From: a virus
IMG/VR virus record: IMGVR_UViG_3300034138_000012
Span: 1-28,258 of that record
DNA length: 28,258 nucleotides
Reading direction: 5' to 3' (one strand)
Shown here: piece by piece, positions 1 through 28,258 of the stretch
How the letters are laid out: the number at the start of each line of letters is the position of its first letter
How positions within the stretch are numbered: the first letter of the stretch is position 1
Translations under genes and position numbers: made by a program
The notes under the pieces: model-generated
Told to the model about the DNA's origin: nothing
Databases searched by the model: none
What the model saw: only the letters and a program-made list of their open reading frames with translations

Positions 1-98
1 CGCACGTACGAACGCCACGTAGCCGGGTCGATCTCCAACAACCGCGCGCACTCCGGACCCGTCAACAACTCATCCGGGTCCACCGTCACCTCACCCAC
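1..98 (-). CDS. Helix-turn-helix DNA-binding protein, N-terminal part
   Basis: This leftward gene runs off the window edge, so only its first 32 or so residues are visible. It starts with GTG at 98, after a GGGAGGG ribosome site. The visible protein has an acidic lead and then the segment LLTGPECARLLEIDPATW, which looks like the first helices of a MerR/excisionase-type HTH, where a 'gate' helix is followed by a turn and a recognition helix. Such proteins bind DNA as small regulators or excisionases. The rest, including the recognition helix and any wing, lies outside. The HTH call is an inference from a short stretch. Confidence 0.55.
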   Translation of the reverse strand, partial: MGEVTVDPDELLTGPECARLLEIDPATWRSYV

Positions 99-117
99 GA
101 AAACCCTCCCATCGAAC

Positions 118-188
118 GGCACGCTAACCCGTGCCACCACCACGCCAGCCGTTGAGCCGGACCGGGCCGTGTCGGGCGGCCCGGTCCG
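118..188 (-). other. Two intercistronic hairpins before the HTH gene
   Basis: The gap between the leftward genes at 200 and 98 holds two inverted repeats. The first is an 11-bp perfect stem (158-168 with 178-188, 9-nt loop, core GGACCGGGCC). The second is a 6-bp stem (118-123 with 130-135, GGCACG with CGTGCC). The second sits 7 nt before the GGGAGGG ribosome site, the same place that GGCACGGTGCC occupies in the repeats at 708, 1031 and 1375. There is no T-run, so this is not an intrinsic terminator of the usual kind. Confidence 0.6.
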
Positions 189-199
189 AACCACCGGCG

Positions 200-307
200 T
201 CACTGGCGCGGCCTGGCGACGGCGAACATGACTACCAGGATCGGCCACGCCACGATCTTTGCCCACATCGGGAGTACCTGTGGGTCACCCATCAGTGTCG
301 AGAACAT
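200..307 (-). CDS. Small single-span membrane protein, 35 aa
   Basis: The ATG at 307 directly follows the stop codon of the upstream gene, whose end GAGTGGAGTAAGTGA supplies the ribosome site. The 35-residue product has a hydrophobic span at about residues 13-31 (WAKIVAWPILVVMFAVA) and a short basic tail (RPRQ), so one membrane helix with a positive inside end is likely. No family is recognised. Tiny membrane proteins of this sort are common in actinophage accessory blocks. The coding call rests on tight coupling, start position and the clean hydrophobic span. Confidence 0.6.
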   Translation of the reverse strand: MFSTLMGDPQVLPMWAKIVAWPILVVMFAVARPRQ

Positions 308-508
308 TCACTTACTCCACTCGATGACCTGGAACTTCTTCAACGCGTCCGCCACGAACGGCGCACCGTCATGCACGAACACCCGAACCCGGCGCTTGCC
401 GGCGAACCGCGACACAACCGGCTCAACCCCCACGAACGACAGAGCCGGGCCGCCGTTGAACGTCCGGAACCACATCCCCGGTTCCATATCCACCGGCGCC
501 GCGAACAT
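308..508 (-). CDS. Hypothetical protein, 66 aa
   Basis: The ATG at 508 shares one base with the TGA of the upstream gene (TGATG), a standard coupled start in this phage. The product has a glycine- and valine-rich, beta-prone middle (FNGGPALSFVGVEPVVSRF), a basic KRRVRVFVHDG strand, and ends in EWSK. The end codons also form the GGAG ribosome site of the next gene. The low-complexity-free sequence and the coupling favour a real gene, but no family is recognised. Confidence 0.65.
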   Translation of the reverse strand: MFAAPVDMEPGMWFRTFNGGPALSFVGVEPVVSRFAGKRRVRVFVHDGAPFVADALKKFQVIEWSK

Positions 509-687
509 CACGCGGCCACCCGCTCGATACGGTGAGGCCACGTGTCCCCGTAGTAGCGCACGTGATGCACGGCCGTAGACGCCGCCTCCCGGGCACTGCC
601 GCACTCCCCGTCGAAGTTGAAAGCGCCGGGGCAACCGCACTCCCACCCGGTAGCGGCGAGCTTCAGCGTGTAGACCTTCTCGGCCAT
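508..687 (-). CDS. Hypothetical protein, 59 aa
   Basis: The start at 687 is chosen because GGGAGGCAAGGCT precedes the ATG. An upstream in-frame ATG would lie inside the conserved intergenic repeat. The product begins MAEKVYTLKL and carries CGCPGAFNFDGECG, with three cysteines (C20, C22, C31) that could bind a metal, followed by a basic HHVRYY segment. The gene is translationally coupled to the next one by a one-base overlap. No family is recognised. Confidence 0.65.
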   Translation of the reverse strand: MAEKVYTLKLAATGWECGCPGAFNFDGECGSAREAASTAVHHVRYYGDTWPHRIERVAA

Positions 688-707
688 AGCCTTGCCTCCC
701 ATGAGCG

Positions 708-768
708 GCACCGTGCCACTCCGGCGAGCGCACCCGCGAACGGATGCACCACCGGCTAGAAACGGTGC
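708..768 (-). ncRNA. Intercistronic structured repeat, family A copy 1
   Basis: This is one of three related elements. Outer stem P1 pairs 708-714 with 762-768 (GCACCGT with ACGGTGC). P2 pairs 721-724 with 752-755 (CCGG with CCGG). P3 is a 7-bp hairpin, 730-736 with 741-747, with a UUCG loop in minus-strand RNA. One P3 pair is G-U only when read from the minus strand, which suggests that the leftward transcript is the folded form. The element ends just before the GGGAGGCA ribosome site of the next gene. Confidence 0.6.
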
Positions 769-1008
769 CTAGCTGTCCCACACCATCCGGCCGACCACAA
801 GCCGCGCGATGTGGAAGCCCATCGAGAGGTCCGACGGCGCCCGGTACGCCTCCACCACCGCACCGGACAAGTACCACTCGCCCTTACGCGGGCACCGAAC
901 CTCGCCCGTCCACCTCGCCCGCGTGTTGGCCTGCGTGTTGCCCGGCGGCAACGTCTCACCGTCCGCCACGGGGTAGAGCCCGTCGCGCCGCACCGTGTTG
1001 TCACTCAT
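769..1008 (-). CDS. Hypothetical phage protein, 79 aa
   Basis: The start at 1008 follows GGGAGGCAAGGCT. The 79-residue product contains the stretch PRKGEWYLSGAVVEAYRAP, of a kind seen in short conserved proteins of actinobacteriophages and similar phages whose function is unknown. That link is from memory of the family, not a search. The beta-prone C-terminus (FHIARLVVGRMVW) suggests a small globular domain. The stop codon lies immediately before family A repeat copy 1. Confidence 0.75.
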   Translation of the reverse strand: MSDNTVRRDGLYPVADGETLPPGNTQANTRARWTGEVRCPRKGEWYLSGAVVEAYRAPSDLSMGFHIARLVVGRMVWDS

Positions 1009-1030
1009 AGCCTTGCCTCCCTGATGAATG

Positions 1031-1095
1031 GCACCGTGCCACTCCCGCGTGAGCACGAGGGGTTGCCCTCGTGCACCACGGGCTAGAAACGGTGC
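1031..1095 (-). ncRNA. Intercistronic structured repeat, family A copy 2
   Basis: It has the same layout as the copy at 708. P1 is 1031-1037 with 1089-1095 (GCACCGT with ACGGTGC). P2 is 1044-1047 with 1079-1082 (CCCG with CGGG). P3 is a perfect 9-bp hairpin, 1053-1061 with 1066-1074. P2 differs from copy 1 at paired positions on both sides, a compensated change. The joint bases CCACT and GGCTAG are kept. The next ribosome site follows 10-20 nt downstream on the minus strand. Confidence 0.65.
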
Positions 1096-1097
1096 GG

Positions 1098-1355
1098 TCA
1101 ACGCGCGCCGGACAACGGCGGCACGATCCGCTTAAGGGCCGTGTCGATGTGCGCGTCCGTCAAGTACGTGTAGAGCCGGTCCTGCAACTGCCACCCGGTC
1201 GCGCGCATCGCAGCCGAGTACGCGTCCCACCGCAGCCGCTTGTCCGGGTCGCTCACCGTGCCGACAGTCTTGCGGTACGCCGCCCGCACCTCATCGGTGA
1301 CCAGCGGCGACACGGCGGCCTTCAACGCTTCGAAATCCTCAGTCGTGATCTTCAC
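1098..1355 (-). CDS. Hypothetical protein, 85 aa
   Basis: The start is GTG at 1355 behind GGGAGGCATGAC. The nearby ATG is out of frame and closed at once by TGA. The product is largely helical by appearance, with many charged residues (FEALKAAVSPLVTDEVRAAY and SDPDKRLRWDAYSAAMRATG), and ends in a short basic tail. No family is recognised. It is bounded on both sides by family A repeats. Confidence 0.7.
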   Translation of the reverse strand: MKITTEDFEALKAAVSPLVTDEVRAAYRKTVGTVSDPDKRLRWDAYSAAMRATGWQLQDRLYTYLTDAHIDTALKRIVPPLSGAR

Positions 1356-1374
1356 GTCATGCCTCCCATGAGCG

Positions 1375-1434
1375 GCACCGTGCCACTCCCGCGCGTACCC
1401 GGCTCCGACCGGGTACCACGGGCTAGTTACGGTG
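1375..1434 (-). ncRNA. Intercistronic structured repeat, family A copy 3
   Basis: P1 is 1376-1381 with 1429-1434 (CACCGT with ACGGTG). P2 is 1388-1391 with 1419-1422 (CCCG with CGGG). P3 is a perfect 8-bp hairpin, 1395-1402 with 1409-1416 (GTACCCGG with CCGGGTAC). P3 is unrelated in sequence to P3 of the other copies yet fully paired. The TAG stop of the upstream gene lies inside the conserved CTAG joint, so its last codons encode part of this element. Confidence 0.65.
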
Positions 1435-1617
1435 ATCCGGTTCCAGCGGCAACCACTCGCCGCCGGGCAGAACATCATCCCGGTCATCCGGGTCCGACCA
1501 CGCATCCGCCGGGCCGACAGGCCACCCCCCGCCCGATCCCGCCGGCCGATCCCACCGGGCCGCATACCGTTCCTCGCACGCGAAAATCTCCGGGTCAACA
1601 TCCGGGTAGCGGCTCAC
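1423..1617 (-). CDS. Hypothetical acidic protein, 64 aa
   Basis: The GTG at 1617 overlaps the TGA of the upstream gene by four bases (GTGA), so the two are coupled. The product is acidic and proline/glycine-rich (SDPDDRDDVLPGGEW), with one tryptophan-rich region and a single cysteine. It looks poorly folded except perhaps in the N-terminal half. Its 3' end is embedded in family A repeat copy 3. No family is recognised. Confidence 0.65.
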   Translation of the reverse strand: MSRYPDVDPEIFACEERYAARWDRPAGSGGGWPVGPADAWSDPDDRDDVLPGGEWLPLEPDHRN

Positions 1618-2150
1618 AGCGCGTCGAACTCGGCCTGCAACCGGAGCGCCTTGACCCGCGCCGCCTCCGCGTCCTTCAACGCCCGCGCCGCGTCGTCGTC
1701 CGCCCGGCGGATCAACCCCCGCAGCCGCAGCCGCTTCGACTCCGTCTCCCACCCCGGGAAGTCGACCACGTACGCATCCCGGGCCGCGTCGACCACCGAC
1801 GCCAGACGCTCACGCATGTTGGACTTCCAGTCGAGCGGCGTCATGTTCTCCGACAGGTACCCGCGCGTGTGGTACTCCCGGTGATCCGAACCCCAGCCGC
1901 CCCGGTGGGAGTAGCCCGGCTCCCCGTACGTGAGCACGTGGTCAAGGTGGTACGTGCGACCCCGCCACGTCACCCCGGCCGACTCGTCGTAAGTAACGAA
2001 CGTGGTCACCTTCAGCGCCGGGATCACAACGTCAACGTTGCCCCGGTCCCGCTCGTGCCACGACTTGACCACCGCGCTAAGCGCGGTCACGTACACCGTG
2101 CCGGTGAACCCCGACGGCAAAACATGGGTCTTGAATTCGAAAACCGTCAT
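1614..2150 (-). CDS. Hypothetical protein with C-terminal coiled coil, 178 aa
   Basis: The ATG at 2150 follows GGGAGGCAGTTGTC. The first 100 residues look beta-rich (TVYVTALSAVVKSW, VTTFVTYDESAGVTWRG). The last 45 residues are an Ala/Arg/Asp/Leu-rich amphipathic helix of coiled-coil type (DDDAARALKDAEAARVKALR). This suggests an oligomer or a partner-binding tail. No family is recognised. It is one of the two largest genes of the leftward block and is coupled to the downstream gene by a GTGA overlap. Confidence 0.75.
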   Translation of the reverse strand: MTVFEFKTHVLPSGFTGTVYVTALSAVVKSWHERDRGNVDVVIPALKVTTFVTYDESAGVTWRGRTYHLDHVLTYGEPGYSHRGGWGSDHREYHTRGYLSENMTPLDWKSNMRERLASVVDAARDAYVVDFPGWETESKRLRLRGLIRRADDDAARALKDAEAARVKALRLQAEFDAL

Positions 2151-2195
2151 GACAACTGCCTCCCATCACTGCCGCGCACCATGCATCGACACTTA

Positions 2196-2220
2196 CGGCC
2201 GCCGTCACACCCGACGGCCG
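2196..2220 (-). other. Hairpin with TCACACC loop, relative of family B
   Basis: A 9-bp stem (2196-2204 with 2212-2220) encloses the 7-nt loop TCACACC (plus-strand reading). One pair is G-U only in minus-strand RNA. The loop differs by one base from TCACACT in the two family B elements at 3394 and 3715, but the flanking outer stems are not conserved here. It lies in the 79-bp gap between leftward genes, before the GGGAGGCA ribosome site at 2150. Confidence 0.45.
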
Positions 2221-2229
2221 ATGGAATCG

Positions 2230-2949
2230 CTACAGAGCAAACAGGCCACCGGAGTGCAGCGCGTCTTCAGCCTCCGCAGCCGCGTCACGCTCACGCTTGA
2301 CGTACTCATCCGCGAGAGTGTCAACGTCGCCGTGCCACTCCATTTCGGTCGCCCGGTACGTAGGCCACTCGTCGGTGGTGGCGAACATTTCGTAGGCGGT
2401 CCCGTCGTCGTAAGCGTCGTGATCGGCCAAGTCCGGGCACATGGGCACACCCGAGCCGTACTCCGATGCCTCCCACCGCTGACACGCGACGCACGCAGCC
2501 TGCCGGACCGATTCGACGGCCTTGCGGAACTCGCCCGCGTAGTAGCCATCCCACGACTCCCGCATGATGACGGCCTGGACCTCGCTCAGGTCTTCGTCGG
2601 ACAACAGCGGGTAGTCCTGCAAACCCTCGACGAGGTCCAACACGTACATGACACGCTCCGCAATGTCGGGCGTACCGGCCGGGGGTCCGTCATTGAGCAC
2701 GGCCCGGTCAATCCAGCCGTACGCGTCACCGTGGATACCGCCCGCGTATTCCGTCACTACGTCGGGGTAGTCACGCGAGAGAGTCAACAGGTTCGCGCGG
2801 CTCAAGTCCGAACCGGAGTAGTCCGAATACTGCGTGTCGCTGATAACGAAGTCGCCCGCACTGTCAACGGACAGCAAGTCCGCAGCGACCAACTCAGCGA
2901 ACCGGGCCTGTACCCGATTCTTCAGTGCACGCATAGCCTTGCCTGCCAT
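2230..2949 (-). CDS. Hypothetical acidic protein, 234-239 aa
   Basis: This is the largest gene of the leftward block. Two starts are possible. The ATG at 2949 sits 7 nt after GAGAGG. The ATG at 2934 sits after GGCAGGCAAGGCT, a variant of the site used by the neighbours. The protein is strongly acidic and mostly helical, with a segment DYPLLSDEDLSEVQAVIMRE that resembles conserved phage proteins of unknown function, and a CVAC plus a later MCP cysteine that could form a weak metal site. As first gene after a promoter-like box it probably heads the second transcription unit. Function unknown. Confidence 0.75.
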   Translation of the reverse strand: MAGKAMRALKNRVQARFAELVAADLLSVDSAGDFVISDTQYSDYSGSDLSRANLLTLSRDYPDVVTEYAGGIHGDAYGWIDRAVLNDGPPAGTPDIAERVMYVLDLVEGLQDYPLLSDEDLSEVQAVIMRESWDGYYAGEFRKAVESVRQAACVACQRWEASEYGSGVPMCPDLADHDAYDDGTAYEMFATTDEWPTYRATEMEWHGDVDTLADEYVKRERDAAAEAEDALHSGGLFAL

Positions 2950-2980
2950 GGTGTTGCCTCTCTGTCGGGCCGATAAGTCA

Positions 2981-3008
2981 ACGTTACTCCCCAGCGTGCC
3001 TAAGTGCC
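2981..3008 (-). promoter_or_regulatory. Putative leftward promoter with shared 15-mer box
   Basis: Read leftward, the 15-mer GGCACTTAGGCACGC (3008-2994) is followed after 7 nt by TAACGT (2986-2981), which fits an actinobacterial -10 pattern TANNNT. The identical 15-mer lies before the other operon head at 4299-4285. Transcription would begin about 25 nt before the ATG at 2949. There is no clear -35 of TTGACA type, so the box may be a phage-specific activator or sigma site. Confidence 0.5.
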
Positions 3009-3069
3009 ACTAAGGGGATGTGACCTACGCCAAAAATTTCTGCGGAACTACGGCCGGCCGCTCACGGCC

Positions 3070-3101
3070 AAAAAATTTCGGGCAGTCACCCTGCCCGAAA
3101 T
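3070..3101 (-). terminator. Intrinsic terminator of the first leftward unit
   Basis: On the minus strand a perfect 11-bp stem (ATTTCGGGCAG with CTGCCCGAAAT, 5-nt loop) is followed by a run of six T. This is a textbook intrinsic terminator, placed directly after the stop codon of the gene ending at 3113 and before the next promoter-like box. It separates the unit 4232-3113 from the unit starting at 2949. Confidence 0.88.
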
Positions 3102-3112
3102 CTCATGGCACG

Positions 3113-3364
3113 CTAGCGGGCAGCCCTACGCGCATACACCCTGTGCTCATTACCGACCCGACGGACAAGCGCATCGAAACCCGCGCCGTACTCACGGCCC
3201 GCATTGATCCGCTCCGCGTGCGACTCCGCCCGCGCCGCCCGGTCATGCCGCGCCACAATCGCCCAGTGACCACGCTTCACCGTGAGCGCCGCGCCGATTT
3301 CCTCACGCGTCGGAACCGACGCGTCATCCATGCCGGGCGGATCTTCGAAACTGAGCGAACCCAT
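3113..3364 (-). CDS. Hypothetical protein, 83 aa
   Basis: The start at 3364 is preceded by GGGAGGCAGTGTT. The first 25 residues look flexible and acidic (FEDPPGMDDASVPTREE). The rest is basic and helical (HWAIVARHDRAARAESHAER and DALVRRVGNEHRVYARRAAR), which could bind nucleic acid, though no known domain is recognised. It is the last gene before the intrinsic terminator at 3070-3101. Confidence 0.7.
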   Translation of the reverse strand: MGSLSFEDPPGMDDASVPTREEIGAALTVKRGHWAIVARHDRAARAESHAERINAGREYGAGFDALVRRVGNEHRVYARRAAR

Positions 3365-3393
3365 AACACTGCCTCCCATAGAACCGACACAGA

Positions 3394-3454
3394 CTGTCTG
3401 TGTGGCCAGTAAGCCGCGCGTCACACTCGCGCGGGAAGCTGGTCACACAGTCAG
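3394..3454 (-). ncRNA. Intercistronic structured repeat, family B copy 1
   Basis: Three nested stems are visible. The outer is CTGTGT with ACACAG (3398-3403 with 3445-3450), extended by CTG with CAG across a mismatch. The middle is CCAG with CTGG (3406-3409 with 3439-3442). The inner is CCGCGCG with CGCGCGG (3414-3420 with 3428-3434), around the loop TCACACT. The TGA stop of the upstream gene forms part of the outer stem. The first strand also lies in a 17-bp palindrome at 3387-3403. Confidence 0.65.
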
Positions 3455-3684
3455 GCGAAGAACGCGCGGACCCATTCGGGCGTAAGTGCCGGACCGAACC
3501 GCTCCGGATCGGCCACGCGTTCCCCACCCGGACTATCCGGAGTGCACATGACAACCGACGGGCCATAGGCCGTGCCCACGAACCAAACGACCTTCGGTGC
3601 CTCACCCGGGTAGGTCACCTCAACGGTGTACGCAAACTGCCCGGCCAACCCACCCGTGCGCATGATCTTCCCCAACTGCGGCAT
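3451..3684 (-). CDS. Hypothetical protein, 77 aa
   Basis: The start at 3684 is preceded by GGGAGGCGTC. The product looks like a small beta domain (QFAYTVEVTYPGEAPKVVWF) followed by a loop and the short helix TPEWVRAFFA. No family is recognised. It lies between the two family B elements, its stop codon embedded in one and its ribosome site following the other. Confidence 0.72.
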   Translation of the reverse strand: MPQLGKIMRTGGLAGQFAYTVEVTYPGEAPKVVWFVGTAYGPSVVMCTPDSPGGERVADPERFGPALTPEWVRAFFA

Positions 3685-3714
3685 GACGCCTCCCGTGACT
3701 AGCAGCCGCTCACA

Positions 3715-3775
3715 CTGACTGTGTGGCCTGTAAAGCGGGTGTCACACTCACCCGCTAAGCAGGACACACAGTCAG
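3715..3775 (-). ncRNA. Intercistronic structured repeat, family B copy 2
   Basis: It has the same plan as the copy at 3394. The outer stem is a perfect 10 bp (3715-3724 with 3766-3775, CTGACTGTGT with ACACAGTCAG). The middle stem is CCTG with CAGG (3727-3730 with 3760-3763). The inner stem is AGCGGGTG with CACCCGCT (3734-3741 with 3749-3756), around the identical loop TCACACT. The middle and inner stems differ from copy 1 but stay paired. The upstream gene's TGA stop is again inside the outer stem. Confidence 0.7.
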
Positions 3776-4035
3776 AGACGCGCGTACAGGGCAGTACAGG
3801 AGCCGCACATGGGCACATCCCCGTACGGCATCCGCATGAGGGACGTAGCGTCATTCCCGCAACTGACGGAGTAACCGCACACGGGAACGTCAGTGAGGGC
3901 ATCGGCAGGGAACGGCCCCAAAAGGTCATCCGACTTACCGTCATCCAACAAGTAACGGCCCGTGGGGGTAACCGCGCTAACCCATGCGGTAACGCCAGTG
4001 AGGGTTTTGACGCGGTCACCGATCAGGAATGCCAT
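3772..4035 (-). CDS. Hypothetical Cys-containing protein, 87 aa
   Basis: The start at 4035 uses the GGAG formed by the end of the upstream gene (stop at 4038). The N-terminal half has the look of a small beta-barrel (FLIGDRVKTLTGVTAWVSAV, then GRYLLDDGKSDDLLGPFP), similar in style to KOW/SH3-like folds. The C-terminal half has four cysteines, VCGYSVSCG and MCGSC, that could bind zinc. Function unknown. The fold is an inference from pattern only. Confidence 0.72.
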   Translation of the reverse strand: MAFLIGDRVKTLTGVTAWVSAVTPTGRYLLDDGKSDDLLGPFPADALTDVPVCGYSVSCGNDATSLMRMPYGDVPMCGSCTALYARL

Positions 4036-4037
4036 GG

Positions 4038-4232
4038 TCAGTTACTCCATTCGGTCGGGCGGAAACCGCCCCGGGTAAGCCACTCGTCAAGGGCAGTGAA
4101 ACTGTCGAGCATGTCGGACACAGTGCGGTTACTGACCACGCAGAACGACGGGTGGTCCGTGTCGTTGTCCATCTGCCGCTGCGCGTAGGCCATAGCCTCA
4201 CGCAGTACACGCAGTGCCTCGTTCGGGTCCAT
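4038..4232 (-). CDS. Hypothetical helical protein, 64 aa; first gene of leftward unit
   Basis: The ATG at 4232 follows AGAGAGGCACACACG. The product is mostly helical (NEALRVLREAMAYAQRQMDN, then MLDSFTALDEWLTRG) and ends in EWSN, whose codons supply the ribosome site for the next gene. No family is recognised. It is the promoter-proximal gene of the leftward transcription unit ending at the terminator at 3070-3101. Confidence 0.72.
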   Translation of the reverse strand: MDPNEALRVLREAMAYAQRQMDNDTDHPSFCVVSNRTVSDMLDSFTALDEWLTRGGFRPTEWSN

Positions 4233-4272
4233 CGTGTGTGCCTCTCTGTAAGTAGTTCTCTATCCACTTACA

Positions 4273-4299
4273 AAGCTACCCGCTGCGTGCCTAAGTGCC
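4273..4299 (-). promoter_or_regulatory. Putative leftward promoter of the 4232-3113 unit
   Basis: GGCACTTAGGCACGC (4299-4285, leftward) is followed after 6 nt by TAGCTT (4278-4273), a TANNNT-type -10. The 15-mer is identical to the one at 3008-2994. Transcription would start about 34 nt before the ATG at 4232. The conservation of an exact 15-mer at both operon heads, with a -10-like hexamer at nearly the same distance, is the main support. Confidence 0.5.
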
Positions 4300-4612
4300 C
4301 AGTGTTGTATCCCATAAGGGCGACAGCTTGACCGATCCCTTATGTGATGGAGATACACGCATGGGGCCGGCATCACCCATACGACCCAATGTCCGAATCA
4401 ATACGCGCGGTCAAAGAATCCAAACTGGACTCCAAACCGGACAGCTATTGACAATGGCGCCCATCAATGTCTGCATTGGGACTGATGTGACACAAGATGT
4501 CGGCGGTAAGCCTGTGACCAGCGGTAACACTGCGCCGGCAGGGGTAGGGGTGTCCAAAGTTACGCGTGTGACTCGCCCCAAGGGAGCGCGGAGCGTCGCG
4601 ATTTATTTGGAA
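4300..4612. promoter_or_regulatory. Non-coding control-type region with repeats
   Basis: No convincing gene lies here. The region holds an 8-bp inverted repeat CATAAGGG with CCCTTATG (4313-4320 with 4337-4344). It also holds two abutting 12-mers TCCAAACYGGAC (4419-4430, 4431-4442), a consensus -35 TTGACA (4448-4453), an inverted pair CAATG/CATTG (4465-4478), and two copies of GCGGTAA (4504-4510 and about 17 nt later). Base composition is less GC-rich than the neighbours. It separates leftward from rightward genes, so operators and a rightward promoter are likely, but no clear -10 follows the TTGACA. Confidence 0.5.
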
Positions 4613-4645
4613 ACGAATTTCATCCTTGTAATTACAGGATTTCGT
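4613..4645. promoter_or_regulatory. Composite dyad, possible operator
   Basis: An imperfect palindrome centred near 4630 reads ATCCTTGTAATTACAGGAT, with one extra T in the left arm. It is flanked by an outer pair ACGAA (4613-4617) and TTCGT (4641-4645). It lies about 20 bp upstream of the first rightward gene. Its size and AT-rich centre fit a dimeric repressor site better than an RNA hairpin. No binding protein is identified in the window. Confidence 0.45.
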
Positions 4646-4665
4646 GTCCACACCGGACTCGCGCA

Positions 4666-4854
4666 TTGACTCCCGCCTATTGGAAGCAATTCCACAGGGG
4701 AGTGGCCCTATTCTGGGCGCTTTTAGCCATTCCTACTTTGTTGTGGTGGCGCGATTCTATTCTTTGGGTCGCATTCATGAGCCTTTATGCAAATGTGGCT
4801 GCGCATTGGGGTGCAGCTCAGGCGGCGGAAGCGGATGAGCATACAAATGGATGA
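4666..4854 (+). CDS. Small two-span membrane protein, 62 aa
   Basis: The likely start is TTG at 4666; no good ribosome site precedes it. The pattern YWKQFHRGVALFWALLAIP, a second hydrophobic helix, then AAHWGAAQAAEADE, matches a class of short membrane proteins often found in actinobacteriophages and their hosts, function unknown. Spans are at about residues 13-28 and 32-48. Codon use is unlike the neighbours, with TTT, TTA, ATT and CCT frequent in a stretch of lower GC, which suggests a different origin. The next gene overlaps its end by 20 bases. Confidence 0.72.
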   Translation: MTPAYWKQFHRGVALFWALLAIPTLLWWRDSILWVAFMSLYANVAAHWGAAQAAEADEHTNG

Positions 4855-5080
4855 CGAATGGCCGGCGGGGCACAGTATCGGCGTTTACCTCGCCGTCGGG
4901 GAGCATTCCCGATTGGTGGGTACCGCCCGCGACCGTGGCAATTTGGCCAGCCTCTTTCGCCATTTGGCCGACGCCTGGGAGCGGATGGTCGAAAAGCCCG
5001 AGCTGATCGACGCCGGAGAGGGCTGGGCGTTCCCGGAGGCCGGTACAACGTCCGGGTGCCACGTGGCGCGTGGGGCTTAG
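4835..5080 (+). CDS. Hypothetical protein, 81 aa
   Basis: The ATG at 4835 follows GGCGGAAGCGG and overlaps the upstream gene; an ATG at 4847 is an alternative. The product begins with a beta-like half (HSIGVYLAVGEHSRLVGTA) followed by a helix (LASLFRHLADAWERMVEKPEL) and a flexible tail. No family is recognised. The gene ends four bases inside the end of the opposing gene at 5077. There is no terminator between them. Confidence 0.65.
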   Translation: MSIQMDDEWPAGHSIGVYLAVGEHSRLVGTARDRGNLASLFRHLADAWERMVEKPELIDAGEGWAFPEAGTTSGCHVARGA

Positions 5081-5307
5081 GGCTCGCCTGGGTCGGGATT
5101 TGGTCGGCGCTGGTGTTCTTCGTCTTTGGGCAGTTCTGACCAGAGCCATTCGCTGCCGACGTCGAGGACGATTTCTTCTCCGGCGGCGTAGAACCGGACG
5201 CCGGTGACGGGAATGTGCAGGCCGGCGAAGCTGACTTTGACTTCGCGGTCGTGGTACGTGGCGAGTTTGTCGAACAGTTCGATGCCGGTGAGCGCGCGCT
5301 CTTCCAT
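5077..5307 (-). CDS. Hypothetical protein, 76 aa
   Basis: The start at 5307 follows AGAGGACGCAAA. The product has an N-terminal helix (GIELFDKLATYHD), a beta-rich core (EVKVSFAGLHIPVTGVRFYA, EEIVLDVGSEW) and a charged, proline-rich tail. It is a lone leftward gene between rightward ones, convergent with the gene ending at 5080. Its 5' flank contains the 18-bp inverted repeat at 5336-5423. No family is recognised. Confidence 0.65.
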   Translation of the reverse strand: MEERALTGIELFDKLATYHDREVKVSFAGLHIPVTGVRFYAAGEEIVLDVGSEWLWSELPKDEEHQRRPNPDPGEP

Positions 5308-5335
5308 TTTGCGTCCTCTTTCTCTGAAGACGTTG

Positions 5336-5423
5336 CGCCAGCCCCGGGCCGCAGTCGTACTGCTGTGCCTTGCCCGCCTCAGGTGAGACACACCAATAGG
5401 GGTGATGCGGCCCGGGGCTGGCG
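5336..5423. repeat. 18-bp perfect inverted repeat with 52-nt spacer
   Basis: Positions 5336-5353 and 5406-5423 are perfect reverse complements of 18 bp (core CAGCCCCGGGCCGC). The spacer starts with a nested hairpin GCAGT/ACTGC that overlaps the left arm. The element occupies the 194-bp gap between divergent genes starting at 5307 (leftward) and 5502 (rightward). There is no T-run on either side. A structured leader RNA, a protein-binding cruciform or a phage-specific terminator are all possible. Confidence 0.75.
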
Positions 5424-5501
5424 ACCCCCTACCCCGCCAGGTACGCGGTCTGCACACATCTTGCCACAACTAGGCGTGACTGCGCGCAATCGGGGGGTGT
5501 T

Positions 5502-5837
5502 GTGCACACCCGAAAGTGGACTGTGCCCGCGACGGTGCTGGAAGTCGTGGATGGAGACACCCTGCGGCTGGAGCTGGATCTCGGCTGGCACATCAAGTAC
5601 ACGACACGGGTTCGCATTGCCCGGATCAACGCCCCGGAGTGCAAGACCCCCGAGGGCGACGCCGCGAAGTCCTATGCGAACACCCTCGTGCATCCCGGCG
5701 ACGAAGTGATCTTCACGTCGCAGCGCCTCGACAAGTACGGCCGACCCCTGGGCACCGTCACCTACGGCGGGTTCAGTGCTAAAGACTTCGCTGACGACAT
5801 GGTCCACGCCGGACACGCCGCTTACGTCAACTGGTGA
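5502..5837 (+). CDS. SNase-like (micrococcal nuclease family) nuclease, 111 aa
   Basis: The start is GTG at 5502 behind GGGGGGTGTT. The sequence shows the staphylococcal nuclease pattern: VVDGDT at 15-20 (calcium-site Asp), VRIARINAPE at 37-46 (catalytic Arg and Glu region) and DKYGR at 77-81 (second catalytic Arg). The usual Asp-Thr before Pro-Glu is Asn-Ala here, which occurs in phage relatives. No signal peptide is seen, so action in the cytoplasm on DNA or RNA is likely. At 111 residues it is a minimal single domain. A role in degrading host DNA or trimming DNA ends is inference. Confidence 0.85.
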   Translation: MHTRKWTVPATVLEVVDGDTLRLELDLGWHIKYTTRVRIARINAPECKTPEGDAAKSYANTLVHPGDEVIFTSQRLDKYGRPLGTVTYGGFSAKDFADDMVHAGHAAYVNW

Positions 5838-6000
5838 CCGGCCGCCGGAGCAGGTCGATGCATACGTAGGTGAGCAGGCTGGCGGCGCCGACACTACCCG
5901 CGATGATCATGTGCCAGGAGTCGTGCCCGACGCCGTAGCCGACGACAGTGCCGAACATGGCGATGCTGAGGTGCAGCAGAGCAGCACGGGCGGGGTGCAT
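5827..6000 (-). CDS. Small two-span membrane protein, 57 aa
   Basis: The ATG at 6000 overlaps the upstream TGA by one base. Two hydrophobic segments are seen, at about residues 7-25 (LLHLSIAMFGTVVGYGVG) and 31-50 (MIIAGSVGAASLLTYVCIDL), followed by a basic end (LRRPVTS). It is the last gene of an eight-gene leftward operon and its end overlaps the nuclease gene by 11 bp. Its size would fit a holin-like or inner-membrane accessory protein, but nothing specific proves that. Confidence 0.65.
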   Translation of the reverse strand: MHPARAALLHLSIAMFGTVVGYGVGHDSWHMIIAGSVGAASLLTYVCIDLLRRPVTS

Positions 6001-6206
6001 CACCGGGTGATCCTCGACGGGTGGACCGGGCACATCAGATCCTCTTTGTGCCAGCAGGGTTCACCGGCCGGGTTGTGGCAGGTGCAGCCGAGAGCCCGCA
6101 GGACAGCCACCCGCACCCGCGTGAACATCAGGTCGTCGTTGGTGCCGTCGCCGTAGTCGGCCACGAAATGCGCCGCTGCGGCACCGGCCAGCGCGTCGGG
6201 TGTCAT
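6000..6206 (-). CDS. Hypothetical Cys/His-rich small protein, 68 aa
   Basis: The start at 6206 is an ATGA overlap with the upstream gene, whose end carries a purine-rich GGGAAGAAG. The N-terminal half is helical. The C-terminal half has cysteines at 41, 43, 51 and 59 with histidines at 44, 53 and 62 (CTCHNPAGEPCWHKEDLMCP), suggesting a zinc site. No family is recognised. It is tightly coupled on both sides in the operon. Confidence 0.7.
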   Translation of the reverse strand: MTPDALAGAAAAHFVADYGDGTNDDLMFTRVRVAVLRALGCTCHNPAGEPCWHKEDLMCPVHPSRITR

Positions 6207-6343
6207 CGCTCGATCTTCTTCCCGCACCGGTAGCAGTGCCCGTGAGAGTCCATCTTGATCTGGTGCTGGCGCCGCAGGGTGCACAACAATGTCTTCTCGG
6301 CCCAGGTCTCCAGGCGCTCCCGCATCGGCTGTCGGTAGCTCAT
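6203..6343 (-). CDS. Very small CxxC protein, 46 aa
   Basis: This 46-residue gene is set by an ATGA overlap at 6343 with the gene upstream and another at 6206 with the gene downstream. It has a basic helix (MRERLETWAEKTLLCTLRRQ) followed by HGHCYRCGKKIER, where CYRCG is a half zinc-knuckle; with the preceding histidines it could bind one zinc. It would be missed by a 60-residue cutoff. No function can be assigned. Confidence 0.65.
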   Translation of the reverse strand: MSYRQPMRERLETWAEKTLLCTLRRQHQIKMDSHGHCYRCGKKIER

Positions 6344-6525
6344 GCTTCACCACCGAAGCCGTGCGGGTTCCAGCCACGTTCCGCACGGTAGGCGTCGATC
6401 TCCGCGAGGACCCGCCGAGTCGACTCAGGATCTTGGCCCGTCTTGGCCCGGACGTAGTCGGCCCACATTTCTATTTCTTCCCGCGCCACGAACAGCAGCC
6501 GGGACAGCCGCGCGTCTTCGTCCAT
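6340..6525 (-). CDS. Hypothetical helical protein, 61 aa
   Basis: The ATG at 6525 overlaps the upstream TGA by one base. The protein is almost entirely charged helix (SRLLFVAREEIEMWADYVRA, then STRRVLAEIDAYRAERGW) with a short C-terminal tail. No domain is recognised. The operon position and tight coupling support expression with its Cys-rich neighbours. Confidence 0.7.
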   Translation of the reverse strand: MDEDARLSRLLFVAREEIEMWADYVRAKTGQDPESTRRVLAEIDAYRAERGWNPHGFGGEA

Positions 6526-6755
6526 CAGTGCCCCTTGTCGTCCACGTGGCCGACCCGGACGGCGCCCGGTGACTGCTCCATCGACGCGGCGGTGCAGGGG
6601 CGGCAGAGCGGCTGAGCCTTCCGCGCTACGACAACCTCGTAGGTCTTCACCCCGAGCCAGCACCACGTCCCACAGGCGATGCATGTGCACCGGCCATGCG
6701 CGCAGTAGTCCGGCTCCGGTACGTCTTCGATGCGGTCCAGCACCACTATCTGCAT
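6525..6755 (-). CDS. Cys-rich putative zinc-binding protein, 76 aa
   Basis: The start at 6755 follows GGAGTAGCTG, where the TAG is the stop of the upstream gene. Seven cysteines lie at 18, 23, 25, 28, 32, 51 and 54 in patterns CAHGRCTCIAC and LCRPC, which fit a zinc-ribbon or double zinc-knuckle fold. Such mini-proteins in phages often bind host enzymes or nucleic acid, but that is a guess here. No catalytic motif is seen. Confidence 0.72.
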   Translation of the reverse strand: MQIVVLDRIEDVPEPDYCAHGRCTCIACGTWCWLGVKTYEVVVARKAQPLCRPCTAASMEQSPGAVRVGHVDDKGH

Positions 6756-6758
6756 CAG

Positions 6759-7016
6759 CTACTCCATCCGGGCGATACGGCGGCGTTGCCCGTCGCCGTC
6801 CACCCACGACATCGCGGCGAGCCTCCGGCGCTTGAAGATGCGCCCGGTGACCGTTGGGGGTTCGAGCCGGTGGACTTCGTCGTAGAACGCGACGGCCCGG
6901 TTCAGCGCGTCGGTGCGGCTCTCACCCTGTAGCGCCGCCGCCGTCCACAGCCGGTCGTAGTTGTTCGGGGTGAACAGGAACGTGACCTTGACGAACTCGC
7001 CTTCTTCTTCGGCCAT
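6759..7016 (-). CDS. Ribbon-helix-helix-like protein, 85 aa
   Basis: The ATG at 7016 overlaps the upstream TGA. After an acidic start comes the strand VKVTFLFTP, then helix NYDRLWTAAALQGE and helix SRTDALNRAVAFYDEVHRL, the strand-helix-helix order of Arc/MetJ-type DNA-binding proteins, followed by a basic tail (KRRRLAAM and QRRRIARME). The role would be a dimeric DNA-binding regulator. The leftward gene at 14327-14566 has a similar pattern. The family call is from pattern, not a search. Confidence 0.6.
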   Translation of the reverse strand: MAEEEGEFVKVTFLFTPNNYDRLWTAAALQGESRTDALNRAVAFYDEVHRLEPPTVTGRIFKRRRLAAMSWVDGDGQRRRIARME

Positions 7017-7303
7017 CAGGTCCGCCGGGGCTTGAGGTCGGCTTCCCGGTCCATGGCGTGCATTTCGAGGTTCGCCGGGTTGTCCTGCATTTCCTTGAAC
7101 AGGCACCAGTAGCAGATCTTGGTGCCGCCGCCGAAGGTGAGCCCGGCGAGCTGCCCGGGGCCGATCCAGCCGTCACCGCCGCACCGGTCGCATTTGACCA
7201 GGGTGTGTTCGACGGACGGCTGTGGCACGTCGGCGCCCTGGTACTGCCGCATCTTGGCCATGTTCGGCGGAATGATCGAGAAGTACCGGGGCTGCTCAAG
7301 CAT
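7016..7303 (-). CDS. Zinc-ribbon protein, 95 aa
   Basis: The start at 7303 follows GGAGGGCGGCAAGG. Two CxxC pairs, C38/C41 (KCDRCGGDGWIG) and C64/C67 (KICYWCLFK), are separated by a glycine-rich loop, a typical zinc-ribbon layout close to DnaJ-type knuckles. The rest is unremarkable. It overlaps the upstream gene by eight bases. A role in protein or nucleic acid binding is likely, but the target is unknown. Confidence 0.75.
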   Translation of the reverse strand: MLEQPRYFSIIPPNMAKMRQYQGADVPQPSVEHTLVKCDRCGGDGWIGPGQLAGLTFGGGTKICYWCLFKEMQDNPANLEMHAMDREADLKPRRT

Positions 7304-7472
7304 CCTTGCCGCCCTCCGTCCACTCCGTGTTCGGCGCTGCCTGCGCTTGATCGATGCGTTGCCTGATGAGTTCGATGTTCTCGGCGGTTCTCGTGCCGGC
7401 CAGCTTGTCCGGGATTCCCATGCGGTTGATCCACTCATCGAACTCTTCGTCGGTCAGGTCGTCATTCGCCAT
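7296..7472 (-). CDS. Small acidic helical protein, 58 aa; first gene of leftward operon
   Basis: This operon-leading gene begins with ATG at 7472. The protein MANDDLTDEEFDEWINRMG is acidic at its start, followed by the helix ENIELIRQRIDQAQ and the tail WTEGGKDA. There is no good ribosome site; instead a -10-like TAGAAT ends 6 nt before the ATG, as for a leaderless transcript. Only 63 bp separate it from the rightward gene at 7536. No family is recognised. Confidence 0.7.
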   Translation of the reverse strand: MANDDLTDEEFDEWINRMGIPDKLAGTRTAENIELIRQRIDQAQAAPNTEWTEGGKDA

Positions 7473-7478
7473 CCCGCA

Positions 7479-7484
7479 ATTCTA
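7479..7484 (-). promoter_or_regulatory. Putative leaderless -10 hexamer
   Basis: Read leftward, TAGAAT is followed by six bases and then the ATG at 7472. In actinobacteria a TANNNT box about 7 nt before the first base is the usual promoter core, so transcription could start at the A of the ATG. There is no convincing -35. The same spacing with TACTAT is seen before the cassette-leading gene at 11137. Confidence 0.45.
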
Positions 7485-7535
7485 CGCAACTACACCGCCG
7501 TCCTGCTGACGGTCTTCGGCAACTGAGGGGAACTG

Positions 7536-7808
7536 ATGGCCGCCACAGCACACGGTGGACTGACCGCCGACACGATCGCCACCGTCCAGGTCGAAGCAGG
7601 CCGCAACGGCATCGTCATCGTCAACCGGGCACAAGAGGGCGTGATCTGGGTCCGGATCGACGGACAGGACCCCATGGCCGAAGCCCCCGGCACCTACGCG
7701 GTGTTCGGAGCTCGCGAGTTCAACCTGAGCCGTAACCAGGCACTCGGTGGGATCACCGTCAAGATGATCACCGACGCTGAGCGCACCTACAGCGTGGAGG
7801 CATTCTGA
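7536..7808 (+). CDS. Putative virion accessory protein, 90 aa
   Basis: The ATG at 7536 follows GAGGGGAACTG. The product is beta-rich ([52 protein letters not shown]), as in small head or fibre-attached proteins of phages that form a single beta-sandwich. It is coupled by TGATG to the collagen-like fibre gene, which suggests the two are made together and perhaps assembled together. No named family is certain. Confidence 0.6.
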
Positions 7809-9559
7809 TGAGCGTTCACCAGTTGCCTGACAAGGCCACCGTCGTTAGTGGTGATGGTGAGGGTGGTGCGGTCCCGGAGGTCACCTCCGTAGACGGTCGC
7901 AAAGGTGCAGTCACCCTCACCGACAAATACCTGAACAAAGACCGGGTCGGCGTCGCCGGGGGAGTCGCCCCGCTCAATGATTCCGGGCGCGTCGACAACG
8001 GATTCCTCCCTGATGTTGTCGGCGCCCCCGGGCCTACCGGACCCGTCGGACCGAAAGGCGACAAGGGCGACACCGGGAGTACCGGCGCCGTTGGCCCTGC
8101 CGGTCCGACGGGTCCGAAGGGTGACACCGGTGATACCGGTGCCACCGGTCAGACGGGTGCCGTCGGACCAGCCGGGACACCCGGCGCCGATGGGGAAACC
8201 GGCGCTACGGGTCCGCAAGGGGCGGCTGGTCCGGCGGGACCTAAAGGCGACACCGGCGACACCGGCCCTGCGGGTGCGACCGGACCGGCAGGGCCGAAGG
8301 GCGACACCGGCGCGACCGGGGCAACGGGACCTGCCGGACCTACGGGGCCAGCAGGTGCCGACGGTGCCACCGGACCGGCAGGGACCAGCTACGTCCACCG
8401 CGGGGAGTACGCCGCAGGGACCGCGTATGCGAAGAACGACGTTGTCACGTTCAACGGCACATCGTTCGTCAACGTCGCCGCGACCGGCTCCACGGGTACC
8501 GCACCGACGATCAACACCAACAGCGCCACGTGGCAGATGCTCGCCCGGGGCCTGTACCCGGCGCCGGCGGTCTGGTCGTCCGGCACCACGTACCAACCCG
8601 GCACCGTCGTCACCTACCTGGGCACGTCCTACGTCGCGGTCAGCGTCAACAGCGCCACGCAGCCGAACACAGCAGCGGCGGCTATCTGGGCGAAGATGTC
8701 GCAGGGCCTCAACTTCTCCAACGCGGCCTGGTCCAGCGCCACCACGTACTACGTCGGTGATGTCGTCTTCTACAACGGGGCGTCGTTCGTCTCCCGGGCC
8801 AACAACAACCTGAACCAGACACCCAGTAGCGGTTCGTTCTGGACGCAGCTCGCCGCAGCGGGCACGACCGGTCCCGCAGGTCCCGCAGGGCCGGGTGTCG
8901 CGGCTGGTGGCACAGCCGGGCAACTGCTGACGAAGAACAGCAGCACCGACTACGACACGAGCTGGCAGAGCGCTTCCGGTGTCGTCGCCGGTACCGCCCC
9001 GTCGCACTTCACCCTATGGCGCAGCAACACCGGTACCGCCGGTATCTACACCGATCCGGTGACCTCCGGCGGAAGCCTGCAACTGTCCACGACCCTCCAG
9101 GGCTACCCGATGCGTATCCCGAACGCGTGTCAGCTCACGCAGGTTCACGTGAACGTGACGACGGCGGCTGGCAGTACCAGTTCCACGATCCAGGTGTGGC
9201 TGTACACCGACAACGGCCAATCGCACCCCGGCGTGATGCTGGCGTCCGGGTCGGTTCCCAACGGCAACGGCACCGGGCAATTCACCGCGAGCCTCAGCCC
9301 CAACCCGACGGTCATTTCCGGGCCGACGAACGTGTGGGTGATGTACCGGGCCGTCACGGGTGTCGCGCCGACGGTGGCGGCCGGGGGTGTCGTGCAGACC
9401 GACTGGACGCAGCTGGGCGGACCTAACGCGGTTTCGGCGTACTACCAGTTCGGGGTGTACACGGCCGGAACCGCCGTCCCGTCAGACATCAGCGGAACCC
9501 CGATCTCTTCCACGGGGGCTTCCGCCCACCCGTTGTTCGCGCTGCGGACCTCCGCGTAA
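7808..9559 (+). CDS. Collagen-like fibre protein with carbohydrate-binding-type modules, 583 aa
   Basis: After a 71-residue head comes an unbroken run of 41 Gly-X-Y triplets (residues 72-194), the collagen-like triple-helical stalk found in phage fibres. Three tandem modules of about 52 residues follow (195-355). Each has a W/Y, a xYxxGDxVxYxG-type turn and a closing tryptophan, as in CBM5/12 chitin- or cellulose-binding modules. A second short GPAG run and the motif [20 protein letters not shown], common in phage fibres, lead into a beta-rich C-terminal domain. Likely role: trimeric receptor-binding fibre or head fibre. Its place ahead of the terminase genes is unusual. Confidence 0.85.
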
Positions 9560-9573
9560 GAAGGGACACCACC

Positions 9574-10035
9574 ATGGCAGGACGACCGAGAGGCGGCGCC
9601 CCGACGGCTCTGAAGCTGCTCCAGGGCGTCGCCCCTGCCCGGATCAACAGCGACGAACCGCAACCCGACGACGGCATCCCCGAGTGCCCGTCGAAGAACA
9701 AAGAAGTCCGGGCCGTCTGGGACTACACCGTCACCCAACTGGTGAAGATGCGCACGATCACCATGGCCGACCGGGACGCCCTGCACGCCTACTGCGAAGG
9801 TGTCGTGCAGTACCGCAAGGCCGCCGAGATGGTGCAGCGGGACGGCTCGGTCATCGAAGGCCGCCTAGGGCCGGTGAAACACCCGGCCATGACGGTCATG
9901 AAAGAAACCGGCGCGATGATCAAAATGATTGGCCGGGACTTCGGGCTCAACCCGTCGGCCCGGTCCGCGATCCGCATGTCGGACCAGAAACCGGCCCGGA
10001 CCGAAGCGGGCGCTCAGAGGTTGCTGTCGTCCTGA
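9574..10035 (+). CDS. terS: Terminase small subunit, P27 family
   Basis: The start MAGRPRGGAPTALKLLQG, followed by EPQPDDGIPECP, the helix EVRAVWDYTVTQLVKM, ADRDALHAYCEGVVQYRKA and the end FGLNPSARSAIR, reproduces the P27-type small terminase order (153 aa, normal size). It recognises the packaging site and loads the large subunit. The ATG at 9574 follows AAGGGACACCACC. Its end overlaps the opposing gene at 10014 by 22 bp, and a leftward cassette of four genes separates it from the large subunit. Confidence 0.9.
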   Translation: MAGRPRGGAPTALKLLQGVAPARINSDEPQPDDGIPECPSKNKEVRAVWDYTVTQLVKMRTITMADRDALHAYCEGVVQYRKAAEMVQRDGSVIEGRLGPVKHPAMTVMKETGAMIKMIGRDFGLNPSARSAIRMSDQKPARTEAGAQRLLSS

Positions 10036-10241
10036 TCGGTGCGCAGGTCGATCGGTTCGTAGCCGTACCGGGTCAGCGGCGGGAAGCTCGGATCGAGTTT
10101 GTACCGGTCGTCGTTCATCCGGTCGGCCCACATCTCAGCCTCGTCTTCGGTGGCGAAGGTCATCCACGGCAGGTGCGTCACGTTGCCGGACTCCAGGCCA
10201 CGGATGATGCCGATGTAACGGTGGCGGCGCCCGAACCTCAC
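10014..10241 (-). CDS. Hypothetical protein, 75 aa
   Basis: The GTG at 10241 overlaps the upstream TGA (GTGA). The product has a basic beta-like start (MRFGRRHRYIGIIRGLES), the phrase PWMTFATEDEAEMWADRMND typical of a small alpha/beta domain, and an acidic tail. No family is recognised. It is the last gene of the leftward cassette inserted between the two terminase genes. Confidence 0.68.
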   Translation of the reverse strand: MRFGRRHRYIGIIRGLESGNVTHLPWMTFATEDEAEMWADRMNDDRYKLDPSFPPLTRYGYEPIDLRTDQDDSNL

Positions 10242-10762
10242 GACGGTTCCTCGTCGTCGGTGTCGTCGTAGCCCCACGCCTGGAACTCACCGTCGATGAC
10301 CACGAAGAACCCGAAGCCGACTCCGAGGGCCTTCGCCCACCTGGCCATGGTGGACGCGTGCAAGCCCCCGGTGCGGATCTCCAACTCACCGATGGCGGGC
10401 TGGTGCAGTCCCATCAGGTCACCGACTTGGCGCTGCGTCAGTCCCAGGGCGTAGCGGCGCTGCACCATCCGCCGGCGGAACTGTTGGATTCCAGGGCTGC
10501 TCACGTTCTCTCCATCGGGGCGCGGTAGGTCGTCGTCTCGTTCCTGCTCCCAACGACGCAGGATCAGATCCGATTCGCCCGTGCCGCCACCACAGAGGAC
10601 CCGGGCGATACCGGCGATGGTCCGGCGGGTGGCGGCGCCGCTGCCGTTCATAGCCTGCCGGACGCTTTCGTGGTTCAGGTTCGCGTCGCGGCCGATCTTG
10701 CGGTAGCTCGGCTGACCCGCTTCCTCCCACGCCTGCGTCAGTAGCCGTTGCCACTCACTCAT
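10238..10762 (-). CDS. Double helix-turn-helix regulator, 174 aa
   Basis: Two HTH-like units are visible. Residues about 17-40 (QPSYRKIGRDANLNHESVRQ) look like an N-terminal XRE-type unit. Residues about 105-130 (ALGLTQRQVGDLMGLHQPAI) are a clear Cro/C1-type helix-turn-helix followed by a scaffold helix. The linker is acidic and proline-containing, and the tail is acidic. Such a protein would bind DNA as a repressor or activator. It overlaps its upstream gene by eight bases (ATGAGTGA). It is the only clear transcription factor among the structural genes in this window. Confidence 0.82.
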   Translation of the reverse strand: MSEWQRLLTQAWEEAGQPSYRKIGRDANLNHESVRQAMNGSGAATRRTIAGIARVLCGGGTGESDLILRRWEQERDDDLPRPDGENVSSPGIQQFRRRMVQRRYALGLTQRQVGDLMGLHQPAIGELEIRTGGLHASTMARWAKALGVGFGFFVVIDGEFQAWGYDDTDDEEPS

Positions 10763-10946
10763 CGTCGTCGGGGTTCGGGTTCCGGATCGGGTACCAGGCC
10801 ATCGCCGCGCCCATGTCATGCCTGAGCATGTTCGGCGCGACGGTGGCGGCACCGCGGAAGGTGTCCTCGCCCAGTTTGACGAGTAGGTAGTTGCCCTCCC
10901 GGGCCGGCACGACGATCTCGATGCGCATCCAGTCGGGGTCGTTCAT
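10755..10946 (-). CDS. Hypothetical protein, 63 aa; paralogue of upstream gene
   Basis: The ATG at 10946 overlaps the upstream TGA (ATGA). The product starts DWMRIEIVVPAREGNYLLVK and resembles the neighbouring product, which starts DWMNLSIEVPEVDGANLLLL: both have a Trp-Met, a beta strand, VP, a loop with Gly and a leucine-rich strand. The pair looks like a tandem duplication. Function unknown; the acidic tail NPNPDDDE is likely disordered. Confidence 0.68.
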   Translation of the reverse strand: MNDPDWMRIEIVVPAREGNYLLVKLGEDTFRGAATVAPNMLRHDMGAAMAWYPIRNPNPDDDE

Positions 10947-11137
10947 GCGGCCGGAGGCTCCACATCGAAGCCGCTGTCGGTACGCGGGTCGGTCGGTCCC
11001 CACATGACGCGGGCGAAGTCGGGTCGCTGTAGCTCGCACCAGTCCACGTCGCCGAAGCCGAACTTCTCTCGCAGCAACAGCAACAGGTTCGCGCCGTCGA
11101 CTTCCGGCACCTCGATTGACAGGTTCATCCAGTCCAT
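10943..11137 (-). CDS. Hypothetical protein, 64 aa; first gene of leftward cassette
   Basis: The start at 11137 has no ribosome site but a -10-like TACTAT ends exactly 6 nt upstream, as in leaderless genes. The product (DWMNLSIEVPEVDGANLLLL, then REKFGFGDVDWCELQR) is a small alpha/beta protein related to its downstream neighbour. Only 25 bp separate its ATG from that of the large terminase on the other strand, so both promoters must lie in or next to coding sequence. Confidence 0.68.
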   Translation of the reverse strand: MDWMNLSIEVPEVDGANLLLLLREKFGFGDVDWCELQRPDFARVMWGPTDPRTDSGFDVEPPAA

Positions 11138-11143
11138 TTGCGG

Positions 11144-11149
11144 ATAGTA
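11144..11149 (-). promoter_or_regulatory. Putative leaderless -10 hexamer
   Basis: Read leftward, TACTAT is followed by six bases and then the ATG at 11137, the same spacing as TAGAAT before 7472. It fits TANNNT. There is no matching -35 at 17-18 bp. The site lies inside the 25-bp gap between divergent genes. Confidence 0.45.
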
Positions 11150-11162
11150 GCGGGGTGGTGAC

Positions 11163-12863
11163 ATGCCCGCCCGCGCAAAGCGCCTCCCCGAGTGTGGAAA
11201 GACGTTCGACGGAGTCGAATGCACCCGAAGGGGTGACCACCTCTGCAAGCCCCGCAGTCAGCACGTGTCGGCGTTCTTCTCCGAGATCCTGCTCCACACC
11301 AAGGGTCGGTGGTCCCGCACACCGTTCCACCTCCACGACTGGCAGCTCAAAGACATCATGGAGCCGCTGTTCGCAGAGGTCACCTGGTCGGACGAGTTCA
11401 AGCGCTACATCCGCCGCTACCGTCTCGCGTGGATCGAAGTCGCCCGCAAGAACGGCAAGAGCGAACTACTCGCCGGCATCGCCCTGTACCTGCTCATCGC
11501 CGACGACGAGGACGGCGCCGAGATCTACGGGTGCGCCGTTGACCGTGACCAGGCCCGCAAGGTCTACGACGTTGCTGAGCGCATGGTTCAGCTCTCCCCG
11601 ATACTTTCCGCACGGCTCAAGATCAATAAGCAGGCCAAACGGATCTACGATGTCCAGACGGGCAGTTACTACGAAGTGGTGGCCGCCGACGCCGGAGGAA
11701 ACCTCGGCCACAACCCCCACGGCATCGTCTTCGATGAGGTACTGACCCAGAAGAACGGCGACCTCTGGAACGCCATGCGTACCGGCATGGGCGCGCGCGA
11801 GCAAGCTCTGATGGTGGCGGCTACGACGGCCGGCGACGACCCACAGTCGTTCGGGAAATCCGAGCACGACGAGATGCAGAAGATCGCCGACGACCCCGAA
11901 CGCGCCCGTCACGTGTTCGTGTACATGCGGAATCTGCCCATGGACGCGGACCCATGGGATGAAAGCCTCTGGCACCTCGCGAACCCCGCTCTCGGTCAGT
12001 TCCTATCGATGCAGTCCCTCAAGGACGAAGCACAAGAGGCCCGCAACGACCCCGGTAAGGAAAACGCTTTCCGGCAGTTCCGGCTCAACCAGTGGGTGTC
12101 GCAGTCCTCCCGGTGGATGCCCATGCACCTCTGGGACCGGTGCACCGGCGACCTGTGGCTCAACCCGCATTGGCACAACAACGAGCTACGCGGGCGGAAG
12201 GCTTACGCCGGGTTCGACCTGGCCGCGAAGTTCGACCTCACCGCCTGGTGCTTAGTCCTGCCCGGCGATGAGCCAACCGAGGACCCGGCACACATCATGT
12301 GGCGGTTCTGGCTCCCCGAATCCGGCCTGGAACGGCTTGATCAGTTCCATGACGGGAAATTCACACGGTGGGCTCAGCAGGGTTGGCTCACGATCACTGA
12401 AGGCTCCGTGATCGACTACGACAAGGTAATCGCTGATATCGCGGAAGACGCCCGCACTTATCAGGTAGTGGCAGCCGACTGCGATGAGTGGTCGATGTGG
12501 CCGATCATCAACCGCATCGGTGAGGCCCTTAACCTGGACATCGAAGAGGGCGAGCTGACCGCGTACCGCAACACGTACGACCGCATGAGCCCCGGTATGA
12601 CGGACCTCATGGGGACGGTCAAGCGCGGCCTTCTCCGTCATCACGGCAACCCCGTAGCCCGCTTCTGTTTCGATCAGTGCGAAGTTCGTCATGCTGCCTA
12701 CGATCCGAACCTGATCCGGCCGGAGAAGCCCGAACGTGGGCGTGACAAGGCCCGGATCGATGCGGTGCCGGCGGCGGCGATGGCGGTCAACGCGTGGAAG
12801 TCCCGCGAGGGTGTCGAACAGTTCACGTCGGCGTACGAGGACAACAAGCTCATGGTGATCTGA
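11163..12863 (+). CDS. terL: Terminase large subunit
   Basis: 566 residues with the ATPase-nuclease layout of phage packaging motors. A Walker A-like segment ARKNGKS lies at 94-100, Walker B GIVFDE at 187-192, and a coupling region with AATTAGDDPQS follows. The C-terminal nuclease has metal-binding acids in YAGFDLAAKFDL, VAADCDEWSMW and KARIDAVPAAAMAV. It cuts concatemeric DNA and pumps it into the prohead through the portal. The ATG at 11163 follows GGGGTGGTGAC. The end overlaps the opposing gene at 12850 by 14 bp. It is separated from the small subunit by a leftward cassette and from the portal by another. Confidence 0.95.
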   Translation: MPARAKRLPECGKTFDGVECTRRGDHLCKPRSQHVSAFFSEILLHTKGRWSRTPFHLHDWQLKDIMEPLFAEVTWSDEFKRYIRRYRLAWIEVARKNGKSELLAGIALYLLIADDEDGAEIYGCAVDRDQARKVYDVAERMVQLSPILSARLKINKQAKRIYDVQTGSYYEVVAADAGGNLGHNPHGIVFDEVLTQKNGDLWNAMRTGMGAREQALMVAATTAGDDPQSFGKSEHDEMQKIADDPERARHVFVYMRNLPMDADPWDESLWHLANPALGQFLSMQSLKDEAQEARNDPGKENAFRQFRLNQWVSQSSRWMPMHLWDRCTGDLWLNPHWHNNELRGRKAYAGFDLAAKFDLTAWCLVLPGDEPTEDPAHIMWRFWLPESGLERLDQFHDGKFTRWAQQGWLTITEGSVIDYDKVIADIAEDARTYQVVAADCDEWSMWPIINRIGEALNLDIEEGELTAYRNTYDRMSPGMTDLMGTVKRGLLRHHGNPVARFCFDQCEVRHAAYDPNLIRPEKPERGRDKARIDAVPAAAMAVNAWKSREGVEQFTSAYEDNKLMVI

Positions 12864-13026
12864 TCTTCTCCAGGACGATATTCATAACGGGGACCGCCAC
12901 GGCAATGGACAGCACGGCGAAGGCGAACGCCCGGACATTGTTGTCGATGTAGAGCTGCCAGAACGACGCAGACAGGCACAAGGCGGAGACGACGAGTCCG
13001 AGCGCGGCCGTGATGATGTCGCTCAT
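12850..13026 (-). CDS. Small two-span membrane protein, 58 aa
   Basis: The ATG at 13026 overlaps the upstream TGA and follows GGAGGCCCG. Two hydrophobic helices are clear, at about residues 4-24 (IITAALGLVVSALCLSA) and 33-52 (AFAFAVLSIAVAVPVMNIVL), with a short polar loop between and a basic end. Size and shape would fit a holin or other membrane accessory protein, but no lysis gene lies nearby, so the function is open. It is the last gene of the leftward cassette after the large terminase. Confidence 0.65.
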   Translation of the reverse strand: MSDIITAALGLVVSALCLSASFWQLYIDNNVRAFAFAVLSIAVAVPVMNIVLEKIRSP

Positions 13027-13223
13027 CGGGCCTCCACATCGGGGCAGTAGGGCACGAACAGCCACGACGGCGGGGTCTCCCAGTAGATCAACGCCGACAC
13101 CGGCCGGGAGCACGAGCAGCACCGGACCGGCGGGCGGGCGGTGACGGCGTCGCGTGGCAGTTGGGCCGACACCTTCTCGATGTAGCAGCCCCCGCAGACC
13201 GGATGCTTCCTGTTGTGGATCAT
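13023..13223 (-). CDS. Cys-rich putative zinc-binding protein, 66 aa
   Basis: The start at 13223 is an ATGA overlap with the upstream gene. Cysteines at 10, 13, 35, 36, 38 and 60 (VCGGCYIEK, RCCSCSRP) form two knuckle-like pairs, as in small zinc-ribbon proteins. The region SALIYWETPPSWLFVPYC is hydrophobic and tryptophan-rich. No family is recognised. Confidence 0.68.
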   Translation of the reverse strand: MIHNRKHPVCGGCYIEKVSAQLPRDAVTARPPVRCCSCSRPVSALIYWETPPSWLFVPYCPDVEAR

Positions 13224-13354
13224 CGGTGCTTCTTCCACGTCTTCCACTCGAAGATGTACCAGCCGACCATGGCAAGCGGGGCCAGCAACAGCCGGGCGTC
13301 GATCATGTAGCTGAAGTCCGGGATCACGGCGTCAACCAGAGGGAATAGCCCCAT
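13220..13354 (-). CDS. Small membrane-associated protein, 44 aa
   Basis: This 44-residue gene starts with ATG at 13354, overlapping the upstream TGA by one base, and ends in an ATGA overlap. It has one hydrophobic span (RLLLAPLAMVGWYIFEW, about residues 21-37) followed by a strongly basic end (KTWKKHR), the pattern of a single-pass membrane protein with a cytoplasmic basic tail. It is too short for routine detection; coupling on both sides is the main support. Confidence 0.65.
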   Translation of the reverse strand: MGLFPLVDAVIPDFSYMIDARLLLAPLAMVGWYIFEWKTWKKHR

Positions 13355-13602
13355 CACTCGTTGACCTTAATGCGCCCGAAGTTGATCACCCCGGCCTTGC
13401 GATCGATGCTGAAGTTGTGCCCCATGCCTTCAACCACGTGGCCGCAGTCCTGGCAAACGATGTGGATGGGGAACGGCTCCAGCTCTGTCCACTCACCGTC
13501 AAGAGTCATGGACTTCACCTGATCGAAGCCCTCCCACATGCCGTCTAGCTTCTGACTGCCGCAGTTGGGGCACGTCGCGGGCTTCCTGGGTTCCTCGGTC
13601 AT
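13354..13602 (-). CDS. Zinc-ribbon protein, 82 aa
   Basis: The start at 13602 (ATGA overlap, GGGGAAACG ribosome site) gives a protein with CPNCGS at 11-14 and CQDCGH at 50-53, a classic four-cysteine zinc ribbon with a beta-strand insert between. A short C-terminal strand (AGVINFGRIKV) follows. Similar ribbons in cells bind nucleic acid or RNA polymerase, but the target here is unknown. Confidence 0.75.
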   Translation of the reverse strand: MTEEPRKPATCPNCGSQKLDGMWEGFDQVKSMTLDGEWTELEPFPIHIVCQDCGHVVEGMGHNFSIDRKAGVINFGRIKVNE

Positions 13603-13880
13603 CGTTTCCCCAATCCGGGCAGTCCACCGGAGACGGTCCTGATGGAACCGCCACGCGGGGGCGGGGGCGGGGGCAGCTTCGCCTTCCGCTTGGCCTCCAT
13701 GTGGCGTTGCAGGCTTTTGTTGCACCGCCCGCAGCCCCGCAGCGTCTTGTCGTCATCACCAGCAAGCGGGGACACCTTCCGCCGGCAGAACGTGGTGTTG
13801 AGCTTGTCCGGGTGCAGGATGTGGCGCCGGAACAGGATTTGCCCTTCGCCCGGCGGCAGCATGACGAAGTGAAGTTTCAC
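13599..13880 (-). CDS. Hypothetical basic protein with CxxC motif, 93 aa
   Basis: The start is GTG at 13880, overlapping the upstream TGA (GTGA). The N-terminal half is mixed (KLHFVMLPPGEGQILFRRH). The centre has C32 and the pair C50/C53 (RGCGRCNKSLQRHMEAKRK), which with a histidine could bind zinc. Then come a run of seven prolines and a glycine-rich basic end. It looks nucleic-acid-binding. No family is recognised. Confidence 0.66.
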   Translation of the reverse strand: MKLHFVMLPPGEGQILFRRHILHPDKLNTTFCRRKVSPLAGDDDKTLRGCGRCNKSLQRHMEAKRKAKLPPPPPPRGGSIRTVSGGLPGLGKR

Positions 13881-13963
13881 CGCCGCTTCCTCCGGAGTAG
13901 ACGAAGCACCGCGTGCCAGGTGTCTTCGTCGCTGTGCCAGAACCAGCGCCACAGTCCCTTCAC
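13877..13963 (-). CDS. 28-residue basic mini-protein
   Basis: A 28-codon frame begins with GTG at 13963, overlapping the upstream TGA (GTGA), and ends at 13877 with another GTGA overlap. The peptide is tryptophan-rich then basic (GLWRWFWHSDEDTWHAVLRL, then LRRKRR), a possible amphipathic membrane-binding helix. With no other frame filling this position, the double coupling argues that it is translated, but its size keeps confidence moderate. Confidence 0.5.
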   Translation of the reverse strand: MKGLWRWFWHSDEDTWHAVLRLLRRKRR

Positions 13964-14286
13964 CTGCCGACCCTCGCGGGTGTCGACGGGCGGGGCTGGT
14001 CGGCGTCGGCGTTGCGCACGTCGTGGACGACCCACGTCACGAGGATGAACCCGATGGCGACAACCCAGAAGCCGATCTTGACCATCGTCCACATGGTTGC
14101 CCAGACGGTCTTGCGCATCCCGGGCAGGCTGGCCTTCGTCTTCTTGTAGTCGCTGTTGGCCCGGTCGAACACGGCCTTGGCGTAGCCGAAGGCGATGAGG
14201 ATGCTGCCGATCAGCAGCACGATCAGGCCAGCGGGTATCCCGGGGTTGTCCTCAGCGGCGGCAAGCACACCGCCACCGTAAGCCAT
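13960..14286 (-). CDS. Two-span membrane protein, 108 aa; first gene of leftward cassette
   Basis: The ATG at 14286 is the only reasonable start; the upstream sequence TTGCGCACAGTTGCGCCCGA has no clear ribosome site. Hydrophobic spans are at about residues 17-36 (IPAGLIVLLIGSILIAFGYA) and 68-86 (MVKIGFWVVAIGFILVTWVV), separated by a basic linker. The C-terminal tail is polar and proline-containing. It resembles no named family. Its position at the head of a seven-gene cassette is clear. Confidence 0.7.
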   Translation of the reverse strand: MAYGGGVLAAAEDNPGIPAGLIVLLIGSILIAFGYAKAVFDRANSDYKKTKASLPGMRKTVWATMWTMVKIGFWVVAIGFILVTWVVHDVRNADADQPRPSTPARVGR

Positions 14287-14326
14287 TCGGGCGCAACTGT
14301 GCGCAACTTGTACGCCATTTGAGGGA

Positions 14327-14566
14327 CTAGCGGCGGACGACGACCTGGATCTTGGCGACCTTGCGCGGCACCGGCAGGTCGATCACGTCGCCGTCCTTCG
14401 CGGAGTACACGTCGATGAAAAACCTGATCGCCGCGTTCACTGCCCGGTAGAACGGCATCTTGCCCCGCATCCCCCGATCGAACGCGACCACCGTGGCCGG
14501 TTCCATGAGGATGGTCATGTCAGACATCGTCGCGCGGTCCTGGTACGTGAACTCGGATTCAGGCAT
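14327..14566 (-). CDS. Ribbon-helix-helix-like protein, 79 aa
   Basis: The start at 14566 is preceded by CCGGCC rather than a ribosome site, with TACGAT 8 nt upstream as a possible -10. An internal ATG, at MSDMTILM, is an alternative. The stretch MTILMEP, then helix TVVAFDRGMRG, then helix PFYRAVNAAIRFFIDVY follows the strand-helix-helix order seen in the product of 6759-7016. A basic end (VPRKVAKIQVVVRR) follows. DNA-binding is a guess from this pattern. Confidence 0.58.
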   Translation of the reverse strand: MPESEFTYQDRATMSDMTILMEPATVVAFDRGMRGKMPFYRAVNAAIRFFIDVYSAKDGDVIDLPVPRKVAKIQVVVRR

Positions 14567-14712
14567 GGCCGGGGATCGTAGTGGGTGCGCCGGGGTCCTA
14601 GTCGGACCGGGCCTCACCACCAGCTACCCGACCTCAGACCCCGGCGCTTTGGCGGGGTGGCCTAGACCCCTGCCCGGTTCCCATCCGGTGCCCGGCGCCC
14701 ACCGCGCCGCAG

Positions 14713-14834
14713 TGCTGGCAGCAGGATTCGAACCTGCGGACGGCCCCGACTCCGGGCGAAGGTCAACCCCATCGTCGGACCCGTTCTTGCGGCGACCAAC
14801 CGCTCACCCGTTAGGCCACTACGGGAACACCAGC
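14713..14834 (-). tRNA. tRNA-like element, long and probably degenerate
   Basis: The 3' part is a clean tRNA end: T stem GCAGG/CCTGC with loop TTCGAAT, acceptor strand TGCCAGC and discriminator A. It pairs with GCTGGTG at the 5' end (five Watson-Crick and two G-U pairs). A D arm CCCG/CGGG with GG in the loop is present. The anticodon arm is poor: GCGG/CCGC around TTGGTCG, giving a doubtful GGT, without A37. About 50 nt lie between it and the T stem, so total length is 122 nt. It could be an intron-bearing, long-variable-arm or dead tRNA gene. No CCA is encoded. Confidence 0.4.
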
Positions 14835-14843
14835 GTGAAGTAC

Positions 14844-14881
14844 GGCGGCACCGGGGGTGTGTCTGAGACCCCGATACCGCC
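14844..14881 (-). other. Stable hairpin between the tRNA elements
   Basis: In minus-strand RNA a 13-bp stem forms between GGCGGTATCGGGG and the complementary arm ending in GGTGCCGCC, with two G-U pairs that exist only on this strand and an 11-12-nt loop. No T-run follows. It lies between the two tRNA-type elements and could be a processing signal or a transcription pause. Confidence 0.5.
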
Positions 14882-14927
14882 GCACAGACCGCACAGACGA
14901 ACCTACCTTGCACCCCTCTAAGGCGCG

Positions 14928-15001
14928 TAGCGCGGGCGGGATTTGAACCCGCGACCTCCGGGTTATGAGCCCGTTGAGCTACCGAACTGCTCCACCGCGC
15001 A
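14928..15001 (-). tRNA. tRNA-Met (CAT), initiator type (fMet)
   Basis: A complete 74-nt cloverleaf without CCA. D arm is GAGC/GCTC, anticodon loop CTCATAA, T arm GCGGG/CCCGC with loop TTCAAAT, discriminator A. It shows the bacterial initiator marks: no Watson-Crick pair at 1-72 (T against T), A11-U24 in the D stem, and three G-C pairs closing the anticodon stem (GGG/CCC). Pair 27-43 is A against G, which departs from the usual. It is transcribed leftward, toward the other tRNA-like element. The host CCA-adding enzyme would be needed. Confidence 0.9.
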
Positions 15002-15130
15002 CCGGACGGCAGCCTTCAGAGAACACCCGAACTGTGGGGTACCGGGATATCTCCACAACTGCCGTCGGGAAACAGATAACCCCACCGCCCTGACCGGCGG
15101 CAACCCCTGTCACCCATTGGAGCACCCGAC

Positions 15131-15364
15131 ATGCTCTCGCGATGGCCCGTCTATCAACGGGTCCTGGCCAACCTCATCGACGGTTCCGCCATCGACGGAC
15201 TCCTAGTCGACCGCAAAGGACCGCTGCTGATCTTCGCGGACTGCACCCTCTACACACCATCGGCGGAAGCGACCCCCCTCGACGGTGACATTTACATCGA
15301 ACGCGAAAAAGTCCTGTTCATACAGGTCGCCCCGCCCCGGGAAATCACCGGACTGACCAACTGA
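15131..15364 (+). CDS. Hypothetical protein upstream of the portal, 77 aa
   Basis: The ATG at 15131 follows GGAG with 9-nt spacing. The product reads as one small beta domain: an N-terminal helix (YQRVLANLIDG) and strands (SAIDGLLVDRKGPLLIFADC, DIYIEREKVLFIQVAP). It ends 27 bp before the portal start and is probably co-transcribed. A conserved short protein in this position occurs in several actinophages, but no function is known. The 130-bp leader upstream contains an 8-bp inverted repeat (GACGGCAG 5005 bases further than window base 10000, paired with CTGCCGTC 46 nt later), at 15005-15012 and 15059-15066. Confidence 0.75.
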   Translation: MLSRWPVYQRVLANLIDGSAIDGLLVDRKGPLLIFADCTLYTPSAEATPLDGDIYIEREKVLFIQVAPPREITGLTN

Positions 15365-15391
15365 CACCACACCGCCGAAGGGAGTAACGGG

Positions 15392-16690
15392 GTGCCTTTC
15401 GTGCTGACCTCCGGCGCCATCGACCGGGTCCGCCCCGCACAGAACAGCCTCGGATTCGGGCTACCCACCTATGTACAAGTCGGCCCGGAGCAATACCGGA
15501 CCTACGAAGCACTATGGAAGGCCCAGCCGGCGCTGCGGACCGTCATCGAGTTCCTGGCCCGCAACATCGCCGAACTCGGCCTGGACGTGTTCGAATCCGA
15601 CGGCGACACCGACCGGAAAAAGGTTCGGGAACACCCGCTGGCGGTGATGCTGAACAACCCGTGGCCCGGCAGCAAATGGACCAAATACAAGCTGATCAAC
15701 TGGACGGTGCAAGAGTATTGCCTGTTCAACAGCGCGTTCTGGATCAAGGGCAAATCACCTGACGGGTCCAACGGGGTCCTACCGGTCCCGCGCCGCTACA
15801 TCGAACCCCGCGGCGACAACCTGTTCTTCCCCGACTCCTACCGGATCACCGGCACCCGCGGATACCGAGACCTCGACCCCGATCAGGTCGTCCACTTCTT
15901 CGGCTACAACCCCGACGACCCCCGAGACGGGTGGTCGCCGGTCGAAACCCTGCGGCAGATCCTCGCGGAGGAATACGCCGCCAGCCGGTACCGGGAACAG
16001 ATGTGGCGCAACGGTGCCCGGATCAGCGGCTACATCACCCGCCCCGAAAAGGCCCCCCGGTGGTCCGACACCGCCCGGCAGCGGTTCAAAAGCGACTGGG
16101 GTGCCTACAGCAACGAACAGATGGCCGGCGGCACCCCGATCCTCGAAGACGGCATGACCTGGCACGAAGGTGGCATCACGCCTCGCGACGCGCAGTACAT
16201 CGAAGCGCGGCAGCTCTCGCGCGAGGAAGTCGCCTCCGCGTTCCACATCGACCCGTCCATGATCGGGCTCAGTAAGAACGCCTCGCAGTCGTCGATTGCC
16301 GAACTGCACCAGATCCTCTACGCCGACGCCTTCGGCCCGCTGCTCGAAATGCTCCAGCAGGACATCGAACGGCAACTACTGGCCGACATCGACCCCGCCG
16401 GTGCGAAACGAACCTACGTGGAGTTCAACCTGCGGAAGAAGATGCAGGGTTCCTTCGAAGCGCAAGCGGCGGCCATCAGCGCATCCGTCGGCGGCCCCTG
16501 GATGACCCGCAACGAAGGCCGCGCCCTCTACAACCTGTCCGACCTCCCCGAGGCCGACGAACTGATCACACCCCTCAACGTCACCGAAGGTGGCCTGGCC
16601 TCCCCACGTGACACCGCCCCGGACAACCCGTCCAACGAAGAATCGAACGGAAAACCTCCGGGACCGAAACCCATCGGGAGCACGTCGTGA
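15392..16690 (+). CDS. Portal protein, HK97 type
   Basis: 432 residues, normal for the HK97/phage_portal family. Hallmarks are the N-terminal ALWKAQPALRTVIEFLARNI, the EHPLAVMLNNPWP stretch, the HFFGYNPDDPRDGWSPVETL region, and EARQLSREEVASAFHIDPSM followed by SSIAELHQILYADA. It forms the dodecameric ring at the head vertex through which DNA is pumped. The C-terminal 30 residues are polar and disordered. The start is GTG at 15392 after GGGAGTAACGGG. It overlaps the protease by GTGA. Confidence 0.95.
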   Translation: MPFVLTSGAIDRVRPAQNSLGFGLPTYVQVGPEQYRTYEALWKAQPALRTVIEFLARNIAELGLDVFESDGDTDRKKVREHPLAVMLNNPWPGSKWTKYKLINWTVQEYCLFNSAFWIKGKSPDGSNGVLPVPRRYIEPRGDNLFFPDSYRITGTRGYRDLDPDQVVHFFGYNPDDPRDGWSPVETLRQILAEEYAASRYREQMWRNGARISGYITRPEKAPRWSDTARQRFKSDWGAYSNEQMAGGTPILEDGMTWHEGGITPRDAQYIEARQLSREEVASAFHIDPSMIGLSKNASQSSIAELHQILYADAFGPLLEMLQQDIERQLLADIDPAGAKRTYVEFNLRKKMQGSFEAQAAAISASVGGPWMTRNEGRALYNLSDLPEADELITPLNVTEGGLASPRDTAPDNPSNEESNGKPPGPKPIGSTS

Positions 16691-17319
16691 AATTCAAGAC
16701 GATGCCCGCGACGGTGGCCCCACAAGACACCGACGACGGTGTCTTCGAAGCTGTCGTCAGCGTGTTCAACAACAAGGACTACGGCGGCGACATCGTCCGG
16801 CCGGGAGCATTCAAGAACAGCCTCGACTTCTGGGGCAGTTCAGACTCGCCGATCCCGGTCTACTGGTCGCACCGCATGGACGACCCGATGATGAACATCG
16901 GGGAAGTCATCGACGCCGAAGAACTCGCCGGTGGGGCGAAAGCCATCCCGGACTGGGCGAACAGCTGGGTCAAAGAACACGGCGGGCTGTACGTCAAAGC
17001 CAAACTGGACGACTACGGCATGGCCGCCCAGGTCCGCCACCTGATGAAACAGCGCCGGGTGAAGCAGTTCAGCTTCTCCTACGACGTGATCAACGAGAGC
17101 CGGTCGAAGTCCGGCGACTACACCGAACTTCTCGACCTGTTCCTCCACGAAGTGGGGCCGACCCCGCTGGGGATGAACCCGCTGACCGAACTCATCAGCG
17201 CGAAGGCGAAACCGCCTGACCCGCCCGAGCCCGACACCAAGACCACCGCCGCCAAACGGCGGTTTTTTTATGCCTTCAACGCCGAATACGCGGCGCTGAA
17301 CGCCGAACTTGCTGACTGA
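16687..17319 (+). CDS. Prohead protease, HK97 family (peptidase U35/S78)
   Basis: 210 residues beginning with GTG at 16687. The segments VVSVFNNKDYGGDIVRPGAF and IPVYWSHRMDDPMMNIG carry the catalytic histidine (H62). VKQFSFSYDV carries the likely nucleophile S129, and LLDLFLHEVGPTPLGM a third active-site position. It cleaves the scaffold arm of the capsid protein during head maturation. The C-terminal tail after residue 172 is proline- and alanine-rich, and its DNA contains an intrinsic terminator, which is odd inside a coding region. The fold and order are as in HK97. Confidence 0.92.
   Translation: MKFKTMPATVAPQDTDDGVFEAVVSVFNNKDYGGDIVRPGAFKNSLDFWGSSDSPIPVYWSHRMDDPMMNIGEVIDAEELAGGAKAIPDWANSWVKEHGGLYVKAKLDDYGMAAQVRHLMKQRRVKQFSFSYDVINESRSKSGDYTELLDLFLHEVGPTPLGMNPLTELISAKAKPPDPPEPDTKTTAAKRRFFYAFNAEYAALNAELAD
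17245..17269 (+). terminator. Intrinsic terminator inside the protease gene
   Basis: A 7-bp perfect stem (ACCGCCG with CGGCGGT, loop CCAAA) is followed by an unbroken run of seven T, the standard rightward intrinsic terminator. It lies 50 bp before the protease stop and 80 bp before the capsid start. The T-run encodes two phenylalanines and part of a tyrosine. It should lower transcript passing to the capsid unless antitermination or a later promoter acts. Confidence 0.8.
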
Positions 17320-17350
17320 CCGCCAGGTCACGAGAGGACGTAGGAAAACC

Positions 17351-18646
17351 ATGCGTAAGTCCATCCGAGACGCGATCCTGGCGGAAGCCAACGCTGCGAA
17401 GGCGTTCATCACCACCGCTGAGCGCGAGGAACGCGACCTCACCGACGTCGAGCGCGACAGCATCGACGCCCACATGAAAAAGGCCACCGAGCTGCGGGCC
17501 AACGCCGAGAAGGAAGAGGCGTTCCGCAAGCAGATGACCGACCTGTCCGGCGGGCTCGGGCTGGGCGAGGACCCGGAGGCGCTGAAGGACCGCCGCGGTG
17601 AGAAAAACCGGCAGGGCGGCAAGTCCATCGGTTCGCGCTTCGCCGACTCCGACGAGTTCAAGGCGCTGCTGAACCAGGCCCCCGACGGTCGGTTCAGTGA
17701 GAAGACCCGCGTCCACTCCCAGTCGATGTCGGCCGGCGGGATGAAAGACCTGTTCTACTCCGGTGACCGTGAGGCTTCGGCCGGGTTCCTGGTGGAGAAC
17801 GACTCCCGGGGTCTCCAGGCCCCGTTCTACGAGCGGCCCCTGTCGGTGCGGGCTCTGTTCGCCTCCGGCAGCACCACCAGCGACACCATCGACTACGTGC
17901 GCATGGTCAGCGTCGACAACAACGCCGCGGTGGTCCCCGAGGCCCGGACGACGGACCCGGTCGGTGTCAACGGCGCCACCGTCGTCACCGCCGGTGTGAA
18001 GCCGCAGTCGTCGTTCGCGTTCGACCGTGACTCCACGACGGTCAAGACGATCGCCCACTGGATTCCGATCACCAAGCGCGCCCTGTCGGATGCGGCGCAG
18101 ATCCGCACCATGATCGACAGCTTCCTGCGGTACGGCCTGGAAGAGGCCCTGGAAGACGAGCTGCTGACCGGCAACGGAACCGGGGAGCACTTCCTCGGCC
18201 TGTACAACACCCCGGGCATCCAGACCCAGGGCGCACCGGCTGGCGCACAGGACAACCTGGACGTGACCCGGCTCGCGCGCACGAAGGTCCGCATCGGTGG
18301 CCGGGCCACCCCGACCGCGTACGTGATGAACCCGCTCGACTGGCAGAAGATCGAACTGCTGCGCAACGACAACGGCGACTTCTACGGCGGCGGCCCGTTC
18401 CAGCTCACCGCCCCCCGGCTGTGGGGCCTGCCGGTCATCGAGAGCGAGGCTGTCACCCCCGGAACCGCGTGGTGCGCGGCCTGGAACTACGGCGTCATCT
18501 ACGACCGTGAGCAGGCCACCGTGCAGGCCACCGACTCGCACGCGGACTTCTTCGTCCGGAACCTGGTCGCGATCCTGGCCGAGATGCGGGCGGCGTTCGC
18601 GATCCTGCGTCCGTCGGCGTTCGTCAAGATCACCCTCGGCGCGTAA
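17351..18646 (+). CDS. Major capsid protein, HK97 fold
   Basis: 431 residues. The first hundred or so are charged helix (EANAAKAFITTAEREERDLT), the scaffold (delta) arm removed by the protease. The rest matches the HK97 capsid family: GFLVENDSRGLQAPFYERPL, AVVPEARTTDPV, HWIPITKRALSDAAQI, the EDELLTGNGTGEHFLGLYN signature and the C-terminal SHADFFVRNLVAILAEMRAA. It builds the icosahedral shell. The ATG at 17351 follows AGGACGTAGGAAAACC. The cleavage point is probably near residues 105-125 but cannot be fixed here. Confidence 0.95.
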   Translation: MRKSIRDAILAEANAAKAFITTAEREERDLTDVERDSIDAHMKKATELRANAEKEEAFRKQMTDLSGGLGLGEDPEALKDRRGEKNRQGGKSIGSRFADSDEFKALLNQAPDGRFSEKTRVHSQSMSAGGMKDLFYSGDREASAGFLVENDSRGLQAPFYERPLSVRALFASGSTTSDTIDYVRMVSVDNNAAVVPEARTTDPVGVNGATVVTAGVKPQSSFAFDRDSTTVKTIAHWIPITKRALSDAAQIRTMIDSFLRYGLEEALEDELLTGNGTGEHFLGLYNTPGIQTQGAPAGAQDNLDVTRLARTKVRIGGRATPTAYVMNPLDWQKIELLRNDNGDFYGGGPFQLTAPRLWGLPVIESEAVTPGTAWCAAWNYGVIYDREQATVQATDSHADFFVRNLVAILAEMRAAFAILRPSAFVKITLGA

Positions 18647-18652
18647 CGGGTC

Positions 18653-18729
18653 CTCCCGGCGGGCGCGTGACGGCGGTCCAGAGCTTCACCGCCGCCACCC
18701 CTGACTCTGGCAAGAGTGCCCGCCGGGAG
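18653..18729 (+). other. Three-way-junction-like RNA structure after the capsid gene
   Basis: A perfect 12-bp outer stem (18653-18664 with 18718-18729, CTCCCGGCGGGC with its complement) encloses two hairpins. One is 7 bp (18671-18677 with 18688-18694, CGGCGGT with ACCGCCG). The other is 5 bp (18704-18708 with 18713-18717, ACTCT with AGAGT). The layout begins 7 bp after the capsid stop. There is no T-run. It could act as a terminator without U-tract, protect the 3' end of the capsid message, or bind a protein. Confidence 0.7.
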
Positions 18730-18785
18730 ACCCCTGACGGCCGTGCGCACAGCCGCATGGCCGACACCCTAACGAACGGGGCCGG

Positions 18786-19169
18786 ATGACCACGCCCTAC
18801 TGCCCGATCTGTAGCGCGCCCCACGTGGCGTGCGGGGATGACCACATGACACGCCCGCCGATCACATCCGCATCTTTCAACCAGGAGGACCCCATGCCCG
18901 AGCCGGCAGAGCTGAAGGAATACCACTACATGGTCGGCCACGTGGAGCACTCCGCGATGCTGACGCCGAAGATGGCCGAACGTCTCGGCGCCAAGCCGAT
19001 CGATGAGCCCCTGGACGACACGAAGACCGGCGAGGTGACCAACAACGAAGCCCAGCGGATGTCCACCGCCACCCGCGAGGCCGACGACGCCGGTGTCACC
19101 AACGAGGACAACGAAAAGACGGCCGAGAAGACCCGGGTTGCGCGCAACAAGCGGGCCACCGGCGTCTGA
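18786..19169 (+). CDS. Hypothetical head-region protein, two possible starts
   Basis: The frame is open from ATG 18786 (127 aa) and has an internal ATG at 18894 (91 aa). The internal ATG is preceded by a perfect AGGAGG, stronger than the GGGGCCGG at 18786. The first 36 residues carry CPIC and HVAC, a small zinc-type head seen in short actinophage proteins near the capsid gene. The rest has a beta-like start (EYHYMVGHVEHSAMLTPKMA) and a charged tail ending in a basic run. Both products may be made. Function unknown. Confidence 0.75.
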   Translation: MTTPYCPICSAPHVACGDDHMTRPPITSASFNQEDPMPEPAELKEYHYMVGHVEHSAMLTPKMAERLGAKPIDEPLDDTKTGEVTNNEAQRMSTATREADDAGVTNEDNEKTAEKTRVARNKRATGV

Positions 19170-19684
19170 TGGAACCCCTCGCCACCGTTGGCGAGCTGGA
19201 GCTACACCTGCAACGTGACGTGGACGCGACCACCGGGCAGCTAGCGGTAACGCTGGCGTCCGGTGCCGTCCGGGCTTACTGCGGGTGGGACCTGGCCCGC
19301 GAAACGACCACGTTCTACATCACCAGCGACGGCGGGCAACTACTGACCCTGCCCACCCTGCACCTGCTCAGCGTCGATGACGTCCGCGCCGCCGGGAGAA
19401 CCCTCGACGCCACCACATGGCCCTACAGCTACTCCCGCAAAGGACAGATGTGGGGCACCTGGGCCCGTGGGGTGGAGTACGAGATCGACGTAGTCCACGG
19501 CTACGAACCGATCCCGGACCTCGTGAAACTTGTTGTGCTCGATTTAGCCAGCAAGCAACTCAACAACCCCGAGGGTCTGACCAGCGCCACCGTCGGCCAG
19601 GTCAGCAAAACGTGGGCCACCAGCGCCCCGCCCTCGGCCATGTCCTCATTGCATGAACGCCTGCTGGACCGCTACAGCCTCTAG
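19169..19684 (+). CDS. Head-tail connector (adaptor, gp6/gp15-like)
   Basis: 171 residues. The start LATVGELELHLQRDVDATTG, a helix with LASGAVRAYCGWDL, the beta part TFYITSDGGQLLTLPTLHLL and the later EYEIDVVHGYEPIPDLVKLV with LDLASKQLNNP are typical of the head-tail adaptor family that sits under the portal and closes the filled head. The ATG overlaps the upstream TGA. Order and size agree with HK97 gp6-like adaptors. The exact member of the family is uncertain. Confidence 0.8.
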   Translation: MEPLATVGELELHLQRDVDATTGQLAVTLASGAVRAYCGWDLARETTTFYITSDGGQLLTLPTLHLLSVDDVRAAGRTLDATTWPYSYSRKGQMWGTWARGVEYEIDVVHGYEPIPDLVKLVVLDLASKQLNNPEGLTSATVGQVSKTWATSAPPSAMSSLHERLLDRYSL

Positions 19685-19692
19685 GAGAACCC

Positions 19693-19890
19693 ATGCCCAT
19701 CGCTAAGGAAACCCTGCGTATCGGCTTCACCGTCGTCGCCAACGAAGGCACGTATGTGACCAAGCAGGCCGTGAAGGACAACGGCTGGCAGGACAAGGTC
19801 ACCGACGGCCCCGACATCGGCGGCACCACCGTCCCGGACGGCCAGAAGGACGACAAGGCGCCGAAGGGTCGGCCGCAGAAGGGGTCCTGA
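19693..19890 (+). CDS. Small head-tail region protein, 65 aa
   Basis: The ATG at 19693 follows CTAGGAGAACCC. The first half is beta-like (LRIGFTVVANEGTYVTKQAV); the second half is charged and glycine/proline-rich (KDDKAPKGRPQKGS) and looks unfolded. It sits between the adaptor and the next connector and overlaps the next start by one base. A joining or spacer role is possible, but no family is recognised. Confidence 0.7.
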   Translation: MPIAKETLRIGFTVVANEGTYVTKQAVKDNGWQDKVTDGPDIGGTTVPDGQKDDKAPKGRPQKGS

Positions 19891-20222
19891 TGATCCCTCT
19901 GTCCACCACCACCATCGACGTGATGCGCGGGTCGGTGTCCAGCGGCTACGACGAGCCGTACTCCGGGGGCTCGGACCCCACCGGGTGGACGCCGGTCGCG
20001 GAGAAAGTCAGAGCCGTCATCGACCACCCCTCCGGAACCCTGGATCTGGGCGGCGGTCAGCAGAACATCGCCAACTACGGCATGGTCTGCGACCCGGTAG
20101 AGCTGCACTACTCCGATCAGATCTACGACCGGACTTCGAAGCGGTACTTCCGGATCACCTGGTTCATCCCGTACCCCGACCATGTCGAAGCTGGACTCAG
20201 GGACGTCGAAGGCGAGGTGTGA
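19890..20222 (+). CDS. Head-tail stopper-like connector, 110 aa
   Basis: The ATG at 19890 overlaps the upstream TGA. The protein is beta-rich (TTTIDVMRGSVSSGYDEPYS, KVRAVIDHPSG, GMVCDPVELHYSDQIYDRTS, YFRITWFIPYP), with the size and position of the head-closure or stopper protein (SPP1 gp16 type) that plugs the portal until tail joining. The assignment rests on synteny and beta content more than on a motif. Confidence 0.7.
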   Translation: MIPLSTTTIDVMRGSVSSGYDEPYSGGSDPTGWTPVAEKVRAVIDHPSGTLDLGGGQQNIANYGMVCDPVELHYSDQIYDRTSKRYFRITWFIPYPDHVEAGLRDVEGEV

Positions 20223-20557
20223 TGCCACGTCGCCGTGCCGGATACACCACCCGCAACGCCTACCGGGCGCTGGCCCGCATCGAAGCCAAAGCCGAAGACC
20301 GGGCGTTGGAGATCGCCAAAGACGTGGTCCGGCTGATCGCCATCTACGCCCCGCGCGACCCGAACCATGAGCAGAACACCGGCGGACCGGCCCTGTGGCA
20401 GTCCTATTACGCCACTCAGGACCCGACCACCGGGGACGTGATCATCGGTTGCCGGCGGCGGTATTGGGCGTTCGTGGAGTTCGGCACCCGCGAGCATGGG
20501 CGGGCGCAACCGCACGTGCGACCGGCGTTGGACGCAGTGAGGCGGATCAACTCATGA
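20222..20557 (+). CDS. Tail completion protein, HK97 gp10-like
   Basis: 111 residues; the ATG at 20222 overlaps the upstream TGA. After a basic start the helix ALARIEAKAEDRALEIAKDV and the segment PALWQSYYAT lead to YWAFVEFGTREHGRAQPHVRP, the motif found in HK97 gp10-type tail completion proteins (a 'VEFGT' turn followed by 'PHVRPAL'). It attaches the tail to the head. It overlaps the next start by four bases (ATGA). Confidence 0.85.
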   Translation: MPRRRAGYTTRNAYRALARIEAKAEDRALEIAKDVVRLIAIYAPRDPNHEQNTGGPALWQSYYATQDPTTGDVIIGCRRRYWAFVEFGTREHGRAQPHVRPALDAVRRINS

Positions 20558-20970
20558 TCTACTTCGCGGACACCGAAACGGTGATCAAAACGTTCCTGCT
20601 GAACTCCGGTGTGGCCCCGCTACTCAAGCGCACCGACGGCGGAACCAGCATCTACAACGCCATGCCATCCGCATCGCCGGTCCCGGCGCTGATCGCCTTT
20701 CAGGTCTCCGGCGGCCCGGTCCAACGTAAAGACCTCCCCGAACAGCAGACCCGGATTCAGTTCGACTGCTGGGGCAAAACCCGCGTCCAGGCCGGCGACA
20801 TCGCCCGGACGCTGATGTCCGAACTCGAATGGTTGGGCCGCACCGGCGGCACCGTCATCGGCGGGGTCTACCTCGGTACCGCAATCATTCAATCAATGCG
20901 TTGGTTCCCGGAACCCGACTCCGACACCCCGCGCTACATCGTGGATGCGTTGATCACCACGGTCACCTAA
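20554..20970 (+). CDS. Tail terminator protein
   Basis: 138 residues. The helix VIKTFLLNSGVAPLLKR, the strand PALIAFQVSGGPVQ, the stretch TRIQFDCWGKTRVQAGDIAR and the end IIQSMRWFPEPDSDTPRYIV match tail terminator proteins (DUF3168-type, lambda gpU-like), which cap the growing tail tube and join it to the head. The start is an ATGA overlap at 20554. An intrinsic terminator follows the stop codon. Confidence 0.83.
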   Translation: MIYFADTETVIKTFLLNSGVAPLLKRTDGGTSIYNAMPSASPVPALIAFQVSGGPVQRKDLPEQQTRIQFDCWGKTRVQAGDIARTLMSELEWLGRTGGTVIGGVYLGTAIIQSMRWFPEPDSDTPRYIVDALITTVT

Positions 20971-20988
20971 AAACGCACCAGCTCACTC

Positions 20989-21016
20989 AAGCCCTGCCTA
21001 TCGGCGGGGCTTTTTT
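20989..21016 (+). terminator. Intrinsic terminator before the major tail protein
   Basis: A 10-bp stem AAGCCCTGCC with GGCGGGGCTT (one G-U pair), loop TATC, is followed by a run of six T that begins in the stem. It lies 18 bp after the tail terminator gene and 20 bp before the GTG start of the major tail protein, so readthrough or a promoter inside the upstream gene must supply tail transcripts. Confidence 0.88.
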
Positions 21017-21035
21017 CGTATGGAAGGAAAGCACC

Positions 21036-21611
21036 GTGGCTGACTTCAACGCCGCCGCCGTCCGATTCGGGAAGCCGGGCAAGCTCTACATCGCCCCCCT
21101 CGGCACCCCGGAACCGGCATCGGTCACCGCCGTATGGCCCGCCGGTTGGGTGCCGCTCGGCTACACCGACGAAGGTTCGGCATTCAACTACGAGATCTCC
21201 ACCGACAATGTGGAGGTCGCGGAGGAACTGGACGTACTCGCCCGGGTCACCACCGGCCGTGACGCCTCCGTCGAATTCGCGATGGCTGAGATCACCTACC
21301 GGAACCTGACCATTGCCTTCAACGGCGGCATCATCGTCGGCGATGGCACGGCCTGGTCCTTCGAGCCGCCGGACCTGGGCAACGAGACGCGGGTGATGAT
21401 CGGCTGGGATGCCATGCCGATGCCCGCCAGTAACGACCTGCGGTGCATTTTCCGGCAGTGCCTCCAGGGTGGATCGCTGGGCCTGGAAAACCGCAAGGGC
21501 GCGACCAAGTCGACCATCGCCGCGAACTTCCAGCTTGAGAAGCCGGCCAACGGCGCGAAGCTGCTGAAAATCATGGGCGGCGCTGTTCTGAACCCCGACG
21601 AGACCCCGTAA
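21036..21611 (+). CDS. Major tail protein
   Basis: 191 residues. The start is GTG at 21036 behind GGAAGGAAAGCACC, giving MADFNAAAVRFGKPG. The order KLYIAPLGTPEP, VPLGYTDEGSAFNYEISTDN, VEFAMAEITYRNLTIAFNGG and a second beta set to the end is the single-domain beta-sandwich plan of siphovirus tail tube proteins of actinophages. Its place between the tail terminator and the frameshifted chaperones confirms it. It forms the tail tube. No extra Ig-like domain is present. Confidence 0.9.
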   Translation: MADFNAAAVRFGKPGKLYIAPLGTPEPASVTAVWPAGWVPLGYTDEGSAFNYEISTDNVEVAEELDVLARVTTGRDASVEFAMAEITYRNLTIAFNGGIIVGDGTAWSFEPPDLGNETRVMIGWDAMPMPASNDLRCIFRQCLQGGSLGLENRKGATKSTIAANFQLEKPANGAKLLKIMGGAVLNPDETP

Positions 21612-21621
21612 GGACTGACAC

Positions 21622-22044
21622 ATGGTTACCCGCGACTTCGATGCGATGCTGGCAGAACAGGCCGGTACTCGCCCGACCTTCAAAGTCGGCGGTCAGGATT
21701 TCACGCTGCGGTCGAAACTGCCGTACGCGAAGTGGAACAAGCTGCTGGCGGTCATGCGCGCTGACGACGTGGAAGAGGACGAGGCCACCACTCAGTTCTT
21801 CAACACCGTCCTTATCCGCGCTGACCGTCAGCGGTTCCTGGACCTGCTGAACAAAGAGGACGACGACGACGACGATGACGCCGTTGTCGGCGTCTCGCAG
21901 ATGAACGAGCTGACCGACTGGATCATGGAACACTTCACGGGAAAACACCGGAACAGTTCCGATGGCTCCTCGCCTGGTGCGAACGGAACTGGCCCTGTGC
22001 CGAACGTGGTCTCCTTGCAGTCCAAACAGGCCGCCAACAGCTGA
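21622..22044 (+). CDS. Tail assembly chaperone, short form (gpG-like)
   Basis: 140 residues in the zero frame. The start RDFDAMLAEQAGTRPTFKVG, FTLRSKLPYAKWNKLLAV and QFFNTVLIRADRQRFLDLL are typical of the gpG side of tail chaperones. A run of Asp codons (EDDDDDDDA) is unusual but seen in relatives. The sequence after codon 108 is low-complexity (SSDGSSPGANG), which fits a zero-frame tail that exists only because the frameshift does not happen. It chaperones the tape measure together with the long form. Confidence 0.9.
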   Translation: MVTRDFDAMLAEQAGTRPTFKVGGQDFTLRSKLPYAKWNKLLAVMRADDVEEDEATTQFFNTVLIRADRQRFLDLLNKEDDDDDDDAVVGVSQMNELTDWIMEHFTGKHRNSSDGSSPGANGTGPVPNVVSLQSKQAANS

Positions 22045-22283
22045 CTGTTCGCCAGGCCATGAACGTGCTGTGGGAAACAATGGTCGCGGAGATGCGCGCC
22101 TTGCGTGCCGAACTCGACCACCGACGGCATTTCACCGCTGAAAAGCAACCCATCGAGACGGCCCGGGAACTACTGTCCGAATGGACCGAACCCAAAGAGG
22201 CCGAACCGTTGGAGATTGTGGTCAGCCGCACCGCCAGCAATATGCGCACCGCAGCCGAACACGACCTTTTCGAAGTGGGGTGA
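21622..22283 (+). CDS. Tail assembly chaperone, frameshifted long form (gpGT-like)
   Basis: The fusion uses the zero frame to codon 108 (AAA at 21943-21945). It then slips one base back and reads from 21945 to the stop at 22281-22283, adding 112 residues, 220 in all. The added part begins TPEQFRWLLAWCERNWPCAE, a typical gpT beginning, and contains a helix with MNVLWETMVAEMRAL and the tail EWTEPKEAEPLEIVVSRTAS. The -1 frame is open throughout. In relatives a fixed ratio of short and long forms is needed for tail assembly. Confidence 0.92.
21939..21945 (+). promoter_or_regulatory. Programmed -1 frameshift site GGGAAAA
   Basis: The heptamer G GGA AAA lies in phase with the short chaperone frame (ACG GGA AAA), so it fits X XXY YYZ, and a -1 slip places both tRNAs on GGG and AAA. 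The downstream -1 frame is open for 112 codons and ends 3 bp before the tape measure start. This is the classic location of the gpG/gpGT shift. Confidence 0.93.
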
Positions 22284-22286
22284 GCA

Positions 22287-25200
22287 ATGGCGGGAAACGG
22301 TGACGACGTCATTGAGAACGTCGTAGTCCAAGTCTCGCCTGATCTCACCGGCTTCAAGCGCAAGCTGCTGGCCGACCTGAAAAAGGAACTGGCCGGGGTT
22401 GAGGCCACGTTCAAGGTGCGCCTGGTCGCGGACAAGACCGGCTTCACCCGCACGGTCCGCTCCCAGCTGGCGTCCATCGCGAACCGTCCTGAGTACAAGG
22501 TCAAACTGGTCGCTGACGCGCGGGGCTTCGCCCGCTCCGTGCGCTCAGCGCTCAAAGACGTCGACGTCGATGTCACCGCCCGCGCCGACACCCGTTCCGC
22601 CGGTGCGGCCGTCGACAAGGTCCGTGACACCGTCAAGCGTCGGGCGTCTGCCGGCGGCCCCATCGACCTGTTCAACCTGAACTTCGATGACGACGAGGAC
22701 GAGGCCGACACCAGCGCCGCGTACCTGCTGCGCCTGAAGACCAAGTACATCCAGGACAGTCTGCGCCTGGACCGCACCGCCGCCGAGAAGGTCGAGCGTG
22801 ACCGGTTCCGCGCCCTGGCCGAACAGCAACGAGCCGCGGACCTGTCGACCCGCATCGCGGAGCGGGCCGCCAATGACCAGCGCCGGGTGGTGGAACGCGC
22901 CGCCCGGGAAGCGGCCATCGCGAACAAGGCCCGCAACAAGACCCTGTTCACCAGCCCCCGGATCATCGACTACGGCGGCAAGGGCGTTAAGCCGATGAAC
23001 CTGCTGCTGGGTTCGGCTCTGGCGCTGACCCCGGCCCTGTTCGCCATGGGGGCATCCGCGCTCCAGGCGTCCACATCGCTCGCTGTGCTCGGCTCTGCCG
23101 GTATCGGTGCTGCCCTGGGTGTCGGTGCGCTGACGGTGGCGTTCCAGGGCATCGGCGACGTACTCAGCCTCCGCAAGCAGGTCCAGAACGAGGCCCTGAC
23201 CGCTGCGGCGAACACCACCAAAGCCATCGATGAGACCGCGCAGGCCCGGCGGTCCCTGGCTGATGCGATCCGTGACGAGAAGACCGCCAACGAACAGATC
23301 CACACGTCGCGGCGTGAGGCCATCCGCGACCTGGAAGACCTCCGGCAGTCGGTGATCGACCTCAACAACCAGTACCGCTCCGACGCGCTCAGTGTGGACG
23401 AGGCGAAGGACAACGAGGCGCGCACCAACCGCAACTTCTTCGCGACCGCGGTGGAGAAGCGTCGGGCCACACAGGACCGGATGGACGCGGAGACGAAGTT
23501 CTCCGACACCCGTCTTGAGCGGCGGCAGAAGACCGACGACCTGAAGAAGAGTCTCCAGAAGGGCATCGAGGGCTCCGACAAGGTTCGTGACGCCAAAGAA
23601 CGTGCCCGTGACGCCCGGGACCGGACCCTTGACGCCACAGCGTCGCTGAAGAACGCCCAGACCCAGGCGGCCGGCGGGATCGACAAGACCAGCTCGGCGG
23701 CGGCCCGGCTCAAAGCGAGACTGGCCGAACTGAGCCCGGCGGCGCGGGACCTGTACTACTTCTTCGACCGCAACGAGAAGCAGTTCAAGCGGCTCCGTAA
23801 CGAGATCGCTCAGAAGACCCTGCCGGGGTTCACGACCTTCCTGGAAGTGATCACCCGTAAGCCCCAGGGTGGAAAGTCTGTCCTGCAACTGGCCGCCGAC
23901 TACGCCGGGGACCTGGGCGCGATCATCGGCAAGTACGCGGGCAAGTTCGGAGACTTCTTCGACTCGCCGCTGTTCCGCACCTCCATGGCCACGGTGCAGC
24001 GCAACAACGCGTCGGCGTTCGAAACCCTCGGCCAAGCCATGCTGACCCTCGCGGACCCGATCACCCGCATCCTCGCCGCGGTGTCCCCGGGCGCGAAGTC
24101 GATCTCCGACGAGATCCTGAAGCTCTCGGAACGGTTCGCCGCTTTCATCGAGACCGCCGACGAGGACGGTTCGCTGGCGAAGTGGTTCAAAGACGCCCGC
24201 ACCGAGGCCGGTAAGTGGTACCGGATCGCCGGGAACATTCTGGAACTGCTCAAGGAACTGTTCCAACTGTCGCTGCCCGCCGGTGGGTCGCTGGTCAGTG
24301 ACTTCGAAGCGTTCACCCAGTCGTTGGTGGACGCGGCGAAGTCGCCCGAGGGTGTCGCGAACATCAAGGCGGTCTTCGGGTTCTTCAAGGATCTGCCGTA
24401 CGCCAAGATCGCTGATTTCATCCCGGAAGCGATCAAGCTTTTCGCCGCGTTCCGGTTCTTCGCGTTCCTCAAGGGCGCCAACCCGATCCTGTTGGCCATC
24501 GGCGCTCTGGGTGTGGCCCTGCCGGGTGGCGCGACAACGATCATGGGCGGGATCGCCTCCGCCCTGGACTCCGCGGCGAAGACGCTGGCGGCTAACCCGC
24601 TGCTGGCGAGCACACTGCTGGGTCTGCTCGCCGCCGGCAAGGTCAGCAAGGCCATCGGCTTTAACATCGCCATTCCGGCCGTCACCAGCCTGCGGGACGC
24701 GCTCACCAGCAAGTTCAAGGTGCTGGACAAGTTCGTCGGCGGGGGCGCCAACGCGGCCACGATGACCGTGCAGGCCGGAGTCGTCAACGTCTACGGCAAG
24801 GCAGGCATCGGCGGCGCCGAACCCGCAGGCAAGCCCGGCAAGGGCGGCAAGGCCCGAGGTGCGGCCGGAGCGGCAGCCGCCGGTGGGGGACTGCTCACCG
24901 CCGGGATCACCGTCGCGGCTCTGGTCGGTGCGGTGTTCGCGGACCAGGGCTTCAAGCGTGGGATTGCCGACAAGTCCCTGACGGCACCGTTCAAAGAGTT
25001 CATCGCCTCGCCCAGTTGGAAGACGTTCTCCGATACCCTGCTGGCCCTGTCGCCGGTGGGCCTGGCCGCGTTCGCCGCTGGCAAGCTCCAGAAGACCACA
25101 CAGGAACAGGAAGGTAAGTCGTTCCAGGCCGCCATCAACGACGCCGCCCGGACCGCTACCAAGGACCGCAAGGCCAACGATCCGAACGTGGTCAAGCTCC

Positions 25201-26960
25201 CCGCGATCAAGAACTACCTGCGCGACCGTAAGAAGAGTGTCGATGCGCTGGTGGAGCAGGCCCGGATCACCGAAGGTCCGGCCGCTGCGGCGCAAGTCCT
25301 GGCCGAAGAGACGAAGAAGTCCGCCGACAGCCTGTCGTACCTGTTGCAGACCTACGGTTACGCCAAGCCGAAGGCCGACTCCTACGCCCGCGCTGCCACC
25401 GGGCTCAACACGATCCTGTACCAGCAGAACCAGGACGCCCTAGCCGCGTCCGGTGCGCTCGACGGCACCGGCAAGTCGGCGGACACCGCCGGGGGTAAGG
25501 CCGCCACCGCCGCCGCCAAGATGAAATTCCTGGCCGACCAACTCGACCGGCTCGACGGCACCCGCACGATCACCGTCGCCATCAACGGCTACGACGTTGA
25601 GGTCCGCAAGCTCGAAAGCGCTGTCATCCTTCAGCAACTCCTGCGGACCGGTGAAGCGCCGACGGAGTCGAAGATCCGGCAGTACAAGACCAAGTTCGAA
25701 CAGACGAAGGGCCTGGCCAACGGTGGCCGGGTGGAGGGGTACTCGCCGCACCCGAAGGCCGACAACATCCCGGCCATGCTCACCGCCGATGAGTACGTGC
25801 AGCCGGTAGCGGCGGTCAAGCACTACGGCACCGATTTCATGGAAGCCGTCCGGACTCGACAGTTCCCGAAGTACGCCGCCGGTGGCCTGGTCGGCAGTAC
25901 CCAGAACTGGCCCTTCAAGATCAAAATGCCGGATGTGGTGACACCGGTCCAGCAATACGCCACCACCTACAACACCGGCGGCGGACGGATCACCGGCAAC
26001 GAACAGGTAGCCGAGATCGCTGAAGCCACCGCCCGGCAGATGGGCGCCACCACCAAACAGCTCGTGGCGCTGATCGAAACGGGCCTGGTGGAATCCGGGC
26101 TGCGCAACCTGTCCTACGGCGACCGTGACAGCGTCGGCTTCCTCCAGCAACGCCCCTCCCAGGGCTGGGGAAGCGTCAAGCAGATCATGAACGTCGCCTA
26201 CGCCACCCGAAAGTTCATCCAGTCGGCCCGGCGCAAGGACCGGGCCGGGCTCAGCGCCGGTGACCTGTCGCAAGCGGTGCAGCGTTCCGGCTACCCGGAT
26301 CGCTACGCCAAACGCGAAGCCGACGCCATCGCCATCCTGAACCGCAACGCCCCGTTCCTCGCCGGGTACGCGGGCTCTCAGGGCGGCGGGAAGCAGACCG
26401 GCCCCAACGGCACCCGGGCCGGGCTGATCGCCTTCGGACGGTGGTTGCAGGCACGCGGGTACGACGTCAGTGAACACCCGGCCTTCGGCGGTGTCGGCCG
26501 GCACGGCACGGACTCGCAGCACTACCGGGCCAACGCCATCGACGTGAACCACGGCGCCGGTACCAGCGCCCGGGAGCAGGCGTTCCTGCGGCAGATCATC
26601 GGTGAAGGACACCGGCGCGGGTTCCGGTCGATTTTCATGAGCCCCGGTCACTACAACCACGCCCACTTCGACCTAGGCCCCGGACACGCGCAAGGTGGCC
26701 CGGTCAAGGCCCGCAAATACGACACCGGCGGGGTCCTACCACCGGGCTACACCATGGCGTTCAACGGCACCGGCAAAAACGAAACGATCCGCACCAGTGA
26801 GCAGGAGAAGAACCTGCAAGCACCGATGCGGATCGACCGCCGGGACCTGGCGCAGCTCGCCGCCCTGTTCGGCGGCGGCGGCACCCCGAACGTCAACCTC
26901 GACGGTCGCAAGGTCGCTGAACTGACCAACCGGTACAACTACCTGCCTGCGGGGGTGTGA
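22287..26960 (+). CDS. Tape measure protein with two peptidoglycan-active domains, 1557 aa
   Basis: The ATG at 22287 follows GGGGTGAGCA. The N-terminus has repeated units with KVRLVADKTGFTRTVRSQL and KVKLVADARGFARSVRSAL. A long charged coiled-coil part follows, with hydrophobic segments near residues 236-290. It sets tail length and passes into the cell with the DNA. Near residues 1230-1355 lies a transglycosylase/lysozyme-like domain (VALIETGLVESGLRNLSYGD, SVGFLQQRPSQGWGSV). At about 1375-1470 lies an M15-type peptidase pattern with YRANAIDVNHG and HYNHAHFD metal-ligand candidates. Both would open the wall locally during DNA entry. Confidence 0.92.
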   Translation: MAGNGDDVIENVVVQVSPDLTGFKRKLLADLKKELAGVEATFKVRLVADKTGFTRTVRSQLASIANRPEYKVKLVADARGFARSVRSALKDVDVDVTARADTRSAGAAVDKVRDTVKRRASAGGPIDLFNLNFDDDEDEADTSAAYLLRLKTKYIQDSLRLDRTAAEKVERDRFRALAEQQRAADLSTRIAERAANDQRRVVERAAREAAIANKARNKTLFTSPRIIDYGGKGVKPMNLLLGSALALTPALFAMGASALQASTSLAVLGSAGIGAALGVGALTVAFQGIGDVLSLRKQVQNEALTAAANTTKAIDETAQARRSLADAIRDEKTANEQIHTSRREAIRDLEDLRQSVIDLNNQYRSDALSVDEAKDNEARTNRNFFATAVEKRRATQDRMDAETKFSDTRLERRQKTDDLKKSLQKGIEGSDKVRDAKERARDARDRTLDATASLKNAQTQAAGGIDKTSSAAARLKARLAELSPAARDLYYFFDRNEKQFKRLRNEIAQKTLPGFTTFLEVITRKPQGGKSVLQLAADYAGDLGAIIGKYAGKFGDFFDSPLFRTSMATVQRNNASAFETLGQAMLTLADPITRILAAVSPGAKSISDEILKLSERFAAFIETADEDGSLAKWFKDARTEAGKWYRIAGNILELLKELFQLSLPAGGSLVSDFEAFTQSLVDAAKSPEGVANIKAVFGFFKDLPYAKIADFIPEAIKLFAAFRFFAFLKGANPILLAIGALGVALPGGATTIMGGIASALDSAAKTLAANPLLASTLLGLLAAGKVSKAIGFNIAIPAVTSLRDALTSKFKVLDKFVGGGANAATMTVQAGVVNVYGKAGIGGAEPAGKPGKGGKARGAAGAAAAGGGLLTAGITVAALVGAVFADQGFKRGIADKSLTAPFKEFIASPSWKTFSDTLLALSPVGLAAFAAGKLQKTTQEQEGKSFQAAINDAARTATKDRKANDPNVVKLPAIKNYLRDRKKSVDALVEQARITEGPAAAAQVLAEETKKSADSLSYLLQTYGYAKPKADSYARAATGLNTILYQQNQDALAASGALDGTGKSADTAGGKAATAAAKMKFLADQLDRLDGTRTITVAINGYDVEVRKLESAVILQQLLRTGEAPTESKIRQYKTKFEQTKGLANGGRVEGYSPHPKADNIPAMLTADEYVQPVAAVKHYGTDFMEAVRTRQFPKYAAGGLVGSTQNWPFKIKMPDVVTPVQQYATTYNTGGGRITGNEQVAEIAEATARQMGATTKQLVALIETGLVESGLRNLSYGDRDSVGFLQQRPSQGWGSVKQIMNVAYATRKFIQSARRKDRAGLSAGDLSQAVQRSGYPDRYAKREADAIAILNRNAPFLAGYAGSQGGGKQTGPNGTRAGLIAFGRWLQARGYDVSEHPAFGGVGRHGTDSQHYRANAIDVNHGAGTSAREQAFLRQIIGEGHRRGFRSIFMSPGHYNHAHFDLGPGHAQGGPVKARKYDTGGVLPPGYTMAFNGTGKNETIRTSEQEKNLQAPMRIDRRDLAQLAALFGGGGTPNVNLDGRKVAELTNRYNYLPAGV

Positions 26961-27886
26961 TGCACACCCAGCGCAAACCGGCCGAACTGCGCCTGGTCAA
27001 CGGCACCGACACGATCGTCATCCGCCCCCGCAACGCGGGCGCCCTCGACCCGATCCTGTGTAAACAGTGGGACCTGGGGGCGCCCGAAGTGCGGACCACA
27101 TCGGTTGCCAACCCCGGCGCCGACGGGGTCACCCTGTCCGACGGGTTCGTGGGTTCCCGCACCGTCACCCTGGACCTGGCCATCATGGGCGGCGCGGACC
27201 CGATCACCGGCCAGGTCCACGACGCCTACTGGTACGCCGCCAAGCTCACCCAAATGGCGCACCCGAAAGCATCCCCGCGTCTGCTGATCACCCGCGACGA
27301 CGAACTCAACGCCGGGAAGACCTGGGCGATGGACCTGCGCGGCAGCCCCTACAGCCTGCCGTTCACCTCCCGTTCAGCTTCGGTGCTGGACCTGCAACTG
27401 ACCTTCACCTGCCCGCTGGGGCTCATCGAAGGCCCGTTGCAGTCGTTCACCACCGCCGCGTCCTCCGACGAGACCGGGCAGACCGACCTGGACCTTCCCA
27501 TGCTCACGCCGTTCACCTTCGGCCTGATCGGGTCGAAATACCCCCGGCTGACCCTCGACGTCGGCGGGGACTCCACCGTGGCCCCGGTCATCTACATCGC
27601 CGGTCCCGTCGCCGACCCGAATGTCATCAGCGGCCCGGACAAGTTCGCCTTCAAAGGACTCACCCTCAAAGCCGGGCAGGCCGTCCAGGTGGACATGGCA
27701 ACCGGTGATGTCCGCCTGGGTGACCTCGTCAGCGGACAGATCACCGACGACATGGGCGCCTACAACACCGTCGACTGGGCGGTGTCGACGTTCTGGCAAT
27801 GGGCGCCCGGACCCCACACCATCCTGTACCGCAACACCAGCGGCAACGTCACCGTCCAGTACCGCGAACGTCGGCTCACCATTTAG
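26960..27886 (+). CDS. Distal tail / minor tail protein, 308 aa
   Basis: The ATG at 26960 overlaps the tape measure TGA; an in-frame GTG lies one codon earlier. The protein is beta-rich: AELRLVNGTDTIVIRPRNAG, VTLSDGFVGSRTVTLDLAIM, SASVLDLQLTFTCPLGLIEG, then a C-terminal sandwich (YPRLTLDVGGDSTVAPVIYI, FWQWAPGPHTILYRN). This is the plan of distal tail (Dit-like) proteins, encoded right after the tape measure, that form the ring at the tail tip. The C-terminal half may serve in binding. Identity beyond 'minor tail' is inferred from position. Confidence 0.85.
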   Translation: MHTQRKPAELRLVNGTDTIVIRPRNAGALDPILCKQWDLGAPEVRTTSVANPGADGVTLSDGFVGSRTVTLDLAIMGGADPITGQVHDAYWYAAKLTQMAHPKASPRLLITRDDELNAGKTWAMDLRGSPYSLPFTSRSASVLDLQLTFTCPLGLIEGPLQSFTTAASSDETGQTDLDLPMLTPFTFGLIGSKYPRLTLDVGGDSTVAPVIYIAGPVADPNVISGPDKFAFKGLTLKAGQAVQVDMATGDVRLGDLVSGQITDDMGAYNTVDWAVSTFWQWAPGPHTILYRNTSGNVTVQYRERRLTI

Positions 27887-27900
27887 AAGGGGGCCGGACT

Positions 27901-28258
27901 GTGGCCATCAACGTTGTCAGCCGGGTCATCACCGCCCCGCCGTTCTTCCTCCAGAAAGAGAACGGCGACACCGAACCGATCTACTACACCGCCGCCGACA
28001 TGCGGAACATGCTGTCCGGGATCATCAGCAGAGGCGGCGCTCTCGGTGCCTCGCACATGCTGGTCACCCAGTCCGGCAACGTCGGCATGAGCATCCGCGT
28101 CAACAGCGGCTTCTACATGATCGCCGGGTATCTGATCTACCTGCCGGTTGATCAGTCGATCGCCCTGACCACCTTCGACGCGAACCCGCCAGCGACCCGC
28201 ACCCACATCGTGTGGCTCAGTGTCTACGACGGACAAGTTGCCTCCACCGCTACCTACG
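27901..28258 (+). CDS. Minor tail / baseplate protein, 5' part
   Basis: The gene starts with GTG at 27901 behind AGAAGGGGGCCGGACT and is cut by the window end after about 119 codons. The visible part (APPFFLQKENGDTEPIYYTA, ADMRNMLSGIISRGGALGAS, then strands MSIRVNSGFYMIAGYLIYLP and THIVWLSVYDGQV) resembles the start of phage tail-tip or receptor-binding proteins. The rest lies outside, so the function is not fixed. Confidence 0.75.
   Translation, partial: MAINVVSRVITAPPFFLQKENGDTEPIYYTAADMRNMLSGIISRGGALGASHMLVTQSGNVGMSIRVNSGFYMIAGYLIYLPVDQSIALTTFDANPPATRTHIVWLSVYDGQVASTATY

What the first reader, a model, noticed from the sequence alone, without database searches (positions are those of the whole stretch)
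708..1434. Family A: three covarying intercistronic elements in the leftward operon
At 708-768, 1031-1095 and 1375-1434 the same three-stem plan recurs between consecutive small genes. P1 (GCACCGT/ACGGTGC) and the joints CCACT and CTAG are conserved. P2 is CCGG/CCGG in one copy and CCCG/CGGG in two, changed on both sides. P3 has a different sequence in each copy but is perfectly paired (7, 9 and 8 bp). Change that keeps pairing points to selection for structure. Some pairs are G-U only in minus-strand RNA, so the leftward transcript is the likely folded form. Each element sits between a stop codon and a GGGAGGCA ribosome site. Possible roles are translation control, RNA processing between genes, or dispersal as small mobile or recombinogenic modules. 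I know of no exact match; mycobacteriophage start-associated sequences are only a loose analogy.
Basis: partly seen in the sequence, partly recalled or inferred. Interest (0 to 1): 0.85.

Follow-up and report, generated by a model that had tools for sequence, protein, structure and literature searches.

The report
RNA hairpins between phage early genes
A group of uncultured phages, probably of actinobacteria, places a new, evolutionarily conserved RNA hairpin exactly between a stop codon and the next gene's ribosome site, most likely so that one long messenger RNA behaves as separate, swappable gene units.

Summary
The three elements are one RNA family. I found eight more copies in five related IMG/VR phage contigs (11 copies, 6 phages). 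All 11 lie in sense orientation. In 8 of 11 the stop codon ends at the first base pair. A Shine-Dalgarno and start codon follow 15-26 nt after the element in every copy.

The structure is one ~65-nt imperfect hairpin: P1, a conserved internal loop (5' NNCUAG / 3' RRGUGGC), P2, P3. On a sequence-only alignment, 13 of 23 pairs change on both sides (covariation score 0.433, shuffles 0.211 +/- 0.025, 0/500). In a tree-aware test, the three best of 2,556 column pairs are structure pairs. There is no match in Rfam, in isolated phages, or in the bacterial genomes reached.

The same early operons carry other intercistronic hairpin families. At orthologous genes the upstream element can be A in one phage, B or C in another, or absent, so the families look interchangeable.

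Best explanation: intercistronic mRNA processing and insulation hairpins, working like T7 early RNase III sites, read by a host double-strand nuclease. The structure is well supported; the mechanism is inferred. They are not ESAS/SAS elements, terminators or DNA operators. Verdict: a new RNA family, a new variant of a known kind.

The parts
707..769 (-). Family A element W1 (P1 769-762 with 714-707); its first base is the last base of the upstream stop codon TAG 771-769
   Evidence: 83.5 bits with covariance model R2 (a training sequence); MFE z -5.5
1030..1095 (-). Family A element W2; upstream stop TGA 1100-1098
   Evidence: 68.6 bits with R2; MFE z -6.1
1374..1434 (-). Family A element W3; upstream stop TAG 1425-1423 lies inside its CTAG
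   Evidence: 67.9 bits with R2
508..687 (-). small gene downstream of W1 (59 aa, no PHROG match)
769..1008 (-). small gene between W2 and W1 (79 aa, no PHROG match)
1098..1355 (-). small gene between W3 and W2 (85 aa, GTG start; weak PHROG 9817, function unknown)
1423..1617 (-). small gene upstream of W3 (64 aa, GTG start overlapping the stop of 1614-2150)
   Evidence: sequence read directly
3376..3453 (-). Family B element, copy 1 (different sequence, same placement and plan), directly after the stop of 3451-3684
3700..3774 (-). Family B element, copy 2; P2 CCUG/CAGG versus CCAG/CUGG and P3 changed on both sides relative to copy 1
   Evidence: z -3.1

Best explanation
Family A is a structured RNA that punctuates the polycistronic early (leftward) mRNA of a clade of phages that probably infect actinobacteria. 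It is a ~65-nt hairpin of P1 (7-8 bp), a conserved non-canonical internal loop (5' NNCUAG, 3' RRGUGGC), then P2/P3 (14-16 bp) and a small apical loop. It starts at the stop codon of one gene and ends just upstream of the space a ribosome needs to start the next. Shown: the family, the structure, its sense-strand nature, its placement, and its exchange with other hairpin families at the same junctions. Inferred: the hairpin is a processing and stability signal. A host double-strand-specific nuclease (RNase III, as at T7 early junctions or the Streptomyces rpsO-pnp hairpin) would cut at or near the internal loop, giving each small gene its own mRNA with a protected 3' hairpin. The same hairpin would also keep terminating ribosomes and upstream sequence from interfering with the next ribosome site.
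For: 11 copies in 6 phages. Covariation on a sequence-only alignment: 13 of 23 pairs change on both sides, 86% of cells paired against 30-59% when slid, 0/500 shuffles. Tree-aware test: 4 pairs with E<0.05 and the three best of 2,556 column pairs all in the structure. A U-G pair is kept in 10 of 11 copies, the sense strand folds better in 10 of 11, and 11 of 11 lie in sense orientation. The stop codon ends at the first pair in 8 of 11, and the SD and start follow at 15-26 nt. No U-tract follows, and no promoter or terminator match overlaps the elements. Families A, B, C and others swap at orthologous junctions, as expected for one generic structure-dependent role. Precedent: S. [quoted passage not shown] T7 intercistronic regions fold into hairpins of similar plan followed by the next gene's ribosome site; that RNase III cuts there is established knowledge, not tested here.
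Against: No cleavage or transcript data exist. The host is unknown, and the phages encode no recognisable RNase III. Conservation of both sides of the internal loop is more than a generic RNase III substrate needs and may mean a specific binding partner. Many gene junctions in the same operons have no element.
Confidence: 0.45

Rival explanations
1. Translation punctuation without cutting. The hairpin acts alone, or with a protein bound to the CUAG/RRGUGGC loop, to block ribosome sliding and reinitiation and to keep the next ribosome site free or regulated.
For: The stop codon is in fixed register with the first base pair, and the start codon lies 15-26 nt downstream, about one initiating ribosome. 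The internal loop is conserved on both sides.
Against: Element classes swap at orthologous genes, which argues against gene-specific regulation. Downstream genes are unrelated to each other. No binding protein is known.
Confidence: 0.25
2. Gene-cassette boundary. The repeats are kept mainly because homologous hairpins let recombination exchange small early genes between phages.
For: The early operons are highly mosaic. The same gene carries A, B, C or no element in different phages, and unrelated genes are separated by related elements.
Against: Recombination needs sequence identity, not compensatory change. The stems differ in sequence while pairing is kept, only on the sense strand. No insertion footprint was seen. 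This may be a consequence rather than the selected function.
Confidence: 0.12
3. Transcription element. The RNA binds RNA polymerase as it emerges (put- or EAR-like) and keeps it processive through the operon.
For: Structured, sense-strand, repeated along a long early operon; no U-tract.
Against: Tight coupling to stop codon and ribosome site is not needed for antitermination. Known put-type elements sit near promoters and occur about twice per genome (background knowledge).
Confidence: 0.08
4. DNA-level sites (operator, ESAS-like inverted repeat) or chance inverted repeats.
For: P1 is near-palindromic in the window copies.
Against: Compensatory changes, kept G-U pairs, sense orientation in 11 of 11, and covariation beyond phylogeny.
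Confidence: 0.03

Closest known systems
Phage T7 early RNase III processing sites (R0.3 to R1.3)
   Same: Repeated hairpins with internal loops between consecutive early genes, just upstream of the next ribosome site; T7 junctions fold to a similar plan.
   Different: No sequence or model match. Different phage group. Cleavage untested. In family A the stop codon is in register with P1 and the internal loop is conserved on both sides.
Streptomyces coelicolor rpsO-pnp intergenic RNase III hairpin
   Same: Intercistronic hairpin with a near-symmetric internal loop in an actinobacterium; RNase III cuts both sides of the loop (PMC10126417).
   Different: A single chromosomal site with no reported family of repeats; sequences not compared here.
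Cluster K mycobacteriophage SAS/ESAS
   Same: Repeated intergenic inverted repeats upstream of starts of small non-structural genes, often between different gene families (PMC3203893).
   Different: The ESAS authors found that arm changes do not support RNA pairing; here they do. The SAS 13-mer is not above chance in the window, and model R2 finds nothing in Cluster K phage Chris.
Selective RNA processing and stabilisation (SRPS) operon stem-loops
   Same: Intercistronic stem-loops after stop codons that set the fate of neighbouring mRNA segments (PMC8219983).
   Different: SRPS loops are defined by stability, not by a conserved sequence and structure family.

Membership tests
T7-type intercistronic RNase III sites | hairpin with internal loop between consecutive early genes on one transcript | tested here: met
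T7-type intercistronic RNase III sites | cleaved by RNase III in vivo or in vitro | not testable with these tools
   no experimental data; phage RNase III gene not found
T7-type intercistronic RNase III sites | sequence or covariance similarity to the T7 sites | tested here: not met
   R2 finds no match in the T7 early region
Cluster K SAS/ESAS | 13-bp SAS GGGATAGGAGCCC at the ribosome site | tested here: not met
   6 matches with up to 3 mismatches in the window against 9.7 expected, none at the elements
Cluster K SAS/ESAS | 17-bp inverted repeats whose arm changes do not preserve RNA pairing | tested here: not met
   strong compensatory change here, contrast PMC3203893
Intrinsic transcription terminator | hairpin followed by a U-tract | tested here: not met
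   P1' is followed by GCTCATGGGAGG or ATTCATCAGGGAGG; no terminator match at the elements
Rfam families (release 15) | match to any of 4227 covariance models | tested here: not met
   only a tRNA at gathering threshold; best sub-threshold match E 9.4
SRPS operon stem-loop | stable stem-loop directly after a stop codon inside an operon | tested here: met
SRPS operon stem-loop | processing changes the stoichiometry of the flanking cistrons | not testable with these tools
   no transcript data
Small mobile repeat (MITE/REP-like) | scattered in both orientations with insertion footprints | tested here: not met
   11 of 11 copies in sense, mostly at fixed register to the stop codon; footprints not systematically tested

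The most novel reading that the evidence does not exclude
These phages use a general junction code: several unrelated structured RNA classes (A, B, C and others) that are interchangeable at gene boundaries, recognised through their internal loops, and that turn a fast-evolving operon into insulated, swappable single-gene units.
Probability: 0.3. Interest if true: 0.78.

Novelty: new variant of a known kind. Interest (0 to 1): 0.6.

Why it matters
Early operons of actinophages are highly mosaic, and how newly swapped genes get expressed correctly is unclear. A conserved RNA part that marks gene junctions, and that can be replaced by other parts of similar plan, would be a direct answer and is testable. 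It is also a new covariation-supported RNA family, absent from Rfam, and a possible ready-made insulator for polycistronic expression in GC-rich hosts.

Tried and rejected
Pattern scans of IMG/VR and GTDB with P1 fixed gave only one true relative (contig 3300048913_000322); the other hits were chance and lacked the fold. BLAST of the window, of single elements and of the relative's early region found no isolate phage with the element. Covariance search of 395 Actinomycetes genomes found nothing, but scored only 12 candidates per genome, so it shows little; the search of five genomes carrying TerL relatives was also shallow. Further IMG/VR patterns for the other loop variants added no new contig; the weak model hits inspected (21-26 bits) lacked the element's fold. 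Orthologues of the gene upstream of the element in G008 and G011 gave no new contigs. Phage-encoded RNase III: none over the cut-off. Family B and C scans found no convincing copy outside this clade. Rejected: terminator, promoter, SAS/ESAS, Rfam family, DNA-only palindrome.

Full report
What was checked. The window is a 28,258-base IMG/VR virus fragment. Rightward genes encode terminase, portal, protease, capsid and tail proteins. A run of small leftward genes of unknown function fills the left end. TerL relatives at 59-90% identity are all uncultured IMG/VR contigs. The nearest isolates are about 49% identical by TerL (mycobacteriophages such as Stank and Murphy) and 41% by capsid (Arthrobacter and Mycobacterium phages). 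The host is therefore probably actinobacterial but unknown.

The three elements. All are present as described. In minus-strand RNA each is a single imperfect hairpin: P1 (GGCACCGU/ACGGUGCC, one or two pairs shorter in W2 and W3), an internal loop (5' UUCUAG or AACUAG, 3' AGUGGC), P2 (CCGGUG/CGCCGG or CCCGUG/CGCGGG) and P3 (8-9 bp) with a 4-6 nt loop. W1 is 5.5 sd more stable than dinucleotide shuffles. W1 and W2 are at z -4.5 and -6.1 in a wider survey.

Homologues. A loop-centred pattern found one relative, contig 3300048913_000322 (here G001), and a second pattern found another copy in it. A covariance model from these five sequences (R1), run over whole records of TerL relatives, found six more: G007 (two), G003 (two), G008 and G011, at E 6e-7 to 6e-15. 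A second model from all eleven (R2) found no further full copy in 41 records, including near-50-kb relatives such as G022. The family is thus known from six phages of one clade. Rfam has no match.

Covariation. On the MAFFT alignment made without structure (A2), 13 of 23 pairs change on both sides and 86.1% of cells pair. Sliding the partner by 1-3 columns gives 30-59%. The covariation score is 0.433 against 0.211 +/- 0.025 in shuffles (0/500). Because shuffles ignore relatedness, I also simulated the inferred substitutions along the tree. Four structure pairs reach E<0.05 (20-56, 21-55, 28-47, 36-45), and the three strongest of 2,556 column pairs are all structure pairs. P1 is mostly conserved in sequence and gives no individually significant pair, but G007a carries a wholly different P1 that still pairs (GGUUCGC/GCGAACU). 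One U-G pair is kept in 10 of 11 copies, which fits RNA of this strand and not the other, and the sense strand folds better in 10 of 11.

Placement. In all 11 copies the element lies in sense between two genes. In 8 of 11 the stop codon ends at the first base pair or within two bases of it. In G001 it lies a few bases further upstream (two copies). In W3 it is the UAG inside the element's CUAG. The next start codon, with its Shine-Dalgarno, is 15-26 nt after the element. The genes after the elements are not related to one another.

A wider system. A survey of same-strand gaps in ten related phages shows that strong intercistronic hairpins are common in the early operons; intragenic controls of the same genomes rarely fold so well. 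Besides A there are at least: family B (two copies in the window); family C (GGGCCGAUUCAGC ... AUGGAUUUACCC; four copies in G003, one each in G008 and G011); and others in G007, G008 and G011. Family C also covaries: 9 of 23 pairs change on both sides in six sequences, 0/500 shuffles. Orthologous genes show exchange of class. W 3113-3364 has B upstream, its G007 orthologue has A, and its G001 orthologue has none. W 3451-3684 has B, its G003 orthologue has C. A third orthologue set has C, another hairpin, or none. G008 and G011 keep A after the same orthologous gene, so some copies are inherited in place.

How it most likely works. The lack of a U-tract and the sense-strand covariation argue against a terminator and a DNA operator. 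Interchangeability at a junction argues for a generic, structure-read role. The closest working parallels are T7 early RNase III sites (their regions fold to a similar plan; cleavage is established knowledge) and the Streptomyces rpsO-pnp hairpin, where RNase III cuts both sides of a [4/4] internal loop (PMC10126417). No RNase III gene was found in these phages, so a host enzyme would be needed. I favour processing plus insulation (about 0.45) over pure translation control (0.25), a recombination cassette (0.12) and antitermination (0.08). Cleavage, stability and any binding protein are untested.

What it is not. Cluster K ESAS elements look alike in layout, but their authors report that arm changes do not support RNA pairing (PMC3203893). 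The SAS 13-mer is no more common than chance in the window, and R2 finds nothing in the Cluster K-type phage Chris (which carries the SAS) or in T7.

Limits. There are eleven sequences from metagenomic contigs. Gene calls outside the window are by a simple script. Searches of bacterial genomes were shallow and metagenome contigs could not be scanned.

Noticed in passing
window 3376-3453 and 3700-3774 (minus strand): Family B: two copies of a second intercistronic hairpin (CUGUGUG ... CACACAG, conserved loop AGUGUGA) directly after stop codons; P2 and P3 differ on both sides between the copies.
   Followed up: partly
L157 3092-3171, 3475-3551, 3789-3865, 4100-4179; L158 5794-5877; L159 10227-10302: Family C: a third covarying intercistronic hairpin family (GGGCCGATTCAGC ... 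ATGGATTTACCC) in relatives G003, G008 and G011.
   Followed up: yes
L159 8843-8921 and 9336-9408; L156 941-1010 and 3909-3968; L158 8478-8559: Further intercistronic hairpins in early operons of relatives that fit none of A, B or C; some may form additional families.
   Followed up: no
L156 2425-2489 (G007): Hairpin that matches only the P2/P3 part of family A (22.6 bits), possibly a decayed or rebuilt copy.
   Followed up: no
window 3062-3108 (minus strand): Strong hairpin followed by a run of U after the gene 3113-3364, by eye a terminator that would split the leftward genes into two transcripts, B copies in one and A copies in the other. The consensus scan did not list it.
   Followed up: no
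window 14928-15001 (minus strand): A tRNA gene between rightward structural genes, on the opposite strand; part of it is 89% identical to Nocardia phage NTR1.
   Followed up: no

Follow-up and report, generated by a model that had tools for sequence, protein, structure and literature searches.

Stop-anchored hairpins between the small genes of a phage operon, and their possible processing by host RNase III

Introduction

Bacteriophages T7 and SP82 have RNase III sites between cistrons. An RNase III processing site is a near-continuous helix of about two turns or more, and the sites of T7 early mRNA are long, irregular hairpins with internal loops, which lie between consecutive early genes and are alike in shape while differing in sequence. 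The enzyme processes polycistronic mRNA in bacteria, according to a Streptomyces paper (PMC2936110). Repeated boundary elements are also described in cluster K mycobacteriophages (PMC3203893): the 13-bp start-associated sequence (SAS), GGGATAGGAGCCC, lies a few nucleotides before the start codon, and the 17-bp ESAS are inverted repeats whose departures do not in general support RNA pairing.

We analysed a 28,258-base virus record (IMGVR_UViG_3300034138_000012; the whole stretch is called the window below). It belongs to an uncultured bacterial virus with portal and tape-measure genes, and its terminase is 49% identical to that of a mycobacteriophage group including Stank and Murphy. The left part of the window consists of small genes on the minus strand. 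Two of the gaps between them hold the hairpins B1 and B2 (family B), which resemble T7-type sites in shape and place; unlike those sites, the hairpins here have conserved loops and start at the stop codon, and their cleavage would be a prediction. As for SAS and ESAS, the cluster K paper (PMC3203893) likewise has repeated elements between non-structural genes, directly before a phage-specific start-site sequence. There, however, the sequences are unrelated to those here and the departures generally lack pairing support, whereas here boundaries of one kind are occupied by several element families and departures in B, A and D keep the pairing. The SAS GGGATAGGAGCCC is absent before the starts that follow B1 and B2, where GGGAGGC is found instead. 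Arthrobacter phage Tank (L439), which has a weak relative of one of our operon genes (77 aa) in the region, is like the window in having a hairpin in each folded intergenic gap. Its hairpins differ from B in their short stem (8-11 bp), nearly fixed sequence and lack of anchoring at the stop codon; 5/5 gaps folded contained the short hairpin GGGTCGGGTAACCGACCC, either exactly or nearly so.

Results

The operon and its two hairpins

The minus-strand operon 4232..3113 comprises four genes, encoding 64, 87, 77 and 83 aa in that order; B2 separates the second gene from the third, and B1 the third from the fourth. The features are as follows.

4038-4232, minus: 64-aa gene, first of the operon; relatives in L088 and L010
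3772-4035, minus: 87-aa gene, upstream of B2; its TGA (3772-3774) is inside the B2 outer stem
3715-3775, minus: hairpin B2; outer stem of 11 bp, mismatch, 4 bp, internal loop, 7-8 bp, loop AGTGTGA
3688-3694, minus: Shine-Dalgarno GGGAGGC after B2
3451-3684, minus: 77-aa gene, between B2 and B1; its TGA (3451-3453) is inside the B1 outer stem
3394-3454, minus: hairpin B1; plan as in B2, with one A-A mismatch in the outer stem
3371-3377, minus: Shine-Dalgarno GGGAGGC after B1
3113-3364, minus: 83-aa gene, downstream of B1; 65% identical relative in L088
3067-3109, minus: terminator-like hairpin and T run at the operon end (from sequence, inverted repeat I6 and a fold z of -5.6)

The hairpin at 3067-3109 is absent from the list produced by a consensus terminator scan. 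Two exact copies of GCGTGCCTAAGTGCC (2994-3008 and 4285-4299, plus strand) lie upstream of two leftward gene groups, and may be a common promoter or operator box. The 64-aa gene matches PHROG 865 (label HNH endonuclease, 1.7e-16) despite its very short length. Elsewhere in the window a tRNA-Met gene (14927-15001, minus) lies antisense amid structural genes, and tRNA matches on the same strand occur in L004, L008, L009, L010 and L013.

Structure and covariation of B1 and B2

Both copies were recovered where a preliminary description had placed them, each with the upstream stop codon in its outer stem and each followed by GGGAGGC, as had been noted. The 7-nt loop is indeed identical in the two (TCACACT on the plus strand). 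The middle stem changes from CCAG/CTGG to CCTG/CAGG (1/4 pairs) and the inner stem from CCGCGCG/CGCGCGG to GCGGGTG/CACCCGC (3/7 pairs), with all four changed pairs still formed. The earlier statement that the stems change while pairing is kept was right in kind, its extent being four compensated pairs (A-U to U-A, C-G to G-C twice, and C-G to U-A) and not whole stems. Similarly, the outer stem described as common is present in both copies, but is imperfect in B1, whose A-A mismatch falls at the A of the TGA.

B1 and B2 align over 61 nt without gaps and differ at 12 positions, nine in paired and three in unpaired columns; of the nine, eight account for the four compensated pairs and the remaining one breaks an outer pair in B1. 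Shifting the partner strand 1 to 4 columns in either direction left no more than one compensated pair. Random placement of 12 substitutions gave at least four compensated pairs in 9 of 200,000 trials, and random letters at fixed changed columns did so in 7,854 of 200,000. The chance probability of the unchanged loop is 0.20 when the whole element is considered and 0.07 for the inner part.

On the minus strand the folds have z values of -6.7 (B2) and -5.5 (B1), with 0/200 shuffles as stable; among 14,099 minus-strand stretches of 61 nt, 5 match or exceed the stability of B2 and 148 that of B1. The antisense strand is more stable than the sense strand in both copies (z -8.4 and -8.6), so that B alone does not tell which strand matters. 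The helices of the two elements are 23 and 21 bp long with arms of 27 nt, a length suited to an RNase III site, and the outer arms of B2 are fully palindromic. We conclude that the structure of B1 and B2 is real and well supported; the mechanism proposed in the Discussion is what we infer from it.

We also observed that the outer 3' arm CACAC can pair alternatively with GTGTG in the apical loop or just downstream (3370-3454 and 3690-3775, minus), which makes mutually exclusive folds possible.

Searches for further members and for known RNAs

Model R3, run over 45 sources (564,271 bases), found B members in the window only, the next best match having an E value of 0.82. Pattern scans of viral_contigs and genome_contigs gave no further member among the matches listed. 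In the related loci, the B pattern had 239 matches outside this record, all with inner stems of at most 4 bp. A possible weak third copy in the window was not matched by R3:

2151-2232, minus: intergenic hairpin, with heptaloop GGTGTGA in one fold

Models R1 and R2, made for families A and D, respectively (see below), miss B1 and B2, and R3 matches no A or D copy. A mobile repeat was rejected, as no additional B copies were found among the matches listed in either the pattern or the model searches.

At the gathering threshold, Rfam release 15 found only a tRNA in the window and had no match to B1 or B2; a permissive scan of 3300-3800 gave three matches, all far under the gathering score. A known Rfam RNA was accordingly rejected for both. 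An intrinsic terminator was rejected as well: neither hairpin is followed by a U run (2 T in the next ten bases for B2, 4 for B1), and the terminator scan called no terminator-like site at either. A genome-wide scan for long hairpins was uninformative, there being too many of them in this G+C-rich DNA. Protein scans of viral_contigs returned no relatives of the 77-aa and 87-aa genes, and an alignment of 6 (A1) used as a query returned only five records already in the comparison, with none in genome_contigs. Among open-licence papers on intercistronic phage hairpins, we found no description of these elements.

Other hairpin families at the same kind of boundary

A terminase search gave 80 loci as a comparison set, and comparable leftward operons were read in six records (the window, G002, G006, G007, G008 and G011). 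Junctions were taken from a simple gene caller, and some starts are doubtful. At most junctions in the six records the genes either overlap or nearly touch, or an element is present; in the stretch read of another relative, G022, the genes touch with no visible element. The elements are similar in size, and by sequence they fall into families A (YTTCTAGCC..RRGTGGC), C, D (GATTCAGC..ATGGATTTACC), a single E, and B. The remark in the preliminary description that B occupies the same genomic place as family A thus extends to five families in six phage records. The window contains three family A elements.

707-769, minus: family A element
1030-1096, minus: family A element
1374-1436, minus: family A element

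Families A and D show covariation. Among the 11 copies of family A, from six records, two-sided changes were seen in 6/14 counted pairs, with a covariation score of 0.303 vs 0.164 for shuffled alignments (0/500 as high); in D and E together (7 copies, four records) they were seen in 10/24 pairs, with a score of 0.347 vs 0.171 (0/500 as high). Kinship alone can lift scores above such shuffles; slid controls were also far lower for both A and D. Certain internal-loop letters are invariant in both families. Over the 45 sources (564,271 bases) the A and D models matched the sites from which they were built. Weak extra matches were a partial, A-like one in L088 (E 0.1) for the A model and, for the D model, one D-like match in L017 (E 0.39) as well as matches to the antisense strand of D sites. 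Among the best 25 of 95 matches to the family A pattern in viral_contigs, judged by fold and P1 match, convincing copies came only from known records. A gap element, F (CCCCG-GCCCGCTGGTAG...GCCGGGCAGGC-CGGGG), is found repeatedly towards the ends of leftward operons (L086 about 1430-1500; L013 about 2490-2560, minus; L088 about 3905-3950).

A shared plan with exchangeable families

We compared 27 junctions, corresponding to a set of 28 elements minus the F element of G002. A single-domain hairpin with at least 18 pairs was present in 26/27 junctions vs 572/1620 gap shuffles, and the hairpin started at most 4 nt from the end of the stop codon in 24/27 vs 403/1620, a contrast that is overstated because the junctions were picked for a visible element. 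The distance from the hairpin end to the start codon was 15 to 30 nt in 27/27.

The ribosome site that follows is specific to the phage. GGGAGGC occurs ten times in the window, eight times on the minus strand, and six of these copies (at 694, 1015, 1361, 2158, 3371 and 3688, minus) serve exactly the six genes preceded by an intergenic hairpin, one of them after the weak hairpin 2151-2232. In G002, AACGGAG serves 8/8 hairpin junctions (families A, C and D) plus one gene that has no hairpin.

At two orthologous genes the family itself is exchanged. In L088, a family A element (1827-1888) stands ahead of the relative of the 83-aa gene, in the place taken by B1 in the window; another relative of this gene, in G007, starts 16 nt after its neighbour with no element. 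A relative of the 77-aa gene (48%, L004) is flanked by two D elements (2400-2459 and 2087-2145), which stand at the places of B2 and B1 in the window. Such swaps are consistent with recognition of shape and not of sequence.

The isolated non-Watson-Crick pairs in the helices of the 28 elements, read on the sense strand, are 21 G-U vs 3 A-C, of which B contributes 0 and 1, respectively; many of the elements are related, and the number of independent events is smaller. The G-U excess points to the sense RNA as the relevant molecule for the set as a whole. Family B is a member of this wider class of stop-anchored boundary hairpins, and has so far been seen only in this record.

Discussion

What the preliminary description had observed at B1 and B2 is confirmed, and its interpretation is supported in part. 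Our leading reading, held tentatively, is that B1 and B2 are intercistronic boundary hairpins, the most likely fate of which is cutting by host RNase III. The operon 4232..3113 would be read as one minus-strand message. Each hairpin would fold once the stop codon had been passed, filling most of the gap between the stop and the ribosome site, and host RNase III would cut the long irregular helix, leaving each gene on its own message with structured ends, which may influence its stability. In addition, newly terminated ribosomes would be prevented by the hairpin from slipping into the following gene, for which a strong GGGAGGC of its own is available; the hairpin possibly blocks ribosome scanning as well. 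The boundary reading is supported by the lack of a U run after B1 and B2 together with the separate terminator-like hairpin at the operon end, by the four compensated pairs along with the covariation in A and D, and by the uniform geometry over five families in six phage records. Several features count against RNase III. RNase III can act without reading sequence, yet sequence recognition is suggested by the conservation of the heptaloop in B and of the internal loops in A and D; B shows no sense-strand signal of its own and folds better as antisense; and there are just two B copies, in one genome. Furthermore, no RNase III gene was found in the 12 phage records searched, so that a host enzyme must be assumed.

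The hairpins might instead act purely on translation, as insulators that stop post-termination scanning from the stop codon to the next start, with each gene translated independently and no cutting involved. This has some plausibility, though we consider it unlikely. It agrees with the position of the hairpins at the stop codon in 24/27 junctions and with the Shine-Dalgarno sequence that the next gene retains; moreover, a review links predicted structure right after the stop codon to lower coupling (PMC12548453). Insulation, however, needs neither a conserved loop sequence nor 18-28 bp, and many other junctions in these operons overlap and have no element. The loop, 7/7 identical while the stem below it changes, could be a site at which a phage or host RNA-binding protein reads AGTGTGA in B, or the invariant internal-loop letters in A and D, and so controls the downstream gene. 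We regard such a protein as improbable, since the loop conservation is weak by the chance values given above and differing families at one junction would require differing proteins. In the preliminary description, ribosomes terminating at the TGA would unfold the outer stem, and this would turn the next gene up or down. Both copies do have the stop codon within their outer stem, and the CACAC arm, once released, would be able to base-pair with GTGTG downstream or in the loop. Masking 13 nt from the stop codon, in a thermodynamic model only, nevertheless moved the energy for opening the ribosome site in opposite directions, from 4.8 to 4.3 kcal/mol in B2 and from 3.7 to 7.9 kcal/mol in B1. For the 23 elements compared (the 28 minus F, the partial A of G006, and one each of G007 A, G011 C and G011 A), it went down in 9, was equal in 2 and went up in 12, and we consider a switch of this kind very unlikely.

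A site read in DNA, with inverted repeats forming an operator or a phage promoter, as has been suggested for the ESAS of cluster K, would suit the place before a phage-specific ribosome site, the palindromic outer arms of B2 and the folding of the antisense strand. It conflicts with the excess of G-U over A-C on the sense strand of the whole set. Also, ESAS departures generally lack pairing support (PMC3203893), whereas 4/5 changed pairs in B are compensated; a DNA-level site therefore seems to us highly improbable. A broader proposal, to which we give only a small chance, is a modular code for cistron boundaries, in which a fixed-size stop-anchored hairpin, drawn from at least five exchangeable families, is followed by the phage-specific ribosome site. 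The hairpin would fold the gap out and bring the stop near the next start, and the terminating ribosome would determine whether the next gene is passed on or insulated, in family B through competing GTGTG/CACAC pairings.

If boundary hairpins cut by host RNase III are indeed what B1 and B2 represent, this phage group would separate its small genes by structural RNA punctuation, in which shape and place are kept while the sequence family is exchanged. The elements would provide a naturally occurring collection of ready-to-use gene insulators, and the way in which expression of a single gene is set within a phage polycistronic message would become testable with reporters.
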